From the NCBI RefSeq assembly GCF_900177765.1, contig NZ_FXWI01000004.1, forward strand, positions 124,001 to 188,000: a DNA stretch of 64,000 nt. The letters are read 5' to 3'. Origin of the DNA: Agreia sp. VKM Ac-1783 (GTDB lineage Bacteria > Actinomycetota > Actinomycetes > Actinomycetales > Microbacteriaceae). Every line of letters starts with the position of its first letter. The first letter of the stretch is position 1. Under the pieces are notes generated by a model. It saw nothing but the letters and a program-made list of their open reading frames with translations. It was not told where the DNA came from and did no database searches. Positions 1 to 64,000 of the stretch are shown one piece after another. The translations under genes and the position numbers were made by a program.

Positions 1-1277
1 GTAGGGTGCGGCTCACCGTGTAGCCGGCCTCGTGCTCGGCGGCTCGGCGCCGCCGAACGTCCGCCCTTCGGTACCAGGCGATGCTGCGCGAGTGCCTGCC
101 GGCCAGCAGCGGATAGCGCGCAGGAACCGGCTCGCCTGCCCCTGTTCCCCAGACCGGCGTACCCGCCGCTTTCTCGCCGCGAAGCTCAGATGTCGGCTGT
201 GGCTGCACCGCCGGATCTTCTCCGCCCGAGACGATCTGTCGCGCCCGCAACACCGCCCATTCGGATGCCGGCAACTCGGGACCGCCGGCATCCAGCAGTC
301 GCGCGGCCGCACGCGCCCTCCTCTGCTCGCGGCGCGTGAGCGCACGTTCACCGGCACGCCGGATCACGATCGAGGTCGCGGGATCCAGTTGATCCACCTG
401 AACAGGCCCGGAGCGCCACAGCGTGTACCCGGCCTCGAGCTCCTCCAGCATGATGCGTCTCGGCGAGCGCTTGCGGATGGATATGGTGCGAAGCGTCACA
501 GCGCAGGCGAGCGCGGCGACAATGGCCAGCCCTCGAACGAACTCGGAGCCGTTCACGAGCGACCCGATCACCACCACGATGCCGCTCACGAGCAGCAGAC
601 CGCCGACAACTCTCCAGATCCATTGGATTCGCGCCGACGACGACCCGTAGACCGGTTCTCGGCGCACGGCGTCGCCCAGGAGCTCGTCGGCCGTGCGGCT
701 CGGAAGGTCTGGGTCTGCCGCCAGCCTCTTCCGATTCGGATCGAACTCGGGTACCTCCTCGCGCCACAGATCACTCGGGTTCAACCGCGCGGTGGGTGTG
801 CCGCGCAGCGCGTTCACCGCCCGCGCGACCCCGAGGGTATCGAGCGACGCCTGCCCGGAATCGATGCTCTCGAGGCTGACAGACGCCGGGTATACAAGCA
901 GGGGAATCGTCACCGAGCGAGCCGTGATCGTGATCGCGTCTCTCATGATCGGAGAGCGGGGGGTGATCGCGAACACTTCCTTGATGAACGAGCGACGCCT
1001 CAACCCCGGCATCGTCACGGTAGCGAGACCGACGCGGTCCACCTCCGACCACGGAATGAATGCCCGCCAATTCGCGGCGACGCCGGGTTCAATAGGGGCG
1101 GCCATGTCATAGAGCCTGACTCCGTCGCCGTCGAACACCACCTGAAACTGGTCGCCGAGTCCGCGAAGCCGACCGCCGTATCCCGCCTCCCAGAGCCGGA
1201 TGAGTGTCTTCTCCGACGCCGTTGCGTGCAGGTGGAGGTCACGGGCTTGCGATTCCTCTGTCGGTCCGGCAGCCATG
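1..1277 (-). CDS. Hypothetical two-TM membrane protein, 3' end beyond left edge
   Basis: The frame is open for 425 codons from an ATG at 1277 and runs off the left edge without a stop. The start is bounded because in-frame TAA and TGA codons lie just before it (TAA TGA GGC ATG). The protein opens MAAGPTEESQARDLHLHA, has a roughly 200-residue soluble N-terminal part, two adjacent hydrophobic segments (VVGGLLLVSGIVVVIGSLV and GLAIVAALACAVTLRTI), then a charged Arg/Ala-rich part. A short motif recurs: EELEAGYTLWRSGP after the membrane segments and AEHEAGYTVSRT at the visible end. I do not recognise a family. GATAAT lies five bases before the ATG and could be a -10 box. It is divergent from the LAL genes; no function is inferred. 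Confidence 0.75.
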
Positions 1278-1432
1278 CCTCATTATCTCTGGAGCACTGT
1301 CGGGTCGCGTCATGCGTCGCGACGTTCCTGTCCAGACGAGTGATATCGAGGGCGATCTTTTCGCTCGCCGGGTGATGTGGGCGGCGCCGGAGCCTCGGTA
1401 GCTTTCACAGTGAGGAATAAATGAGGAGGAAT

Positions 1433-1467
1433 CCGCATGCTTGATCATCGATCGACGCCGCATGCGG
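1433..1467 (+). promoter_or_regulatory. Leader hairpin before the first LAL gene
   Basis: Perfect 8-bp arms CCGCATGC (1433-1440) and GCATGCGG (1460-1467) enclose a 19-nt loop. The left arm contains the ATG (1437) of the 14-codon leader ORF, just after a strong Shine-Dalgarno (GAGGAGGA, 1423-1430). Folding in mRNA would hide that start codon. The role as a translational switch is inference. Confidence 0.45.
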
Positions 1468-1481
1468 TCACAGCGCCGTGA
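1437..1481 (+). CDS. Putative 14-codon leader peptide
   Basis: ATG at 1437 follows GAGGAGGA at 6-nt spacing, the best ribosome-binding site in the region. The ORF reads MLDHRSTPHAVTAP and ends at TGA 1479-1481, overlapping the GTG (1478) of the LAL gene as GTGA. The LAL GTG has no Shine-Dalgarno of its own, so re-initiation after this leader is the simplest explanation of how it is translated. Expression of the peptide is not shown by sequence. Confidence 0.45.
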   Translation: MLDHRSTPHAVTAP

Positions 1482-4312
1482 CCCGGATCGAAGTCGGCCC
1501 GCACACCGAGGGCCGAGAACGCCAGGTCTCCGGCTCCGGCTCTGGCTCCGGCGAATCGGACCTCGCACTCGACGCTCCCTCCCGGCGACCCGCGCTGATC
1601 GCGCGCGAGACCGAGATCGCGGCCATCCGGAATGCCGTCAAGGCTGCCGCCCGAACCGGCTCGACCCTTCTCATCTCTGGCGAAGCGGGGCTCGGCAAGA
1701 CCTCGCTGGCATCCGCGGCCGTGGAGTACGCCCGTTGGTCGGGCCTCGACGTTCTGCAGGCATCCGGTGTTCAGGCCGAGGAGGACGTGCCCTACGCTAC
1801 GCTGCACCAGCTCCTCCACGTGCTGCGCGACCGCGTTGCCGACCTTCCGACTCCGCAGCGTCAGGCACTGCAGGCGGCCTTCGGCGAAAGCCGGGAGTCG
1901 CCGAGCATCTTCCTCGCCGGTGTCGCCGCGCTCACCCTCCTCTCCGAACGCGCAACGTCGGCCGGCCTCCTGATCGTGATCGAAGACATCCATTGGGTCG
2001 ACCCGGCGACGCGCGCCGTCGTGAGTTTTCTGGCCCGTCGGATGGCGGCCGAGCCGATACTCCTGATTTTGACGGCCCGTCCGTCGCAGATCGCCGACGA
2101 GCTGGCCGACAGCCCCGATGTGCAGCACATCAGTCTCCAGCCTCTCGATGAGCCGCAAGCCCGTCGACTCCTTGCCGAGCGTCGCGGACCCATGGCCGCG
2201 GCGGTGCATGAACGCGTTCTGGCCGAGGCACTCGGAAACCCCCTCGCTCTCATCGAGCTGAGTTCCGTCGCCGACCGCGTAGGCGACATCTCCGCAGCAT
2301 CAACCCCTCTCACTAAGAAGCTGGAGAGTGCATTCGCCCACCGGCTGCTCGATCTGTCGTCGATCGAGCGATCCGTGGTTCTCGTGGCTGCGGTCACCGC
2401 GGAGCACCGGCAGTCCGAGATCCTCGCCGCAGCCTCGCGCTTGGTCGGCGAAGATGTCGACGCGCAGACGATCGACTCCCTGATCCTGCTCGATCTTCTG
2501 CACCGCTCACACGGAGAGGTCACCTTCCGTCATCCGCTCGTGCGCTCGGCGGTGGTGCAGACCGCGACGCCCGCCGAACGCGCGAGGGCGCATCGTGCGA
2601 TCGCGTCGCTTCTGCCCGTGGGCACCGACAGACAGCTCTGGCACCTTGCAGTCGTCGCCGATCTGCCAGACGAGAAATTGGCCGATGCTCTCGAGCAGAG
2701 TGCCGGGCGGGTACACGAAGCGGGCGAACCCGTCACCGCGATGACCGCGTTCCGGCGCGCGGCTGAACTTAGCCCTCATCTCGAAGACCGGGCGCGGCGG
2801 AACTATCGTTCGGCGGCTATCGCGATCCGCGTGCAACGGCTCACCGAGGCTCAGCAGCTGATCGAAGAGATCGGCCATCAGACCACCGACCCGGGCCTGC
2901 TCGCTCGAGTGGAGTGGCTTCGGCAGTCGATCCCCGGCAGTGAGCTGCAGACAGGGCAGTTCGACGCCACCATCCGAATTGCCGATGAGCTGCATCGTGC
3001 GGGCCGCACCGATCATGCCGTGACAGTGTTGATGACGGTCGGCCGTCAGATCTGGCCGACCGTCGCCGAGGGACCCTTCTGGCGCCGCATGCTCGAGCAC
3101 ACTCTCGGCTACGGACTCGACGTGCTCGATCCCCGCGTTCTGTGGATGAAAGCTCTTGGCTCTCCCGGCACCGCTTCGCAGGAGGTTCGACAGGCGCTCG
3201 AGTCGATCGATCCTTCCAGCGGCCTCACAGTGCACCAGCTGAACATGCTGGCCGATGCGTCGACCATGGTCGGCGATGTGCAGAGGGTCGATTCCTTCAT
3301 GCGTCCGACCATCGAGGGACTGCGCCGCGAGGGTCAGTTGCCGCTGCTCTCGATGGCCCTGCTGACGGATTCGGCGGTTCAAAGCCTCACGGGCCGGTTC
3401 CGCCTGATGCGAAGCACGGCAGACGAGGCCCAGCGCCTCGCCGACGAGGCACAGCAGCCATTCCTCGGCATAGCGGGCTATCTGCATGGACAGATCGCCA
3501 GAGCCACCTTGGGCGACACCATCGCGATGGCCAACGTGCGCCAGCTGTATCCCGCTGCATCTACCCTCCTGGCCACCAATCCGTACAATCTCATGATGCA
3601 GCTTGCCCAGGGAATCTCTGCGGCCGGAGAGGCGCGGCACCGTGACGCCTACGTGCAGCTCGCGCCGCTGGTCGATCAGAGCAATCCCGACTTCCATTGG
3701 GGGTGGGGCCTCATATTCGCCTTCTCCCACTACATCGACGCCGCTGTTCGATCCGGGCATCGCCGCGAGGCTCGCGAGCGCCTAACCGAGCTCGAGGCGC
3801 GCGCCGGTCTTGTCGAGTCCGAGAATTTCCGCTCGCAACTCGTCGTGGCTCAGGCGCTCCTCACCGACAGCGACACGATCGATGCCGATGCCGATGCCGC
3901 GTTCCGAGCGGCCATGCATCCGCAATCGAATGTGCTGCCGTATTGGCGAGCCAGATCGATGCTCGCCTACGGCGAGCGTCTCCGTCGCCAGCGACGCATC
4001 ACAGAAGCCAGGGAACACCTACGTCACGCGCGGGTCGAATTCGACCGGATGCATGTGGTGCAGTGGGCGACCGTGGCGCGGAACGAACTCGAGGCAGCCG
4101 GGGAGCACAGCCCGCGCCGCCCCCCAGACCGCGGATCGCTCCTCACACCTCAAGAGGAACGAGTGGCCTCGCAGGCCGCGGAGGGCCTCACGAACAAGGA
4201 GATCGCAGAACGCCTCTTCTTGTCGCCGCGCACCGTCGCAACTCACCTTCATGCGGTCTTCCGCAAGCTCGAGATCACGTCGCGATCGGAGCTCAAGGGC
4301 CTGGACGGCTGA
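1478..4312 (+). CDS. LAL-type LuxR transcriptional regulator (AAA ATPase + HTH)
   Basis: A 944-residue large ATP-binding LuxR regulator (MalT-like STAND class), which in this family binds an inducer and ATP, oligomerises and activates a promoter. Visible: a Ser/Gly repeat at residues 18-25, Walker A GEAGLGKT (about 68-75), Walker B LLIVIEDIHWVD (about 164-175), a long helical repeat middle, and a C-terminal LuxR HTH beginning LTPQEERVASQAAEGLTNKE with SPRTVATHLHAVFRKL as recognition part. The start is GTG 1478, coupled to a leader ORF. A second LAL gene of the same size follows 67 bp after the stop. Target and ligand are unknown; the operon at 7324 is the obvious candidate target. Confidence 0.9.
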   Translation: MTRIEVGPHTEGRERQVSGSGSGSGESDLALDAPSRRPALIARETEIAAIRNAVKAAARTGSTLLISGEAGLGKTSLASAAVEYARWSGLDVLQASGVQAEEDVPYATLHQLLHVLRDRVADLPTPQRQALQAAFGESRESPSIFLAGVAALTLLSERATSAGLLIVIEDIHWVDPATRAVVSFLARRMAAEPILLILTARPSQIADELADSPDVQHISLQPLDEPQARRLLAERRGPMAAAVHERVLAEALGNPLALIELSSVADRVGDISAASTPLTKKLESAFAHRLLDLSSIERSVVLVAAVTAEHRQSEILAAASRLVGEDVDAQTIDSLILLDLLHRSHGEVTFRHPLVRSAVVQTATPAERARAHRAIASLLPVGTDRQLWHLAVVADLPDEKLADALEQSAGRVHEAGEPVTAMTAFRRAAELSPHLEDRARRNYRSAAIAIRVQRLTEAQQLIEEIGHQTTDPGLLARVEWLRQSIPGSELQTGQFDATIRIADELHRAGRTDHAVTVLMTVGRQIWPTVAEGPFWRRMLEHTLGYGLDVLDPRVLWMKALGSPGTASQEVRQALESIDPSSGLTVHQLNMLADASTMVGDVQRVDSFMRPTIEGLRREGQLPLLSMALLTDSAVQSLTGRFRLMRSTADEAQRLADEAQQPFLGIAGYLHGQIARATLGDTIAMANVRQLYPAASTLLATNPYNLMMQLAQGISAAGEARHRDAYVQLAPLVDQSNPDFHWGWGLIFAFSHYIDAAVRSGHRREARERLTELEARAGLVESENFRSQLVVAQALLTDSDTIDADADAAFRAAMHPQSNVLPYWRARSMLAYGERLRRQRRITEAREHLRHARVEFDRMHVVQWATVARNELEAAGEHSPRRPPDRGSLLTPQEERVASQAAEGLTNKEIAERLFLSPRTVATHLHAVFRKLEITSRSELKGLDG

Positions 4313-4379
4313 CCAAGGTCACCCCGCCAGGACCACCCTGATGCGGCGACCCTCTTCGTTTCTGAGGGAGAATCAGGGG

Positions 4380-7224
4380 GTGTCCTTTGCTCAGAGCGCT
4401 CCCGTTGCGGGGGCGGGGGCGACGAGCGCGAGGCTCACAGGCTCGGACAGCGTTCTTTTCACAACCCCGTTGCGCGGACGCGAGAGTTTCCGAGAACAGC
4501 TGGCGGAGGCGGCACGATTTGTCGAGGCTGGCAACTCCGCCATCCTCGTCTTGCGTGGAATTCCCGGCGTCGGCAAGACGCGGCTGCTCGACGAAGCACT
4601 GACCGAGGCATCCCGGCGGGGCTGGAAGACGGTGACGGCGACGACCGAACCCGACTCCAATCTCATCCCGCTCGGCTCGCTGCTCGACGCTGTCGCCCGC
4701 ACGAACCCGCCATTGTTGACCAAGACCCATATCAACGAGCTGGCAGGCGATCCGAATGTGCGCTACTGGCTGGTGCAGGCGCTACACGACGCCCTCGAAG
4801 TGGCGACGACGAGCAATCCGGTCGCCATCGTGATCGATGACATGCAGTGGCTCGACGCGGCATCCCTGGCAGTCCTCCGGTCGCTCCTCGCTCGTGTCAC
4901 CGATCTGCCGCTGTTGTGGGTCTTGGCCGTGAGGTCGGGCGAGCACGATGCTCCCGTTCAGCGCACCATGATCGAGTTGTCGAAGACCGGGACGATCATC
5001 GACGTCGCCCCCCCTGAGCGACGCGGCCGTCGGCGACATCGTGACCGACCTCGTCGGCGCTCCACCCGGAGCCAGCCTGTTGGCGGTCATGCAGCGCGCA
5101 GAGAACGTGCCACTTCTCGTGATCGAGCTTCTTCAGGGACTGATGGAGGAGAACCTCGTCACCACCGATTCCGGTCTGGCCGATGCTCTCGCGGATTCGG
5201 AGGTGCCCGAACGCTTCGGCGCGTCGATTCGAGAACGGATCATGCACCTGTCGCAGCCCGCGCGAACCCTGGTGCAGGTCGCCGCGGTTCTCGGGCACGG
5301 GTTCACCGCGCAGAACGCCGCAACGCTGCTCGACCGTACGGCCGCCGAACTCGTCGATCCGCTCGCCGAGGCCGTCGCCGCTCACATCATCACCGAAGGC
5401 TCTGAATTGGCCTTTCGTCATGACGCGATCCGTGACGCAGCAGCCCGCATGCTGCCAGACGATCTTCGTTCGCAGTTGCAGCGTGATGCGTGGCGCGTTC
5501 GCATCGCCTCCGGCGAACCCGTGCTTGCCGTCGCGGCGTCCGTGGCGCAGACCGCCCTCACAGCAGATCGCGACGCGATAGAACTTCTGCACGACGCAGC
5601 GCTCGGGCTTGTCACCACCGATGCGTTGAGCGCCGCCGAGCTCGCAGCGCGCGCCATTGAGCTCATGGCTGCCGATTCTTGTTTTGCGCAGCTCGCCGTC
5701 GACCTCGTGCCCGTGCTCTACGCGGGCGGCAAGACCACCGTGGCCAGGTCGACGGCCGCGACGATCCTGTCTGAGCTGCCCGTCGATCGCGAGGCTCTTC
5801 TGCTGCTGTCGATCGCCCGACTCGAGACGGAGTCGTCGTTCGAGGAAGCGATCAGGACGTGCGACACGGCACTCGCGCTCGATGGTGTGACCGACGCCGT
5901 TCGAGCGAACCTGTTCGCAGTCAAAGCGCTCAACTACGCTAACATCGGCCGGTTCGCAGAGCTCGCCGCGACGCTCGAGCTGGCCGCATCGGCAGCCATC
6001 GCAGCCGAGGAATACGGTGCGCTCGCTACCGTCGAAGCCACCGAATCCGTGCTCCGTTTCTACGAGAATCGCTTCGACGAGGCATACCGCCTCATCGAGA
6101 GCGCCGAGGAACGCATGGCCATTGCACCGGGACTCACCCCGTCTCACTGGTTGCCGGAAGGACTGTGGCGCGCGTTCCTATCGAGCTCCCTCGACGACGG
6201 GGAGACGGCGCTCAGCATCGCCGACCGAAATCTGGCCGAGACTACTCGGCGACGTGATGCCCCAGCGATGGCGTTCTGGATGATGCTCCGCTCCCGCGTG
6301 TTGCTCGACCTGGGCAGGCTCGACGATGCGAAGACGCAGGCAGAGGCAGTGCTCGCGATCGCGGGAGATCTTCAGCTCGGCGACTTCGCCGACGCGACGG
6401 CCGGCTACGTCGTCTTCAGAGTTGCGCTGTACCAAGGCGACACCGCCGAAGTCGAGCGCAGCCGAGGCTTCGTGAAGGCCATGTCCGATGGCCCGGGCCT
6501 CTTCAAGGTAGGGCGCTGGTTGTCGGCCATCGCGGCGGATGACTCAGGCGAGACCGCGAGCGCGCTGGCCCTCACCAACGACGCGTTCGCAACGCTCCGG
6601 GATCCAATCCCCTCGATGGCGACGCCAGCCGACTTCGGTGACGATATTGATCTCGTGCGCATCTCGCTGCGGGCAGGAGCGGTCGACCGGCTACCCACGA
6701 TCATGGATGTCGTCGAAGCGCGCGCCGCTGCAAACCCGAACAACGCCCTGGCCGTCGGCATCCACCACCACGCCCGAGGGCTGGTTGAGAGGTCGACCGA
6801 CGAGTTGCGGCGGGCCGCCGAGGCGCTACGCGGCACAAAACGCCCGCTCGTTCTCGCCTGCGCTCTCGAAGACCTCGGCCTGTCGCTTGCGCCCGACAAC
6901 ACTGACGCAGCCGCAGCGGCCTGGTCTGAGGCGCTCGGCATCCTCGAGCAGTGCGGCGCATTGCGCGACGCTGGCCGCCTGCGCCGTCACCTCCGCGGGA
7001 TCGGGGTCGTTCGCCGCCCTCCCACGTCGACCACCGCATCCGGTCTCACTACCCGCGAGTTGCAAGTGATAGAGCGGCTGGCCGACGGGCGCACGACCAA
7101 CCAGATCGCCGCTGACCTCTTCCTGTCGCCGCACACGGTCATCACGCACATCAGACACGCTTCGACGAAGTGGAACGTCAGCTCCCGTCGTGCGCTCATC
7201 GAGCGGTATCGCGCTCAGAACTGA
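4380..7224 (+). pseudogene. Second LAL-type LuxR regulator, interrupted by frameshift
   Basis: Two frames together encode a complete LAL protein. From GTG 4380 (GGGAG 9 nt upstream; ATG 4341 in the same frame lacks a good ribosome site) frame 3 encodes Walker A GIPGVGKTR and Walker B AIVIDDMQWLDA up to IIDVAP near 5012. Frame 1 then continues LSDAAVGDIVTDLVGAPPG through the helical middle to a LuxR HTH starting GLTTRELQVIERLADGRTT. The junction is a run of seven C (5008-5014); with six C the gene reads through as 947 residues, matching the neighbour's 944. It is either a real inactivation, a slipped-strand switch, or a base-call error. An ATPase-less C-terminal fragment could start internally, e.g. 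GTG 5041. Confidence 0.85.
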
Positions 7225-7235
7225 GCACTGCATAA

Positions 7236-7248
7236 CTGCGCTGCGCAG
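7236..7248. promoter_or_regulatory. Short dyad after the second LAL gene
   Basis: CTGCGC-T-GCGCAG is a perfect 6-bp dyad 11 nt after the LAL stop. No T-run follows, so it is a poor intrinsic terminator; it could be part of the regulatory region of the next operon. Confidence 0.25.
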
Positions 7249-7274
7249 ACTACGCATAGGCGGAGGGCGATCTA

Positions 7275-7317
7275 CGTCATCGTGACCGATGACGACCCGG
7301 GCCTCGTTTTCTAGCGT
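7275..7317 (+). promoter_or_regulatory. Operator-like dyad and leaderless promoter of the 7324 operon
   Basis: A perfect inverted repeat CGTCATCG-TGAC-CGATGACG spans 7275-7294. It ends 17 nt before a -10-like TAGCGT (7312-7317), which lies 6 nt before the ATG at 7324. That spacing predicts a leaderless transcript, and there is no Shine-Dalgarno before 7324. A 20-bp dyad overlapping the -35 region is where a LuxR-type activator would bind; that one of the two LAL proteins binds here is inference. Confidence 0.5.
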
Positions 7318-7323
7318 GAAACC

Positions 7324-8040
7324 ATGAGTTCTGAGCCGACAATCGTTCTCGTTCACGGGGCTTTTGCAGACGCGTCTAGTTGGGCACCCGTCACCAGACG
7401 TCTGCTCGACCGCGGGTATTCGGTTTTGGCACCGGCGGTACCGAATAGAGGCCTTGATTCGGACGCGGCCTACGTACTCTCGATCGTCGAGCAGATTGAC
7501 GGCCCCGTGCTCCTTGTCGGTCATTCCTACGGGGGTGCCGTCATCACGGTCGCGGGCACAGCCGACAACGTCGTAGGCCTCGTCTTCGTGGCTGCGTACG
7601 CCCTCGATACGGGCGAGAGTGTCGGCCAGCTTCAGGCGGCCTTCCCCGACCCCGACCTCGCGGCCAGTCTCATCTACGCGCGTTTTCCGAGCGGCGGCAC
7701 GGAGCCGGGGATGGACGTTTCAGTCGACATCGGGGCGTTCCCCCAGGTTCTCGCGGCCGGTGTGGCCGACGGCGTGGCCGAGGTTCTCGCCGTGTCGCAG
7801 CGCCCCCTCGCGGCTGTCGCTTTCGGAGACATCGCCTCGAGCGCCGCATGGAGAACGAAGCCCGCCTGGGGCCTCGTCTCGTCGCGAGACCGCAGCATCA
7901 ACCCCGAACTGGAACGCTTCGCCTACGCGCGAGCCGGGGCGCGGCGAGTCATCGAGGTAGACGCCCCTCATCTCGTGATGCACACGAACCCCGACGAGGT
8001 CGTCGCGCTCATCGCCGAAGCCGCTGCGGCACGCAGATAA
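7324..8040 (+). CDS. Alpha/beta-fold hydrolase (copy 1)
   Basis: A 238-residue single-domain hydrolase of the small bacterial esterase type. Visible are the oxyanion-hole region IVLVHGAFADASSW near residue 8, the nucleophile elbow GHSYGG, and a C-terminal His in DAPHLVMHTNP. There is no signal peptide, so it should be cytosolic. It is the first gene of an eight-gene operon, probably translated from a leaderless mRNA. The last gene of the operon (14498-15214) encodes a close paralogue of the same length. Substrate unknown; esterase or lactonase activity is plausible. Confidence 0.88.
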   Translation: MSSEPTIVLVHGAFADASSWAPVTRRLLDRGYSVLAPAVPNRGLDSDAAYVLSIVEQIDGPVLLVGHSYGGAVITVAGTADNVVGLVFVAAYALDTGESVGQLQAAFPDPDLAASLIYARFPSGGTEPGMDVSVDIGAFPQVLAAGVADGVAEVLAVSQRPLAAVAFGDIASSAAWRTKPAWGLVSSRDRSINPELERFAYARAGARRVIEVDAPHLVMHTNPDEVVALIAEAAAARR

Positions 8041-8096
8041 CCGACGTGTCCGTACGAAACACACTCACTCATCACCCCGACGAAAGGATCAAGCCA

Positions 8097-9560
8097 ATGC
8101 CCACCCAGATTGACACCGAGACGCCCGTCTACACCGATGTTCCCATCGGCATCGATGCCGCTGGCAAGCGAAGCGAGTTCGACAGCATGGGATCCGTCGA
8201 CGTGCCCGCAGACCGTTATTGGGGAGCGCAGACCCAGCGCTCACTGCAGCACTTCTCGATCGGCCACGACCACATGCCGATCGAGGTATATCGCGCCTAC
8301 GGCGTCGTGAAAAAAGCCGCGGCCCTGGTGAACGAAGAGGCCGGCCGCCTGCCCGGTTGGAAGGCGAAGGTCATCGTTCAGGCTGCCGACGAGACGATTG
8401 ACGGCAAGCTCGACGATGAGTTCCCCCTCTACGTCTGGCAGACCGGTTCTGGCACCCAGAGCAACATGAACATCAACGAGGTGCTCTCGAACCGCGGCAT
8501 CCAACTGCTCGGTGGAACGCTCGGCAGCCAGCTTCCCATCGGCCCGAATGACGACGTCAACATGGGTCAGTCGAGCAACGACTCCTTCCCGACGGCCATG
8601 CACATCGCCGCCATCACCGAGCTCGACGAACGTCTGCTTCCCCGCCTTCGTGACCTGCACGCCGAGATTGCTGCCAAGGCGAAGAAGTGGATGGACGTCG
8701 TGAAGATCGGACGCACCCACCTCGAAGACGCCGTTCCGTTGACCGTCGGGCAGGAGTGGTCGGGTTACGCCGCGCAGATCGAGGAATGCATCCGCGAGAT
8801 CGAGCACTCTCGCGAAGGCCTCCTGAAAGTTGCCCTCGGCGGCACCGCCGTCGGTACGGGGCTCAACGCCCCGGCCGGCTTCTCAGAGAAAGTCGCCGCC
8901 AAGATCGCCGAGCTCACCGGCAAGAAGTTCGTGACGGCACCGAACAAGTTCGAAGCCCAAGGGTCATTGGACGCCATGGTGCGCGCTCACGCCGCCCTCC
9001 GCGGGGTCGCCGTGTCGCTTATGAAGATCGCCAACGACATGCGCTGGCTCGCCTCGGGCCCACGAACCGGATTTGCCGAACTCGTGCTGCCCTCGAACGA
9101 GCCGGGCTCATCCATCATGCCCGGCAAGGTCAACCCGACCCAGTGCGAGGCGATCGTGATGATCTCCATCCAGGTGATCGGCGACGACGCCGCCGTCGCC
9201 TTCGCCGGGTCGCAGGGCAATTTCGAACTCAATGCGATGCGGCCGATCATCATCAACAATTTCCTGCACTCCGCCCGGATTCTGGGCGACGGAGTCGAGA
9301 AGTTCTTGACCTATTCGGTGAAGGGCACCGAGCTGAACGAGAAGAAGATCGCGTCGTACGTTGGCGAGAGCCTCATGCTCGTGACGGCCCTCAGCCCCGT
9401 CATCGGCTACCAGAAGTCGGCGCACATCGCCGAGGCTGCGCTCGCCAACGATCAGACTCTGCGCGAGGCCGCCCTGGCCTCCGGCGAGGTCACGGCCGAG
9501 CAGTTCGACAAGATCGTCAATCCCGCTGCCCTGACCGGCTCGGGCGTCGGAGGCGCCTGA
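8097..9560 (+). CDS. fumC: Class II fumarate hydratase
   Basis: Fumarase of the TCA cycle, interconverting fumarate and L-malate in the cytosol. The 487-residue protein carries the superfamily signature GSSIMPGKVN (about 337-346), the substrate loop TGSGTQSNMN (about 116-125) and GRTHLEDA (about 205-212). An N-terminal extension of about 25 residues precedes the usual family start. ATG 8097 follows AAAGGATCAAGCCA, a fair ribosome site; longer in-frame starts overlap the upstream hydrolase and are unlikely. A housekeeping enzyme inside an exporter/hydrolase operon is unusual; aspartase or argininosuccinate lyase are excluded by the close match to fumarase motifs. Confidence 0.93.
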   Translation: MPTQIDTETPVYTDVPIGIDAAGKRSEFDSMGSVDVPADRYWGAQTQRSLQHFSIGHDHMPIEVYRAYGVVKKAAALVNEEAGRLPGWKAKVIVQAADETIDGKLDDEFPLYVWQTGSGTQSNMNINEVLSNRGIQLLGGTLGSQLPIGPNDDVNMGQSSNDSFPTAMHIAAITELDERLLPRLRDLHAEIAAKAKKWMDVVKIGRTHLEDAVPLTVGQEWSGYAAQIEECIREIEHSREGLLKVALGGTAVGTGLNAPAGFSEKVAAKIAELTGKKFVTAPNKFEAQGSLDAMVRAHAALRGVAVSLMKIANDMRWLASGPRTGFAELVLPSNEPGSSIMPGKVNPTQCEAIVMISIQVIGDDAAVAFAGSQGNFELNAMRPIIINNFLHSARILGDGVEKFLTYSVKGTELNEKKIASYVGESLMLVTALSPVIGYQKSAHIAEAALANDQTLREAALASGEVTAEQFDKIVNPAALTGSGVGGA

Positions 9561-10945
9561 TGGTTGCGCGGCGCGGAGTCGACGCCGCCTCCGCGCCGCG
9601 CCGCTCCTCCGAGGCGGCGTCGGCCGAGGCCGCCGACGGTGAGCAGCTCCTGGTGGACGCGATCGCCGCGCTCCATGGAAACGGCGCGGGCTCCGAGAGG
9701 TCAGAGGAACGCGCTGCCCAGCTCGAAGCGGCACTGGGAGTGGAGGGTCGACTCGACCTGGGCTGGAACACATCGTCGATCGACCTTGAGGCGCGCGCAC
9801 TCAGTAGTCTCGACACGGCCGCGAGCGTCCCGCTCGACCAACCGCGAACGACGCTGCGCTTCGCTGCCACACCGTCTGCCGTCGCCATGAACCGAGTACT
9901 CGCCGTCGACCGCGCGATCAACGAGTTCTCGTCGAGCACGACGACGCTAGCGACAGCCCGCAAGGCCGTCGCACAGGCTGCAACCCTCAAGCCCGCGAAC
10001 ATCTTTCTGTTCGCTGCGGCCTGTGCCGTCGGCGCCAGCTGCCTGGCGATCATCTTCGGCATCCACCATGTACAGACCGTTCTGCTCATCGCTGCGAGCT
10101 CCGTTGCGGGAGCATTTCTGCGCCGCGGTATCGGCCGCCTGGGCGGTTCGAACTTCTGGCAGGTGGGAGTCGCAGCATTGCTCGCCGGTCTGCTCGGGGC
10201 GATAGCGACCAACAGCGATATCAGTTCGTCGCTGCGGCTCGCCGCAGTCTGTCCCTGCATGATTCTGGTGCCGGGTCCGCACCTGCTCAACGGCTCTCTC
10301 GATCTCGCGGCGCTCCGAATCCCGCTCGGCCTGGCACGACTCACCTTCGCGACCCTGACGCTGCTCTCCATCGCCGCCGGGCTGCTCGCCGGCCTGACCC
10401 TCGGCGGGGCGGAGCTGGTCGTCGATCCCGCGGGCCGCGACATCCCGCTCTGGCTCGACGCCGGCGCCGCTGGGATCGTTGCCGTCTGCTACGGCATCTT
10501 CTACTCCGCTCCCCTGCGCATCCTCATCTGGCCGTTCGCCGTCGGGGCCGCCGTGCATGCCCTGCGGTGGGTCGCACTCGACATCTGGCACCTCGAGTCC
10601 TACGTGGGCGCCGGGTTGGCCTGCCTCGTGGCTGCAACGATCCTTCTTCCGGTATCCCGCCGATTCCAGCTTCCGTTCTCGGCGATCGGCTTCGCCAGTG
10701 TCGTCTCCCTGATGCCGGGAGTGCTGATCTTCCGCTCGCTCGCAGGGCTCGCTCAGCTGCAGACGGCGACGGGCACGACCGCCGAACACCTTCTCGTCTC
10801 GACGATCAACGACGCGAACGTCGCGTGGCTCACGGTCTTCGCCATGGCGATCGGATTCATCCTGCCTGCGGGCGTCTACGGCTGGATCCGGCACCGCTCA
10901 GCGCGGAGCCTCTCAGCTCCGACATCGAAGGAGACGGCCCGATGA
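9560..10945 (+). CDS. Threonine/serine exporter family protein (ThrE-like)
   Basis: A 461-residue protein with a soluble N-terminal part of about 140 residues followed by about ten hydrophobic segments, the fused ThrE_1/ThrE_2 organisation known from the Corynebacterium threonine exporter. The stretch MILVPGPHLLNGSLDLAA followed by RIPLGLARL is typical of the family. Its ATG overlaps the fumC stop by one base (TGATG), so it is translationally coupled. The N-terminal half is more divergent than usual, so the exported substrate is uncertain; a small amino acid or dicarboxylate-related compound is a guess from fumC next door. Confidence 0.75.
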   Translation: MVARRGVDAASAPRRSSEAASAEAADGEQLLVDAIAALHGNGAGSERSEERAAQLEAALGVEGRLDLGWNTSSIDLEARALSSLDTAASVPLDQPRTTLRFAATPSAVAMNRVLAVDRAINEFSSSTTTLATARKAVAQAATLKPANIFLFAAACAVGASCLAIIFGIHHVQTVLLIAASSVAGAFLRRGIGRLGGSNFWQVGVAALLAGLLGAIATNSDISSSLRLAAVCPCMILVPGPHLLNGSLDLAALRIPLGLARLTFATLTLLSIAAGLLAGLTLGGAELVVDPAGRDIPLWLDAGAAGIVAVCYGIFYSAPLRILIWPFAVGAAVHALRWVALDIWHLESYVGAGLACLVAATILLPVSRRFQLPFSAIGFASVVSLMPGVLIFRSLAGLAQLQTATGTTAEHLLVSTINDANVAWLTVFAMAIGFILPAGVYGWIRHRSARSLSAPTSKETAR

Positions 10946-11727
10946 ACACCCCGCCTCCTATCCCGGCGACGACGCGCGCGCTCTCGCCTGCATCTGCCTC
11001 CGCGAGCGTCGCCCTGCCGGCGGCCCTCAGCCTGCTCGCCGGAGCGACCGACGTGACCAGTTGGCTTCTGCTGGGAGGCTTCTTCTCGGCCCACGTGACC
11101 GGCAACCTCGTCGTGATCGCCGCCGATGTCGTTGCGGGCCGTGCGCCGGGTGTGGCCTCGGTCCTCGCCATCCCGGTGTTCGTGCTGATCACGGCCGCGG
11201 CGACGCTCGCATCACGTCGGTTGGTTCTGAATGGCATGTCAGCACAGATGCTCACGACGGTATTGCTGGGCGCGCAGACCCTGCTGCTCGTACTGGCGGC
11301 CGCGCTGTCGTTCGCCACGCGAGCGTCGGCGGATCCCTCCCAGCCTCTCGCTGTCATCATCGGTCTCTGCGCGGTGTGCGCCATGGCCACGCAGAACGCG
11401 TTCCTGCATCTCATTCCGCCAAAGGCAGCCTCGACCGCCGTCATGACAGGCAATCTCGTGGCCGGCACGATCGCCCTCGTCGACCTCGTGCTCAGCCGAG
11501 GCGCATCTGGCTCGGCCTGGTCTCGCTGGCACAGCGCATGGCCGCTGCTCGCGGGCTTCGTCGGCGGATGCTTGATCGGCGCCGCCGGAGCCGTCGCGTT
11601 CAGCGATCGTGCGTCCCTGATCCCAGCAGTACTAGCCTGCATTCTCTTCTTCGTCGTAATGTCGAGGCGTTCGAGCCCGGCCCGTGAAAAACGTACTCCT
11701 GATCAGCCGAAAGAAGGATGCTCATGA
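10942..11727 (+). CDS. DUF1275 (YoaK-like) membrane protein
   Basis: A 261-residue integral membrane protein with about six hydrophobic segments. DUF1275 hallmarks are present: an early ATDVTSWLLLGGFFSAHVTGN block and a second, weaker version AVMTGNLVAGTIALVD near residue 170, as in the internal duplication of this family. Function of DUF1275 is not established; transport is presumed. It overlaps the exporter gene by four bases (ATGA) and the next hydrolase gene by four bases. Confidence 0.8.
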   Translation: MNTPPPIPATTRALSPASASASVALPAALSLLAGATDVTSWLLLGGFFSAHVTGNLVVIAADVVAGRAPGVASVLAIPVFVLITAAATLASRRLVLNGMSAQMLTTVLLGAQTLLLVLAAALSFATRASADPSQPLAVIIGLCAVCAMATQNAFLHLIPPKAASTAVMTGNLVAGTIALVDLVLSRGASGSAWSRWHSAWPLLAGFVGGCLIGAAGAVAFSDRASLIPAVLACILFFVVMSRRSSPAREKRTPDQPKEGCS

Positions 11728-12557
11728 CCGCTCCACTCATCACCCTCGATGTTCCCTACGGCACGGATTCAGACCCGATGCATCTGCTCGACATCTACGA
11801 AGACCCCGAACACACAGACGATGCGACTCGAGCGGCGATCATCCTCGTGCACGGCGGCGGCTGGTTTCGCGGCGACAAGGTCAAGGAGAAGACGCTCGCG
11901 AGCCTGCTGGTCGAAGCCGGATACCTGGTCTTCGTACCCGATTACCGCCTCGCGCCCGACCACATCTTTCCCGCCGGGCGCGCGGATGTGCTGGCGGCCG
12001 CCGAGTGGGCGCGCGCATCTGAGCACGCCTTCGATCGCGGACGCGTGGCGTTCTTCGGCGGTTCGGCCGGAGGCAATCTGGTGGTCGAGGCAGCCATCGC
12101 GACCGGATGCCCCGCAGTGAGCTGGTCGGGAATCTTCGACCTCGCCGGCATCATCTCGGCGACCGATGCGACGGCCGCCGAGCCGACGACGCAGGACCTC
12201 GACGCCATGCGCAGCGCCGACATCAACCAGACCGGCCGCGACGACGCCTTCCTCCGCTGGGTGATTCTGCAGGAGGTCGGCGGCGACCGCTCTGCCCTCG
12301 CCGCGGCATCCACGACCCCGAGGGTGACCGACAAGACCGGCCCCGTCTACCTGGCCAATTCGCTCGCCGAATTCGTGCCGGTGTCGGATGCCGCCGGGCT
12401 GCAGAACGCCCTGTCGTCGGCCGGGGTCGCCAGCACGCTGCAACTGGTTCCTGGTACGCATCACGCCGAGGGCTACCTGCAGCAGGCGCTGCACGGCTCG
12501 CTCGCGTTCCTCGCCGATGCGCTGCGCCGACCCGACTCCGCGGCATCTTCGTCATGA
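11724..12557 (+). CDS. Alpha/beta hydrolase, hormone-sensitive-lipase type
   Basis: A 277-residue esterase/lipase-like protein. It has HGGGW (the HGGG oxyanion motif of the HSL family, near residue 48) and the nucleophile elbow GGSAGGN (near residue 113); a His in PGTHHAEGYL near the C-terminus completes the likely triad. GAAGGATG precedes ATG 11724, which overlaps the DUF1275 stop (ATGA). An ATG two codons upstream at 11718 is possible but worse placed. Likely cytosolic; substrate unknown. Confidence 0.85.
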   Translation: MTAPLITLDVPYGTDSDPMHLLDIYEDPEHTDDATRAAIILVHGGGWFRGDKVKEKTLASLLVEAGYLVFVPDYRLAPDHIFPAGRADVLAAAEWARASEHAFDRGRVAFFGGSAGGNLVVEAAIATGCPAVSWSGIFDLAGIISATDATAAEPTTQDLDAMRSADINQTGRDDAFLRWVILQEVGGDRSALAAASTTPRVTDKTGPVYLANSLAEFVPVSDAAGLQNALSSAGVASTLQLVPGTHHAEGYLQQALHGSLAFLADALRRPDSAASSS

Positions 12558-12775
12558 CGACGGCCGCCGGTTCGACGCCGAATGCTGCAGCAGGGGAGAC
12601 CCAGCGACGCGTGTCCTTCCTCGTGGACGGAGCCCGCGTGACCATCCGTCGCGTCGACGAATTCGGCGGCTACGTTCCGATGGGGATAGCCGTGTCGTGG
12701 ACGGTCGATGACAGGGACGCTTTCGTCTCCGACTCACCAGAGCGCGGCGCTGTCGTTCATCGCGGGCTGCAGTGA
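12554..12775 (+). CDS. Orphan 73-residue protein
   Basis: Start overlaps the upstream stop (ATGA) and its own stop overlaps the next start (GTGA), so its position in a tightly coupled operon is the main evidence that it is real. The sequence MTTAAGSTPNAAAGETQRR is followed by a beta-rich part (VSFLVDGARVTIRRVDEFGG, then MGIAVSWTVDDRDAF). No cysteine, signal peptide or membrane segment. I recognise no family. Confidence 0.6.
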   Translation: MTTAAGSTPNAAAGETQRRVSFLVDGARVTIRRVDEFGGYVPMGIAVSWTVDDRDAFVSDSPERGAVVHRGLQ

Positions 12776-14487
12776 GCATCGCGTCGACAGCATCCAAGCC
12801 ACCCGGCCCGCTCGCGCCGCTGGCCGTCACCATCTTCCGATGGCTATGGATCGCCGACGTCGTCAGCAACATCGGTGGTTGGATGCAGACGGTCGGTGCG
12901 CAGTGGTTTCTCGTCGAGGAGCACGCTTCGCCCGCCGTGATCGCGCTCGTCTCGACGGCCTCAGCCGCGCCCGTGCTGTTGTTCGGAATCCCCGCCGGGG
13001 TGCTCGGAGAGTTCGCGAACAAGCGGCACCTGCTCATCGGCGTGCAATCGGCCCAGGCGCTGGTCGCGGCGGGGCTCGCCGTTCTCACCGCGATCGGCGC
13101 CATGACCCCGACGTTGCTGTTGGCTTTCACGTTCGCTCTCGGAGTCGCCTCGGCCGTGCAGCTGCCCGCGTACCAGGCGTTCGTTCCCGGCGTCGTGCCG
13201 AAGCCGCTCATCGGCGACGCCGCATCCCTCTCGTCGATCGGCGTCAATGTCGCCCGAGCCATCGGACCGGCCATCGCCGGCGTTGTGATCGGCTCGTGGG
13301 GCATCCCCTTCGTCTTCGCGCTCAACGCCCTGAGCTTCGCCGGCCTACTCCTCGTGCTCATTCTGTTTAAGAGCTACAAGCAGCCGACCGGAGACCGCGA
13401 GCCGTTCATGTCGGCGACCCGAGCTGGCCTGCGTTATGTCATGCACGCCGCCGTCGTTCGGCGCATCTACTTCCAGTTGCTCATCTTCATCATGCCCGCC
13501 AACGCGCTCTGGGCTCTGTTGCCCGTGCTCGCCAGTGGCCGACTCGCGCTCGACAGCAACGGCTACGGCATCCTGCTCGCGGCCCTGGGTATCGGATCGA
13601 TCGCCGGCGCGTTCATCATTCCCAAGGCGCGAGCCGCTCTGGGAACCAACCGGCTCATCATCGTGACGAGCGCCGCCTACGGCATCGGAATCGGGGCGAC
13701 GGCGCTATCGAACACGCTCTGGATCACCCTGCCGGTACTCGTCCTCGTCGGCCTATCGTGGATCGGCGTGATCGCCACGCTGAACGCCACCGTTCAAGCC
13801 TTCCTCCCCGGGTGGGTGCGCACCCGCGGACTCTCGGTCTATCAACTCGTGCTCTTCGGCGGAACAGCCTTCGGCGCCGCGATCATCGGTGCGCTCGGCG
13901 GTGTCTTCGGCACAGCGCACACCATGGCAGGCGCAGGAATCGTCGTGGTCGTCGGCGCCGCCATGCTGCTCATCTGGCCGCTGCACCCCACCGCCGACAA
14001 GAGTCGCACCGCGTTGCCCATGCCGCTCACCGATGTGCCGCCGGTCGCGACACCGCTGCCGGGCGATGACGACGCGAACCCGGATGATGCGGCTGCCGCT
14101 GCGGATGCACCTGCGACTCCGGCCGTCAATCACGAGCTCGACCCGGCCGGCGCCACGCTCGTCATCGTGCGCTACGAGATAGCCGATCGCGATCGCGCGG
14201 CGTTCCTCGCCGCGATGCGCACGCTCGAACAGAGCAGGCGCCGCACGGGAGCCCGCTCGTGGGATGTCTACGACGACCGCGAGCATCCGGGCTTCCTCGT
14301 CGAGGCATTCCACGTCGGCTCGTGGCAAGAGCACCTCAGCCAGCACCACAACCGCACGACCGGCTACGACACCGAGATCGTCGAGGCGGCCCGCAAGCTC
14401 TCCGCCTCGCCCCCGACGGTCGAGCACCTCGTCTCGGCCGCCCTCCCGCACCACCCGCACACTCCCACCAAGTCCCCCAATAAGTAA
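12772..14487 (+). CDS. MFS exporter fused to a C-terminal monooxygenase-like (ABM) domain
   Basis: A 571-residue fusion. Residues 1-410 are an EntS/MFS_3-type transporter with about twelve hydrophobic segments, starting at FRWLWIADVVSNIGGWMQTV. An acidic Ala/Pro linker (about 425-460) leads to a ferredoxin-like domain of about 90 residues beginning GATLVIVRYEIADRDRAAFL and ending HHNRTTGYDTEIVEAA, which resembles antibiotic-biosynthesis-monooxygenase (ABM) domains. Export of a small molecule coupled to a cytosolic binding or modifying domain is the likely role. It starts at GTG 12772 inside the previous stop. The ABM call rests on pattern, not alignment. Confidence 0.8.
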   Translation: MSIASTASKPPGPLAPLAVTIFRWLWIADVVSNIGGWMQTVGAQWFLVEEHASPAVIALVSTASAAPVLLFGIPAGVLGEFANKRHLLIGVQSAQALVAAGLAVLTAIGAMTPTLLLAFTFALGVASAVQLPAYQAFVPGVVPKPLIGDAASLSSIGVNVARAIGPAIAGVVIGSWGIPFVFALNALSFAGLLLVLILFKSYKQPTGDREPFMSATRAGLRYVMHAAVVRRIYFQLLIFIMPANALWALLPVLASGRLALDSNGYGILLAALGIGSIAGAFIIPKARAALGTNRLIIVTSAAYGIGIGATALSNTLWITLPVLVLVGLSWIGVIATLNATVQAFLPGWVRTRGLSVYQLVLFGGTAFGAAIIGALGGVFGTAHTMAGAGIVVVVGAAMLLIWPLHPTADKSRTALPMPLTDVPPVATPLPGDDDANPDDAAAAADAPATPAVNHELDPAGATLVIVRYEIADRDRAAFLAAMRTLEQSRRRTGARSWDVYDDREHPGFLVEAFHVGSWQEHLSQHHNRTTGYDTEIVEAARKLSASPPTVEHLVSAALPHHPHTPTKSPNK

Positions 14488-14497
14488 GGAGCACATC

Positions 14498-15214
14498 ATG
14501 ACCACCGCCCCCACCATCGTTCTCGTCCACGGCGCATTCGCCGACGCCGCCAGCTGGGCACCCGTCACCCTCGAACTGCTGAATCAGGGCTATACCGTCT
14601 TGGTTCCGCCCGTCTTCAACCGCAGCCTCATCGGGGACTCGGCCTACATCAAGTCGTTCGTCGAGCAGATCGACGGACCGGTGATTCTCGCCGGCCACTC
14701 CTACGGCGGCGCCGTGATCACGGTCGCCGGCGTCGCCGACAACGTGATCGGGCTCGTCTACGTCTCGGGCTACGCGCTCGACGAGGGAGAAAGCCTCGGC
14801 CAGTTGCAGGGCGGCTTCCCCGACTCCGAGCTCGCCGCGAATCTCGTGTATTCGCCCTACCCGATCGACGGCGCAGAGCCGGGAACAGATGTGTCGGTGA
14901 AGATCGACGCGTTCCCCGAGGTCTTCGCTGCGGGAGTCCCGACTGACACCGCTCGCGTGCTCGCCGTCGGCCAGCGCCCGCTCGCGGCCGTCGCCTTCTC
15001 CGAAACCGCTCCCGTCGCCGCTTGGAAGACCAAGCCCAGCTGGGGCATCGTCTCGAGTGCCGACCACACCATCAACCCCGATGTCGAGCGCTTCGGCTAC
15101 AAACGAGCCGGCGTCCGCAAGGTGATCGAAATCGATGCTCCCCACCTCGTGATGCAGACCAACCCCTCAGAGGTCGCGAAATTCATCACCGACGCGATCG
15201 ACGAACTGAGCTAG
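14498..15214 (+). CDS. Alpha/beta-fold hydrolase (copy 2)
   Basis: Same length (238 residues) and plainly paralogous to the hydrolase at 7324-8040: both share TIVLVHGAFAD, SWAPVT, VEQIDGPV, GHSYGGAVITVAG and RPLAAVAF. Nucleophile elbow GHSYGG and C-terminal His in DAPHLVMQTNP are intact. ATG 14498 follows TAAGGAGCACATC, an excellent ribosome site, 10 bp after the MFS gene. It closes the operon and faces the DUF5107 gene convergently. The two copies bracket the operon, suggesting duplication followed by gene insertion, or two substrates handled by one system. Confidence 0.88.
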   Translation: MTTAPTIVLVHGAFADAASWAPVTLELLNQGYTVLVPPVFNRSLIGDSAYIKSFVEQIDGPVILAGHSYGGAVITVAGVADNVIGLVYVSGYALDEGESLGQLQGGFPDSELAANLVYSPYPIDGAEPGTDVSVKIDAFPEVFAAGVPTDTARVLAVGQRPLAAVAFSETAPVAAWKTKPSWGIVSSADHTINPDVERFGYKRAGVRKVIEIDAPHLVMQTNPSEVAKFITDAIDELS

Positions 15215-15237
15215 TCCGCGCCCTGCGGTGTGGCCGA

Positions 15238-18189
15238 CTACTCCCGAGCGAACAGCAGCAGCTCGGGGTGACTCGTTGCGAAGTAGTCGGTCACACCGTC
15301 TTCCCGAACGGCCTGGGGTGCCTGATACTCGGGACGAACCTCGCCAAGACTGGCGGGCGGATCTGTCTGCTGAAGACCGAGCGCCGCGATCGTCGAATCC
15401 CAGGCGCGGATGGCCTGACCCTCGCCACCCTCCCACGGATGGAACTCGCGCGAGCGAAGTATCTCCAATGCCTCGTCGGCGAACCCGCCCGTCACGAGCA
15501 GGCCGACGTACTCGATCGTGAAGTCGTCTCGACTGAGCACCAGATCGGGGTGCGCTCGAAGTCTGGCAAGCCGCTCCTCGTCGGGGTGCCCGAGCCGAGC
15601 GGCCAATTGATCCTGCTCGAAGAGGAGCCGCGCATCCTGCGGGGCGAGCTCGACCGCCTCTTCATAGCGACGCCAGGCCATCTCGTCGTCGTGCGCGATG
15701 TTGTAGGCGGCGAGGCCGGCGTTGCGAAACAGCACTGGATGCTCCAGCCCGAGTTCGATCGCGGACTCCCATTCGTCGAGGGCGTCTTTTCGCCGACCGT
15801 GTGCGAACAACAGCATCCCGAGGAGGAACCGCGCCGTCGCATCCGTCGGCTCGACCTGGAGCGATGCGACCAGCGCGTCATGGGCATCGAGGCCGTAGGG
15901 GAATGCTCGCGTCAGGTCGCTCTGTCGCGCCCGTCGGCGCTGCTCGGCGGCATCGGCGGGGAATCCGCCCTCTTCGAACAGTCCGGCCGCCACGTAGTGC
16001 GCCAGCGGAACCAGGTTGCCCGCGGCCGTGGCCGGCAAGGCGGTGACACGGTCGAGCATGGACAGTGCTCCGACGACATCGCCGGCGGCTTTCAAATCGA
16101 GAGCCACGTCGAGGGCGAGGCCGGGGTCGCTGACATCGGCCCGTCCGAGAAGAGTGCGAATGGTCGGGTTCACCGGCTCGAGCGCTTCCTGCTCTCGCAG
16201 CAGAGAGTCCGCGTGTGCGGTGTCGCCCAGGCGGCGCAGAACGATCGCTTCGAGTACGCAGCGGCGACTGTCGTGGGCCGCGACCGACCGCAGCGAGTCC
16301 AGTACGCGGAGCGCTGCGCGGTTGCGACCACGACGCGAGAGCGACGCGGCGAGCTCATAGCCGGCGCTCGCAGCCCAGGTGCCGTCCCAGCCAGCCTTGC
16401 CGAAGTACGCCTCGGCCTCGGCGACACGGCCAAGCCGCTGCGAGATCAGGCCGGCGAGATAGAACGCCTCGGTGTCTTGCGGGTTCGCGTTGCGGCGGGT
16501 CAATCGGGCCAACGCCACGTCGACCCGTTCGAGGGCGCTCGAGTACTCGCCTGCTCGGTACTCGAGATCGGCGATCGCCAGGTTGGTGCGCAGGTCGCCT
16601 TGATCGCGCTCGAGTGCTGCGTTCCAGTAGTCGAGCGGTGAGCGTGTGGGGTGCCGGAACTGGCTGAGGTGCAGACCCGTGAGATACAGCTCCTCCACCG
16701 TCTCGATCTCGGATGGCGGGAGCGGTTCGTCGGCGACCCACGGCTCCTCATCGGTGATGACGGTCTGCGACCACCGCACGAGCGACCGACCCGATGCATC
16801 GAGGAGTTCGACCACCGTGGAATCGGTCAGCGCATCGAAGTCGATCACCGCGGGGGTGCCTGGCGCGAGGTCTGCGATTCTCGATGCCGTGATCGATTCT
16901 CCGTCGCTCACCCGAAGCGTCGCGCCCTGCTGGGGCGAGGTGACGGCGAAGCTGGCCGAGGGCCGGGGGCCTCGCTCGACGTGCACCGCGGCATCCGGCG
17001 TCGCCTGCTGAGCGGCACCGATCGCGGGCAGCGGGTACCAGTACTGGGTGAAGACCTTCGTCTCGCCGGGCAGGAGCCAGCTGAAATCGGGCTGGTTGTC
17101 GGTGAACACACCGGCCATGAGCTCCACGTACGGACCGTCGTCGTCGGTGAGTTGCGCATCCCACGCATGGCCGAAGGCCGCGTTGCCCCACGTCCACTGC
17201 TTCTTGCCGGGCGAGAGCCGCCGTTCCGCCCAGTGCACGAAGCCCGCGCCTGCCGCGTGGTCGTAGCCGCCGAAGAAGTCCTGCTGCGAGTCGACGATCA
17301 TGTAGGAGGTCGGCACGGGGATGTTGCGGTAGAAATCTATGCGATCGGCACCCGGTTCCGCCTCGGCGAGCGCGGCGTAGTCGACGCCGTAGTAGGGGCG
17401 GTCCGCCGCCGGAAAAGCAGTCAGAGCCCGCCGTGCATGGTCGGCGACGTAGCGCACGTCGTCAGGGAAGAACGACTGGTAGTCGTCGTTGACCCGCGCC
17501 GCGACGTTCGCCCACCAGAGGAAGGTCTGACGCTCGCTCGTTCGGTTGTGCAGCCGCACCGCCAACTCGACGACGCTGCTGCCCGGCCGTAGCCGGACCC
17601 CGTGCTGCCCTGCCATCCGGGTGAACGGGTCGTGGTCGGCGCACCAGACGGTCACGGAGCCGTCGTCGCCGTATTCGATCGTCGTCTCGACGGGAAGGTA
17701 TGTGGCCGGCCTGTGGTGTTGCGGCCAGTTGAATTCCACGCCGCCCGACACCCACGGGCCAGCCAGACCGACCAGAGCAGGCTTGATGACGTTGTTGCGG
17801 TAGAAGAAGTCGTAGCCGGTGGTCTTGTCGTACCCGATGTGGATGCGCCCGCCGAGTTCCGGCAAGACGACGAGTCTCACGTACTCGTTCTCGAGGTGAA
17901 CGGCCTGCCACTGTCGATCGTGCGCCTCATCGGAGACGTGCTCGGTGAACGGGATCGGATAGACCTTGCCGCTCGAGCCCTGATAGACCCTCCGGTCGAG
18001 GTACATCGGGTACGCGCTGGGTTCGTCGGTCTCGTAGGTGCGGATGCTGAGGGGCTCGCTCCACGCGATGGGCCGGCCCGCCTCGAGTGTGGGCCGCAGC
18101 GCATCCGGCGCCTCGGGGAGGACGATCTTGGCCCCCGGGTGCTCGGACGACGGGTCGGAGCCCGCGGGCATGGTCGTTTCGACGGTCAT
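15238..18189 (-). CDS. DUF5107 / TPR-repeat protein of a sugar-uptake operon
   Basis: A 983-residue cytosolic protein without signal peptide. The N-terminal half (about 20-370) is a DUF5107 domain with the mutarotase-like motifs LPELGGRIHIGYDKTTGYDF and GGVEFNWPQHHRP; the C-terminal half is a series of TPR-like helical pairs (e.g. AIADLEYRAGEYSSALERVD). DUF5107/TPR proteins commonly sit in actinobacterial sugar ABC operons, where a carbohydrate-processing role is presumed but not established. ATG 18189 follows GAGGCACGAA; an in-frame ATG at 18201 is less well placed. It is the last gene of the ABC operon, 68 bp after the permease. The frame stays open upstream into the antisense of the permease gene, which is not coding. 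Confidence 0.82.
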   Translation of the reverse strand: MTVETTMPAGSDPSSEHPGAKIVLPEAPDALRPTLEAGRPIAWSEPLSIRTYETDEPSAYPMYLDRRVYQGSSGKVYPIPFTEHVSDEAHDRQWQAVHLENEYVRLVVLPELGGRIHIGYDKTTGYDFFYRNNVIKPALVGLAGPWVSGGVEFNWPQHHRPATYLPVETTIEYGDDGSVTVWCADHDPFTRMAGQHGVRLRPGSSVVELAVRLHNRTSERQTFLWWANVAARVNDDYQSFFPDDVRYVADHARRALTAFPAADRPYYGVDYAALAEAEPGADRIDFYRNIPVPTSYMIVDSQQDFFGGYDHAAGAGFVHWAERRLSPGKKQWTWGNAAFGHAWDAQLTDDDGPYVELMAGVFTDNQPDFSWLLPGETKVFTQYWYPLPAIGAAQQATPDAAVHVERGPRPSASFAVTSPQQGATLRVSDGESITASRIADLAPGTPAVIDFDALTDSTVVELLDASGRSLVRWSQTVITDEEPWVADEPLPPSEIETVEELYLTGLHLSQFRHPTRSPLDYWNAALERDQGDLRTNLAIADLEYRAGEYSSALERVDVALARLTRRNANPQDTEAFYLAGLISQRLGRVAEAEAYFGKAGWDGTWAASAGYELAASLSRRGRNRAALRVLDSLRSVAAHDSRRCVLEAIVLRRLGDTAHADSLLREQEALEPVNPTIRTLLGRADVSDPGLALDVALDLKAAGDVVGALSMLDRVTALPATAAGNLVPLAHYVAAGLFEEGGFPADAAEQRRRARQSDLTRAFPYGLDAHDALVASLQVEPTDATARFLLGMLLFAHGRRKDALDEWESAIELGLEHPVLFRNAGLAAYNIAHDDEMAWRRYEEAVELAPQDARLLFEQDQLAARLGHPDEERLARLRAHPDLVLSRDDFTIEYVGLLVTGGFADEALEILRSREFHPWEGGEGQAIRAWDSTIAALGLQQTDPPASLGEVRPEYQAPQAVREDGVTDYFATSHPELLLFARE

Positions 18190-18257
18190 TTCGTGCCTCA
18201 TTCGATGTCGGCAGTCGGAGGTGATGCGGTTCGGGGTGCAGTTCAGACGCCGCTGGA

Positions 18258-19325
18258 TCAGCCGGGGATGCCGATGCGTCGCTCGCCCGACCGCAGCTGC
18301 TGGATGACCACTGCGACGACGAGCAGAGTGCCCTGTGCGACGTTCTGCCAGAAGGTGTTCACTCCGAGAAGCGTCATGCCGTTCGTGAGAACGCCCAGCA
18401 GGATGACGGCGAGGATGGTTCCCGCGATCGCGCCCTTGCCGCCCTTGAGCGCCGCGCCTCCGAGAGCGGCGGCGGTGATCGCCTGCAGCTCGAGACCCTC
18501 GGAACCCGAGATCGGCTGGCCCGAACCCGTGCGGGCCGTGATCAGGATTCCGGCGATCGCAGCGACCGCACCCGTCACCATGTACACCCCGATGATGTAC
18601 CGGTTGATGTTGATGCCGCCGAGTCGCGACGCGATGTTGTTGCCTCCGACGGCATAGATGTTGCGGCCGATCGTGGTGTACCGCAGCACGACGTGGGCGA
18701 GCACGGCCACCAGAACGAGCACGAGAATCAGCGTCGGCACGCCCAGCAGCGTTCCTCGGGCGAGGAAGACGAAGAAGGGGTCTGCCCCGGTGTATCCCTG
18801 CGCTCGACCATCGGAGATGAGCTGGGCGATGCCCTTGAACGCTGCCAGCGTGGCGAGTGTGGCGATCACGGGATTGACCCGGCCGAACACGATGATGCAC
18901 CCGTTGACGAGTCCACAGACGACGCCGATCGCGACGGCTCCGAGAACGCCCATCGCCGCCGACGACGTCGATGTGAAGATCATGGCCGAGGTCACCGAGG
19001 CAAGGCCCGCTATCGATCCCACCGAGATGTCGAGCGCACCCAGGATGATCACGATGGTCTGCACCACCGCGAGTAGCCCGACGATCGCGATCGCCGTGCC
19101 GATGACCTTGAGGTTCGGCACGGTGAAGAAGAGCGGGTTCTGGATGCCGATGATGGCGACCACCAGCACGATGGCGAAGATGAGCGAGATGTTCTGCACC
19201 CCGATGGCCGTGATGACGCGCCTGAACGTGGAGACGCGTTCGACCTCCATCTCTTTCGGGGCGGGTGGTCGGGTGTCTGTCTGTGCAGAGAGCACGGGGG
19301 TGTCCTTTCGGGTGACGATGTTCAT
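18258..19325 (-). CDS. Ribose/rhamnose-type ABC transporter permease
   Basis: A 355-residue RbsC-family permease with about nine to ten hydrophobic segments. Family motifs include ALDISVGSIAGLASV, GRVNPVIATLATL and the LGGAALKGGKGAIAGTIL block near the C-terminus. It should form the homodimeric pore of a CUT2 sugar importer with the ATPase gene upstream, whose stop it overlaps by four bases. Rhamnose is the likely substrate from the neighbouring catabolic genes. Confidence 0.92.
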   Translation of the reverse strand: MNIVTRKDTPVLSAQTDTRPPAPKEMEVERVSTFRRVITAIGVQNISLIFAIVLVVAIIGIQNPLFFTVPNLKVIGTAIAIVGLLAVVQTIVIILGALDISVGSIAGLASVTSAMIFTSTSSAAMGVLGAVAIGVVCGLVNGCIIVFGRVNPVIATLATLAAFKGIAQLISDGRAQGYTGADPFFVFLARGTLLGVPTLILVLVLVAVLAHVVLRYTTIGRNIYAVGGNNIASRLGGININRYIIGVYMVTGAVAAIAGILITARTGSGQPISGSEGLELQAITAAALGGAALKGGKGAIAGTILAVILLGVLTNGMTLLGVNTFWQNVAQGTLLVVAVVIQQLRSGERRIGIPG

Positions 19326-20821
19326 GCGGCGACGTCCTCGTCCATCGCAAGGGCCAGAATGCGTTCTTCGCTCGCTTCGGAACGAGTGAGTTCACCGGAG
19401 ATGCGACCGGCCGCCATCACGTAGATGCGGTCCGACACTCCGAGGACCTCGGGGAGTTCGCTCGAGACGACGATCACGGCCACGCCCTGGTGCGCGAGCT
19501 CGTCGATGATCGCGTAGATCTCGGATTTCGCTCCGACGTCGATGCCTCGAGTGGGCTCGTCGAGAAGGAGGACCTTAGGTGCGGTGGCGAGCCACCGGGC
19601 AAGCACGACCTTCTGCTGGTTGCCACCCGAGAGGTTGCCCACCAGCTGTTCGGCTGAGGGCGTGCGGATGCGCAGTCGATCGATGTAGGTCTTGGCGAGG
19701 GCGCGTTCGGCCCGGCTGCTCACGAAGATCCAGCGAGAGAGGGTACGGAGCACCACGAGTGCCGCGTTGTCGCGGACCGACCGCTGCAGCAGCAGGGCCT
19801 CGGCCTTGCGTTCTTCGGGGGCGAAGCCGATGCCGGCCCGGATGCTGTCGGCGGGTTGCCGGATTCGCCAGACACGGTCGTCGACCACGATCTCGCCGCT
19901 CGCGATCGGATAGTCACCGGCGATGGTCTTCATCAACTCGCTGCGCCCCGCGCCCACGAGTCCGGCGATGCCGACGACCTCGCCGGCCCTGACGGTGAGG
20001 TCGATGCCGTCGACGTATTGGTTGCCCACGTTGCGCAGCTCGAGAACGGTCTTACCGAGCGGAGCGGGCTCGCGGTGGAAGAACTGGCTGAGGTCGCGGC
20101 CCACCATCATGCGCACCAGCTCGTCGTGATTCGTCTCGGCGACGAGTTGGGTGCCCACGAAGGAACCGTCGCGAAGCACCGTGATGCGGTCGGCGAGCTT
20201 GAAGATCTCGCCCATACGGTGCGATACGTAGGCGACGGCGATGCCCTCGGCCTGCAGCTGGCGGATCAGGGCGAACAGGAGCGTGACCTCGTCATCGCCC
20301 AGCGAGGAGGTGGGCTCGTCGAAGCAGATGATCCGGGGTTTGCTCACGACGGCGCGCATGATCTCGACGATCTGCCGTTGGGCGGGCGACAGCTCGGAAC
20401 CGAGCGACTCGGCCCGGATCGTGCGGTCGAAACCCCATCGCTTGAGTTCGTCGCGCGTGCGTCGAAGCAGCGCCTTGCGGTTGTACGCGACCGACCCGAG
20501 GCTGCCGACGAAGATGTTTTCGGCCACCGAGACTGCCGCGATGATCTCCGGTTCCTGCGCGATGACCCGCAGGCCCGCGGCGCGAGAGTCGGCCGGATCG
20601 CCGAAGACGGTGGGTACGCCGTCGATGCTGAGAACACCGTCGTCCGGCCGGAAGTCGCCGTTCAGGATCTTGAGCAGCGTCGACTTGCCGGCGCCGTTCT
20701 CACCCATCAGGGCCGTGACCTCGCCGCTGCGCAGCTCGAGTTCGACTCCTCGCAGAGCGCGGACGGGGCCGAAGCTCTTGGTGATGCCTGTCGCGCGGAG
20801 AGCGATGGGTTCGTGCGTCAT
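19322..20821 (-). CDS. CUT2 sugar ABC transporter ATP-binding protein (two ATPase domains)
   Basis: A 499-residue tandem ATPase like RbsA/XylG/MglA. Domain 1 has Walker A GENGAGKST, Walker B RIICFDEPTSSL and a degenerate signature ELSPAQRQ; domain 2 has the usual imperfect Walker A GLVGAGRSE, signature LSGGNQQK and Walker B VLLLDEPTRG. This asymmetry is normal for the family. It drives uptake with the permease downstream and the lipoprotein upstream (87 bp). Confidence 0.94.
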   Translation of the reverse strand: MTHEPIALRATGITKSFGPVRALRGVELELRSGEVTALMGENGAGKSTLLKILNGDFRPDDGVLSIDGVPTVFGDPADSRAAGLRVIAQEPEIIAAVSVAENIFVGSLGSVAYNRKALLRRTRDELKRWGFDRTIRAESLGSELSPAQRQIVEIMRAVVSKPRIICFDEPTSSLGDDEVTLLFALIRQLQAEGIAVAYVSHRMGEIFKLADRITVLRDGSFVGTQLVAETNHDELVRMMVGRDLSQFFHREPAPLGKTVLELRNVGNQYVDGIDLTVRAGEVVGIAGLVGAGRSELMKTIAGDYPIASGEIVVDDRVWRIRQPADSIRAGIGFAPEERKAEALLLQRSVRDNAALVVLRTLSRWIFVSSRAERALAKTYIDRLRIRTPSAEQLVGNLSGGNQQKVVLARWLATAPKVLLLDEPTRGIDVGAKSEIYAIIDELAHQGVAVIVVSSELPEVLGVSDRIYVMAAGRISGELTRSEASEERILALAMDEDVAA

Positions 20822-20908
20822 TGCATGTCCTTTGTTGTTGCTGGCCGAATGGGCGGCGATCCGAGGCGAGGACGACAGAGTGTGTGCCGCCCTCGCCCCG
20901 ATTCGCGG

Positions 20909-21949
20909 CTAGGTGCAGACGACGCCCTTGGCTTCCCAGTTCGTGGCGTCCACGATCTCGGTGTTGGCGATCGATTTGGGAGGCAGGGCGGTTCCATTGC
21001 GCAGCAGATCGATCATCGACGTCGCCGCGGCCTTGCCGACCTCGACGCCCGAGATGAACAGGGCGGACTTGTTGCCCGTCTCCTGTCCGGCGTTCCAGTC
21101 CTTGCAGGTCAGGTATGCACCGAGGCCGACTCCGACGATGTTGTTGGGCGAGACGCCCGAGTTCTGCAGAGCCGTGACGACGCCCGTCTCGCTCTCGTCG
21201 TTGCAGCCCCAGACCACCCAGTTCTTCACGCCGGCGTTGGCCGTGATGACGGCACCCGCCTTGTCTTGAGCATCCGTGGCCGAGTTGTCGGTTCCGATGT
21301 CGATGATCTCGGGACCGTCGGCGACCGCTTCGGCGAAGGCGCTAGCTGCACCGTCGACGCGCTGAGTGCAGACCGAGAGGTCTTCTTTATAGGCCGAGAG
21401 GATGCGGGTGTCTGCTGCCGTCCAGCCTGCCTCCGTGTAGAGACGTGCCGCCTCGGCGCCGACCTTCTCGCCCATCGACGTGCCGTCGAAGCCCGAGAAC
21501 GGAGCGGCGGTACCGGACGCGTCCTCGATCGTGTCGTCTGCAGCCATGATCGGGATGCCCGCCTCTTTGGCGAGCTGCATGACCTGCGGGCCGATCTGCT
21601 GATCGGGCACGACGATGATGATGCCGTCGACCTTCTGCGCGATGGCGGCCTCGACCTCGGAGATCGCCTTGTTCGAATCGGTGCCGAGGTCGACGACGTT
21701 GATGCTGATGTCGCCATCGGCCTTCGCCGCCTCCTTGGCTCCGTTCGCCTCGTCGATGAAGTACTGCTGGTCGCCCTGCTTCTGAAGGAAGGCGATGGTG
21801 AGCGGTCCGTCTTTCGGGCCCGCGGCTGCGCCCGTGGACGTGTCGCTGGATTCCATGCCCGAAGTGCATGCGGTGAGGGCCAGCACCGCGGCGGCGGCCC
21901 CGACTAGCGCAATCCGTTTCCACGAGCGCGTTGCTGTGTGACTGTTCAT
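20909..21949 (-). CDS. Sugar-binding lipoprotein of the CUT2 importer
   Basis: A 346-residue periplasmic-binding-protein type 1 lipoprotein. The start ATG 21949 (GAGGA upstream) gives a classic signal: Arg/Lys, hydrophobic core, lipobox LTAC around residue 27, then a Ser/Thr linker. The mature part begins PLTIAFLQKQGDQQYFID, as in rhamnose/ribose-binding proteins. It is anchored outside the membrane and delivers sugar to the permease. It is the first gene of the four-gene operon, downstream of two 12-bp direct repeats that may be AraC sites. The longer in-frame start at 22102 would destroy the signal peptide. Confidence 0.92.
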   Translation of the reverse strand: MNSHTATRSWKRIALVGAAAAVLALTACTSGMESSDTSTGAAAGPKDGPLTIAFLQKQGDQQYFIDEANGAKEAAKADGDISINVVDLGTDSNKAISEVEAAIAQKVDGIIIVVPDQQIGPQVMQLAKEAGIPIMAADDTIEDASGTAAPFSGFDGTSMGEKVGAEAARLYTEAGWTAADTRILSAYKEDLSVCTQRVDGAASAFAEAVADGPEIIDIGTDNSATDAQDKAGAVITANAGVKNWVVWGCNDESETGVVTALQNSGVSPNNIVGVGLGAYLTCKDWNAGQETGNKSALFISGVEVGKAAATSMIDLLRNGTALPPKSIANTEIVDATNWEAKGVVCT

Positions 21950-22049
21950 CCGTGATTTCCTCATCTTCTTTGACTGGCCGGCAACGGAGCCGGAGGGTGA
22001 CCTGTGCGGTGCTGGCGGAAGTGGGTCGGCCATGCCGACGGTCGTGCCG

Positions 22050-22115
22050 CACCTAAACGATATGACTGGGGCCACGCGTGGATTGAGCACAAATCGATGC
22101 AATCACCTAGACGAT
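22050..22115. promoter_or_regulatory. Direct repeats upstream of the sugar ABC operon (candidate AraC sites)
   Basis: CACCTAAACGAT (22050-22061) and CACCTAGACGAT (22104-22115) differ at one base and start 54 bp apart, close to five helical turns. They lie between the lipoprotein gene and the AraC gene. AraC-family proteins often bind such direct repeats; assignment to the adjacent AraC is inference. Confidence 0.4.
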
Positions 22116-22160
22116 TCTCTGAATTACGTCACCCTGTGTCGCCCAGGTCTTTCGATGCCT

Positions 22161-23048
22161 TCAGCGATCCTGGAACGCAGCCCGGTACTGGCTGGGGCTC
22201 GCTCCGTTGATGGCGCGGAAGTGGCGCGAGAAATAGAAGGGGTCGTCGTAGCCGACCGCATTGGCGATCTCGGCGACCGATGCGTTCGTCGTGATCAGCA
22301 GCTCACGCGCACGGGCGCTCCGGAGCCGCTTGCGGTACTCGACCACGCTGGTTCCCGACGCCTGCCGGAACCGTGCCGAGAAGTGCGAGTCGCTGAACCC
22401 CGCCATCGTGGCGAGCTCCGCCACACTCGCCGTGCTGTCGAGGTTCTCGCGCAGATAGTCCTGCACGGCGAGAATCGGGTCGCCCGCCTCGGAGGTTCCG
22501 CGAGCGCGGTCGGCCGCGAGTTGCGCGAGCACACCCCAGGCGGCACCGGATGCGGAGCGGAGACTGGCGACGGTATCGTCGCGCTCGAGAGATACCAAGA
22601 CGTGCTCGAGCGCGCCTCGCACGGCGTAGGGATCGTGGGCCGGCATCACCGGCGAGCAGTCCGCCGACGAGCCGGCGATCGCCGCGACGAATGCGTCGCT
22701 GTCGAGACCGACGACGTGCATCCACCAGATCGTCCAGGGGTCGAGCCGGTCGGCGCGATATCTGTGCGGAATGCCTGCGGGAATCACGACGACGTCACCG
22801 CGTGAGACACCGAATTCCTGCCCTCGGAGTTCGACATGTCCGGTTCCATCGGTGCAGAGGATGATCACGACCTCGTCGGCGCCGCGAGGCCGCGACCGGC
22901 CGTGGGCCGCCGCGTGCGGAAAGTGCCCGGCATCCGTCACCAACAGCCGATCGGTGATCGGCTCGGCAAGCGCCTCGACGACCCGCGGCCTCGGGAGCAC
23001 GCGCAATCTCTGACCGGGGAAGCCATCGCGGATCAACACGCGCGCCAT
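22161..23048 (-). CDS. AraC family transcriptional regulator
   Basis: A 295-residue regulator with an N-terminal cupin sugar-sensing domain (GDVVVIPAGIPHRY near residue 84) and two C-terminal HTH motifs, SVAELATMAGFSDSHFSARF and SVAEIANAVGYDDPFYFSRH, ending in the AraC signature. It is encoded next to the sugar ABC operon and divergently from the DeoR gene, with 59 bp between starts. Likely an activator of the ABC operon in response to the transported sugar. Confidence 0.92.
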   Translation of the reverse strand: MARVLIRDGFPGQRLRVLPRPRVVEALAEPITDRLLVTDAGHFPHAAAHGRSRPRGADEVVIILCTDGTGHVELRGQEFGVSRGDVVVIPAGIPHRYRADRLDPWTIWWMHVVGLDSDAFVAAIAGSSADCSPVMPAHDPYAVRGALEHVLVSLERDDTVASLRSASGAAWGVLAQLAADRARGTSEAGDPILAVQDYLRENLDSTASVAELATMAGFSDSHFSARFRQASGTSVVEYRKRLRSARARELLITTNASVAEIANAVGYDDPFYFSRHFRAINGASPSQYRAAFQDR

Positions 23049-23069
23049 ACTAGCGCGATGTTCGATTAT

Positions 23070-23085
23070 GTTAGATTCTTGTTCA
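23070..23085. promoter_or_regulatory. GTTAGATT element between araC-type and deoR-type genes
   Basis: GTTAGATTCTTGTTCA in the 59-bp divergent region shares GTTAGATT-n-TTGT with the dyad before the aldolase gene (23993-24014). It is probably a site of the DeoR protein, overlapping the likely araC -10 region (CATAAT on the minus strand). Inference from two sites only. Confidence 0.4.
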
Positions 23086-23107
23086 CTTCACGATAACGGG
23101 GGCACGT

Positions 23108-23869
23108 ATGGGCACGCTGCGCAGCTTCGGCGCCGAGGCCCGACGCGAGATCCTCCTCGAGTCTCTGCGAGCGACCGGCGGCATCCGGCTCGAGGCCGCG
23201 GCCCAGCAGCTCGGCGTCAGCGTCATGACCGTGCGCCGCGACCTCGATGAGTTGGACGCCGAGGGACTTCTGCGACGCGTGCGCGGCGGCGCCGTGCCCG
23301 TCACCGGCGCCCGGCCCTTCAGTGAGCGCCGAAGCGCCGGGCGTGCAGCCAAGACGCGCATCGCCGAAAAGGCCTCCTCTCTCCTCCCCGGGGCGGGGTC
23401 CATCGCGGTCGACGCATCCACGACCGCCGGAGGCCTTGCCGCCCATCTCGCACCGACCGGCCCGCTGACCGTCGCGACCAACAGCTACGAGAACTTCGCC
23501 GCACTCAACGCGAACAAAGACCTCTCGCCGGTTCTGGTCGGCGGCGAACTCGATGACCGCACCGGCAGTTTCGTTGGGCTCATCGCCTGCCAAGCCGCCC
23601 AAGCCATGCTCTACAGCCGTTTCTTCGCCTCGGCCTATTCCCTCGATGCCGACAACGGTAGCTCCGAAGTATCGCTCGCCGAGAGCCAGGTGAAGCGCGC
23701 TTTCGCGGAGCGCGCCCGCGAGATTGTTCTGCTTGTCGACTCGTCGAAGCTCGGCCAGCAGGCCCTCGCCGTGGGATTCGCATGGAACGAGATCGGAATC
23801 CTGGTGACCGAGCTCGATCCGGCCGACGCGGCGCTCGACCCCTACCGAGACCTCGTAGAACTCCTCTGA
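23108..23869 (+). CDS. DeoR/GlpR family transcriptional repressor
   Basis: A 253-residue DeoR-type repressor. The N-terminal winged HTH carries the family signature (QQLGVSVMTVRRDLDELDAE then GLLRRVRGGAV); the C-terminal sugar-phosphate-sensing domain contains VDASTTAGGLAAHL and VLLVDSSKLGQ. Such proteins are usually released by a phosphorylated intermediate, here perhaps rhamnulose 1-phosphate. Located directly before the aldolase/kinase genes, separated by a hairpin and a dyad operator. Confidence 0.92.
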   Translation: MGTLRSFGAEARREILLESLRATGGIRLEAAAQQLGVSVMTVRRDLDELDAEGLLRRVRGGAVPVTGARPFSERRSAGRAAKTRIAEKASSLLPGAGSIAVDASTTAGGLAAHLAPTGPLTVATNSYENFAALNANKDLSPVLVGGELDDRTGSFVGLIACQAAQAMLYSRFFASAYSLDADNGSSEVSLAESQVKRAFAERAREIVLLVDSSKLGQQALAVGFAWNEIGILVTELDPADAALDPYRDLVELL

Positions 23870-23904
23870 CTCGCCCATCCCCCTTCGCCGATGAGAAAAT
23901 ACCT

Positions 23905-23953
23905 GCGACTCGCCGCCGCTGCCGCAGTCATGTGCGGGGTGTCGCGCTTTTTT
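23905..23953 (+). terminator. Candidate intrinsic terminator after the deoR-type gene
   Basis: GCGAC (23905-23909) pairs with GTCGC (23941-23945), enclosing an inner hairpin CCGCA-gtcatg-TGCGG (23922-23937), followed closely by T6 (23948-23953). This is one of the few T-runs after a stem in the window and would separate deoR from the aldolase gene. Confidence 0.5.
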
Positions 23954-23992
23954 CCTCATCCGCGAACGAGCATGTCGGCGTTGTGCATGCGC

Positions 23993-24014
23993 GTTAGATT
24001 TTGTAACATCTAAC
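23993..24014. promoter_or_regulatory. Dyad operator before the aldolase gene
   Basis: GTTAGAT (23993-23999) and ATCTAAC (24008-24014) are perfect inverted arms with an 8-bp spacer, in an unusually AT-rich patch 34 bp before the ATG at 24048. It resembles the element between the araC and deoR genes, so the DeoR repressor is the likely ligand. Confidence 0.55.
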
Positions 24015-24047
24015 AAAACGCAACAAACCCCGTGCATTGGAGCGCCC

Positions 24048-26096
24048 ATGACTTCCCCCGAGACCCCCGTCGCCGCAGCCGAGCTCATCGCCCGCTCCAA
24101 TCGACTCGGACAAGACCCGAAGAACACCAACTACGCGGGCGGCAACACGTCGGCCAAGGGCTTCGCCACCGATCCGGTGACGGGCGAGCAGGTCGAGCTC
24201 ATGTGGGTCAAGGGTTCTGGCGGAGACCTGGGCACACTCACCGAGTCGGGCCTCGCCGTTCTGCGCGTCGACCGCCTGCGCTCGCTCGTCAACGTCTACC
24301 CCGGCGTCGACCGCGAAGACGAGATGGTCGCCGCCTTCGACTACACCCTCTTCGGCAAAGGTGGCGCCGCCCCCTCGATCGACACCGCCATGCACGGTCT
24401 CGTCGACGCGGCCCACGTCGACCACCTGCACCCCGACTCCGGCATCGCCATCGCGACCGCAGCAGACGGCGAAGAGCTGACCGCAAAGATCTTCGGCGAC
24501 AAGGTCGTGTGGGTTCCGTGGCGTCGCCCCGGCTTCCAGCTCGGCCTCGACATCGCCGAGATCAAACGGCAGAATCCGGATGCGATCGGCTGCATACTCG
24601 GCGGCCACGGCATCACCGCGTGGGGCGACACGAGCGACGAGACCGAGGCGAACAGCCTCTGGATCATCGACACCGCCGCCGCTTACATCGCCGAGCACGG
24701 AAAAGCGGAGCCCTTCGGTTCCGCCCGTGACGGCTTCGCTGCCCTGGAGAAGGCGGAGCGCCGCGCCAAGGCAGCCGCCCTCGGCGCCACGATTCGCGGA
24801 CTCGCCTCAACCGACGCCCCCAAGGTCGGCAGCTTCACCGATGCCGAGGTCGTGCTCGACTTCCTCTCATCGAGCGAGGCGCCCCGCCTCGCAGCGCTGG
24901 GCACGAGCTGCCCCGACCACTTCCTGCGCACCAAGGTCAAGCCGCTGATCCTCGATCTGCCGGCCGACGCATCCATCGAGCAGTCGATCGCGCGTCTCGT
25001 CGAGCTGCACGCCGAGTACCGCGCCGACTACCAGGCCTACTACGACCGGCACGCCACGGCCGACTCCCCCGCAATCCGCGGCGCAGACCCGGCGATCGTG
25101 CTCGTTCCGGGCGTGGGAATGTTCAGCTACGGCGCGAACAAGCAGACGGCCCGCGTGGCCGGTGAGTTCTACATCAACGCCATCAACGTGATGCGCGGCG
25201 CCGAGTCGCTCTCGAGCTACGCCCCCATCGAAGAGTCCGAGAAGTTCGCGATCGAATACTGGGCCCTCGAGGAGGCCAAGCTGCAGCGGCTGCCCAAGCC
25301 GAAGTCGCACGCCACCCGCGTCGCGCTCGTCACGGGTGCGGCATCCGGAATCGGCAAAGCCATCGCGACCCGCCTCGCGAAAGACGGCGCGTGCGTCGTG
25401 ATCGCCGACCTCGACCTCGAGAAAGCCCAGGATGCCGCCGCGCAGCTCGGTTCGACCGACGTCGCCATCGGCGTGCAGGCCGACGTGACCAGCGCAGACC
25501 AGATCCAGGCCGCGATCGACTCGGCCGTGCTGGCTTTCGGCGGGCTCGACCTCGTGGTGAACAACGCCGGCCTCTCGCTATCGAAGCCGCTTCTCGACAC
25601 CACCGAGGGCGACTGGGATCTGCAGCACAACGTGATGGCGAAGGGCTCGTTCATGGTCTCGAAGGCCGCCGCCAAGGTGCTCATCGAGCAGAAGATGGGC
25701 GGCGACATCATCTACATCTCGAGCAAGAACTCGGTCTTCGCCGGCCCGAACAACATCGCGTACTCCGCCACCAAGGCCGACCAGGCGCACCAGGTGCGAC
25801 TGCTGGCCGTCGAGCTCGGCGAGCACGGGGTGAAGGTCAACGGCATCAACCCCGACGGCGTCGTGCGCGGCTCTGGCATCTTCTCCGGCGGATGGGGCGC
25901 GAAGCGCGCCGCCGTCTACGGCGTGCCCGAAGAGGAGCTCGGCGCCTACTACGCCAAGCGCACGATCCTGGGCCGCGAGGTGCTGCCTGAGAACGTGGCC
26001 AACGCGGTATCGGTGCTCACGGGCGAAGACCTCACACACACCACCGGCCTGCACATTCCCGTCGATGCGGGCGTCGCGGCGGCCTTCCTGCGATGA
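24048..26096 (+). CDS. Bifunctional rhamnulose-1-phosphate aldolase / lactaldehyde dehydrogenase
   Basis: A 682-residue fusion known from rhamnose catabolism (RhaEW type). The N-terminal class II aldolase (about 1-390) has zinc-ligand candidates HVDHLHPDS and GGHGITAWG and would split L-rhamnulose 1-phosphate into DHAP and L-lactaldehyde. The C-terminal short-chain dehydrogenase (about 420-682) has TGAASGIG (about 429-436) and the catalytic YSATK (about 571-575) and would oxidise lactaldehyde with NAD. GGAG precedes the ATG. The kinase gene follows after a palindromic repeat. Substrate assignment follows family and context. Confidence 0.9.
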   Translation: MTSPETPVAAAELIARSNRLGQDPKNTNYAGGNTSAKGFATDPVTGEQVELMWVKGSGGDLGTLTESGLAVLRVDRLRSLVNVYPGVDREDEMVAAFDYTLFGKGGAAPSIDTAMHGLVDAAHVDHLHPDSGIAIATAADGEELTAKIFGDKVVWVPWRRPGFQLGLDIAEIKRQNPDAIGCILGGHGITAWGDTSDETEANSLWIIDTAAAYIAEHGKAEPFGSARDGFAALEKAERRAKAAALGATIRGLASTDAPKVGSFTDAEVVLDFLSSSEAPRLAALGTSCPDHFLRTKVKPLILDLPADASIEQSIARLVELHAEYRADYQAYYDRHATADSPAIRGADPAIVLVPGVGMFSYGANKQTARVAGEFYINAINVMRGAESLSSYAPIEESEKFAIEYWALEEAKLQRLPKPKSHATRVALVTGAASGIGKAIATRLAKDGACVVIADLDLEKAQDAAAQLGSTDVAIGVQADVTSADQIQAAIDSAVLAFGGLDLVVNNAGLSLSKPLLDTTEGDWDLQHNVMAKGSFMVSKAAAKVLIEQKMGGDIIYISSKNSVFAGPNNIAYSATKADQAHQVRLLAVELGEHGVKVNGINPDGVVRGSGIFSGGWGAKRAAVYGVPEEELGAYYAKRTILGREVLPENVANAVSVLTGEDLTHTTGLHIPVDAGVAAAFLR

Positions 26097-26114
26097 TGCT
26101 CTGCATGAAGAGCT

Positions 26115-26221
26115 GCGCTGATCGAGTAGCCGCACGAGGAACGAGCCGGCGTATCGAGGTCACCTCCCGGTGGTCTCGATACGCTTCGGCCGCAGGCGGC
26201 CTCGGGCTACTCGACCAGCGC
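26115..26221. repeat. Palindromic intergenic repeat, copy A
   Basis: Left arm GCGCTGATCGAGTAG and CGTATCGAGGTCACC; right arm GGTGGTCTCGATACG and CTACTCGACCAGCGC: an imperfect ~107-bp inverted repeat between the aldolase and rhamnulokinase genes. The same sequence family occurs at 43624, 46451/46837 and 53708. Here it lies between codirectional genes of one pathway, where it could reduce read-through to the kinase gene. Confidence 0.85.
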
Positions 26222-26238
26222 ACAGAGGCGGCCTCCGC

Positions 26239-27675
26239 ATGACCGCCGCCGTCGCTGCCGTCGACCTCGGCGCCACGAGCGGCCGAGTGATGCTGGGCTT
26301 CGTCTCGCATAACGAGCTCAGTCTCCGACCGGTCGCGCGGTTTCCGAACACGCCTGTCACGACGATCGACGGGCTGCACTGGAACATCCTCGAGCTCTAC
26401 CGCAACGTCGTCGCAGGGCTCGGCACCGCTGTGCGCGAGGAGCCGTCGTTACAGAGCATCGCCGTCGACTCGTGGGCCGTGGACTACGCCCTGATGAGCG
26501 GCGACCGCATGCTCGGAAACCCCTATCACTACCGCGACGCGCGAACCGCGGTCGGGGTCGAGAAGACGAGCGCGCTGGTCTCCGCAGCCGAGCTCTACAC
26601 CGCGAACGGCCTTCAGTTCTTGCCGTTCAACACGCTCTACCAATTCGCAGCGGATGCCGTGGCCGGCTCGCTCGACCAGGCCGAGACCGCGCTGCTCATC
26701 CCCGACCTCATCAACTTCTGGCTCACGGGTGTCGCCCGGGCAGAGAAGACGAATGCGTCGACCACGGGGCTGCTGAACGTGCACACTCGCGAGTGGGATG
26801 ACGCGCTCATCGAGCGACTCGGCCTACCCCCCGGGCTGTTTCCCGAACTCGTAGAAGCGGGCACGCAGATCGGCACGCTGCTGCCGGCCGTCGCATCCGA
26901 AATCGGCCTGTCGAACAGAGCGACGAAGACGCTGACCGTGACGGCCGTCGGGTCGCACGACACCGCATCCGCCGTTGTCGCCGTGCCCGCGACGGGTGAC
27001 GACTTCGCCTACATTTCGAGCGGAACGTGGTCGCTCGTCGGCGTCGAACTACCCAGCGCCGTGGTGAGCGAGGCGAGCCGCCTGGCGAACTTCACGAACG
27101 AGGGCGGCGTCGACGGCCGCGTGCGCTTCCTGAACAACGTCATGGGACTCTGGCTGCTCAGCGAGTCGGTGCGCACCTGGGAGAAGGCGGGCGGCACGAA
27201 GATAGACCTGCCCACGCTCATCGCGGAGGCCTCCCAGGTCACGACGCCGGTCGCCGTCTTCGACGCCGACGACCCCCGGTTTCTCGCGCCGGGCGACCTG
27301 CCGTCGCGCATCGTCGACTGGTGCGTCGAGAACGATTTCGATGCTCCGCGCACGAGAGCTGAATTCGTGCGGTCGATCATCGAGAGTCTCGCCCATGCGT
27401 ACGCGACGAAGATCGAGCAGCTCACCGTGCTGTCGGGCCGTCGCATCCGTACTATTCACATCGTGGGCGGCGGATCACTCAATGCCCTGCTCTGCCAGCT
27501 CACAGCCGACCGCACGGGACGCACGGTTCTGGCCGGCCCCGTCGAGGCGACCGCCATCGGCAATGTGCTCATCCAGGCCCGCGCCCAGGGTCTCGTGACC
27601 GGATCGCTCGAGAGCCTGCGCGCCCTCGTCGCTCAGGCATTTGCGCCGGTCGCCTACGAGCCGCGTTCGCGCTAG
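26239..27675 (+). CDS. rhaB: Rhamnulokinase (FGGY family)
   Basis: A 478-residue kinase that phosphorylates L-rhamnulose to the 1-phosphate with ATP. It shows the N-terminal phosphate loop VDLGATSGRVMLG, the family stretch QFLPFNTLYQF, GSHDTASAVVAVP, the SSGTWSLVGVE motif and the C-terminal IHIVGGGSLNALLCQ adenine-binding loop, all in normal order. ATG 26239 gives the conserved N-terminus; the longer frame upstream reads through repeat copy A and is not used. Works directly before the bifunctional aldolase in the pathway. Confidence 0.93.
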   Translation: MTAAVAAVDLGATSGRVMLGFVSHNELSLRPVARFPNTPVTTIDGLHWNILELYRNVVAGLGTAVREEPSLQSIAVDSWAVDYALMSGDRMLGNPYHYRDARTAVGVEKTSALVSAAELYTANGLQFLPFNTLYQFAADAVAGSLDQAETALLIPDLINFWLTGVARAEKTNASTTGLLNVHTREWDDALIERLGLPPGLFPELVEAGTQIGTLLPAVASEIGLSNRATKTLTVTAVGSHDTASAVVAVPATGDDFAYISSGTWSLVGVELPSAVVSEASRLANFTNEGGVDGRVRFLNNVMGLWLLSESVRTWEKAGGTKIDLPTLIAEASQVTTPVAVFDADDPRFLAPGDLPSRIVDWCVENDFDAPRTRAEFVRSIIESLAHAYATKIEQLTVLSGRRIRTIHIVGGGSLNALLCQLTADRTGRTVLAGPVEATAIGNVLIQARAQGLVTGSLESLRALVAQAFAPVAYEPRSR

Positions 27676-27720
27676 GGCCCGCGCGTTGGCGGCCCGTACC
27701 CCGCACCGTATCCTGGGCGC

Positions 27721-28011
27721 ATGACGCAGTGGCCTCCACCTCAGACACCTCAGAAGCCCAGCATCACCTCGGCCGTGGTCTCCCTCGCTGCCGGAGTTGT
27801 GGCCGTTCCTGCGTTCGTCTTCGGGGTCACCGTCGTTGCGTGGATCTGCGCTCTCATCGGACTTTTTGCTGGAATCTCCGGAGCACGACGTGCTCGCGGG
27901 ACAGCCCCAGGGCTTCCTCTGGCCATCGTCAGCCTTGTCGTCTGCTCGGTCATGCTGCTCACGCTGGCGGGCATGCTGGTGCTGTTCCTCACTCGACCGT
28001 GGCGGTACTGA
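27721..28011 (+). CDS. Small DUF4190-like membrane protein
   Basis: A 96-residue protein with a Pro/Gln-rich N-terminus (MTQWPPPQTPQKPSITS) and hydrophobic segments at about 18-50 and 65-90 separated by ARRARG. The pattern is that of DUF4190 proteins of unknown function. TATCCT six bases before the ATG suggests a leaderless transcript. Confidence 0.65.
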   Translation: MTQWPPPQTPQKPSITSAVVSLAAGVVAVPAFVFGVTVVAWICALIGLFAGISGARRARGTAPGLPLAIVSLVVCSVMLLTLAGMLVLFLTRPWRY

Positions 28012-28052
28012 ACTCACCCATCTCTTCCTCCACAGGGTGCCCAATCTCGGGG

Positions 28053-28061
28053 TTATCCACA
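28053..28061 (+). promoter_or_regulatory. Perfect DnaA-box sequence before the HNH gene
   Basis: TTATCCACA matches the DnaA consensus. It is embedded in GTTATCCACAGGT, a 13-mer found once more at 46826-46838, next to the GIY-YIG nuclease gene. It is a single box, so not an origin. Confidence 0.5.
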
Positions 28062-28132
28062 GGTTAAATTCCTGATGAAAGCCTGATTTCATTGCGAGAA
28101 GCAATGTCGGTGGTTGGTGTTTGACTTCTCGT

Positions 28133-29671
28133 ATGAACCTCGAGACCGCGACCATCGACGACATCGTCGATCGCCTTCGCGAGCTCTTCGAAGCCGACCG
28201 GCGCGTCGCATCCTCAGATGAACTCCTTAAGGTCGCGAGCGACTGGGAGCGGGTGGGTATCGTCGCCGACGCGGCGCGCATCTGGATCGCCGCCGAGGTC
28301 GACGACGCATCCCGGCGCGAACTCGGAGGCGACGGCCTGGCCTTTCGGAATGCTTTTCCCACGTCCAAGAAGCTGATCGCCGCCACCGCAAACGTCTCCG
28401 AACGAACTGCTGCATCACGGGTTCGGCTCGGTCGGCAGATTCGGTCTCACTTCTCGAACACCGGCCTCCCCTGCCCCAGCCGATTCCCGGTGGTCGAGCA
28501 GGCCTTATTCGCCGGCCGAATCGATGCCGACACAGCATCGGTCATCTGCCGCACACTCTCCGAGGTCGCCGCCAGAACTACTTTCAACACAAGACTCGAT
28601 GAGGCCGAACAGCATCTCGTGAGCGCGGCAACCACGTCGCTACCCCTCGCCGACTCCGCCGAAGAGGCGGCGTCCGCGAGGCTCTACACGGTCGACGACA
28701 TCGCCCGGCTCGCCATACGCATCCGCGAGAATCTCGACCCCGATGGCGCCGAGCCACGCGATGAGGCGAAACAGCAGCTGCGCGGGTTCAGCCATCCACG
28801 AGTCGGCTCAGACGGTATGGCCCGCGGTCGATACGCGCTCCCACCACTGCAACTCGGTGTCTTTCTGGCGGCGGTCGACTCGGTGCTCAGCCCCCGCACG
28901 GTCAGCCCCGAGACTCCGACGGATGACGACGCACACCCGGATGTGACCGTCGGGCATGACGAGCGCCGCAGCGCCCGCGAGTCCGACAATGCCGATGAGG
29001 CAGATGAGGCAGATGAGGTAAACCCTCCAGACGAACGCAGCTACGAACAAAAGCTCCTCGACGCTGTCATGACTCTCATCGAGATGGCCGCTGGTTCACC
29101 GTCAGCATCGTTGCTCAATGGGGCAGCGCCCACGGTCAACGTTCATGTGACCGCGAAAGATCTCGAATCGGGGCGCGGAGTCGGCTGGATCGATGGCAGC
29201 TCCGAACCGATCCCCATCAGCACAGTCGCAATGCTCCAGTGCACAGGCGACACGATCGTGAGCCTCTTCGGCACCAATGGCGAAATCCTGAACCACGGCA
29301 AGACACAGCGCGTTGCCACCCGCAAACAGCGGCGAGCCCTCGCTGCGCGCGACGGCGGCTGCGTGTTCCCCGGGTGCCACCATCCGCCCTCACGATGTCA
29401 GGCGCACCACGTCATTCCATGGGTCAGTGAGAACTTCACAGCAGGCGCCACAGACGTCGACAATATGGCGCTGCTGTGTGCGTTCCACCACTCCACGATC
29501 CACTCGTCGGCATGGCAACTCACGATGATCCGTGGCAAACCGCACATCATCTCGCCCTCGTGCATCAACCCACACCGAACACCGAGGCCAGCCGACAAGC
29601 AGCGCGCGGCGGATCCGTGGTTAGCAGGCACGATGAATGGCGCGCCCGCTCGACACAGAGAAGCGCCGTAA
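28133..29671 (+). CDS. DUF222 domain HNH endonuclease
   Basis: A 512-residue protein of the actinobacterial DUF222-HNH (13E12-like repeat) family. Residues 1-300 are the helical DUF222 region. A Glu/Asp linker follows, with DEADEADEV encoded by a short GATGAGGCA tandem repeat near 28993. The C-terminal HNH nuclease is intact: RDGGCVFPGCHHPPSRCQ, AHHVIPW, and CAFHHSTIH. TTG 28121 would add four residues. The family is present in many copies in related genomes and is suspected to be mobile or defensive; its function here is unknown. Confidence 0.88.
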   Translation: MNLETATIDDIVDRLRELFEADRRVASSDELLKVASDWERVGIVADAARIWIAAEVDDASRRELGGDGLAFRNAFPTSKKLIAATANVSERTAASRVRLGRQIRSHFSNTGLPCPSRFPVVEQALFAGRIDADTASVICRTLSEVAARTTFNTRLDEAEQHLVSAATTSLPLADSAEEAASARLYTVDDIARLAIRIRENLDPDGAEPRDEAKQQLRGFSHPRVGSDGMARGRYALPPLQLGVFLAAVDSVLSPRTVSPETPTDDDAHPDVTVGHDERRSARESDNADEADEADEVNPPDERSYEQKLLDAVMTLIEMAAGSPSASLLNGAAPTVNVHVTAKDLESGRGVGWIDGSSEPIPISTVAMLQCTGDTIVSLFGTNGEILNHGKTQRVATRKQRRALAARDGGCVFPGCHHPPSRCQAHHVIPWVSENFTAGATDVDNMALLCAFHHSTIHSSAWQLTMIRGKPHIISPSCINPHRTPRPADKQRAADPWLAGTMNGAPARHREAP

Positions 29672-29679
29672 TTCCATCG

Positions 29680-30312
29680 CTAGCCTGTGGGCGGAACGTC
29701 ACCGGCCATGTCGACGGATCTGGTCTCGGCGTTCCACGTGAAGGTCGCTACCGCGGCGCCTGAGGCTTCGGCGTTCGACTCCATGCCCTGCGGGAATCGG
29801 TAGGTCACACTGATCGCATCGTCGGCCGTGCGTTCAACCGTCGGAGTGAAGCCGTAGGCGGTCTTGGTTGCCGTGCCGAGGTACTCACCGCTGTGGAACA
29901 AGAGAACCGCCGTAGGGGTGCTCGCCGTAGCGCCCTGCAGCGTCACAAGCGACCACGACAGTGCCGCGCAAGGGTCGTAGCCGCTGTAGTCGGCGTTCGC
30001 GGCGTCCCAAGGAACTCCCTCGAGGCCCGACGGAGCAGGGAGCTGGGCGATCGCACCCGCCGCGGCCTCCTGGCCCGTCGACGGGCCGCACGCATCAGGC
30101 GTCGGCGTCGGTGTCGGCGTCGGTGTCGGTGTCGGTGTTGGCGTCGCACGCCCGCTCGAGACCGGAGTGGTCCCCGCGGTCGTCGACCCCGAATCGGCGC
30201 TGCTCGCGCACCCCACCATCAGCGTTGCTACGAGAGCCACGAGAGCCAGACCGGTTGATGCACGACCGACGGCTCGCGGCGAGCGCTGCTGGGCTGTTGT
30301 CTCCTTCATCAT
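29680..30312 (-). CDS. LppP/LprE-like lipoprotein with Thr-Pro repeat
   Basis: A 210-residue predicted lipoprotein. The signal peptide ends in a lipobox with Cys at about residue 35 (LMVGC). A (TP)8 spacer, encoded by an imperfect 6-bp repeat (30111-30146), separates the anchor from a domain with DPCAALSWSLVTLQG and AVLLFHSGEYLGTATKTA, which resembles mycobacterial LppP/LprE lipoproteins of unknown function. It is convergent with the HNH gene (8 bp between stops). Confidence 0.75.
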   Translation of the reverse strand: MMKETTAQQRSPRAVGRASTGLALVALVATLMVGCASSADSGSTTAGTTPVSSGRATPTPTPTPTPTPTPTPDACGPSTGQEAAAGAIAQLPAPSGLEGVPWDAANADYSGYDPCAALSWSLVTLQGATASTPTAVLLFHSGEYLGTATKTAYGFTPTVERTADDAISVTYRFPQGMESNAEASGAAVATFTWNAETRSVDMAGDVPPTG

Positions 30313-30386
30313 GCCTCCAGCCTCCTACGGACAGCCGTTCTCGTCTACCCGCCTCGGCGTCTGCCCGCAGGAGTACCGTGATCCCC

Positions 30387-30749
30387 ATGAGCAAGCCATC
30401 CGACGAGGCGGTCGAACTGCTGCACGAGATCGCTGCCGGCCTGAGCCAGGCGGGGCCGGTCGAGCTCGGAACCATGTTTCGCAGCCCCGGCATCCGCACC
30501 GAGACGAAGATCGTCGCGTTCCTCGGCTCCGACGATCGCCTCATCGTGAAGGTGCCTCGCGAGCGCGCACTCGCCCTTATCGAGCAGGGCGCCGCCGCCA
30601 GTCTCTCGATGGGCAGACGCACAATGCGCGAATGGATCGAGGTACCGGCGGGCGACGACCTGCACACAGACAACCCGGCGACAACGCTCGAGACCTGGTC
30701 GGCGCTCGCCAAGGAGTCGTTCGACTACGTGCGGTCGCAGCTATCGTGA
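30387..30749 (+). CDS. Small TfoX-like hypothetical protein
   Basis: 120 residues, no signal or membrane segment. The order of a short helix, GTMFRSPGIRTETKIVAFL, DRLIVKVP and MREWIEVP resembles the TfoX/Sxy N-terminal fold, but only loosely. The start is supported by TACCGT seven bases before ATG 30387, a leaderless-promoter arrangement. Function unknown. Confidence 0.6.
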   Translation: MSKPSDEAVELLHEIAAGLSQAGPVELGTMFRSPGIRTETKIVAFLGSDDRLIVKVPRERALALIEQGAAASLSMGRRTMREWIEVPAGDDLHTDNPATTLETWSALAKESFDYVRSQLS

Positions 30750-30768
30750 CCGCTCACGCGAGCAAGCG

Positions 30769-31296
30769 CTATGCGCTGACTCCATAGGGGGCGCTGATAA
30801 CCGCACGACCCACGGCGTGCATAAAGAGGTTGAACCCGAGCAGGGCCGGCGACGCATCCTCAGGAACCTCGAGCTTCTCGACGTCGACCGCGTGCACCAC
30901 GAAGTAATACTCGTGGTCGCCGTGCCCGGGCGGTGGCGTCGCGCCGACGAAGCCCGCGACCCCGGCGTCGTTGCGCAGGGTGATCGCACCCTCGGGGAGC
31001 GCGCTGCTTCCGGGCGTTCCGGCACCGGCGGCGAGGCTCGTCACATCGGCAGGGATGTTGAGAACCGCCCAGTGCCAGAATCCGGATGCCGTGGGCGCGT
31101 CGGGGTCGTAGACCGTCACGACGTAGCTCTTGGTCGCCTCGGGCGCGCCCGACCAACTGAGCTGGGGCGACACGTCTCCGCCACCCGCCGACTCGCCCAA
31201 TTGCGGATCCGAGAGCCGCTCACCCTGTCGCACATCGGACGACGTCAGTTGGAAGGAGGGCAGTTTCGGTAGCTGATCGTAGGGGTTCGCGCTCAT
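30769..31296 (-). CDS. YbhB/YbcL family (PEBP, Raf-kinase-inhibitor-like) protein
   Basis: A 175-residue phosphatidylethanolamine-binding-protein fold. The two anion-pocket motifs are present: [17 protein letters not shown] and [16 protein letters not shown]. No signal peptide. Bacterial members have no firmly assigned role. It converges with the gene at 30387. Confidence 0.92.
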
Positions 31297-31328
31297 GATT
31301 CAATCCTTTGTGTCGAGGTTCGAGTCCG

Positions 31329-32327
31329 TCAACGGTAACCGCGCCACCTGCGAACTCGGCGAAGTGCCACCAGGCCCAAGCCGAGCATCAACGCAAGGCC
31401 GCCTGCGAGGGCGAGAGGACCCGTATCCAGGCCGGAGTCCGCGAGCTTCGGCACCGATACGTCCGCGGGCGCAACCGGCGTCTCGGTATCAGGAACAGAC
31501 GTGGAAGTCGTGGTTCCCCACACCGAGAGGCTGTCTATGGCTCTGAACTCCGTCCCAAATTCCGGCTTCGTGAATTGTCGGATGAAAGTGGCTTTCCAGG
31601 TGGCCGGGTCGACAGTGAAGAGTGAATCCAGGTGGAAGACTGACATCGACCCGACGCCGCCGGCCTCACTCGTCAGCCAGAGCTGACCCGCGCTGTCGAA
31701 GTCCGCGTCGTAGGTGCCGTTCGTTTCGGAGATCTGGCCGACCAGTGTCGCCGCGTTGCTGGCCGAGTCGACCTTGTAGGCGGCGCCACCGAGCGTGAGG
31801 CCGTACAGCACGCCGTCGACCGGGTTCGTCGCAAGACTGTAGAAAAGCGGCGCTTCGTCGACCAGCGTCGTGAAGGCGCCAGTGCTCGTGTCGATCGTCC
31901 CCGTCACGCTCGACTCGACACCCTCGCACGACGCCATAAGAATCCCGCTCGGGCTCAGGTCGAGCGACTGGCAATCGAGTTGCTGCTCGGGATCGTCGAG
32001 AAGGGTGACGGGAGCGACGAAGGTCAGAACGCCAGTCACGAGGTCGGCCGAATAGAGACCCTGTGCGCCGACCGCCCATCCCGCACCGGTATCGTCCGCG
32101 TCGAGGCCCGAAATCGATTCGGCTCCAGGATTAGGCGCTCCGACCGTCTGCATGACTGCCGTTGTCGGGTCGACATCGTAGACCTGACCGGAAGCGGCAC
32201 GAACGACCGAGATCGTTGCGCCATCGGGTAGTGGGGCGGCGGATGCGGGAGCAGCGACGGTCAAAGACAGGGCGCTGAGCACGACAACGACGGGAAGTGA
32301 CAGCAGGATTGCCGTTCGACGAGACAT
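31329..32327 (-). CDS. Secreted, wall-anchored-type surface protein with LAxSG motif
   Basis: A 332-residue protein with an N-terminal signal peptide ending near ASA-AP (residue 31), a beta-propeller-like extracellular part built of repeats mentioning time-series-like motifs (SISGLDADDTGAGWAVG, FYSLATNPVDGVLYGL, YDADFDSAGQLWLTSE), a Pro/Val linker, and a C-terminal LADSG followed by a hydrophobic segment and RRVRRWRGYR. This is the organisation of a sortase substrate; LAxTG is the class E form in high-GC Gram-positives and LADSG is close to it. No sortase gene is in the window. Confidence 0.75.
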   Translation of the reverse strand: MSRRTAILLSLPVVVVLSALSLTVAAPASAAPLPDGATISVVRAASGQVYDVDPTTAVMQTVGAPNPGAESISGLDADDTGAGWAVGAQGLYSADLVTGVLTFVAPVTLLDDPEQQLDCQSLDLSPSGILMASCEGVESSVTGTIDTSTGAFTTLVDEAPLFYSLATNPVDGVLYGLTLGGAAYKVDSASNAATLVGQISETNGTYDADFDSAGQLWLTSEAGGVGSMSVFHLDSLFTVDPATWKATFIRQFTKPEFGTEFRAIDSLSVWGTTTSTSVPDTETPVAPADVSVPKLADSGLDTGPLALAGGLALMLGLGLVALRRVRRWRGYR

Positions 32328-32506
32328 ACGGGGTCCTTAGGATTCACGAGGAGCGAGCGGCCGTGCACATCTCGCGACGGTGCCCACCTACCCGTCAGGC
32401 GATCAGAGTACCGGCAATCCGTAGCGGCGAACAGAGCCGATGCGGTGCTCTCTGACGAAAGCCTTTACCGCTCGATGCTGGACAGGGTGTCATTCAGGTC
32501 TTAGAG

Positions 32507-32532
32507 TGTGGTCTGACCACATGGCCTGACCA
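32507..32532. promoter_or_regulatory. FadR-type operators before the lactate regulator
   Basis: TGTGGTCTGACCACA (32507-32521) is a perfect 7-bp dyad around one base and contains TGGTCTGACCA. A second TGGCCTGACCA (32522-32532) follows directly. Both fit the TGGnnnnnCCA core used by FadR-subfamily GntR proteins. They lie about 30 bp before the GTG of the GntR gene, suggesting autoregulation of the regulator-lldD pair. Confidence 0.6.
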
Positions 32533-32562
32533 CAGGCATCCGACGATCGGGAAGGGCGCAAC

Positions 32563-33339
32563 GTGACCACCGTCGACACCTCTGTTGCACCGATCGACTC
32601 GCGCCGTGCGTGGGAGGTCGTTCTGCAGCACATCGAGGGCGACCTCCTCGCGGGACGACTCGCTCCGGGCGATCATCTGCCCGCCGAGCGCACGCTCTCT
32701 ACCGACCTCGGAGTCGGCCGATCGTCGGTTCGCGAGGCGCTGCGGGTGCTCGAAGCGCTCGGACTCATCCGCACCCAGACCGGGTCGGGGCCGCAGTCCG
32801 GCGCCATCATCGTGGCTCGCCCCTCCGGCGGCATGTCGTCGCTGATGCGGCTGCAGGTCGCGGCACAGGGCTTCGACGTACGCGACGTCGTGAAGACCAG
32901 ACTCGTACTCGAGGCGGCAGTCGTCACCGAACTGGCCGAAGTTGCCTCCGCCGCGCCCCTCGACCTCGGCGCCGCCACTCGGTTGCTCGACGCGATGGAT
33001 GCCGATGACCGGATTTCCGAGGCCGAGTTCCTCGCTCTCGATGCGGCCTTCCACCTCGCCCTCGCCGAGCTCTCGGGAAACGCCGTGATCGCCTCGATGA
33101 TGGCGGGCCTCCGCAACTCGATCGAGAGCTACGTTCTGGCCGGCGTGCCGAATCTGCCGTCGTGGCCCGAGACATCCGGCCGCCTGCGCCACGAGCACCG
33201 AGCCATCGTCGACGCCATCGAGGCCGGCGACGCCGAGCGGGCGCGCGACCTCGTGAACGCCCACATCACCGGCTATTACACCGAGACGAACTTCATCTCC
33301 GCCCCCGCCGAACCAGATAGAGGACTGCCCCATGGTTGA
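32563..33339 (+). CDS. GntR family (FCD domain) regulator of lactate utilisation
   Basis: 258 residues. N-terminal winged HTH with the GntR signature ([20 protein letters not shown], then [14 protein letters not shown]) and a C-terminal FCD ligand domain with metal ligands plausible in [10 protein letters not shown] and [12 protein letters not shown] 32563 follows GAAGGGCGCAAC. The next gene, an L-lactate dehydrogenase, overlaps its end by eight bases, so an LldR-like role is likely. Confidence 0.9.
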
Positions 33340-34678
33340 ACGTCGCTTTCCGAACCCCGCAGAGCTGCTGCCCCTCATGCAGTTCAAGAAGCCGCAGTTC
33401 GACGGCAAGAAGCGTCGGCTGCAGGGAGCGCTGACGATCGACGATCTGCGCACCATCGCCAAGCGCCGCACACCCAAGGCCGCATTCGACTACACCGACG
33501 GATCAGCCGAGGGCGAGATCTCGCTCAAGCGTGCGCGCCAGGCCTTTCAGGACATCGAGTTCCACCCGTCGATCCTGCGCGACGTGTCGAAGCTCGATAC
33601 GACCACGCAGATCCTGGGTGGCACCTCGACCATGCCGTTCGGTATCGCCCCCACCGGCTTCACGCGCCTGATGCAGACCGAGGGCGAGATCGCTGGGGCC
33701 GGAGCTGCCGGTGCCGCAGGCATCCCGTTCACGCTCTCTACCCTCGGAACCTCGTCGATCGAGGCCGTCAAGGCGGCCAATCCCACCGGGCGCAACTGGT
33801 TCCAGCTCTATGTCATGCGCGATCGCGACATCTCGTACGGGCTCGTCGAGCGGGCGGCGGCGGCGGGCTTCGACACCCTGATGTTCACCGTCGATACCCC
33901 CGTGGCGGGCGCGCGCCTGCGCGACAAGCGCAACGGCTTCTCGATTCCGCCGCAGCTCACCGCGGGCACCATCATCAACGCCATCCCCCGTCCGTGGTGG
34001 TGGTACGACTTCCTCACGACTCCCCCTCTGGAGTTCGCCTCGCTGTCGTCGACCGGCGGCACCGTCGGCGAACTGCTCGACTCGGCGATGGACCCCTCGA
34101 TCGACTTCGACGATCTCGCCTTCATCCGCAGCATGTGGCCCGGCAAGATCGTGATCAAGGGCGTTCAGAACCTCGAAGACTCGAAGCGTCTCGCCGACCT
34201 CGGCGTCGACGGCATCTTGCTGTCGAACCACGGAGGCCGCCAGCTCGACCGCGCCCCGATCCCGTTCCATCTGCTGCCCGATGTGGCCCGCGAGGTCGGA
34301 GGCCACGTCGAGGTCATGGTCGACACGGGCATCATGGACGGCGCCGACATCGTAGCCTCGCTCGCCCTCGGCGCGAAGTTCACGCTGATCGGCCGCGCCT
34401 ACCTCTACGGACTCATGGCTGGAGGCCGCGCGGGCGTGGACCGCACGATCTCGATTCTGTCGGAGCAGATCGTGCGCACGATGAAGCTGCTCGAGGTCGC
34501 GTCGATCGACGAGCTGACTCCGGCCCACGTCACGCAGCTGCAGCGTCTCGCCCCGCGTGCGGTGTCGGCGCAGACCGCCGCCGTGGCAGAGAAGGCCGCC
34601 TCTCGGCCGGCCCGAGGCACCTCAGCGGTCGCCAAGGCCGCCGCGAAGAAGGTCGAGGCGACGCCCGCCGACGCGTAA
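33332..34678 (+). CDS. lldD: FMN-dependent L-lactate dehydrogenase (alpha-hydroxy-acid oxidase family)
   Basis: A 448-residue flavoprotein that oxidises L-lactate to pyruvate and passes electrons to the respiratory chain. Family motifs: [11 protein letters not shown] near residue 52, [12 protein letters not shown], the FMN lysine in KIVIKGVQ and the catalytic His in SNHGGRQLD. The C-terminus carries an extra Ala/Lys-rich tail of about 40 residues after the barrel. It overlaps the GntR gene, giving a two-gene lactate unit. Another 2-hydroxy acid cannot be excluded as substrate. Confidence 0.9.
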
Positions 34679-34729
34679 CCTCGACGAGGCCGCCCTCTGG
34701 CACACTGGCGACATGACGAAGGCCCGATC

Positions 34730-35098
34730 GTGAAGAAGTGGCTGTTTCTGGCCGGCGCCATCCTGAGCGAAGTGACCGGGTCGCTGTCACTGAAAGCCGC
34801 GCTCGAGCATCCGGGGTGGTACGCGCTGATGGCGCTCGGATTCGCGGGAGCCTTCGTGTTTCTCTCGCTGGTGCTGCGGGCGGGGCTGCCGCTCGGCGTC
34901 GCATACGGCATCTGGGGCGCACTCGGAGTCGCGCTGACCGCTCTCTTGTCGGCGCTGCTGTTCGGCGAGCCGCTGACTCCGATCATGGGAGCGGGACTGC
35001 TATTGATCATCGGCGGTGTGCTCTGCATCGAGCTCGGCCGACAGCGAGCTGAGACGATCCGCGAAGCGCGCCCTCGCAAGAGCGGAGAGGCTCACTGA
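34730..35098 (+). CDS. SMR family efflux subunit A
   Basis: A 122-residue four-helix small multidrug resistance protein. The essential membrane Glu is in AILSEVTGSLSLKAA; TM4 is IMGAGLLLIIGGVLCIEL. It starts at GTG 34730, overlapped by the stop of a possible 6-codon leader (MTKARS, ATG 34713). A partner gene follows with a one-base overlap, so a heterodimeric pump such as EbrAB/YkkCD is likely. Substrate (cationic drugs or guanidinium) not predictable. Confidence 0.88.
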   Translation: MKKWLFLAGAILSEVTGSLSLKAALEHPGWYALMALGFAGAFVFLSLVLRAGLPLGVAYGIWGALGVALTALLSALLFGEPLTPIMGAGLLLIIGGVLCIELGRQRAETIREARPRKSGEAH

Positions 35099-35418
35099 TG
35101 GCCTGGGTCTTCCTCATCGGCGCGATCCTCACCGAGGTCACCGCCACGCTCTCCCTGAAGGCGGCGGTCACGGGCAACAAGCTCTGGTACATCCCCGTCG
35201 CACTCGGCTACGGCATCGCCTTCACCTGCCTCTCGTTCACCCTTCAGAACGGCATGGCCCTCGGCGTGGCGTACGGCATCTGGGCTGCGGCGGGCGTCGC
35301 GCTCACAGCCGTGGCAGGGCGGCTCATCTTCAACGAGCCGTTCACCTGGGTCATGGCGGTCGGCATCGCCCTGGTCATGGGCGGTGTGCTTCTGGTCGAG
35401 GCGGGCGCCGCGCACTGA
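35098..35418 (+). CDS. SMR family efflux subunit B
   Basis: 106 residues, four membrane segments, conserved Glu in AILTEVTATLSLKAA. Translationally coupled to subunit A (TGATG). The loops are shorter and the tail is absent compared with subunit A, as expected for antiparallel heterodimer partners. Confidence 0.9.
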   Translation: MAWVFLIGAILTEVTATLSLKAAVTGNKLWYIPVALGYGIAFTCLSFTLQNGMALGVAYGIWAAAGVALTAVAGRLIFNEPFTWVMAVGIALVMGGVLLVEAGAAH

Positions 35419-35449
35419 CCCGACCGCCGCGCACTGACCTGGCTGGCGG

Positions 35450-35776
35450 TCAGCTCAGGTTGATCATGCCCAATCCGATGGCGAGCGCGCTCACGGCGAC
35501 GGCACCCGTGCCGACGGCGACATACGCGAGCGTTCTGAGGGTCGACGCGCGTCGCATCGACAACTCGACCGTGTCCTGGGCCTGGCTGAGGGTGCCGCAG
35601 GATGCGATGGTCGCGCCGCGCGCATCCGTCACGCTGTAGTGACCATCGGTGAACTCGACGAACCCCGCGAAGTCGCCGTCGCGCGACGCCACCCAGAGCT
35701 TCGCCTCGGGCGAGAGCCACGTGAGCGGCTCTGCCGAGTCGTCGGTGGGGCGGGCGAGGAAGGGGATGGTGGTCAT
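35450..35776 (-). CDS. Hypothetical protein with C-terminal membrane segment
   Basis: 108 residues. The N-terminal part contains LWVASRDGDFAGFVEFTDGH, a small beta-sheet-like unit; the last 30 residues form one hydrophobic segment (LAYVAVGTGAVAVSALAIGL). AAAGGA lies 9 nt before the ATG. No family recognised; convergent with the SMR pair. Confidence 0.65.
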   Translation of the reverse strand: MTTIPFLARPTDDSAEPLTWLSPEAKLWVASRDGDFAGFVEFTDGHYSVTDARGATIASCGTLSQAQDTVELSMRRASTLRTLAYVAVGTGAVAVSALAIGLGMINLS

Positions 35777-35906
35777 CTGTCGCGTCCTTTCGGCTGTTCG
35801 CGGGTCGCCTGTTCGAGGCGATGACCTCAGCTTTCCCGCTCCGAGCGCCGCGCGAATCCTGCGCAGGGATGACTTCTCTTACCGCCGGCGTAGTACCTGA
35901 GTCGCT

Positions 35907-36497
35907 CTAGGGCGCGTTCGAGCCGATCTCGTCGCGCACGAATGCGACGTGGAAGAGCGACCACGCTCTGCGCGCCACAGCGTCGCGTCGGTCGGCGGGC
36001 GTCCGGGCGACCACTCCCGCGAGCATCGAGATCGCGAGGAGCACATCCGCTGTCTCGACACCGTCCCCGATGCGGCCAGCCACACGTTCGCGCTGCACGA
36101 TGATCCCGACCACGCCCTCGATACGCGTCTCGAGGTGCTGCACCCGGGGGTCGTCGAGATCGGCGGTGATCATGTCGATCATGGCCGTCGATACGAGCGC
36201 TTGAGCGATGATCGAGCCGAGCAGCTCGTCGAGGGTGCTGTCGAGGCGCTCGGCGATGCGCTCCAGCTCTTCGAGGTTCTCGTCGAAGACCGCGATCGCC
36301 AACGACAGCCGATCGGGAAAGTGTCGATAGAGGCTTCCCTGTCCGACGCCGGCCAGCTTCGCGACCGAACTGAGCGGGGCGTTGTAGCCGCCATCGGCGA
36401 ACACCTCCCGTGCCGCAGCGATGAGGGCGCGTCGATTCTCGGGCCCCGCACTGGGTCCTCGATTGGCCTTGCGCGGCTCAGCGTCGGGTGATGTCAC
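35907..36497 (-). CDS. TetR family regulator
   Basis: 196 residues. The N-terminal HTH is clear (FADGGYNAPLSSVAKLAGVG then QGSLYRHFPDRLSL). It is divergent from an SDR gene with a perfect dyad between them, so it probably represses the SDR gene and itself. Confidence 0.92.
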   Translation of the reverse strand: MTSPDAEPRKANRGPSAGPENRRALIAAAREVFADGGYNAPLSSVAKLAGVGQGSLYRHFPDRLSLAIAVFDENLEELERIAERLDSTLDELLGSIIAQALVSTAMIDMITADLDDPRVQHLETRIEGVVGIIVQRERVAGRIGDGVETADVLLAISMLAGVVARTPADRRDAVARRAWSLFHVAFVRDEIGSNAP

Positions 36498-36513
36498 GGG
36501 TGTAGCCTACGTG

Positions 36514-36529
36514 CGGACACTGTTGTCCG
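36514..36529. promoter_or_regulatory. Dyad operator between TetR and SDR genes
   Basis: CGGACA-CTGT-TGTCCG is a perfect 6-bp-arm dyad in the 62-bp divergent region. Length and position fit a TetR operator controlling both directions. Confidence 0.55.
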
Positions 36530-36559
36530 GTTATGTTCCCAAAGAAAGAAGCGCACCCC

Positions 36560-37615
36560 ATGACGTCAGAAAACACGCCCCTCACCAGCTCGTCGACCAT
36601 CGGCACGTGGCTCTCGCACCCCGTGGGTGGGCCGATCATGAACGACCTGCTCGCGAAGGCCGGTCAGGATGCGAGCGCCTTGCGCACCGTGAGCAAGCTC
36701 TCGCTCGACCGGTTGGTCGAGATGAGCCAGGGGGCCTTCAGCCAGGAACTGATCGACGACCTCGTGCGCCGCGCCGCTGCTGGTGAGGTTCCCGAGGGAA
36801 CGCCGGTGTCTGTCGTGGTCGGCGGCGGAGACGAGCCGACCGTCGCGATCCCCGAGTGGATCGAACGCATCGACATCGGCCGCTTCTCGGGCAAGACGAT
36901 CATCGTCACCGGAGCGGGGTCGGGCATCGGACGCGCCACGGCATCCAGAATCGCCCGCGAGGGCGGCCGCGTCGTCGCCGTCGACATCTCGCAGGAGCGC
37001 CTCGACGACTTCGTGGCGAAGACGCCCGGCGCCGACATCGTGACCGTGGTGGCCGACATCACCGACGACGCGGCCGTGGCCCAGATCATCTCTGCTGCGG
37101 GCGAGCGCATCGACGGCCTCGCCAACATCGCCGGCATCATGGACGACATGACCCCCGTCGGCGACATGTCCGACGAGGTGTGGAAGCGCGTGTTCTCGAT
37201 CAACGTCGACGGAACCATGAAGCTCATGCGCGCGGTTCTGCCGACGATGCTCGCCCAGGCGTCGGGATCGATCGTGAACACCGCATCCGAGGCCGCGCTC
37301 CGAGGTTCCGCCGCAGGGGCGGCCTACACCGCGTCGAAGCACGCCGTGGCCGGGCTCACCAAGAGCAGCGCCTTCATGTACGGACCCAGCGGCATCCGGG
37401 TCAACGCCGTCGCCCCCGGCCCCACGATCACCAACATCGAGGCGAAGTTCGGCTCGAAGCTGGGCGCTGCGCGGGTTCGCGTGGGCATGAGCGTGATGCC
37501 CGAAGCGGTCGAGAGCGATGCACTCGCCGCCTCCATCACGTTCCTGTTGAGCGACGACGGGGTCAACGTGAACGGCGTCATCCTCCCGTCGGATGGCGGC
37601 TGGTCGGTGGCCTAG
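36560..37615 (+). CDS. SDR family oxidoreductase with extra N-terminal domain
   Basis: 351 residues. The C-terminal 250 residues are a complete short-chain dehydrogenase: TGAGSGIGRA, NIAGIMDD, catalytic YTASK, and IRVNAVAPGPTITN. The first ~100 residues form a separate small helical domain (TIGTWLSHPVGGPIMNDLLA, then TVSKLSLDRLVEMSQGAF) of unknown role that is not part of normal SDRs. Start ATG 36560 follows AAAGAAAGAAG. Regulated probably by the adjacent TetR. Substrate unknown. Confidence 0.88.
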   Translation: MTSENTPLTSSSTIGTWLSHPVGGPIMNDLLAKAGQDASALRTVSKLSLDRLVEMSQGAFSQELIDDLVRRAAAGEVPEGTPVSVVVGGGDEPTVAIPEWIERIDIGRFSGKTIIVTGAGSGIGRATASRIAREGGRVVAVDISQERLDDFVAKTPGADIVTVVADITDDAAVAQIISAAGERIDGLANIAGIMDDMTPVGDMSDEVWKRVFSINVDGTMKLMRAVLPTMLAQASGSIVNTASEAALRGSAAGAAYTASKHAVAGLTKSSAFMYGPSGIRVNAVAPGPTITNIEAKFGSKLGAARVRVGMSVMPEAVESDALAASITFLLSDDGVNVNGVILPSDGGWSVA

Positions 37616-37634
37616 GCACCGCAGACTGATGCGC

Positions 37635-37677
37635 GTTCGGAGTGTCCGGGCAAGAATGAGAGGGAGGCGCTCCGAAC
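37635..37677 (+). terminator. Long-loop hairpin between SDR and DUF4342 genes
   Basis: GTTCGGAG (37635-37642) and CTCCGAAC (37670-37677) are perfect 8-bp inverted arms with a 27-nt loop, about 20 bp after the SDR stop. No T-run; termination or mRNA 3'-end protection is possible. Confidence 0.3.
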
Positions 37678-37720
37678 CGGATCGTCGAACGAGCATCAAC
37701 GTCAGACAGGACGCATCGAC

Positions 37721-38074
37721 ATGAGCGACAAGAAATCCACGTTCGAACAGTTCGAGGTTGCCGGCGACAAGCTGGTCGAGACGGTCAAGAACCTCATCCA
37801 CGAGGGCAACGTTCGCCGCATCATCCTCAAGCGCGAAGACGGCAGCGCGCTGCTCGAGATCCCCGTCAACGCGGGCCTCGTCGGCCTCGCGCTCACGGTT
37901 GCTATCGCCCCCGTTTTGCTCGCCATCGGCGCCATCGCCGCGGTCGTCTCGCAGGTCACGCTTGTCGTCGAACGGCGAGCGGATGCGGCGGGTTCGGTCG
38001 ACGCGCCGACGACGACGCCGACCGCCGGCACCGCAGGCGGCTCCGCAGACCAGGACCCGGCGGCATCCATCTGA
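37721..38074 (+). CDS. DUF4342 domain protein
   Basis: 117 residues. Residues 8-50 match DUF4342 (FEQFEVAGDKLVETVKNLIH, then NVRRIILKREDGSALLEIP), followed by one membrane segment (GLVGLALTVAIAPVLLAIGA) and a Thr/Ala-rich tail. Function of the family is unknown. Confidence 0.8.
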   Translation: MSDKKSTFEQFEVAGDKLVETVKNLIHEGNVRRIILKREDGSALLEIPVNAGLVGLALTVAIAPVLLAIGAIAAVVSQVTLVVERRADAAGSVDAPTTTPTAGTAGGSADQDPAASI

Positions 38075-38092
38075 CCACGATGCCCGTTCCGG

Positions 38093-38755
38093 TCAGTCCT
38101 CGACGAGGATGCCGAGGTGTTCGGCGAAGGCCGAGGCCAGGTCGGCGACCTGCCCGTGCGAGAGCGTGGCGCCTTTCAGGGCGCTGAAGCCGTCGAGGCG
38201 CGAGAACTCGGCACGGCGCAGGTCGACGTTCGTCAGAGTGGCGTGGTTGAGGCTCAGCACGCCGATGGTGCAGTCGACGAACGCGACGCGGTTGAGCTTT
38301 GCGCTGCTGAGATCGAGTTCATCGATCGAACAGCCCGTGAAGAGCACATCGAGCAGACTGGCGCCAGAGAGGTTGACGAAGCCGAGCTTGGTCGACGAGA
38401 TGTGCACCGACGAGAGCGCCGATTCGTAGAGCTCTGCAGACCCCAGCCGCGAGCCGTCGACCGTGACGGAGCGCAGCTCGGCGCGAGGAGCCGAGAAGAT
38501 CGGCGCGTTGAGCCGCGTGAACTCGATGTCAGAGAAAGTCGCCCCGCGCAGAACCGCATCGTGCGCCCGAACGTCATCGAAGACGCACTCTCTGAATTGG
38601 ATGCCCGACAGCTCCCGACCCGAAATGTCGAGGCCGTCGAAGCGCAGACCCTCGTAGACGTCGTGGGGTCGGAGCGTCTCGGAATCGCCTTCGACGAGAT
38701 CGTCGAGCACGATTGCATCCAGTCTCGGAGCCTGCGTACCGGGTTTGCGCGCCAT
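38093..38755 (-). CDS. Pentapeptide-repeat protein
   Basis: 220 residues with about seven turns of A(D/N)Lxx-type repeats, for example LNAPIFSAPRAELRSVTVDG and SSTKLGFVNLSGASLLDVLF, forming a right-handed quadrilateral helix. GAGAGGCCACC precedes ATG 38755. It ends 18 bp from the DUF4342 gene, convergently. Role unknown; not close enough to call a gyrase-protecting Qnr/MfpA protein. Confidence 0.82.
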   Translation of the reverse strand: MARKPGTQAPRLDAIVLDDLVEGDSETLRPHDVYEGLRFDGLDISGRELSGIQFRECVFDDVRAHDAVLRGATFSDIEFTRLNAPIFSAPRAELRSVTVDGSRLGSAELYESALSSVHISSTKLGFVNLSGASLLDVLFTGCSIDELDLSSAKLNRVAFVDCTIGVLSLNHATLTNVDLRRAEFSRLDGFSALKGATLSHGQVADLASAFAEHLGILVED

Positions 38756-38882
38756 GGTGGCCTCTCTGTGAGTGGCATCGGATTGGCGGCCGAAGAACCG
38801 CACCGCTGAAGTCTAGGCAAGCTCGTCGACCTTGCAGAATAGATTCATCCCCAAGAACCGCAACGAAGCGAATGGAGCAGAC

Positions 38883-40073
38883 GTGAGCACATCTCCCCCT
38901 ACACCCCTCGGCGTCGCCGTCATCGGATATGCCTTCATGGGAAAGGCCCATTCCGGTGCCTGGCGCAACGTGGCGGCGTACTTCGATGTTCCCGAGGTCG
39001 AGCAGACCGTGCTCGTCGGTCGCGACGCGGCGAAGGTCGCCGCTGCTGCGAAGAAGTTCGGTTGGAAGGAGAGCGCCACCGATTGGCGCGCGGTCTTGGA
39101 GCGCGACGACGTGCACATCATCGATGTCTGCACCCCCGGCATCCTGCACCACGAGATCGTGCTCGCCGCCCTCGCCGCCGGAAAGCACGTGATCGTGGAG
39201 AAGCCTCTGGCCAACACCGTCGATGAGGCTGCAGAGATGGAGGCCGCGTTCGAGAAGGCCCGCGCCAATGGGCAGCACGCGATCGTCAACTTCAACTACC
39301 GGCGCGTGCCCGCGATAGCCCTCGCAAAGAAGTTCATCGACGACGGCCGCGTAGGCCCGATCCGGCACGTGCGCATCAGCTACCTGCAGGACTGGCTGAG
39401 CGATCCCGACTCACCGATGAGCTGGCGTCTGCGCCGCGAGGAGGCCGGCTCGGGAGCGCTCGGAGACCTCGGTTCGCACGCCACAGACCTCGTTCTGCAC
39501 CTCACCGGCGAGAACATCGACAGCCTCACCGGCGGAGTGCATACCTTCGTGACTCAGCGCCCCACGGGCGACAGCGGCGACGGTGCGATCGGCGGCAGCG
39601 CTGGGTCGCGTTCCGGCGACGTCGCGCTCGAAGACGTGACCGTGGATGACGCCGCGTGGGCGACGGGTCGGCTCTCCGGCGGCGGCATCGTTCAGCTCGA
39701 GGTCTCGCGCTTCGCGCTCGGCGCCAAGAACGGACTCACGCTCGAGATCTATGGCGAGAAGGGCAGCCTGACGTTCGATCTCGAGAACCTGAACGAGCTG
39801 AGATTCTTCGACGGCAGTGATGCGTCCGGGGAGCAGGGCTTCCGCCGCATCCTCGTGACCGAGGCCGGGCATCCGTATGTGAATCACTGGTGGCCCGACG
39901 GTCACATCATCGGCTGGGAGCACACGTTCGTGCACCAGTTCGCCGACTTCCTGAACTCCATTCGCGACGACACCGAGTCGCAGCCGTCGTTCGCCGACGG
40001 TCTGCGGGTGCAGAAGGTTCTCGCCGCCGTCGAGGAGTCCGCCGCCGCAGGCGGCGCATCCATCACGCTCTAA
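38883..40073 (+). CDS. Gfo/Idh/MocA family oxidoreductase
   Basis: A 396-residue NAD(P)-dependent sugar dehydrogenase. Rossmann motif [13 protein letters not shown] near residue 10, EKPLA in [17 protein letters not shown], and the catalytic-type [18 protein letters not shown] 38883 follows GGAGCAGAC. The next gene, 20 bp on, encodes a xylose-isomerase-like barrel; the pair is typical of inositol or keto-sugar interconversion. Exact substrate unknown. Confidence 0.9.
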
Positions 40074-40093
40074 TCACCACTGAAGGAGAAGCA

Positions 40094-41107
40094 ATGACGC
40101 ACCCCGTAACCCTGTTCACCGGCCAATGGGCGGACCTGCCCTTCGAGGAGGTGGCCCGACTCGCCGGCGAGTGGGGCTATGACGGCCTCGAGATCGCCTG
40201 CTGGGGCGATCACCTCGACCCCTGGCGCGCAGCCGAAGACGACGCCTACGTGCAGTCGCGCCTCGACATCCTCGAGAAGAACAACCTCAAGGTGTACGCC
40301 ATCTCGAACCACCTCAAGGGACAGGCGGTCTGCGACAACCCCATCGACTTCCGCCACAAAGACATGGTGTCGGCGAAGGTGTGGGGCGACGGAGACGGCG
40401 AGGGCGTGCGCCAAAGGGCCGCCGAAGAGATGAAGAAGACGGCGATCACGGCGCGCAAGCTCGGCGTCGATACCGTCGTGGGCTTCACCGGCTCGAGCAT
40501 CTGGCAGTACGTGGCCATGTTCCCACCGGTGGGCCAAGACGTCATCGACGCCGGCTACCAGGACTTCGCCGACCGCTGGAACCCGATTCTCGACGTGTTC
40601 GACGGCGAGGGCGTGCGTTTCGCTCACGAGGTGCACCCGTCTGAGATCGCGTACGACTACTGGTCGACCGTGCGCGCCCTCGAGGCCATCGACCACCGCA
40701 CGTCGTTCGGACTCAACTGGGACCCGAGCCACATGGTCTGGCAGGGCATCAACCCGGTGGAATTCATCACCGAGTTCGCCGAGCTGATCTACCATGTCGA
40801 CTGCAAGGACACCCGCATGCGCAACGCCAATTCGGGGCGCGCGGGCGTCCTGGGCTCACACCTCCCCTGGGCCGACCCACGCCGCGGCTGGGACTTCGTG
40901 TCGACCGGGCACGGTGACGTGCCGTGGGAGGACGCGTTCCGAGCTCTCGGCTACATCGGCTACACGGGACCGATCTCGGTGGAGTGGGAAGACGCCGGCA
41001 TGGATCGCCTGCGCGGAGCGCCCGAGGCCCTCGCCTTCGTTCGGTCGCTGCTCTGGGACCGGCCCACGGCATCATTCGACGCCGCCTTCTCGACGAAGGT
41101 CGACTGA
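40094..41107 (+). CDS. Sugar phosphate isomerase/epimerase (AP endonuclease 2 family)
   Basis: A 337-residue TIM barrel. Likely metal ligands are Glu in [11 protein letters not shown], Asp/His in [11 protein letters not shown], His in [10 protein letters not shown] and Glu in [21 protein letters not shown] precedes ATG 40094. It works with the upstream dehydrogenase, probably in a cytosolic sugar or inositol route. Confidence 0.9.
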
Positions 41108-41108
41108 C

Positions 41109-42350
41109 TCACGCCCGCACGGTCACGCCGGAGAGCAGAACACCGCTCTCCGGTATGGCCGGAAAGGCGCGCAGGCTCACCCGCAGGTCCTGCGGGGGTA
41201 ATTGGTAGTCCATGCGCTGCGTCAGAATCTGTACCGTACGCATGATCACTCGCACCGTGACCGGCTCGCCGGGGCAGCGGTGATCGTCGAGGTACGTTCC
41301 GCCGCCCTGCGCGATCAGATGATTGGGATCGACCCCCTTCTCGGCGAATCGCTCCGGCCGAAACACCTCCGGATCGCCCCAGTAGCCCTTGTCGTGGTCG
41401 GTGCCGTAGAGATCGAGCATCACCAGCGAGCCCGCAGCGATCGGATGCCCGTCGAACTCGAGCGGTCTACTCGCGCGACCCGCGATCACGGGAAAGAACG
41501 GATAGAACCGGCGCACCTCCTGCGCGAAATCCTCGAGCAGAGACTCGTCGCCCGATCGAAAGGCCTCGGCCAGGTCTGGCCGGCGGCGCAACCCGAGCAC
41601 GGCGAAGAGGAGAAAACGCGAGATGGCGACGAACGGCCGCAGCACGTTGATCAGCTCGACAGCCGCCACCTCGACCGGCAGAGGCGACCCCGTACGTGAG
41701 GTCTTCGCGGCCACGGCGCCCAGAACGGTGCCCTCGCTCGCCGCGGGGTCTGCCCGGGCGTCGACGACGAGTCTGCCGGCCCACTTCTCGGTGCGGCGGC
41801 GGCGCGCTCGAGCCGCCCAGTTGGGCGGACCGATGCGGGCCGCGTTCTCGATCATCGACACGAACTCGCTCGCGCGCTCGTCGGCGCCCGAGGGCGTGGA
41901 TTCGATGCCCGACCACGACAGGATGGCGCGCGACAGGATCTTCGGGATCTCGGCGCTCAGGGAGACACGATCGCGGTACGCCCAGTCCGCGGCGGCGGAC
42001 ATCCACTCGATCTCGACCGCGTCCGCGAGCCCGTCGAGAGCCTCGCGCGACATCAGCGCATCGACGAACAGATGCTTGCGGTCGCGATGATCGGCGCCCT
42101 CGAGGGTCTGAACGCTGCCCACGTCCTGCAGCAGGTGCGTGATCGAGGGCGGGAGGGCTGCCGACCTCGTGAAGCGACCTTGCTCGTAGAAGAAACGGCA
42201 CGCATCCGAGCCCCGCATCACCACCACGGGCACGCCGAGCAGCCGCGTGCGGAACGCATCGGTCTGCAGGGCGTCGAATCGACGGGTGCCGAACAGGTAG
42301 CCGTCGGCGAGAAAGGAGAGGGCGCTGTCAATGCTGCGAAGGTTCTGCAT
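41109..42350 (-). CDS. CYP152-type cytochrome P450 fatty-acid peroxygenase
   Basis: 413 residues, the size of P450 BS-beta. It has the CYP152 hallmark in the I helix, VELINVLRPFVAISRFLLFA, where Arg-Pro replaces the usual acid-Thr pair and binds the substrate carboxylate. The heme loop is GGGTYLDDHRCPGEP with the thiolate Cys. Such enzymes hydroxylate or decarboxylate fatty acids using H2O2, needing no reductase; none is encoded nearby. I chose ATG 42350 over 42395 because it matches the family N-terminus and TACATT sits seven bases upstream (leaderless). Divergent from an epoxide hydrolase. Confidence 0.9.
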   Translation of the reverse strand: MQNLRSIDSALSFLADGYLFGTRRFDALQTDAFRTRLLGVPVVVMRGSDACRFFYEQGRFTRSAALPPSITHLLQDVGSVQTLEGADHRDRKHLFVDALMSREALDGLADAVEIEWMSAAADWAYRDRVSLSAEIPKILSRAILSWSGIESTPSGADERASEFVSMIENAARIGPPNWAARARRRRTEKWAGRLVVDARADPAASEGTVLGAVAAKTSRTGSPLPVEVAAVELINVLRPFVAISRFLLFAVLGLRRRPDLAEAFRSGDESLLEDFAQEVRRFYPFFPVIAGRASRPLEFDGHPIAAGSLVMLDLYGTDHDKGYWGDPEVFRPERFAEKGVDPNHLIAQGGGTYLDDHRCPGEPVTVRVIMRTVQILTQRMDYQLPPQDLRVSLRAFPAIPESGVLLSGVTVRA

Positions 42351-42357
42351 CTGCCCG

Positions 42358-42441
42358 AATGTAGAACGGGTGCGAGCATTTCGAGGACTTGACATCGGTC
42401 ATCCACGGCCGATCGCCGTGAGAGCGGTGAGGGAGTAGCGT
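42358..42441. promoter_or_regulatory. Divergent leaderless promoters of the P450 and epoxide hydrolase genes
   Basis: On the minus strand TACATT (42358-42363) lies 7 nt before ATG 42350; on the plus strand TAGCGT (42436-42441) lies 7 nt before ATG 42449. Both fit actinobacterial leaderless starts and decide the two start codons. A weak dyad GGCCGATCGCC type stretch lies between them near 42408-42417. Confidence 0.5.
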
Positions 42442-42448
42442 GTCGCGC

Positions 42449-43633
42449 ATGCCCTCCATTCCCACACCCTTCAGTGCACAGGTGACGGCCGAGGAGCTCG
42501 CCGACCTGCGCACGCGCCTCCGAGCGACCCGGTGGCCCGACGCTCCCGAAGACGCGGGGTGGTCGCTGGGCACCGATGTCGACTACCTGCGCGAGCTCGT
42601 GCACTACTGGGCAGAGGAGTTCGACTGGCCTGCGCAGGAGAAGGCGCTCGCGCGCATCCCTCGCTTTCGGATCGAGCTCGGCGGCCTCGGCATCCACTTC
42701 GCCCACATACGAGCGGCGCAGTCGGGCGACGCCGACCGGACCGGCGCCAGGCCCGCCATGCCGCTGATCCTCAGCCACGGCTGGCCCGACTCGTTCTGGC
42801 GCTACTCCAAGGTGATCCCGCTGCTCACCGACCCCGCCGCGCACGGGGCAGACCGCGCCGACGCGTTCGACGTCGTCGTGCCCGATATGCCCGGCTTCGG
42901 CTACTCAGACAAACCCGCCGGTGCGCCGCTGAGCTCGATCGATGTCGCCGGCCTCTGGGCAGGGTTGATGGATGCGCTGGGTTACGACCGCTTCGGCGCC
43001 GCCGGTGGCGACATCGGCAGCCACGTGAGCCGCTACCTGGCGCTCGACTTTCCCGAGAGGGTGTTGGCGGTGCACCGCACCGACGCCGGGATCCCCGTTG
43101 CTCTTCCCGGTCTCGAACTCACACCGCGCGAGCGGAGTTTCGTCGACGAGGCCGCAGCCTGGAATCTCAGCGAGGGCGCGTACGCGGCGATGCACCGCAC
43201 GAAGCCGCAGACCGCGGCCGTCGGGCTCACCGACTCTCCCGCCGGCCTGGCCGCGTGGATCGTCGAGAAGCTGCGCTCCTGGAGCGACTGCCATGGAGAC
43301 CTCGAGAGCAGCTACTCGAAAGACGAGATACTGACTCTCATCAGCATGTACTGGTTCACCGGCACCATCGGCTCGTCGATGCGCATGTACACGGCGAACT
43401 CCGCGACCACGCCTGAACAACTCGCGCGCCGCGTCGAGGTGCCGTCGGGCTTCGCCCTGTTTCCCGGCGACATCCTGCACCCGACACGCGAGTGGCTCGA
43501 CCGCACCGCGAATACGGTGCACGTCAGCGAACCCCCGCGCGGCGGACACTTCGCGGCCTTCGAGGAGCCCGAGCTCTACGCGCAGGAGCTGCGCGACTTC
43601 TTCCGCCCATATCGATCAGCGCCGGTCGAGTAG
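42449..43633 (+). CDS. Epoxide hydrolase (EHN-domain alpha/beta hydrolase)
   Basis: A 394-residue microsomal-type epoxide hydrolase. The EHN domain occupies about 1-110; the catalytic fold has the oxyanion HGWPDSFW motif, nucleophile Asp in GGDIGSH, and the terminal His in PRGGHFAAFE. It opens epoxides to diols. The alternative GTG 42440 overlaps the likely -10 box and is rejected. Its stop codon TAG lies inside repeat copy B. It pairs with the divergent CYP152 gene. Confidence 0.92.
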   Translation: MPSIPTPFSAQVTAEELADLRTRLRATRWPDAPEDAGWSLGTDVDYLRELVHYWAEEFDWPAQEKALARIPRFRIELGGLGIHFAHIRAAQSGDADRTGARPAMPLILSHGWPDSFWRYSKVIPLLTDPAAHGADRADAFDVVVPDMPGFGYSDKPAGAPLSSIDVAGLWAGLMDALGYDRFGAAGGDIGSHVSRYLALDFPERVLAVHRTDAGIPVALPGLELTPRERSFVDEAAAWNLSEGAYAAMHRTKPQTAAVGLTDSPAGLAAWIVEKLRSWSDCHGDLESSYSKDEILTLISMYWFTGTIGSSMRMYTANSATTPEQLARRVEVPSGFALFPGDILHPTREWLDRTANTVHVSEPPRGGHFAAFEEPELYAQELRDFFRPYRSAPVE

Positions 43634-43736
43634 CCCGCGAGGAACGAGCGGGCGTATCGAGACCACCCACCGGTCTCGATAGGGTCGCTGGGCGACCTAC
43701 TCGACCAGCGCGGGGGGACCTACTCAACCAGCGCGA
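43624..43736. repeat. Palindromic intergenic repeat, copy B
   Basis: Same family as copy A: GGTCGAGTAG, GGGCGTATCGAGACCACC, then GGTCTCGATAGGG and CCTACTCGACCAGCGCG, with an extra right end CCTACTCAACCAGCGCG. It lies between convergent genes and contains the stop codon of the epoxide hydrolase gene (43631-43633). Confidence 0.85.
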
Positions 43737-43742
43737 ACTCCA

Positions 43743-44420
43743 CTACGCGGTGGCGGTCGTCGCGCCCGTGAACTCCGACGGCTGGATGATGACCCAGCCC
43801 GGTCCGTGGAACGCGTACTGGAACGCCTCGCCTGATCCACGCCCGATGAACGCGCCCGCACTCAGCGACGACTTCACTGTCGGCTGCAGGTTGGCGCTCC
43901 ACGCGACGGTGGCGTTGATGTCGGTGAACGTCGGCTGCTGCGAGCAGTCGAGGATCATCGGCGTGCCCTGGGTTGCGACCGCCAGGTGACCGTGGCCGTG
44001 CACGGTCGTGTTCCAGAAACCGCCGGCCAGCATGCTCGCACCCTTGAGGCGGGTCAGGTCGTAACCGAGGTCGGCCTGGAAGGCCAGCAGGGAGGTGCCG
44101 TTGATCGTGACGCCCTCTCCCTCGAGCTGAATCAGGTGGATGTTCGCGCTGTGGTGCGCGAAGAACACATCGCCGTGTCCGTAGACGCGCATCAACGGCT
44201 GGTCATCCGACGAGACCATCTTGCGCAACAGGGCACCGGCATCCCGCGCACCCTCGTGCTTGAACTCGACGTTGCCCTGGTAGGCGACCATCGCGCCCTT
44301 GCGAGTGATGATGTCGCGACCCGGGCTCACGCGGGAGCGCAGCATGTAGGGGTTCTGCAGGGCCATCAGAGCGTCGGATTCGACCTCGTTGTTCTCTTGG
44401 CTGAAGAGTGTCGAGCGCAT
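43743..44420 (-). CDS. AIM24 family protein
   Basis: 225 residues built of a TRAP-like beta domain: YMLRSRVSPGRDIITRKGAM, GDVFFAHHSANIHLIQLEGE, and GSGEAFQYAFHGPGWVIIQP near the C-terminus are typical AIM24 motifs. No signal peptide. Bacterial function is not established. GAAGGACACTCCCC precedes the ATG. Confidence 0.88.
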   Translation of the reverse strand: MRSTLFSQENNEVESDALMALQNPYMLRSRVSPGRDIITRKGAMVAYQGNVEFKHEGARDAGALLRKMVSSDDQPLMRVYGHGDVFFAHHSANIHLIQLEGEGVTINGTSLLAFQADLGYDLTRLKGASMLAGGFWNTTVHGHGHLAVATQGTPMILDCSQQPTFTDINATVAWSANLQPTVKSSLSAGAFIGRGSGEAFQYAFHGPGWVIIQPSEFTGATTATA

Positions 44421-44534
44421 GGGGAGTGTCCTTCTCGTGCGTTGGAATGTGGTGGCCCCAGCTTAGGGGCCACCCCCAGAGACGCGGAGTAATATCCGAT
44501 TCGTTCCCGGCCTTGCGCCTCACGCACCTTCGCC

Positions 44535-45458
44535 ATGAAAGGCACGCCGACGCCTCCCCTCGACATCCTGCTCGGCTCGTGGTCGCTCGACCCCGTGGCC
44601 CTCGTGGCGATACTCGCCAGCGCCGCGCTCTATGCGATCGGCGTCTCACGCATCCATCGCGGCGGCGGCCGCTGGCCGGTCTCGCGAACCGTCTTCTTCG
44701 TGGTCGCCGGTCTCGGCTCGTGGGCCGTGGTCTCGTTCGGTTTTCTCGGCACCTACAGCGAGGAGCTCAGACTCGCCTTCACCACTCGCATCGCGGTGCT
44801 CCTCTTCGTCGTTCCCGCGCTGATGGTGCTGGGCCGCCCCGTCGAACTCGCCAGACGCTCGCTCGGTCCTCGAGGCGCCGCCCGACTCGAACGCGTGCTG
44901 TCGTCTTGGATCGTGCGCGTCACCGGCAATGCCGCATTCGCGACTCTGTTCGCCGCGCTCGCCTTCTGCGTGTTCCTCACCCCGCTCGCCGGCGTGCTCA
45001 GACTGAGCCCGATCGCGGAGCCGGCCATCGGCATCCTGGTGCCCGCCATCGGGCTGCTCTTCGCTCTGCCCCTGGTCGAGAATTCGGCGGCGCGCAGCAC
45101 CCTGTTCATCACGGCCGAGTTTTTGCTGGCCTTCGTGGAGCTGGTTCTCGACGCGATTCCGGGCGTGCTGATGCGGCTGAACGACGGCATTCTGGATGGC
45201 GTGGGCCCCGGGATCGCCAGCGGGGTGGGCGCTGTCGCGTCACAGGCGCTGCCCGGATGGTGGCCGAACCCGCTGCACGATCAGCACCTCGCAGGCGACC
45301 TGCTCTGGTTCATCGCCGAGATCGCCGACGTTCCCATTCTGATTCTGCTGTTCGTGCGCTGGTCGCGTCTCGACCGCCGCGATGCGAAGAAGATGGATGC
45401 GCTGAGCGACGACGAGATGGACGCCCTGACCCGCGAACACCTCGACCGCCGCGGCTGA
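44535..45458 (+). CDS. CtaG-like cytochrome c oxidase assembly protein
   Basis: 307 residues with about seven membrane segments. The pattern GTYSEELRLAFTTRIAVLLF, then VPALMVLGRPVELARRS, matches the Caa3-type CtaG family, involved in copper insertion into cytochrome oxidase in Bacillus. Acidic/charged C-terminal tail. Function by family only; no oxidase genes nearby. Confidence 0.8.
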   Translation: MKGTPTPPLDILLGSWSLDPVALVAILASAALYAIGVSRIHRGGGRWPVSRTVFFVVAGLGSWAVVSFGFLGTYSEELRLAFTTRIAVLLFVVPALMVLGRPVELARRSLGPRGAARLERVLSSWIVRVTGNAAFATLFAALAFCVFLTPLAGVLRLSPIAEPAIGILVPAIGLLFALPLVENSAARSTLFITAEFLLAFVELVLDAIPGVLMRLNDGILDGVGPGIASGVGAVASQALPGWWPNPLHDQHLAGDLLWFIAEIADVPILILLFVRWSRLDRRDAKKMDALSDDEMDALTREHLDRRG

Positions 45459-45487
45459 GCGCGAGAACGTGCGCGTAGGCTCGAATC

Positions 45488-46444
45488 GTGGATGACATCG
45501 AGATCGAAGACAGCATCGCGTCACGTCTGGGGCTCGGACTCGCCGCCATCGGGCGCCCCGCCTACATCACGGGTGGTCGCGCGAAAGACCTCGGCGAGGG
45601 CGCGGAGAGAAGCGTGGATGCGATGCGAGCCCGGGCCCACAAGCTGCTCGACGCCGCGTGGTGGCTGGGCATCCGGTACCTCGACGCGGCCCGCTCCTAC
45701 GGACTCGCCGAGCAGTTCCTCGGATCGTGGCTCGCCGAGCATCCGGGGCACCGCGACGAGCTGACGATCGGCTCGAAGTGGGGCTACGAGTACATCGGCG
45801 ACTGGCGCCTCGATGCCCCGCAACAGGAGCGCAAGGAGCACTCGCTCGCCATGTTCGAGCGGCAGTGGGCCGAAACCCTCGAGGCGCTCGGCACCGAACC
45901 CGACGTCTATCTCGTGCACTCTCTGACGTCAGACAGCCCCGCCCTCGACGACTCCGCCCTGCTCGATCGCTTGCGCGCGCTTCGCGACAGCGGTGTGCGC
46001 GTGGGCTTCTCGACGAGCGGGGCCGATCAGGCCGCCGTGATCGAGCGCGCCCTGGGACTGACCGACTCCCCCTTCTCGGCAGTGCAGTCGACCTGGAACC
46101 TCCTCGAGCCCTCCGTCGGCGACGCCCTCGCGGCCGCGAACGACGCGAAGTGGCTCGTCGTCGTCAAAGAGGTGCTGGCCAACGGCCGCCTCACCTCGCG
46201 CGGAGAAGAGACGGCCGTCGCCGCGCTCGCCGCCGAAGACGGTCAGCGCCTCGACGGCCTCGCCATCGGCGCGGCCGTGTCGCATCCCTGGGCCGACATC
46301 GTGCTGACGGGAGCCGTGACGCGCAAGCAGCTGAAGCAGAACCTGGATGCGCGTCCGCCGTCACTCGACGAGGAACGCCTCGCCGAGCTCGCCCAGCCCG
46401 CCGAGCAGTACTGGGCGGCCCGCGCCGCTCGCCCCTGGAGCTGA
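45488..46444 (+). CDS. Aldo/keto reductase
   Basis: A 318-residue NADPH-type barrel. The catalytic set is visible: Asp and Tyr in LDAARSYGLAEQF, Lys in GSKWGYEY, His in VYLVHSLTSD. The GTG start at 45488 has TAGGCT six bases upstream and no Shine-Dalgarno, so it is likely leaderless. Substrate unknown. It converges with the GIY-YIG gene across a repeat half. Confidence 0.9.
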   Translation: MDDIEIEDSIASRLGLGLAAIGRPAYITGGRAKDLGEGAERSVDAMRARAHKLLDAAWWLGIRYLDAARSYGLAEQFLGSWLAEHPGHRDELTIGSKWGYEYIGDWRLDAPQQERKEHSLAMFERQWAETLEALGTEPDVYLVHSLTSDSPALDDSALLDRLRALRDSGVRVGFSTSGADQAAVIERALGLTDSPFSAVQSTWNLLEPSVGDALAAANDAKWLVVVKEVLANGRLTSRGEETAVAALAAEDGQRLDGLAIGAAVSHPWADIVLTGAVTRKQLKQNLDARPPSLDEERLAELAQPAEQYWAARAARPWS

Positions 46445-46450
46445 CCGGTC

Positions 46451-46500
46451 GCGCTGATCGAGTAGACCCGCGACGAAGGAGCCGTCGTATCGAGATCACT
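46451..46500. repeat. Palindromic repeat, copy C, left half
   Basis: GCGCTGATCGAGTAG, then GTCGTATCGAGATCAC: only the left arm of the repeat family. It ends inside the GIY-YIG gene, whose stop codon (46496-46498, minus strand) is formed by it. Confidence 0.8.
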
Positions 46501-46786
46501 CCCGCCGCTTCCAGACCTTCTTGCTCAAACCCGGCAGTCTGTGAAGTTCCCCGCTGATGAGCGCCTCTCGCTTGGCACGGCTCCAGCCTTGGATGCGCTT
46601 CTCCATAGCGAAAGCTTCGTCGACCCGGTCGTACTCCTGCGAAAAGACGAGCTCAACTGGAAGGCGACGTTTGGTGAACTCAGCACCGTGTCCGGACGAG
46701 TGCTGTTCAACACGAGCCTCGAGGTGCCAGGTGCTTCCGACGTAGTAGGTCCCGTCTGAACAGCGGAGGATGTAGACGTATGGCAT
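46496..46786 (-). CDS. GIY-YIG nuclease, nested between repeat halves
   Basis: A 96-residue single-domain GIY-YIG endonuclease of the UPF0213/YhbQ type. The conserved set is complete: YVYILRC and YYVGST (GIY-YIG strands), Arg in LEARVEQH with His, and the metal-binding Glu in FAMEKRIQGWSRAK. ATG 46786 is favoured over 46834 by homology and by CATAAT seven bases upstream. The left half of the genome's palindromic repeat lies at its 3' end and the right half, in three successive copies, beyond its 5' end. Similar small nucleases are thought to act in DNA repair or as mobile nucleases; role unknown. Confidence 0.88.
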   Translation of the reverse strand: MPYVYILRCSDGTYYVGSTWHLEARVEQHSSGHGAEFTKRRLPVELVFSQEYDRVDEAFAMEKRIQGWSRAKREALISGELHRLPGLSKKVWKRRE

Positions 46787-46826
46787 GCCGAGGATTATGG
46801 CCGGTGATCTATGGATGGCGAGGCAG

Positions 46827-46835
46827 TTATCCACA
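46827..46835 (+). promoter_or_regulatory. Perfect DnaA-box sequence upstream of the GIY-YIG gene
   Basis: TTATCCACA, within the 13-mer GTTATCCACAGGT (46826-46838) also found before the HNH gene at 28052-28064. It lies about 40 bp upstream of the nuclease start, in opposite orientation, and abuts the right repeat half. Confidence 0.5.
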
Positions 46836-46836
46836 G

Positions 46837-46961
46837 GTGGTCTCGATACGCTTCGGCCGTGAGCGGCCTCGGGCTACTCGACCAGCGCAACCCCCGTGAG
46901 CGGCCTCGGGCTACTCGACCAGCGCAACTCCCGCGAGCGGCGCAGGGCTACTCGAGCAGCG
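46837..46961. repeat. Palindromic repeat, copy C, right half with two extra ends
   Basis: GGTGGTCTCGATACG ... CTACTCGACCAGCGCAA (to 46890) is the right arm; the terminal 35-37 bp unit, ending CGGGCTACTCGACCAGCG, is then repeated at 46891-46927 and, degenerate, at 46928-46961. The last unit supplies the TAG stop (46948-46950) of the GH3 gene on the minus strand. Confidence 0.85.
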
Positions 46962-49446
46962 TTGTCTCGGTGACCTCGATCGTCTTCGTGAGCGGCAGGT
47001 CGGAGACGCTGGTTCCGGCGTGCAACTGGAACGCGCCCTGCTCGTAGTGCCACCCCGGGTCGCCCTGCGCATCCACACCCCAGTCGGCGAAGGCTCGAGC
47101 CGACACCGGGATGGTGACCCACGTGCTTTCGCCCGGCTCGACGCGCACGGCGGCGAAGCCGACGAGCCAGCGAACGGGGCGATCGATCGACGAGTCCGCG
47201 CGCGACGCGTAGACCTGCACGACCTGCTTGCCCGAGCGCGAGCCCGTGTTGGTGACCCGAACCGCAGCTGCGACGGTGCCGCCCTCTGAGACCGTCGAGC
47301 TGTCGAGCGCGAGATCGTCGAGAGACCAGCTCGTGTATCCGAGTCCGTGGCCGAACTCGTAGGCAGGCTCGGTGCCGGCCTTCAGCCAGGCGCGGTACCC
47401 GATGTGGATGCCCTCGTCGTACGACACCACGCCGTTCTCGGGAGTCACGTCGATTACGGGCACGTCGGCCTGCTCGATCGGCCAGGTTGTGGGCAGGCGA
47501 CCGCCGGGCTCCGCGACTCCGAGCAGGATGTCTGCGACCGCGTCGCCATACTGCTGCCCGCCGAACCAGCTCAGCAGCACCGCCGAGACCTCGTTGCGCC
47601 ACGGCAGAAGCACGGGCGACCCCGAATTGACGACGACGACGGTGCGTGGGTTCGCCGCGGCGACCGCGCGCACCAGCTCGTCTTGGCGACCGGGAAGCGC
47701 GAGCGAGTCACGGTCGTAGCCCTCCGACTCGACCCGCGAGTTCGTTCCGACCACGACCACGGCCACGTCGGCCACGCGTGCGGCCTCGACGGCCTTGGCG
47801 ATCAACTCTTCGGGATTGGAGAGGTCTGGCTCGATGCCGATCGTGATGCTGAGCGCACCGGCCAGCGGGCCGCCCTGCTGAATGTCGTATTCGATGGTGA
47901 CGTCGATCGGCTCACCCTCGACGACAGGCACTGCGACCGAGCTCGAGGGCGGCGAGAGGAATGCCGCGCCCAGGTCAGTGCCCTCCGTGATCACGTTCTC
48001 TTCGTGCAACAGCTCGCCGTTCACGATCACGCGACCGTTTCCGGCGCCCGCGAAGCCGAGCAGGATCTCGCCCGTCGCATCCGGTGTGTACCGCGTGGCG
48101 AACTCGAGCATCGAGGCCTGAGCGATGGGGGCGTCGCCGCCGAACCAGACGAGAGCCGACGCACGGCGTTCCTCATCGAAGATCGAGGCACCGGATGCGT
48201 CGAGGAAGCGAACGTGTGCGCCCGGTTCGCCCGTGACCGGGTTGGTCATGCGATCGAGAGGAAGCTCGGCGATGCCCTCCTGCACGACGGCGCCCACCGA
48301 GTAGCTGACCGCGGTATCGGGCAGCGCGGAGCGGAGTCCGTCGAGCGGGGTGACGACCTTCTCGGGAAGAACAGTGGCGCTTCCGCCGCCCTGGGTTCGG
48401 GCGAAGCGAGCATTGTGCCCGATCACGGCGACCGACTTCAGCGACGAGGCGGTCCACGGCAGCTCTGCGTTCTCGTTGCGCACGAGCACCGCGCCCTCGA
48501 CCTCGGCTGTGCGGGCGAAGGCGACTCCGTCTTCGACCACCACGGGTTCGGGCGCGACGGCGTCGAATCCCTCGAGCGCTCCGACCCGGGCGGCCAACGC
48601 GAGCAGCCGCAGCACCTTGCGGTCCACGGCCGACTCTTCTACCTCGCCGGCACGAACGGCGGCGACGAGAACATCACCCCATGGACCGGCGGGACCGGGC
48701 ATCACGAGGTCCTGCGAGTAGCGGGCGCTGTTCACGTCGCGCACCGCGGTCCAGTCGCTGATGACGACGCCGTCGAAGCCCCACTCGGAGTTGAGGGGCG
48801 TCTCGAGCAGCTCGTTCTCAGTGACGGTGGCGCCGTTGACCGAGTTGTACGACGACATGACCAGCCAGGCATGCGCCTCGGTGATCGCCTTCTCGAAGGC
48901 CAGCAGATAGAGCTCGCGCAGGGGTCGATCGGCCACCTTCACGTCGACGGTGAAGCGGTCGGTCTCGAAGTCGTTCGCGATGTAGTGCTTGGGCGTCGCG
49001 CCGACGCCGTTCTCCTGCAGACCCTCGACATAGGCCGAGGCCAGGTCGGCTGTGAGAATCGGGTCTTCGCTGAACGCCTCGAAGTGGCGACCGCCGAGAG
49101 GTGAGCGGTGCAGGTTGATGGTCGGGCCGAGCACCACGTCGACGCCCTTGCGACGCGCCTCGACGGCGGCGACGTTGCCGTAGCGGCGGGCGATGGCCGC
49201 ATCCCATGACGAGCCGAGCGCCGTAGCCGAGGGCAGGTTCAGTGACGGACTGCGTTCGTCCCACACCTCGCCACGAACACCCGAGGGGCCGTCGGAGACG
49301 AGGATTCGGCGCAGGCCGATCTTCTCGAGTGGCCAGGTGGCCCAGAAGTCGTGCCCAGTGAGAACGAGCACCTTCTCTTCGAGAGTCAGCTGTGCGAGCA
49401 GCTCGAGCAGTCGCGGGTCGGTCGTGGCCTGGGTCTGGTCGGTCAT
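46948..49446 (-). CDS. GH3 family beta-glucosidase with PA14 insert
   Basis: An 832-residue glycoside hydrolase family 3 enzyme. N-terminal barrel with SDGPSGVRGE (51-60), KHYIANDFETDR (153-164) and the nucleophile Asp231 in GVVISDWTAV; then the alpha/beta sandwich, a PA14-like insert at about 400-550, and a C-terminal fibronectin-III-like domain starting near WSLDDLALDS. No signal peptide, so it acts on imported oligosaccharides. It follows a second GH3 gene by 3 bp. Its stop codon lies in a repeat. Beta-glucosidase is the commonest activity of this architecture; others are possible. Confidence 0.92.
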   Translation of the reverse strand: MTDQTQATTDPRLLELLAQLTLEEKVLVLTGHDFWATWPLEKIGLRRILVSDGPSGVRGEVWDERSPSLNLPSATALGSSWDAAIARRYGNVAAVEARRKGVDVVLGPTINLHRSPLGGRHFEAFSEDPILTADLASAYVEGLQENGVGATPKHYIANDFETDRFTVDVKVADRPLRELYLLAFEKAITEAHAWLVMSSYNSVNGATVTENELLETPLNSEWGFDGVVISDWTAVRDVNSARYSQDLVMPGPAGPWGDVLVAAVRAGEVEESAVDRKVLRLLALAARVGALEGFDAVAPEPVVVEDGVAFARTAEVEGAVLVRNENAELPWTASSLKSVAVIGHNARFARTQGGGSATVLPEKVVTPLDGLRSALPDTAVSYSVGAVVQEGIAELPLDRMTNPVTGEPGAHVRFLDASGASIFDEERRASALVWFGGDAPIAQASMLEFATRYTPDATGEILLGFAGAGNGRVIVNGELLHEENVITEGTDLGAAFLSPPSSSVAVPVVEGEPIDVTIEYDIQQGGPLAGALSITIGIEPDLSNPEELIAKAVEAARVADVAVVVVGTNSRVESEGYDRDSLALPGRQDELVRAVAAANPRTVVVVNSGSPVLLPWRNEVSAVLLSWFGGQQYGDAVADILLGVAEPGGRLPTTWPIEQADVPVIDVTPENGVVSYDEGIHIGYRAWLKAGTEPAYEFGHGLGYTSWSLDDLALDSSTVSEGGTVAAAVRVTNTGSRSGKQVVQVYASRADSSIDRPVRWLVGFAAVRVEPGESTWVTIPVSARAFADWGVDAQGDPGWHYEQGAFQLHAGTSVSDLPLTKTIEVTETTLLE

Positions 49447-49449
49447 CTC

Positions 49450-51237
49450 TCAGTTGCTTTCTGTTGAACGTGCGGTGGTGGGGTACGTGAGTCCGTGGCC
49501 GAAGTCGAAGAGCGGGTCGGCGAAGCGATGCGGCTGGTCGAGGTCACCCTCGAGCACATCAGCCATCGAGCGCGGCAGTTGGAAGGGGAGCTTGCCTTCT
49601 GGCTTGGCTCGTCCGAAGAGAACGTCGAGCACCGCTCGATCGCTCGAGCCGAAGTCGCCGACCAACGCGGCCGCTTCTGCTGCGATCTCGGGGACGACCG
49701 CAGGGCGCTCGAGGTTCAGCACGACGACGGTCGGCTTCGACGTGAGCGTCTCACGGATCTGCGCCAGTTCTGCATCCGCGAAGTCAAGCGACCCCGAATG
49801 GAAGTTGCTCTCGAAGATGGTCGTCTGCCGGTGATCGTGCGGAGTCGCGAGTCGCAGGATCACGACATCGGCGTCGTCGACGGACGACGCGACGTCGGCG
49901 TAGGAGAACAGCACCGCGTCGTCGATGTCGGGCGCGAACACCCTCATGCCCGCGGCGAGGGGCAGGGTCGGATGCGCCGGGCTGCCGTTCGTGAGCAGCG
50001 TCAGCGAGCGACGCTGGGCCTCGAGACCGGCGGCTACGAGATCGGCCCGACCCACGACATCCGACGCCTTCGCCGGGTCGAGCGGCTCGGCGTCGAACAG
50101 GCCGAGGCGCAGCTTCTCTCGCAGGATGCGCCGCACCGAATCGTCGATTCGGGCCTCGCTGACGCGGCTGTCGCGCACGAGCTGCGCCACGAGTGAGCTG
50201 TCGTAGTCGCCGCCGAACTGATCGACGCCAGCCTCGAGGGCACGCTGGGTGCGGGCAAGCGGGTCGAGCTGCTCGACACCCCACGCACGCGCGGGGAAAG
50301 GCTGTCCGAAGATCTCGTGATCGTTCAACACGCCCCAGTCCGTCGAGATGATGCCGTCGAATTGCAGGCCCTCACGAAGCATTCCGGTGATGACCTGGTG
50401 GTTGAAGGCGAACGCCACCTCTTCGAGCTCGGTGCCGACAGGCATGCCGTAATAGGCCATGACCTGGTTGGCGCCGGCCGCGAGCGCGGGCGGGAACGGG
50501 GCCGCGTGCTCGGCGAGGTGACCACCGGGGTACACCTGCTCTCTGCCGTGGGCGAAGTGCGGGTCTTCACCGTCTTTCTGGGGGCCTCCACCGGGAAAGT
50601 GTTTGACCATCGTGGCCACCGATTCCGGTCCGAGCTCCGTGGTCTGCACGGCCTCGATGAACGCCGAGGCGAGCTCGCCCGTCAGGGTCGGGTCACCGCC
50701 CCAGGTTCCGCTGATGCGCGACCAACGCGGCTCGGTGGCGATGTCGACCTGCGGGCCGAGCAGAAGCCGGATGCCGACAGCCCCGAATTCCTGCCGCACC
50801 GCGTCGCCGAAACGGTGGGCGAGGGCAGGGTCACGGGTGGCCGCGAGGCCGGTGGGCTCGGGCCAGGCAGAGAAGTCTCCCGCGGAGTGAGAGGCGCCGG
50901 CGCGCTCGGTGGCGGCGGAGCGCGGATCGCTCGACACGGTGACCGGAACACCGGAGCCGGTCTGCTGGGCGAGTACCTGCAGCGCGTTGTACCAGCGAGC
51001 CTGCTCGGCGGGCGGCAGCACGTTGACGAGATTCATGTGGGTCACGTGGTGCTTCACCACGTAGTCGTGCACGGGGCCGGGGAGCATCGGCTGCCCGTCT
51101 TCGCCCGGGATGACAGAAGCATCGACGAAGGCCATGGCGTGGAACATCTGGCCGGCCTTCTCGCCGAGCGTCAGCGACGAGAGGATCTGTTCGAGGCGAG
51201 CCTCTCCGGCCTCGTCGAGTTCGAGCGAGCGGGTCAT
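49450..51237 (-). CDS. GH3 family glycosidase, shorter type
   Basis: 595 residues, barrel plus sandwich without PA14 or fibronectin domain. KHFPGGG (212-218) and the nucleophile Asp300 in GIISTDWGVLND are intact, and GHGLTYP closes the sandwich. No signal peptide. First gene of a two-gene operon with the larger GH3, divergent from a TetR gene. The two enzymes probably degrade the same imported glycoside. Confidence 0.92.
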   Translation of the reverse strand: MTRSLELDEAGEARLEQILSSLTLGEKAGQMFHAMAFVDASVIPGEDGQPMLPGPVHDYVVKHHVTHMNLVNVLPPAEQARWYNALQVLAQQTGSGVPVTVSSDPRSAATERAGASHSAGDFSAWPEPTGLAATRDPALAHRFGDAVRQEFGAVGIRLLLGPQVDIATEPRWSRISGTWGGDPTLTGELASAFIEAVQTTELGPESVATMVKHFPGGGPQKDGEDPHFAHGREQVYPGGHLAEHAAPFPPALAAGANQVMAYYGMPVGTELEEVAFAFNHQVITGMLREGLQFDGIISTDWGVLNDHEIFGQPFPARAWGVEQLDPLARTQRALEAGVDQFGGDYDSSLVAQLVRDSRVSEARIDDSVRRILREKLRLGLFDAEPLDPAKASDVVGRADLVAAGLEAQRRSLTLLTNGSPAHPTLPLAAGMRVFAPDIDDAVLFSYADVASSVDDADVVILRLATPHDHRQTTIFESNFHSGSLDFADAELAQIRETLTSKPTVVVLNLERPAVVPEIAAEAAALVGDFGSSDRAVLDVLFGRAKPEGKLPFQLPRSMADVLEGDLDQPHRFADPLFDFGHGLTYPTTARSTESN

Positions 51238-51296
51238 GGGTTCACTTTCGGGTGTGTGTAGACCATCGTCGGACTACGCCTGGAGCGACGCTAACA

Positions 51297-51324
51297 CGAA
51301 AAACGAACGGTTGCTAGGTTTTCG
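51297..51324. promoter_or_regulatory. Dyad between GH3 operon and TetR gene
   Basis: CGAAAA (51297-51302) and TTTTCG (51319-51324) form inverted arms in an AT-richer patch 60 bp from the GH3 start; inner bases are only partly symmetric. A TetR operator is possible. TAGAGT (51347-51352) seven bases before ATG 51360 is the likely leaderless -10 of the TetR gene. Confidence 0.35.
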
Positions 51325-51359
51325 ATCACGGGATCGATGTCGCCGGTAGAGTCGCCCCC

Positions 51360-51965
51360 ATGACAGTGAGCGGAAAGCCCCGCGGCTCGTACGCCAAGAC
51401 CGCTGCACGACGACGCGAGATTCTCGAGGCCGGCATCGAGGTCTTCTCGGCGAACGGTTTCCGCAGCGGCTCGATCCGCGACATCGCCGAACGGGTCGGC
51501 ATGAGCCAGGCCGGCCTCCTGCACCACTTCTCGAACAAGAACGAGCTTCTCGCGGGTGTGCTCGAGCTGCGCGACACCAAGAGCCGCGACATCTCGAATC
51601 TCGACAGCGCCGACGGTGTGGAACACCTTCGTGGGCTGGTCAAGGTCGTCGAGTACAACGCGGGTGTGCCCGGGCTCGTCGAACTGCACTGCATGCTCTC
51701 GTCCGAGGCGACCTCGCCCGACCATCCGGCACATAGCTACTTCGTCAACCGCTACCGCTCGGTCGTCGGAATCACGACGGAGTCGTTCGAGAGCGCCCGC
51801 GCAGCCGGCCAGCTGGTTGCGGGCGTCGATCCGGGCAGTGCCGCGCGCTCGCTTGTCGCGCTCATGGACGGCCTGCAGGTGCAGTGGCTCCTCGACAGGA
51901 ACTCCGTCGACATGGCCGAGGAGACCCGCCGCTACCTGCGCTCGCTCCTGACCGTTCCGCTCTGA
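51360..51965 (+). CDS. TetR family regulator
   Basis: 201 residues. HTH region FSANGFRSGSIRDIAERVGM then SQAGLLHHFSNKNEL. The ligand domain is TetR_C-like with HCMLSSEATSPDHPAH. Divergent from the GH3 operon, which it probably represses. No Shine-Dalgarno; likely leaderless. Confidence 0.92.
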   Translation: MTVSGKPRGSYAKTAARRREILEAGIEVFSANGFRSGSIRDIAERVGMSQAGLLHHFSNKNELLAGVLELRDTKSRDISNLDSADGVEHLRGLVKVVEYNAGVPGLVELHCMLSSEATSPDHPAHSYFVNRYRSVVGITTESFESARAAGQLVAGVDPGSAARSLVALMDGLQVQWLLDRNSVDMAEETRRYLRSLLTVPL

Positions 51966-51995
51966 TCCGCCGACCGCCGCCGTTAGCCGCCGCGC

Positions 51996-52715
51996 CTACA
52001 CGTGCCTCAGGAACCGACCCGGGGCATCCAGAAAGAGTGACAGGTTGCGCACCAGATCGAGCTCTGCCCACTCTGCTCGGCGCAGGCCCCACTCCCCCAC
52101 CTCCTGGATGACCGCACCCGGGAAGGCGGCCAGCACCGGCGAGTGCGTCGAGAGGATCACCTGGGACTTTCCCGTGGCCACGAGGTCTTTGAGGATGCCG
52201 ATGAGCGCGAGGCAGCCCGAGAACGAGAGAGCGGATTCCGGCTCGTCGAGCACCCAGAGCCCTGGGCCGCGGAACCGCGCCTCGACGAGTTCGAGAAAAG
52301 ACTCTCCGTGTGAGAGCTCGTGAAACCGTGGCTCGGGGCGACCTCCCGGATTCTGCTCCAGGTACGTGTAGAAGCTGTGCATGGTCTCGGCGCGCAGAAA
52401 GTAGCCGCGCTTGGTCGCCCCCGTATTGCGCACCAACTGCAGGTGCTGCCAGAGTGACGACTCGCTCGTGCGGGTCGAGTGCATGGCTCCCGCCGATCCC
52501 CCCTCGGCCGATAGCCCGTAGGCCTGGGCGATCGCCTCGACGAGGGTGGACTTTCCCGATCCGTTCTCCCCGACGAACACGGTGACCGGGGCGAAGTCGA
52601 GTCCCTCGTCGAGCAGCTGGGCGACCGGCGCGAGGGTCGCGGGCCAGGCGCCGCGCGGCATCGGCTCGAGTGGATGCTCGTGGGCACGGCGCAGAGGGAA
52701 GCTCTCGAAGGCCAT
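51996..52715 (-). CDS. AAA family ATPase (ABC/RecF-like)
   Basis: 239 residues. Walker A FVGENGSGKST, signature-like ELSHGESFLELV, Walker B LWVLDEPESAL and switch His in LSTHSPVLAAF: a complete single ABC-type ATPase of the AAA_23/SMC-like kind without a transporter partner. Similar stand-alone proteins are of unknown function or accompany nucleases; no partner gene adjoins. CAGAAT lies six bases before the ATG. Confidence 0.88.
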   Translation of the reverse strand: MAFESFPLRRAHEHPLEPMPRGAWPATLAPVAQLLDEGLDFAPVTVFVGENGSGKSTLVEAIAQAYGLSAEGGSAGAMHSTRTSESSLWQHLQLVRNTGATKRGYFLRAETMHSFYTYLEQNPGGRPEPRFHELSHGESFLELVEARFRGPGLWVLDEPESALSFSGCLALIGILKDLVATGKSQVILSTHSPVLAAFPGAVIQEVGEWGLRRAEWAELDLVRNLSLFLDAPGRFLRHV

Positions 52716-52838
52716 GGGCCCATTCTGCCGCGCTCGGCTCTTCTTCAGTCTTTTCGGGGCAACGTCGAAGCGGCGCCGAAGCTGCGCTCACTAGTGTCGG
52801 TGCGTTCGTTCTGCGCACCGCCGAGGAGAGACCCACCG

Positions 52839-53717
52839 ATGAGAGCCGACAAGACCGCGTTCAGCGGACTCAGCAAGAAGGAGCGTCGTGATCTCGTGCG
52901 CGAACTCGCCCGGCTGGAGCGCGAAGAGGCGGCCCGCCGCCGCCGACGCCGACGGATCGCGTGGCGGGCGGGCCTCGGAGTCGCCGGCGTCGCCGTGCTG
53001 TCGGTCGGCACCGTCACCATCGTCTCCGCGCTGCAACCGACACCCGTGCTCGGGCCGGCGAACATGGCCAGCGACGGCATCCTGTTCTCGGGCAACGGCA
53101 AGACGGTCACCGCCGCTACGACAGTGGCTCTCGAGTCGGGAACGGCGCCCGAGACGAGCCCACTCGACACGAGCGACGGCATGCTGCACCTGGTCGTGTA
53201 CACCGACTACGGCAACGCCGATTCAGCCACGTTCGAGACCACGAACGGCAGCACCCTGTTGTCGTGGGTGACGTCGGGGAACGCGACCCTCGAGGTGCAC
53301 CCCGTGGCACTCGACGACTCGGTGAATCAGAACTACTCGAAGCGCGCGGCGAACGCCGTCGCATGCGTCGCCGACGCGGCGCCCGACAGCGTTCCGGCCG
53401 TGAATTCCGCGCTCGCCGCCGCCCAGTCGACCGCTGGCGCGTCAGGACTGACCGATGCGCAGCTCGTCGCTCTCGTGCAGAAGGCGGGCGAGAACGACAA
53501 GTCGGTCGCAGACTGCATCACGTCGGGCACCTTCGGCGACTGGGTCGCGGATGCCACGGGCCGGGCCCGCGCATCGGTTCCGAATTCCGACGTGCCCACG
53601 CTCACGACCGCGCCGCTCGTGCTGGTGAACGGCAAGGCCTACACCGGGGCGCTCGACGACGCGAGCGCCTTCGAATCGTTCGCGAAGAGCGTCTACGCCC
53701 CTGCGCCGGTGGAGTAG
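52839..53717 (+). CDS. DsbA-fold membrane-anchored protein lacking CXXC
   Basis: 292 residues: charged N-terminus with seven consecutive Arg (33-39), one membrane anchor (about 43-65), then an extracytoplasmic thioredoxin/DsbA-like domain. Where related actinobacterial proteins have a CPxC active site after the first strand, this one has DYGNADSATF (123-132), so thiol-disulfide exchange is not expected; two other cysteines remain (AVACVADA and VADCITSG). The cis-Pro loop appears as TTAPLVLVNGK. GGAGAG precedes ATG 52839. Stop TAG is inside repeat copy D. Confidence 0.78.
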   Translation: MRADKTAFSGLSKKERRDLVRELARLEREEAARRRRRRRIAWRAGLGVAGVAVLSVGTVTIVSALQPTPVLGPANMASDGILFSGNGKTVTAATTVALESGTAPETSPLDTSDGMLHLVVYTDYGNADSATFETTNGSTLLSWVTSGNATLEVHPVALDDSVNQNYSKRAANAVACVADAAPDSVPAVNSALAAAQSTAGASGLTDAQLVALVQKAGENDKSVADCITSGTFGDWVADATGRARASVPNSDVPTLTTAPLVLVNGKAYTGALDDASAFESFAKSVYAPAPVE

Positions 53718-53799
53718 CCGCACAAGGAACGGGCGCGGCGTATCGAGACCGCCCGACGGATCTCGCTACGGCCGCGGGCGGCCTACTCGATCAGCGCAG
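53708..53799. repeat. Palindromic intergenic repeat, copy D
   Basis: GGTGGAGTAGCCGC, GGCGTATCGAGACCGCC, then GGATCTCGCTACGG and CCTACTCGATCAGCGCA, a ~92-bp member between convergent genes. It contains the stop codons of both: TAG 53715-53717 (plus) and TGA 53791-53793 (minus). Confidence 0.85.
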
Positions 53800-55029
53800 G
53801 CCGAACGACTCCAGTGTTGCGGCGAGTTCGTCGACCAGCCAGTCGAGGTCGTCTTTCGAGATGACGATCGGCGGAGCCAGGCGAATCGTCGACCCGTGCG
53901 TGTCTTTCGCCAGAATGCCGCGGGCGAGCAGTGCCTCGCAGAACTCACGGCCCGACGCCAGCGCGGGATCGATATCGACGCCCGCCCAGAGGCCAGCGCC
54001 GCGCACTTCGACGACGCCGCGACCCACGAGCGAGAGCAGACGCGAGTGCAGATGCGCTCCGAGCTCGGCCGCGCGGGCCTGGTACTCGCCGGTGGCCAGC
54101 AGGTCGACGACGGCGTGTCCGACGGCGGCCGCCAACGGGTTGCCGCCGAACGTCGATCCGTGCTCGCCGGGGTTCAGCACGCCCAGGATGTCGGCGTTGC
54201 CGACCACGGCCGACACCGGAACGATTCCGCCGCCGAGCGCCTTGCCCAGCAGGTAGAGGTCGGGAACGACGCCCACGAGGTCGCACGCGAACGTGGCCCC
54301 GGTGCGGCCGAGGCCGGACTGGATCTCATCGGCGATCATGAGCACGTTCTGCGCCGTGCACAGCTCGCGCAGAGCCGGCAGATACGACGCGGGCGGCGCC
54401 ACGATCCCCGCCTCGCCCTGGATCGGCTCGACCAGCACGGCGACCGTGTTCTCGTCGATGACGTTGGCCACGGCATCCACATCGCCGTAGGCGACGCTGC
54501 GGAAACCGGGGGTGAACGGGCCGAACCCGTCACGAGCCGTGGAGTCGTCGGAGAAGCTGATGATCGAAATGGTGCGACCGTGGAAGTTGCCGTCCATGAC
54601 CACGATGTTCGCCTGTTCGGGCGCGACGCCCTTCACCCGGTATCCCCAGGCGCGAGCGACCTTGATGCCCGATTCCACAGCCTCGGCGCCCGTGTTCATC
54701 GGCAGCACCATGTCTTTGCCCGCGAGCTCGGCCAGTGCGGCGACGAACGGTCCGAGTCGGTCGGAGTGGAACGCGCGCGACGTGAGCGTGATGCGGTCGA
54801 GCTGCGCCTTCGCCGCGTCGATGAGCACCGGGTTCGAGTGTCCGAAGTTGACCGCCGAATACGCGGCGAGGCAGTCGAGATAGCGACGCCCGTCGATGTC
54901 GGTGACCCAGGCTCCGTCGCCCGACTCGACGACCACCTGAAGCGGGTGGTAGTTATGCGCGGCGTGCTCCTCGACGAGCCGGATGGCTGCCGCCTGGCTG
55001 GCTGAGAGCTCGAGGGCCACGGCACTCAT
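53791..55029 (-). CDS. rocD: Ornithine--oxo-acid transaminase
   Basis: A 412-residue PLP class III aminotransferase converting ornithine and 2-oxoglutarate to glutamate semialdehyde and glutamate. Motifs: NTGAEAVESGIKVARAWGY, the PLP-binding Asp in MIADEIQSGLGRTG and catalytic Lys in YLLGKALGGG. ATG 55029 overlaps the ddaH stop as ATGA. With ddaH and a divergent Lrp it forms an arginine/ornithine catabolic unit. Confidence 0.93.
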   Translation of the reverse strand: MSAVALELSASQAAAIRLVEEHAAHNYHPLQVVVESGDGAWVTDIDGRRYLDCLAAYSAVNFGHSNPVLIDAAKAQLDRITLTSRAFHSDRLGPFVAALAELAGKDMVLPMNTGAEAVESGIKVARAWGYRVKGVAPEQANIVVMDGNFHGRTISIISFSDDSTARDGFGPFTPGFRSVAYGDVDAVANVIDENTVAVLVEPIQGEAGIVAPPASYLPALRELCTAQNVLMIADEIQSGLGRTGATFACDLVGVVPDLYLLGKALGGGIVPVSAVVGNADILGVLNPGEHGSTFGGNPLAAAVGHAVVDLLATGEYQARAAELGAHLHSRLLSLVGRGVVEVRGAGLWAGVDIDPALASGREFCEALLARGILAKDTHGSTIRLAPPIVISKDDLDWLVDELAATLESFGLR

Positions 55030-55886
55030 CGGAGTTCCAACGTGCAGCACTTGACTCCGCCGCCGCCGAGCAGCAGCTCAGACAGGTCGACCTTGATCGG
55101 GTTGTAGCCGCGCTCGCGCAGCTGCTTCTCGAAGCCGAGCGCGCGGTTCGCGATGACCACGTTGTAGCCGTCGGAGATGGAGTTGAGACCGAGGATCGCA
55201 CCGTCTTCTTCGCTGACGAGAATGGCGTCGGGAAAGCGCTTCTCGAGCTCGAGGCGGCTCGCCGTGTCGAAAGCACTGGGCAGGTAGGCGATGTTCGCCG
55301 ACGTGTCGCCCGTGAGCGGGTCGAGCACCGAGATTGCGGTGTCGAGGTGGTAGAAACGCGGGTCGACGAGGGTGAGCGTGACGACCTCGCGACCGTAGAT
55401 CTCGCCGAGTTCCTCGTGGCTGTTCGAGGCGCTGCGGAATCCGGTGCCCGCGAGGATGACGTCGCCGACGAGCAGGAAGTCGCCCTCGCCCTCGTTGGTG
55501 TTCTGCGGCTCGGCGACCTCGTAGCCGTGCTCGCGGAACCACTCCATGAACGCGGGGCCCTCGGGCTGGCGCTCGGGGTGGGTGAACAGCGCGCCGTAGG
55601 CAACGTTGTCGATGATGAATCCGCCGTTGGCCGTGTAGACCATGTCGGGCAGCCCGGGGATCTGGTCGATGAGTTCGACCGTGTGGCCGAGCGAGAGGTA
55701 GGTCTCGTAGAGGGTGTTCCACTGGGTGACCGCCAGCGAGGTGTCGGTCGGGATCGCGGGATCCATCCATGGATTGATTCGGTAGGCCACGGTGAAGTAG
55801 TCGGGGCGGCACATGAGGTAGTGCCGCTTGGTGGCGACGCGGGCGGGAGCCGCGGACTGGCCTGAGGTTTCGAGAGTGGACGTCAT
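55026..55886 (-). CDS. ddaH: Dimethylargininase / amidinohydrolase family protein
   Basis: 286 residues, guanidine-modifying fold. Catalytic His is in RFYHLDTAISVL and the nucleophilic Cys near the end in GGGGVKCCTLEL; the substrate loop DMVYTANGGFI is conserved. The reaction would be hydrolysis of (methyl)arginine to citrulline, or of arginine to ornithine-related products feeding RocD. The actual substrate is not certain, so the symbol is by family. First gene of the operon. Confidence 0.85.
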   Translation of the reverse strand: MTSTLETSGQSAAPARVATKRHYLMCRPDYFTVAYRINPWMDPAIPTDTSLAVTQWNTLYETYLSLGHTVELIDQIPGLPDMVYTANGGFIIDNVAYGALFTHPERQPEGPAFMEWFREHGYEVAEPQNTNEGEGDFLLVGDVILAGTGFRSASNSHEELGEIYGREVVTLTLVDPRFYHLDTAISVLDPLTGDTSANIAYLPSAFDTASRLELEKRFPDAILVSEEDGAILGLNSISDGYNVVIANRALGFEKQLRERGYNPIKVDLSELLLGGGGVKCCTLELR

Positions 55887-56066
55887 AGGGAGTTCCTCCG
55901 AGGATTGTCACGGGAGGCGGACTGAGTCCAGTGGCCCAGGCCTGTTACACAGCCGGGCACGCCTGTGTCCAGTCTTGCATGCGGCAATCCGCGCGTGACG
56001 ATCGTTCGACGCCGAACTCGTGCGCGAAGTGCCAGCGGTTGCAACAATTCCGCGTATCCTCGCTGT

Positions 56067-56495
56067 ATGGACGCGCTGGATTACAAGATTCTCGACCTGC
56101 TGAAGCTCAATTCCCGCTCGGGCTACGGCGACATCGGCCAGGTCATCGGGCTGTCGGCCTCGGCGGTCAAGCGGCGCATCGACCGGCTCGTGGGCAGCGG
56201 CATCATCCGCGGTTTCACCATTCAGCTCGACCCCACCCTCGATGGCACGGTGACCGAGGCCTACGTCGAGCTCTTCTGCCGCGGAACCGTCGCGCCTGCC
56301 GAGCTCAAGCGCATCCTCTCGTCTGTGCCCGAGGTGGTCGATGCGGGAACCGTCACGGGCAGCGCCGACGCCATCGTGCACATGCGCTCGCGCGACATCC
56401 CGAGCCTCGAGCTCGCCCTCGAAAAGGTGCGCATTGCGCCCAACGTCGACCACACGCGCAGCGCTATCGTGCTCTCGAACCTGATCCGCAGGTAG
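56067..56495 (+). CDS. Lrp/AsnC family regulator
   Basis: 142 residues: HTH (ILDLLKLNSRSGYGDIGQVI, then SASAVKRRIDRL) and a RAM ligand domain (VDAGTVTGSADAIVHMRSRD). Divergent from ddaH-rocD, which it likely controls in response to arginine or ornithine. TATCCT six bases before ATG 56067 indicates a leaderless start; the longer frame upstream is noncoding. Confidence 0.9.
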   Translation: MDALDYKILDLLKLNSRSGYGDIGQVIGLSASAVKRRIDRLVGSGIIRGFTIQLDPTLDGTVTEAYVELFCRGTVAPAELKRILSSVPEVVDAGTVTGSADAIVHMRSRDIPSLELALEKVRIAPNVDHTRSAIVLSNLIRR

Positions 56496-56514
56496 CACTG
56501 GCAGACTTCGATTC

Positions 56515-57291
56515 GTGCACGCCCCCAACAATCCGCCCGAGACCGATCTCCGGGCCGAGTTCACGCGCTTCATGATGTCGTACAAGTTCGCCATCGACGA
56601 GGTCATGACGAAGATCAACATCCTGCGCGAAGAGTTCAACCACGTGCACGACTACAACCCGATCGAGCACGTCAATTCCAGGCTGAAGTCGCCCGAGTCG
56701 ATCCTCGAGAAGGCCCAGCGCAAGGGGCTCACGATCGACACCGCGGTGATCCGCGATCGCATCCACGACATCGCCGGAATCCGCATCACGTGCAGTTTTC
56801 TGAGCGACATCTACAAGATCCGCGAGATGCTCGCGCGCCAGGTCGATCTCACGGTGATCGCCGAGCGCGACTACGTGGCCTCACCCAAGGCCAACGGCTA
56901 CACGAGCCTGCACCTCATCGTCTCGATTCCGGTGTTCATGTCGGACAGGGTCGAGCAGGTGCCCGTCGAGATCCAGATCCGCACCATCGCCATGGATTTC
57001 TGGGCGAGTCTCGAGCACAAGATCTACTACAAGTACAACCGTGAGGTTCCGGCCACTCTGCTCGACGAGTTGAAACAAGCGGCAGACACGGCGAACCGCC
57101 TCGACCTCACGATGCAGAGCCTGCACAAGCAGGTTCGAGAGTTGGATGCGAACGCCGAGACCACGGCGACCTCCGACGAGGGCATCGTTCCCTTCGGCGA
57201 TCTCGAGCGACTCATCGTGCCCAAAGCCCTGCTCGATTCACTGGCCGCGCAACCCCCGCAGCCGACGTCGGCCGAGGCATCCGATGCCTGA
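56515..57291 (+). CDS. Small alarmone synthetase (GTP pyrophosphokinase family)
   Basis: 258 residues with a RelA/SpoT synthetase domain and no hydrolase, TGS or ACT domain, as in RelQ/YjbM. Motifs: LKSPESILEKAQRKGL, RIHDIAGIRITCSFLSDIYK, the substrate-binding Tyr in SPKANGYTSLHLIV and the metal/GTP segment VEIQIRTIAMDFWASLEHKI. It would make (p)ppGpp from GTP/GDP and ATP in the cytosol. Starts at GTG 56515, 19 bp after the Lrp gene. A GntR gene overlaps its end. Confidence 0.92.
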   Translation: MHAPNNPPETDLRAEFTRFMMSYKFAIDEVMTKINILREEFNHVHDYNPIEHVNSRLKSPESILEKAQRKGLTIDTAVIRDRIHDIAGIRITCSFLSDIYKIREMLARQVDLTVIAERDYVASPKANGYTSLHLIVSIPVFMSDRVEQVPVEIQIRTIAMDFWASLEHKIYYKYNREVPATLLDELKQAADTANRLDLTMQSLHKQVRELDANAETTATSDEGIVPFGDLERLIVPKALLDSLAAQPPQPTSAEASDA

Positions 57292-57664
57292 CGCGAGCTT
57301 CCCCGGTCGCTGGTCGGTGGATGCCGAGGGCTCCGCGCCCCCGTTCGAGCAGTTGCGGGCGCGGGTTCTCGAGCTGGTCACCTCGGGCGAGCTGCCCGCG
57401 GGCTTCCGGTTGCCGCCGGTGCGCGCCCTCGCCGAGCAGCTGGGGCTCGCGGCGAACACCGTGGCCCGAGCTTACAAAGAGCTCGAGGCCGACGGCATCG
57501 TCGAGACCCACGGGCGCGGTGGCACACTCGTGTCGGCCCAGGGCGACGCGGCCCACCGTGCCGCCCAACACGCCGCAGCGGAGTACGCCGCGAAGATCCG
57601 CTCCCTAGGCCTCGCGGCAGACGATGCGCTAGAACTGGTGAAGACGGCCCTCACCCTGCCCTGA
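57284..57664 (+). CDS. GntR family regulator, YtrA subfamily
   Basis: 126 residues: winged HTH with PAGFRLPPVRALAEQLGLAA then NTVARAYKELEADGIVETHG and only a short helical C-terminus, as in YtrA-type regulators without effector domain. Overlaps the alarmone synthetase by eight bases. YtrA genes usually control ABC exporters; here the partner is the synthetase gene. Confidence 0.9.
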   Translation: MPDASFPGRWSVDAEGSAPPFEQLRARVLELVTSGELPAGFRLPPVRALAEQLGLAANTVARAYKELEADGIVETHGRGGTLVSAQGDAAHRAAQHAAAEYAAKIRSLGLAADDALELVKTALTLP

Positions 57665-57676
57665 TCTGCGCGCGTT

Positions 57677-58030
57677 CTACCTTTCGAGGTCGTCCAGATC
57701 GATGTCGAGATCGACCGCGTCATCGCCGACGGTGCCCGTGGGCATCGCGAATCGCGGCGAGTTCAGCGCGAGCATCTTCTCTCGAATGTAGGCGATCGCC
57801 TCGGAGTTGTCGGGGGCCTCGAGGCTGTTGTGCGACGTGGCGGCGATGATGTTGGTTCCCGAGTTCAGCAACAGCGTGGCGACGACGGTATCGCCGTCGG
57901 CGTCGAACGCGTTGAGCTTGACCGTGTCGGCCTTGCTGTGATTGGCGAGCACCGCCGCGTATTCGATCGCCAGGTCGGCCGCTTCGTCGCCGATCATAAG
58001 TGTCTTCTCCGCGTACATGATGTGCTTCAT
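57677..58030 (-). CDS. Hypothetical 117-residue protein
   Basis: MKHIMYAEKTLMIGDEAADL, AFDADGDTVVATLLLNSGTN and an acidic end (DDAVDLDIDLDDLER). No signal, membrane segment or known motif. TACCCT six bases before ATG 58030 supports a leaderless start. Conserved-looking, single-domain, function unknown. Confidence 0.7.
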   Translation of the reverse strand: MKHIMYAEKTLMIGDEAADLAIEYAAVLANHSKADTVKLNAFDADGDTVVATLLLNSGTNIIAATSHNSLEAPDNSEAIAYIREKMLALNSPRFAMPTGTVGDDAVDLDIDLDDLER

Positions 58031-58111
58031 CCTTCGAGGGTACGAAGCGAGCCGCCGACGATGCCCCGCCTTGACATCGTCGGACGACCGTGAGCGGTGC
58101 CCGCCGAGAAC

Positions 58112-59461
58112 TCAGCCAGCGGCCGTGTTGTACGCGGCGATCTGATCTGCCGCCTTCGACTCGGCGTCCTTCATCGTCGAGGTCACATCGGCTCCCTCGA
58201 CGACCTGGTTGAACGCCCCGATGACGGTCGCGCGCACTGTCGGAAAGGCGCCCGTGCGGCATCCGGCTGCGGCCTGGCTCGCCGGCGTGTTCGCCAGCTG
58301 ATCGGCCATCGCGGCCACGTTCGGGTCAGACAGCGATTGCTTGCCGACCGCCGTGTCGGCGGCGGAAGTATTCGATGCGAGATAGCCGGTGGCGCTGGCC
58401 CATTCGGCCTGCACGTCGGCGGAGTGGAGATAGGTGAGGAACTCGTACGCGGCCTTCTGCTGCGCTTCGGAGTGTCCGTCGCCAGAGATCCAGAGAGCAT
58501 TTCCACCGATCACCACGCCGGCGTCTTTCGATTCGGAGGTCTTCGGGAAGGCCGCGACCTTCGAGGCCGTCTTGCTCGGATCGGCGGTCGTGTACGCCCC
58601 CGTGGACGTGATCATCATGCCCACCTTGTCGCTGGCGAATGCCGACGTCATGGCGCTGTTGTCGGTTCCGGGGTTCAACGCGGTTCCGTCGGAGAACACC
58701 TTCTGGAGCTGACGCATGAACGTCACCTGGGTGGGTGAGGTCAGGTCGAGACCCGTGACCTTGTCGGAGCCCCGGCCGTTCTCCGGGGTGCAGAAGTTCT
58801 CGCCGCCCGACGCCGACATCTCTTCGAGCATCCACGAGTCGCTCATGTTCATGGTCATGCCGTACGCGCCCGTCGACGCGTGGATCTTCTCGGCCCAGTC
58901 CGCGACCTCGGCCACCGTCGTCGGGGGCGAGTCCGGGTCGAGGCCGGCCTGGGTCACCAGTGATCGGTTCAGGTACAGCACCGGCTGCGATACAGAAAAG
59001 GGCATGGCCGCAAGCCCTCCGGATGCTGCCGCGTAGTACGAGCTGACGATCGGGGGAAAACTGTCGGCGTCGAACGACGAGTCCTTCTCGGTGAACGTCG
59101 ACAGGGGCGTGGTCTTCTTGGAGTCGACCATGAAGCCTGTCGAGATGTCGTTCATCATCAGCACGTCGGGCGTCGTTCCCGACTGCACCGCCGCCGTGTA
59201 CTTCGTCTGCACATCGGCGTAGGAGCCCTGGAACGACGCGTCGACCGTGATCTTGCCGGCCTCCTGGGCGTTGAACTTCGACACGAGCGAGTCGAGCTCT
59301 GTGGCCGCCGGCCCCGTCATGGCATGCCAGAACGTGAGGGTCACCGGGCCGGATGCGGTGGCCGAGTCGGCATCGGATCCAGACGCGGCGCATCCGGACA
59401 GGGCGAAAATGAGCGCGCCGCCGGTGGCCGCGGCGATGAGTGAGCGTTTACGAAAGGACAT
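58112..59461 (-). CDS. ABC sugar-binding lipoprotein (CUT1 type)
   Basis: A 449-residue extracellular solute-binding protein, family 1. Signal peptide with lipobox LSGC at about residue 23, then SGPVTLTFWHAMTGPAATEL, the usual start of UgpB/MalE-like proteins, and WMLEEMSASGGENFC in the middle. It is the last gene of the importer operon, behind both permeases, and AAGGA precedes its ATG. Substrate unknown; glycerophosphodiester-type or oligosaccharide. Confidence 0.92.
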   Translation of the reverse strand: MSFRKRSLIAAATGGALIFALSGCAASGSDADSATASGPVTLTFWHAMTGPAATELDSLVSKFNAQEAGKITVDASFQGSYADVQTKYTAAVQSGTTPDVLMMNDISTGFMVDSKKTTPLSTFTEKDSSFDADSFPPIVSSYYAAASGGLAAMPFSVSQPVLYLNRSLVTQAGLDPDSPPTTVAEVADWAEKIHASTGAYGMTMNMSDSWMLEEMSASGGENFCTPENGRGSDKVTGLDLTSPTQVTFMRQLQKVFSDGTALNPGTDNSAMTSAFASDKVGMMITSTGAYTTADPSKTASKVAAFPKTSESKDAGVVIGGNALWISGDGHSEAQQKAAYEFLTYLHSADVQAEWASATGYLASNTSAADTAVGKQSLSDPNVAAMADQLANTPASQAAAGCRTGAFPTVRATVIGAFNQVVEGADVTSTMKDAESKAADQIAAYNTAAG

Positions 59462-59462
59462 A

Positions 59463-59505
59463 GTTCGGGTTCCTTCTGTTCGGGTTCTGTTCGTTGTTCG
59501 GGTTC
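59463..59505. repeat. Three direct repeats between permease and lipoprotein genes
   Basis: GTTCGGGTTC occurs at 59463-59472, 59478-59487 and 59496-59505, filling the spacer. On the mRNA it reads GAACCCGAAC around the ribosome site of the lipoprotein gene. Confidence 0.6.
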
Positions 59506-60350
59506 TATTTGAGGGCGCCGGCGGTGATGCCGCCGGCGAGAAATCGCTGTGCGAGGAGCACGACGATGAGCACGGGCAGGGTGACCATGGCGGCTCCCGC
59601 GAGCACGACGCCGATGTCAGTGGCCTCGGCGTTCGACAGCTGCGCGATGCCCACCTGCACGGTTCTGTTATCGGGCGAGTTGGTCACGAGAAGCGGCCAG
59701 AAGAAGCCGTTCCAGGCGGCGGTCGCGCTGACCAGCGTCACCGAGATCAGGGTGGGCCGAACGACCGGCAGCAGCATCGACCGGATGAAGCGAAAGTGTC
59801 CGGCTCCGTCGAGCAGCGCCGCGTCGCGCAGTTCGCCTGGAAAGCTCAGGAATGCCTGCCGGAACAAGAAGATGCTGAGGGCTGAGGCGACGAAGGGCAG
59901 GAAGACGGCGGGCACGGTGTCGATGAGGTGCCAGGAGGAGATCGTGAGGTAGTTGGCGATGAGGGTCGTCTCAGCGGGGATCATCATGCTCGACAGCAGC
60001 ACCAGGAAGAGCGCTCGGGTACCGCGCAGTCGACAGAAGACGAGGGCGTAGGCGGCGGCGATTCCGATCGCCACCTGCAGCACCGTCTGGCAGACCGTCA
60101 CCGCCAGGCTGTTGCCGAACTGCCTTCCAAGCGGAATGACCTGGGTGGCGCGGATCACGTTGTCGAGGGTGAGGTGGATGGGCACGAGTCCCTCCAGCCC
60201 CTGGTCGAGCCAGGCTGTCGGCGTCAGTGCGCCCTCGAGGATGTAGTAGAGCGGGAAGCACACGACGATCACCGCCGCGACGAGCCAGACGTAGAGCAGC
60301 GCGCTGCGCATCCGGGCTCGCGTCGACGAGCGTCTTCTGGGCGATCGCAT
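59505..60350 (-). CDS. Carbohydrate ABC permease, MalG/UgpE type
   Basis: 281 residues, six membrane segments, with the EAA-type loop LRDAALLDGAGHFRFIRSML near residue 180. ATG 60350 overlaps the MalF-type stop by one base. The frame stays open upstream through the antisense of malF, but that part is not coding. Forms the pore with the next protein. Confidence 0.92.
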   Translation of the reverse strand: MRSPRRRSSTRARMRSALLYVWLVAAVIVVCFPLYYILEGALTPTAWLDQGLEGLVPIHLTLDNVIRATQVIPLGRQFGNSLAVTVCQTVLQVAIGIAAAYALVFCRLRGTRALFLVLLSSMMIPAETTLIANYLTISSWHLIDTVPAVFLPFVASALSIFLFRQAFLSFPGELRDAALLDGAGHFRFIRSMLLPVVRPTLISVTLVSATAAWNGFFWPLLVTNSPDNRTVQVGIAQLSNAEATDIGVVLAGAAMVTLPVLIVVLLAQRFLAGGITAGALK

Positions 60351-61294
60351 CAGTAGTTCACCCGCTTCTCGAGAACGCCGAACTGCACGAGCGACAGCGC
60401 GAGCACCAGCAGAAAGAGCACCACACCGAGCGCGGCGGCCAGGCCGAAGTTGGCGCTGCCCGCTCCGAACGCCGACTGATAGATGTTGTAGACGAGCGTC
60501 GTGGTGGAGTTCGCGGGACCGCCACCGGTGAGGATCTGGATCTGGCCGAAGGTGGTCAGCGCCTCGACCGCTCCGGTCACCACGACGAAGAACAGAGTGG
60601 GGGTCACGAGGGGCAGCGAGATAGACCAGAGGGTTCGAAGAGGCCCAGCCCCGTCGAGGTGCGCCGCCTCGATAACGTCGTTGTCTATGGCGCCGAAAGC
60701 GCCGAGGAGGAGCAGCACGGTGAATCCGATCGAGCCCCACACCGTGACGACGATCACGCTGGCGAAGGCCCACTGCGTACTGGTGAGGAAGGGGATGTCG
60801 GAGCCGCCGAAACGCGTGATCACCGAGTTGACGAGACCGTTTCCGGGGGCGAGCATTGCCGCGAAGGCGACGGATGCCGCCGAGACGCTGACGACCATGG
60901 GCGAGGTGAGCAGCGCCCGGAACACCGGGATGCCGCGCAGCTTGGTGGTGAGTGGGATGGTGATGAGCAGCCCGAGCACGATGCGTCCGGCCACCACGGC
61001 CAGGCAGAACGCCCCGGTGCGGAGCATCGTCGCGCCGAACTGCGGATCGGTGAAGATCGTGACGAAGTTCTTCGCGCCCACGAAGCCCGCCGCTTGGCCG
61101 AAGATGTCGGTTCCCTGCATGCTGAGCCAGATGACCTTGCCGAGCGGGTAGAACACGAAGACCGCGAACACAGCGAAAGCGGGCACGAGGAGCGCGACAC
61201 CCACGCGTCGGTCGGAGCGGAGCCAGGACTGCGTCGACGAGACGCGGCGGCTGGCCACGGCGACGCGCCGTTCGGCGGTGATCGAGGCTGACAT
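60350..61294 (-). CDS. Carbohydrate ABC permease, MalF/UgpA type
   Basis: 314 residues, six membrane segments after a cytosolic N-terminus, EAA loop VIEAAHLDGAGPLRTLWSIS. GAGAGG precedes the ATG by about 8 nt. First gene of the operon; a near-perfect LacI palindrome (61314-61329) lies 20 bp upstream. No ATPase gene in the operon, so a shared MsiK-type ATPase is expected. Confidence 0.92.
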   Translation of the reverse strand: MSASITAERRVAVASRRVSSTQSWLRSDRRVGVALLVPAFAVFAVFVFYPLGKVIWLSMQGTDIFGQAAGFVGAKNFVTIFTDPQFGATMLRTGAFCLAVVAGRIVLGLLITIPLTTKLRGIPVFRALLTSPMVVSVSAASVAFAAMLAPGNGLVNSVITRFGGSDIPFLTSTQWAFASVIVVTVWGSIGFTVLLLLGAFGAIDNDVIEAAHLDGAGPLRTLWSISLPLVTPTLFFVVVTGAVEALTTFGQIQILTGGGPANSTTTLVYNIYQSAFGAGSANFGLAAALGVVLFLLVLALSLVQFGVLEKRVNY

Positions 61295-61313
61295 TCAGCA
61301 TCCTCTCGGATAA

Positions 61314-61329
61314 TAGGGAACGTTCCCTT
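61314..61329. promoter_or_regulatory. LacI-type operator before the ABC operon
   Basis: AGGGAACGTTCCCT (61315-61328) is a perfect palindrome with central CG, the LacI/GalR form. Fifteen of the 18 positions around it match the operator at 63060-63077. It lies 20 bp before the MalF-type start and on the other side 128 bp before the IMPase gene. Confidence 0.75.
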
Positions 61330-61391
61330 TTCGGGACGGGTCAACTCTCCGACACCCTTGGATGCACGGTCAAGCGGCGCGAGCATCCGGT

Positions 61392-61411
61392 CGCCGAGCG
61401 TTCACTCGGCG
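61392..61411. promoter_or_regulatory. Hairpin in the leader of the IMPase gene
   Basis: CGCCGAG-cgttca-CTCGGCG is a perfect 7-bp stem between the LacI operator and the IMPase gene. No T-run. Confidence 0.3.
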
Positions 61412-61457
61412 TTAAGGAAGGCCTGAATCAATCCCTATCAACCCGAATAGGAGCACC

Positions 61458-62291
61458 ATGACCCCCGACATTATCGACAACCCGAATGAGCTGGCAGCCC
61501 TCGCCGAGACCGCAGCTCGAACTGCCGCGCCCGCACTCATCGCGGGGTTCCGCTCTGAGATGGACATCTCGTTCAAGCGCGATGCGCACGACGTCGTCAC
61601 CAAGTACGACCGCGAGGCAGAGCGCGTCATCAGCGAGGTGTTGCAGAACGGAGCCCCCGGTTCGCAGATCCTCGGCGAGGAGACAGGCAGCTCCGGCGAG
61701 GCCCCCCTGCGCTGGATCATCGACCCCATCGACGGCACCGCCAACTTCGCCCGAGGGCTGGCCTACTGGTGCATCTCGATCGCCGCAGAGGTCGACGGCG
61801 ACGTGGTCGCGGGAGTCGTGTTCGACCCCATGGCCGACCACCTCTTCTCTGCGGGTGCCGACGATGCCACGATCGACGGCACGCCCATGCGCTCGGCCTC
61901 GGCCCCGGATGACCGCTCGACGCTGCTCACCAGCTTTCCCAACCAGCACGACGTCGATCTGCTCGGCGACGCAGCATTCGAGCTGCTCGCCCAGATCACC
62001 GCCGACTATCAGCACCACCACAGCACCGGCAGCGGTGCGCTGAACCTCGTGCACGTCGCGGCCGGCTGGTCAGACGCGACGATGGGCTTCGACACGAGCC
62101 CCTGGGACGTCGCGGCCGGCGCCCATATCTTGCGCCGGACGGGCGGCAGCTACGCCGGCTTCCGCGAAGGCGTGGCCGTCGACCGACCGCAAGAGAGCCT
62201 CGACTACGTTGCGATGGGGGCCGGCGGTGACCACAGCGCGCTCATCGCGCGGGTGCGCGAGCTGTCGGCGCGCTGGTTTCCGGCCGCCTAA
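61458..62291 (+). CDS. Inositol monophosphatase family protein
   Basis: 277 residues. The Mg-dependent phosphatase motifs are complete: EE in LGEETG (74-75), WIIDPIDGTANF (86-97) and SPWDVAAGAHIL near the C-terminus. It would release phosphate from inositol phosphate, a sugar phosphate, histidinol phosphate or PAP; the motif alone cannot decide. Divergent from the ABC operon with the LacI palindrome between. Confidence 0.92.
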   Translation: MTPDIIDNPNELAALAETAARTAAPALIAGFRSEMDISFKRDAHDVVTKYDREAERVISEVLQNGAPGSQILGEETGSSGEAPLRWIIDPIDGTANFARGLAYWCISIAAEVDGDVVAGVVFDPMADHLFSAGADDATIDGTPMRSASAPDDRSTLLTSFPNQHDVDLLGDAAFELLAQITADYQHHHSTGSGALNLVHVAAGWSDATMGFDTSPWDVAAGAHILRRTGGSYAGFREGVAVDRPQESLDYVAMGAGGDHSALIARVRELSARWFPAA

Positions 62292-62370
62292 CACGAGACC
62301 GGATGCCGCGGGCCGCCGCCAGAGCGGCCCGGCCCACGGCATCCGGCCCCTGGGTCAGGCGGTCACACGG

Positions 62371-63027
62371 TCACGCGCTGGTCAGCTCCCAGCTGTGCAC
62401 GTGCTCCCACGTCATCGTCTTCCACCAACGGCCCGACCAATCAGGGCTCGCCGTGCGGTACATCACAACCGAGCGCCCGGCGAATCCGCTCGGCACCGGC
62501 ACCTCGAGTTCTCTGATGAACTCGCCGACCTCGTCGCGCAAGTCGGGCCTCTCGTAGAGGTCATGCGAGGCCAGCGACAGGTGCCCACGAAACAGCTCGG
62601 GCACGAAGTCATTGGGCAACGGGTTGTTCATGGGGCGCCGGAACGGCTCCACCGCGGCCTCGATGTCACGAGCGAGGCTCACCAGCGCCTCGTTCTCGGT
62701 GCCGTCGGCGTTCTGGCTCACGTCGTAGACATAACCGATTCCAGGGGCTCGGATGCCCGCATTGTGCACCTCGAACGCCTCGCGATTCGCGAGCAGCGCG
62801 GTCACGGCCGCGACCACCTCGTTCTCGTTGAAGCCGAAGGGCTGGCTACCGACGAGGGTCGCATGCGGGGGAAACGCGCCCGCCGAGAGAAGGCCGTATT
62901 GAGCGCGCAGCTGGTCGGTGACGACGGTGACGGCACGGCACGTCTTCGCGTCGGGGCGCAGGTAGATTCCGTAGCGGTAGGGGTCGCTGTCGTCGCGGGG
63001 CAGTTTATGGGCGATGTGGTCGTTCAC
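62371..63027 (-). CDS. 2'-5' RNA ligase-like 2H phosphoesterase
   Basis: 218 residues with two HxT/S motifs, HATLVG (His55) and HLSLAS (His149), the active site of 2H phosphoesterases that open or make 2',3'-cyclic or other cyclic phosphodiesters. I chose GTG 63027 because the operator palindrome lies just upstream at 63060-63077 and the longer frame to 63123 would cross it. Its apparent control by the same LacI site as a sugar importer suggests a role in a small cyclic-phosphate substrate rather than RNA. Confidence 0.82.
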   Translation of the reverse strand: MNDHIAHKLPRDDSDPYRYGIYLRPDAKTCRAVTVVTDQLRAQYGLLSAGAFPPHATLVGSQPFGFNENEVVAAVTALLANREAFEVHNAGIRAPGIGYVYDVSQNADGTENEALVSLARDIEAAVEPFRRPMNNPLPNDFVPELFRGHLSLASHDLYERPDLRDEVGEFIRELEVPVPSGFAGRSVVMYRTASPDWSGRWWKTMTWEHVHSWELTSA

Positions 63028-63059
63028 ACGATCTCGCTTTCTGGTGGGTATCGTTCGGG

Positions 63060-63077
63060 ATAGGGAACGTTCCCTAT
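63060..63077. promoter_or_regulatory. LacI-type operator before the 2H phosphoesterase gene
   Basis: ATAGGGAACGTTCCCTAT is a perfect 18-bp palindrome, 33 bp upstream of GTG 63027 and 71 bp after the 3' end of the LacI gene. Near-identical to the site at 61314-61329. Confidence 0.8.
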
Positions 63078-63147
63078 TCTGAGACACGAACGGCTCGGCA
63101 CGAGTCAACGAGAAGGCGTCCACTGGGTGAACGAACGATGACGCGGG

Positions 63148-64000
63148 CTAGATCGCCGCCGCGGTTCGCCCCTCGATCAACTCGCCCGCGATCGAGCGAT
63201 GACGCGCACCCTCGGCAAGACCCTCGATCTGATCGACGACATCATCGACGGAGAGTCGTCCTATATGACTCAGCGGCTGCCGCCACGAGGTGATGCCGAG
63301 GAGGCTGGTCGTAAAGGGGCGCACGCCGTCGTACCCCGTCACCGAGATGTCAGTGGGGGCGCTGAGGCCCATGCGGCGCAGGGATTCGAGAACCGAGATC
63401 GCCCACGAATCGCTCGGAGCCATCACCGCGGTCACGCCACCGGCAGCCACTATCGCCTGCACGATCGAATCAGCACGCTCGACGTCTCCGCCGAAGTCCT
63501 CGCAACGAAAGGCGAGAACCTCGACCTCCGCTTCACGCAGGCGCTCCACCATCGCCATCGTGCGCGCCGACTGAGTGATCGACGATTCCGCGGTGTGGGT
63601 CATCACGGCCACGCGACGGTGACCGAGCATCGCCACGCGCTCCGCCAATCCTCGACCGCCGCCGACCTCGTCGCAGTAGACGCTGCTCACCGAGGGGTCC
63701 GCCTCCGGTCGACCCGCGATCACGGTCGGAATCCGGCGAGCGAAGGGAATGATGTCTTCGACGGGCAGAGCGCCGCTGCAGACGATGAGCCCCTCGACAC
63801 GCAGCGAGACGAGCGTCTCGAGAGCCCGCCGCTCCTCCTCGATCGGAAAGGTGCCAGATCCGGTGGCGGTGACCGCGCGGTATCCCCTGGCCGATGCCTG
63901 TTCCTGAAACGCCGTGAGGAGGTGACCGTAGAACGGCGTCGCGGCATCCCGAACGAAGACGCCCAGCGTATGGGTGCGATGAGCCGACATGCCACGCGCG
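63148..64000 (-). CDS. LacI family regulator, 5' end beyond right edge
   Basis: 284 residues of the protein are inside the window. The frame stays open to the edge; an ATG at 63990 encodes the hinge-to-ligand-domain junction (HTLGVFVRDAATPFYGHLL), so the N-terminal HTH lies outside. Ligand domain motifs: VTGYDGVRPFTTSLLGITSW and MAPSDSWAISVLESL, typical of type 1 sugar-binding folds. It probably binds the two palindromes at 61314 and 63060. Confidence 0.9.
   Translation of the reverse strand, partial: ARGMSAHRTHTLGVFVRDAATPFYGHLLTAFQEQASARGYRAVTATGSGTFPIEEERRALETLVSLRVEGLIVCSGALPVEDIIPFARRIPTVIAGRPEADPSVSSVYCDEVGGGRGLAERVAMLGHRRVAVMTHTAESSITQSARTMAMVERLREAEVEVLAFRCEDFGGDVERADSIVQAIVAAGGVTAVMAPSDSWAISVLESLRRMGLSAPTDISVTGYDGVRPFTTSLLGITSWRQPLSHIGRLSVDDVVDQIEGLAEGARHRSIAGELIEGRTAAAI

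Follow-up and report, generated by a model that had tools for sequence, protein, structure and literature searches.

Many bacteria have large numbers of short, non-coding palindromic repeats, and those that carry a GTAG tag have a dedicated enzyme, RAYT. As far as the available text of the published descriptions goes, each REP or REPIN family has its own specific RAYT (PMC3116915, PMC3733652). For the CGTC REPs, whose hosts include S. meliloti and A. lipoferum, a dedicated transposase seems to be lacking; the available text of Di Nocera et al. (2013; PMC3733652) leaves this question open and contains no mention of GIY-YIG genes. Our literature search, which covered open full-text papers, found among the matches listed no paper linking GIY-YIG genes with REPs. 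Among the GIY-YIG enzymes, homing endonucleases such as I-TevI and T4 Seg have a catalytic domain joined to a DNA-binding domain and reside in an intron or a conserved gene, and Slx1 has a partner protein and a RING domain; to our knowledge, no mobile repeats accompany Slx1.

Here, we analyzed a 64,000-nucleotide stretch of the genome of Agreia sp. VKM Ac-1783 (G000:C5:124001-188000; hereafter the window), in which a small GIY-YIG nuclease gene had been predicted to lie inside a split palindromic repeat and to be a possible source or mover of a REPIN-like repeat family. We found that the nuclease and the repeats are associated. We put at roughly 60% the probability that a small, single-domain GIY-YIG nuclease of the UPF0213/YhbQ superfamily with a Slx1-like fold belongs with a family of short palindromic repeats in a single selfish system of the REPIN kind. 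The framing of the gene and the link with copy number described below support the original prediction; its second part, movement of the repeats by the nuclease, goes beyond these observations, and we infer that the nuclease would bind and cut the units and thereby cause them to move.

The nuclease gene (46496-46786, minus strand; 96 amino acids plus stop; PF01541, 58.2 bits) lies between two genes. On the left is an aldo/keto reductase gene (45488-46444, plus strand; identified by domain search), which is outside the element, and on the right a glycoside hydrolase family 3 (GH3) gene (46948-49446, minus strand). The start codon of the nuclease is the ATG at 46786, and the same frame was matched in the homologue search (G000:C5:170499-170786). 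The coordinates agree with the predicted layout, in which the left arm of the repeat stands at the 3' end of the nuclease gene and the right arm, together with two tandem right ends, beyond its 5' end. The left unit (46455-46498, minus strand), with the structure arm-GAGTAG..GTATCGA-arm', is downstream of the gene, and the right unit (46838-46884, plus strand) is upstream of it and inverted relative to the left one. It was also correctly predicted that the left arm forms the nuclease stop codon: on the minus strand, the left unit opens with this TGA (46498-46496). Along the nuclease gene, the order is outer end, unit, box TGTGGATAAC, start, gene, stop from the second unit and outer end. Beyond the right unit, it is partially repeated twice in tandem, in copies of 37 nt (46885-46961, plus strand), with partial right ends located by the window repeat search at 46908-46921 and 46945-46958. 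The outer copy contains the last codons and the stop (46948-46950) of the GH3 gene, and therefore the GH3 C-terminus is unlike that in a genome of the same genus (G077), from which the whole block of repeats and nuclease (46449-46965, about 517 bp) is absent. Besides those in the window, head-to-tail tandem units were seen upstream of the nucleases in three other loci (L066, L084 and L074); such units adjoining a nuclease suggest local amplification.

A TGTGGATAA box (TTATCCACA on the plus strand), which we take to be DnaA-box-like, is located on the minus strand at 46827-46835, about 48 bp before the nuclease start codon. Among the 81 nuclease loci of the bacterial family, TGTGGA was present within 110 bp upstream in 31, at 47-49 bp in 23 of those, compared with 12 of 810 controls; the TGTGGATAA/TGTGGACAA form of this box occurred at 12 loci among the nuclease homologues. 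The TGTGGA box may be a regulatory site or may couple nuclease expression to replication.

The protein has a GIY-YIG domain with a complete active site. Y5, Y15, G17, R25, H29 and E62, the GIY-YIG active-site set, were invariant in 47 of 47 aligned homologues, which were chosen from the 81 loci with the most diverged ones left out. The AlphaFold2 model (pLDDT 92) was closest to UPF0213 (E 8.6e-6) and then, more weakly, to Slx1-Slx4 (E 0.015, probability 1.00); the nearest solved structures were 1zg2 (PDB match, E 1.1e-14) and 1ywl, which belong with UPF0213/YhbQ/YazA proteins of the same domain. The window protein shares with Slx1 the GIY-YIG fold of a branched-DNA nuclease, but its 96 residues leave no space for a second domain. 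The PF01541 match covers residues 17-88 of the 112-aa open reading frame, that is, 1-72 of the 96-aa protein. GIY-YIG catalysis and patchy genes are shared with the homing endonucleases. Unlike them, the window protein has little beyond the catalytic domain, its gene is not in an intron and is framed by a high-copy repeat, and the combination of catalytic and DNA-binding domains in an intron or a conserved gene was not found for it; its score with the homing endonuclease profile TIGR01453 was 16 bits, far under the cut-off of 56. Two GIY-YIG genes were identified in the 3.76-Mb genome of the window, the second being UvrC-like in an open frame of 635 aa. We also considered a hidden RAYT in this genome and rejected it, no Y1_Tnp domain being present: PF01797 (Y1/RAYT) had no match there and matches in 2 of 249 genomes of the family, with a positive E. 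coli control. Accordingly, no RAYT gene framed by repeats was found in the window's genome. Because no Y1 transposase is present, the window system is not one of the RAYT systems, even if its way of working looks similar.

High-copy palindromic units, and inverted doublets folding into one hairpin, are features that this genome has in common with REP/REPIN-RAYT systems. With up to two mismatches, GGGCTACTCGACCA had 12 matches in the window vs 0.47 expected, and none of 100 shuffles reached 12. The other repeat end, TGGTCTCGATACG, gave a weaker signal (8 matches vs 2.03 expected; 1 of 100 shuffles reached 8). In the whole genome, the pattern TCGATACN{10,40}CTACTCGA had 149 matches and the reversed-pattern control none, and a stricter repeat pattern had 143 matches; spacing statistics were obtained from 99 repeat places among these 143. 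Forty neighbouring unit pairs were less than 100 bp apart. Facing (-,+) pairs accounted for 21 of them, all with 13-18 bp between units, and the 19 non-facing pairs (10 +-, 7 ++ and 2 --) were 15-97 bp apart. Among these 99 places, only two wider facing pairs were present within 1 kb, one at 169 bp and the nuclease pair at 347 bp. The prediction that the arms are elsewhere only tens of bases apart is thus borne out with one exception, the 169-bp pair. Because facing units among the 99 examined are otherwise, with this same exception, 13-18 bp apart, the nuclease gene occupies the place of a doublet spacer. The one doublet that was folded (26115-26222) is predicted to form one long hairpin (DNA fold, -41.3 kcal/mol, z -7.9), and single units in the window, folded as DNA, did not differ in this way from shuffled sequences (z 0.38 and -0.55). 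Two further inverted doublets of the family in the window are diverged, one in its right unit (43620-43707; a doublet in G541, empty in G077) and one identified by the window repeat searches (53703-53793).

To place the locus among its relatives, we collected homologues of the nuclease (81 matches in 61 of the 249 family genomes) with up to 16 kb around each of them. Framing was measured by a motif-free score, for which the 200 bp downstream were reverse-complemented and their best local match to the 200 bp upstream was taken. A score of at least 16 was reached by 47 of the 81 nuclease loci vs 1 of 222 open reading frames of 80-200 aa, 6 of 814 open reading frames of all sizes and 5 of 2939 random intervals in the same regions. 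It should be noted that the window's own locus scored only 14, because its two units have little in common except their ends. A second set consisted of the best 80 named loci in public genomes (Actinomycetota, Bacteroidota, Chlorobi, Anaerolineae, Fibrobacter, Spirochaetes, Proteobacteria, Melainabacteria and others), 42 of which scored at least 16 vs 4 of 3531 random intervals. Ten of them, confirmed by sequence as duplicates of family loci, were left out of the box-pair, unit, tree and inner-stem counts; without these ten, 35 of 70 reached the score. Thus, as the original prediction needed, many homologues have flanking repeats (47 of 81 and 35 of 70 framed), and unrelated genes do not split the repeat equally often, with 1 of 222 of the same size framed. 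Outside Actinomycetota, only 11 of 35 loci scored at least 16, and 31 of 35 had a unit on at least one side. For still more distant loci the figure was 11 of 37 vs 4 of 338 controls, which is rough, the wrong frame having been picked for several, and one of the 37 (L226) duplicates the family set. Within this distant set, B. subtilis yazA and the plasmid loci L327, L328, L330 and L331 had no inverted frame.

Two groups of loci call for separate mention. In L325, L326 and L329 (Methylobacterium, Sphingobium plasmids; scores 19, 41 and 31), GIY-YIG genes lie by other inverted palindromes, of the CCTCAGGATGAGGT and CACCCCGGGCTTGACCCGGGGTC types, which may be additional REP families that share this partner. 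A diverged nuclease branch in the window's family (L133 and L138-L141) had frame scores of 6-10; where other nucleases have YVGS, L138 and L140 have VTGT or ITGT and L141 has VTGS, and these genes are possibly decaying or domesticated copies of the nuclease.

The best 80 named relatives, from about ten phyla, were 54-70% identical to the window protein, and an identity in this range across such distances points to horizontal spread. A tree built from 146 proteins (L070, L089, L094, L142 and L143 left out) had few columns to draw on, and many of its forks stayed open. In this tree, the label 'other phyla' needed 5 changes, at least 3 of them by well supported branches, and the nucleases of two genomes of the window's family (G132 and G185) fell inside an otherwise non-actinobacterial group with support of 93/91. 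These label changes and this placement therefore indicate some transfer between phyla. The pairing of repeat and nuclease put forward for this clade is real, but its scope had been drawn too narrowly, as it crosses phyla and extends to CGTC REPs (see below).

The repeats differ by locus but follow a common plan: variable arm, GAG, inner hairpin, TCGA and complementary arm'. In an unbiased test of 64 x 256 = 16,384 box pairs, placed inside complementary 5-bp arms within 150 bp, GAG..TCGA was the top pair in each of three locus sets, namely, other phyla (29 of 35 loci vs 2 of 126 controls), named Actinomycetota, a set that also contains named Microbacteriaceae (14 of 35 vs 6 of 129), and the window's family (29 of 81 vs 4 of 366). 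We then defined a strict unit as GAG..TCGA with 4-bp arms and 5 of 6 positions paired, no more than 200 bp from the nuclease. Such units were present on both sides in 53, on one side in 45 and on neither side in 53 of 151 loci, vs 0, 25 and 690 of 715 control intervals; the same three counts were 26, 22 and 33 in the family, 11, 8 and 16 in named Actinomycetota and 16, 15 and 4 in other phyla. The nearest units were in facing order in only 27 of the 53 loci with units on both sides. The boxes are constant and the complementary arms around them vary, with 17 different 4-mers observed. The inner stem, read in a register that begins at the last G of GAGTAG, covaries: its mean length in 31 distinct GTAG-type units was 4.6 bp vs 1.6 bp when halves were swapped between units, and the highest of 1000 swapped trials was 2.2 bp. 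In addition, a unit overlapped the nuclease stop codon in 13 of the 81 family loci, and the CTGAG..TCGAAG pattern was at least threefold over control in 9 of 20 genomes from other phyla.

This plan makes the comparison with known systems more precise. As in REP/REPIN-RAYT systems, an enzyme gene is framed by units and each repeat family has its own enzyme (PMC3116915, PMC3733652, in the text available), but a GIY-YIG nuclease here takes the place of the Y1 HUH transposase. In the window's genome, the units even have a GTAG tag next to the hairpin (GAGTAG); the letters that follow GAG vary among nuclease-linked repeats, with GAGGAG, GAGCCT, GAGTGC and others at related loci, so that GTAG is one form among several. 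One genome (G174) has three nuclease paralogues beside three repeat types, for which a 400-kb sample gave 5, 6 and 9 dispersed hits. The pattern for the second of these families allowed GTCTCGAG, and 1 of its 6 hits has the nuclease-adjoining GTCACGAG form; for the third family, one or more of the 9 hits look like chance. The UPF0213/YhbQ/YazA genes differ from the window locus in their surroundings: E. coli yhbQ had no GAG..TCGA unit on either side and B. subtilis yazA, as mentioned above, no inverted frame, and on this evidence both look like host genes.

A second branch of GIY-YIG genes appeared to have a similar relationship with other repeats. In other Actinomycetota, ATTGCGAG..CGAAGCAAT repeats surround distantly related GIY-YIG genes, partly with a CGTC tag at L242 and L253 and with TGTC at L251. 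When a second-branch gene from Actinomycetota was used as a plasmid query, 32 records were obtained and 12 loci chosen, 8 of which had a frame score of at least 16 (300-bp flanks); 28 control intervals in the same short plasmid pieces had a median score of 8 and a highest score of 22. In 50-kb stretches around five second-branch loci, chosen after reading of the flanks, the nucleases scored 16-44 and none of 184 open reading frames reached 16. Strict CGTC hairpins (for example, CGTCATCCTCGGGCTTGACCCGAGGATCCA) were located on both sides of the gene in 6 of the 12 loci (three in Shinella, and one each in Neorhizobium, Rhizobium sp. CIAT894 and A. lipoferum) and on one side in Photobacterium. In the same kind of hairpin, CCTC was found on both sides in S. 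meliloti and on one side in R. tumorigenes. The detector identified no CGTC hairpin in Planktothrix, Spirosoma and Novosphingobium, where other palindromes are present. Thus, a second-branch GIY-YIG gene is flanked in six loci by hairpins that, like the CGTC REPs, have a CGTC tag and, but for one, a CCA tail. The published CGTC REPs differ in that the available text describes them without a dedicated transposase (PMC3733652), and S. meliloti has here CCTC in place of CGTC. The window's own repeat has no CGTC tag and falls outside the CGTC REP class (CGTC tag, AT-started stem and CCA tail). We regard it as an even bet that UPF0213-type and sister-branch GIY-YIG nucleases are the missing mobilisers of most RAYT-less REPs, including the CGTC REPs and the GAG..TCGA repeats (TGAGCCTGTCGAA, TGAGCGGAGTCGAA, GGTTGAGTAG..GTATCGAAACC and others; about ten phyla), and that they move hairpin doublets by a structure-selective nick of a 95-residue nuclease, a mechanism unlike that of any known transposase.

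We also measured the relationship between repeat abundance and nuclease presence in the 249 family genomes. At least 5 copies of a clean pattern were present in 34 of 61 genomes with the nuclease vs 14 of 188 without it (p 1e-14). Permutation within the 22 mixed genera gave p 4e-4, the nuclease-bearing genomes being higher in 13 genera, lower in 5 and tied in 4. A broad genome pattern gave at least 40 hits in 45 genomes, 35 of the 61 with and 10 of the 188 without the nuclease, but coding DNA often contains CTGCTCGAC, which makes this pattern noisy, and therefore our statistics rest on the clean pattern. Within Agreia, the window nuclease was found between the same two neighbours in two genomes, G000 and G541 (in the latter by a DNA match of 81% identity, one side of which has some additional DNA), which have 149 and 154 repeat copies. 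Six other Agreia genomes, G077, G140, G542, G192, G238 and G543, have 13, 54, 57, 10, 0 and 1 copies, respectively, and a DNA search found no window nuclease at this site in them among the matches listed (G541-G543 were examined by DNA only). It should be noted that G077 and G140 have a different nuclease, about 60% identical to that of the window, and G542 has a short match to the window nuclease DNA at another place. The expectation that repeat number is lower in relatives without the gene was therefore confirmed as a tendency (14 of 188 vs 34 of 61 at the 5-copy threshold, and 0-57 vs 149 and 154 copies in Agreia), whereas the companion expectation, that repeat-rich relatives all have such a nuclease, was not, since those 14 genomes have at least 5 copies and one of them 1190. 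Three repeat-rich genomes without the short nuclease are G045 (1190 copies), G025 (189) and G069 (154). A short nuclease overlooked in such genomes was considered and rejected: a PF01541 search of 16 repeat-bearing genomes without a nuclease match found no short family member, but a UvrC-sized match in 15 and none in one, and a few hits in open frames of 290-375 aa. This result counts against the nuclease as the mover of the repeats.

As would be expected of a mobile element, presence and absence at otherwise matching sites were observed in both Agreia and Azospirillum. In G077, only 14 bp lie between the homologous blocks of the two neighbour genes, in place of the roughly 517 bp of repeats and nuclease in the window. 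A doublet present in G140 is missing in G542, with flanks 96% identical and CTGCGCCGGCGCAG left, by either gain or loss; for single units as well as doublets, the matching site in a relative can be empty. In A. lipoferum 4B, the nuclease and repeats lie between sufB and sufC (617 bp), and the same gap is 87 bp in A. oryzae, 91 bp in A. ramasamyi, 129 bp in strain B510 and 55 bp in A. thermophilum, four relatives chosen from 12 Azospirillum records; SufB is 92-99.6% identical across the compared Azospirillum. Inspection by eye revealed no recently duplicated nuclease within one genome. A nuclease between sufB and sufC was seen both in Shinella sp. PSBB067 (L341) and in A. lipoferum (L346, 25507-25800), with different REPs and with nuclease proteins only 46% identical; either the site is old and shared, or one target was hit twice.

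The simplest reading of these data would be a structure-selective nuclease acting on extruded doublets. The nuclease gene between two inverted units would be the autonomous copy, and the doublets with a 13-18 bp spacer would be its non-autonomous, MITE-like derivatives. A doublet would extrude as a hairpin or cruciform, in which the nuclease would recognise the asymmetric GAG and TCGA boxes between the outer stem and the inner hairpin. It could then nick at the boxes and release or copy the doublet, which would be inserted at a new site.

The main rival explanation is that the repeats spread by other means and that the nuclease is a free-standing homing-type endonuclease, which cuts inside a cognate doublet and has its own gene copied there during repair, the repeats being no more than its home. 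The position of the nuclease gene in place of a 13-18 bp doublet spacer and the existence of repeat-rich genomes without the nuclease would both be consistent with such a parasite. GIY-YIG enzymes do include homing endonucleases, even if the TIGR01453 score of the window protein is far under the cut-off. However, no Y1/RAYT enzyme is present that could spread the repeats, and pure homing would not predict that repeat number follows the nuclease, as it does. Moreover, the protein has little beyond its catalytic domain (72 of 96 residues), and single units and doublets also occupy sites that are empty in relatives. On balance, we consider homing unlikely. Less probable still is a role in host upkeep, in which a structure-specific repair enzyme removes or processes repeat cruciforms, conferring tolerance and not spread, and is kept adjacent to the repeats by selection. 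The Slx1-Slx4 fold neighbours and the annotation of E. coli YhbQ as a DNA damage response nuclease fit this idea, but the gene is patchy (61 of 249 genomes), the nuclease with its repeats is present at sites empty in relatives, and genomes without it tend to have fewer repeats, not more. That small mobile or transferred genes simply land or stay in repeat-rich intergenic DNA, the repeats being terminators or insertion targets, is very improbable: insertion of IS elements into REPs is described for other bacteria in the available text of PMC1525189, but framed open reading frames were rare (1 of 222 of the same size, 6 of 814 in all and 0 of 184 in the five plasmid stretches) and the paralogues of one genome (G174) lie beside different repeat types.

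We therefore favor the reading that the nuclease and the repeats form one REPIN-like selfish system. A small nuclease has been found between CGTC REPs, and a second large group of repeats frames its relatives, which makes the question of the CGTC transposase directly testable. If this reading is true, REPIN-like systems would have a second, unrelated enzyme class, which would also explain why the repeats differ so strongly in their letters despite one plan.
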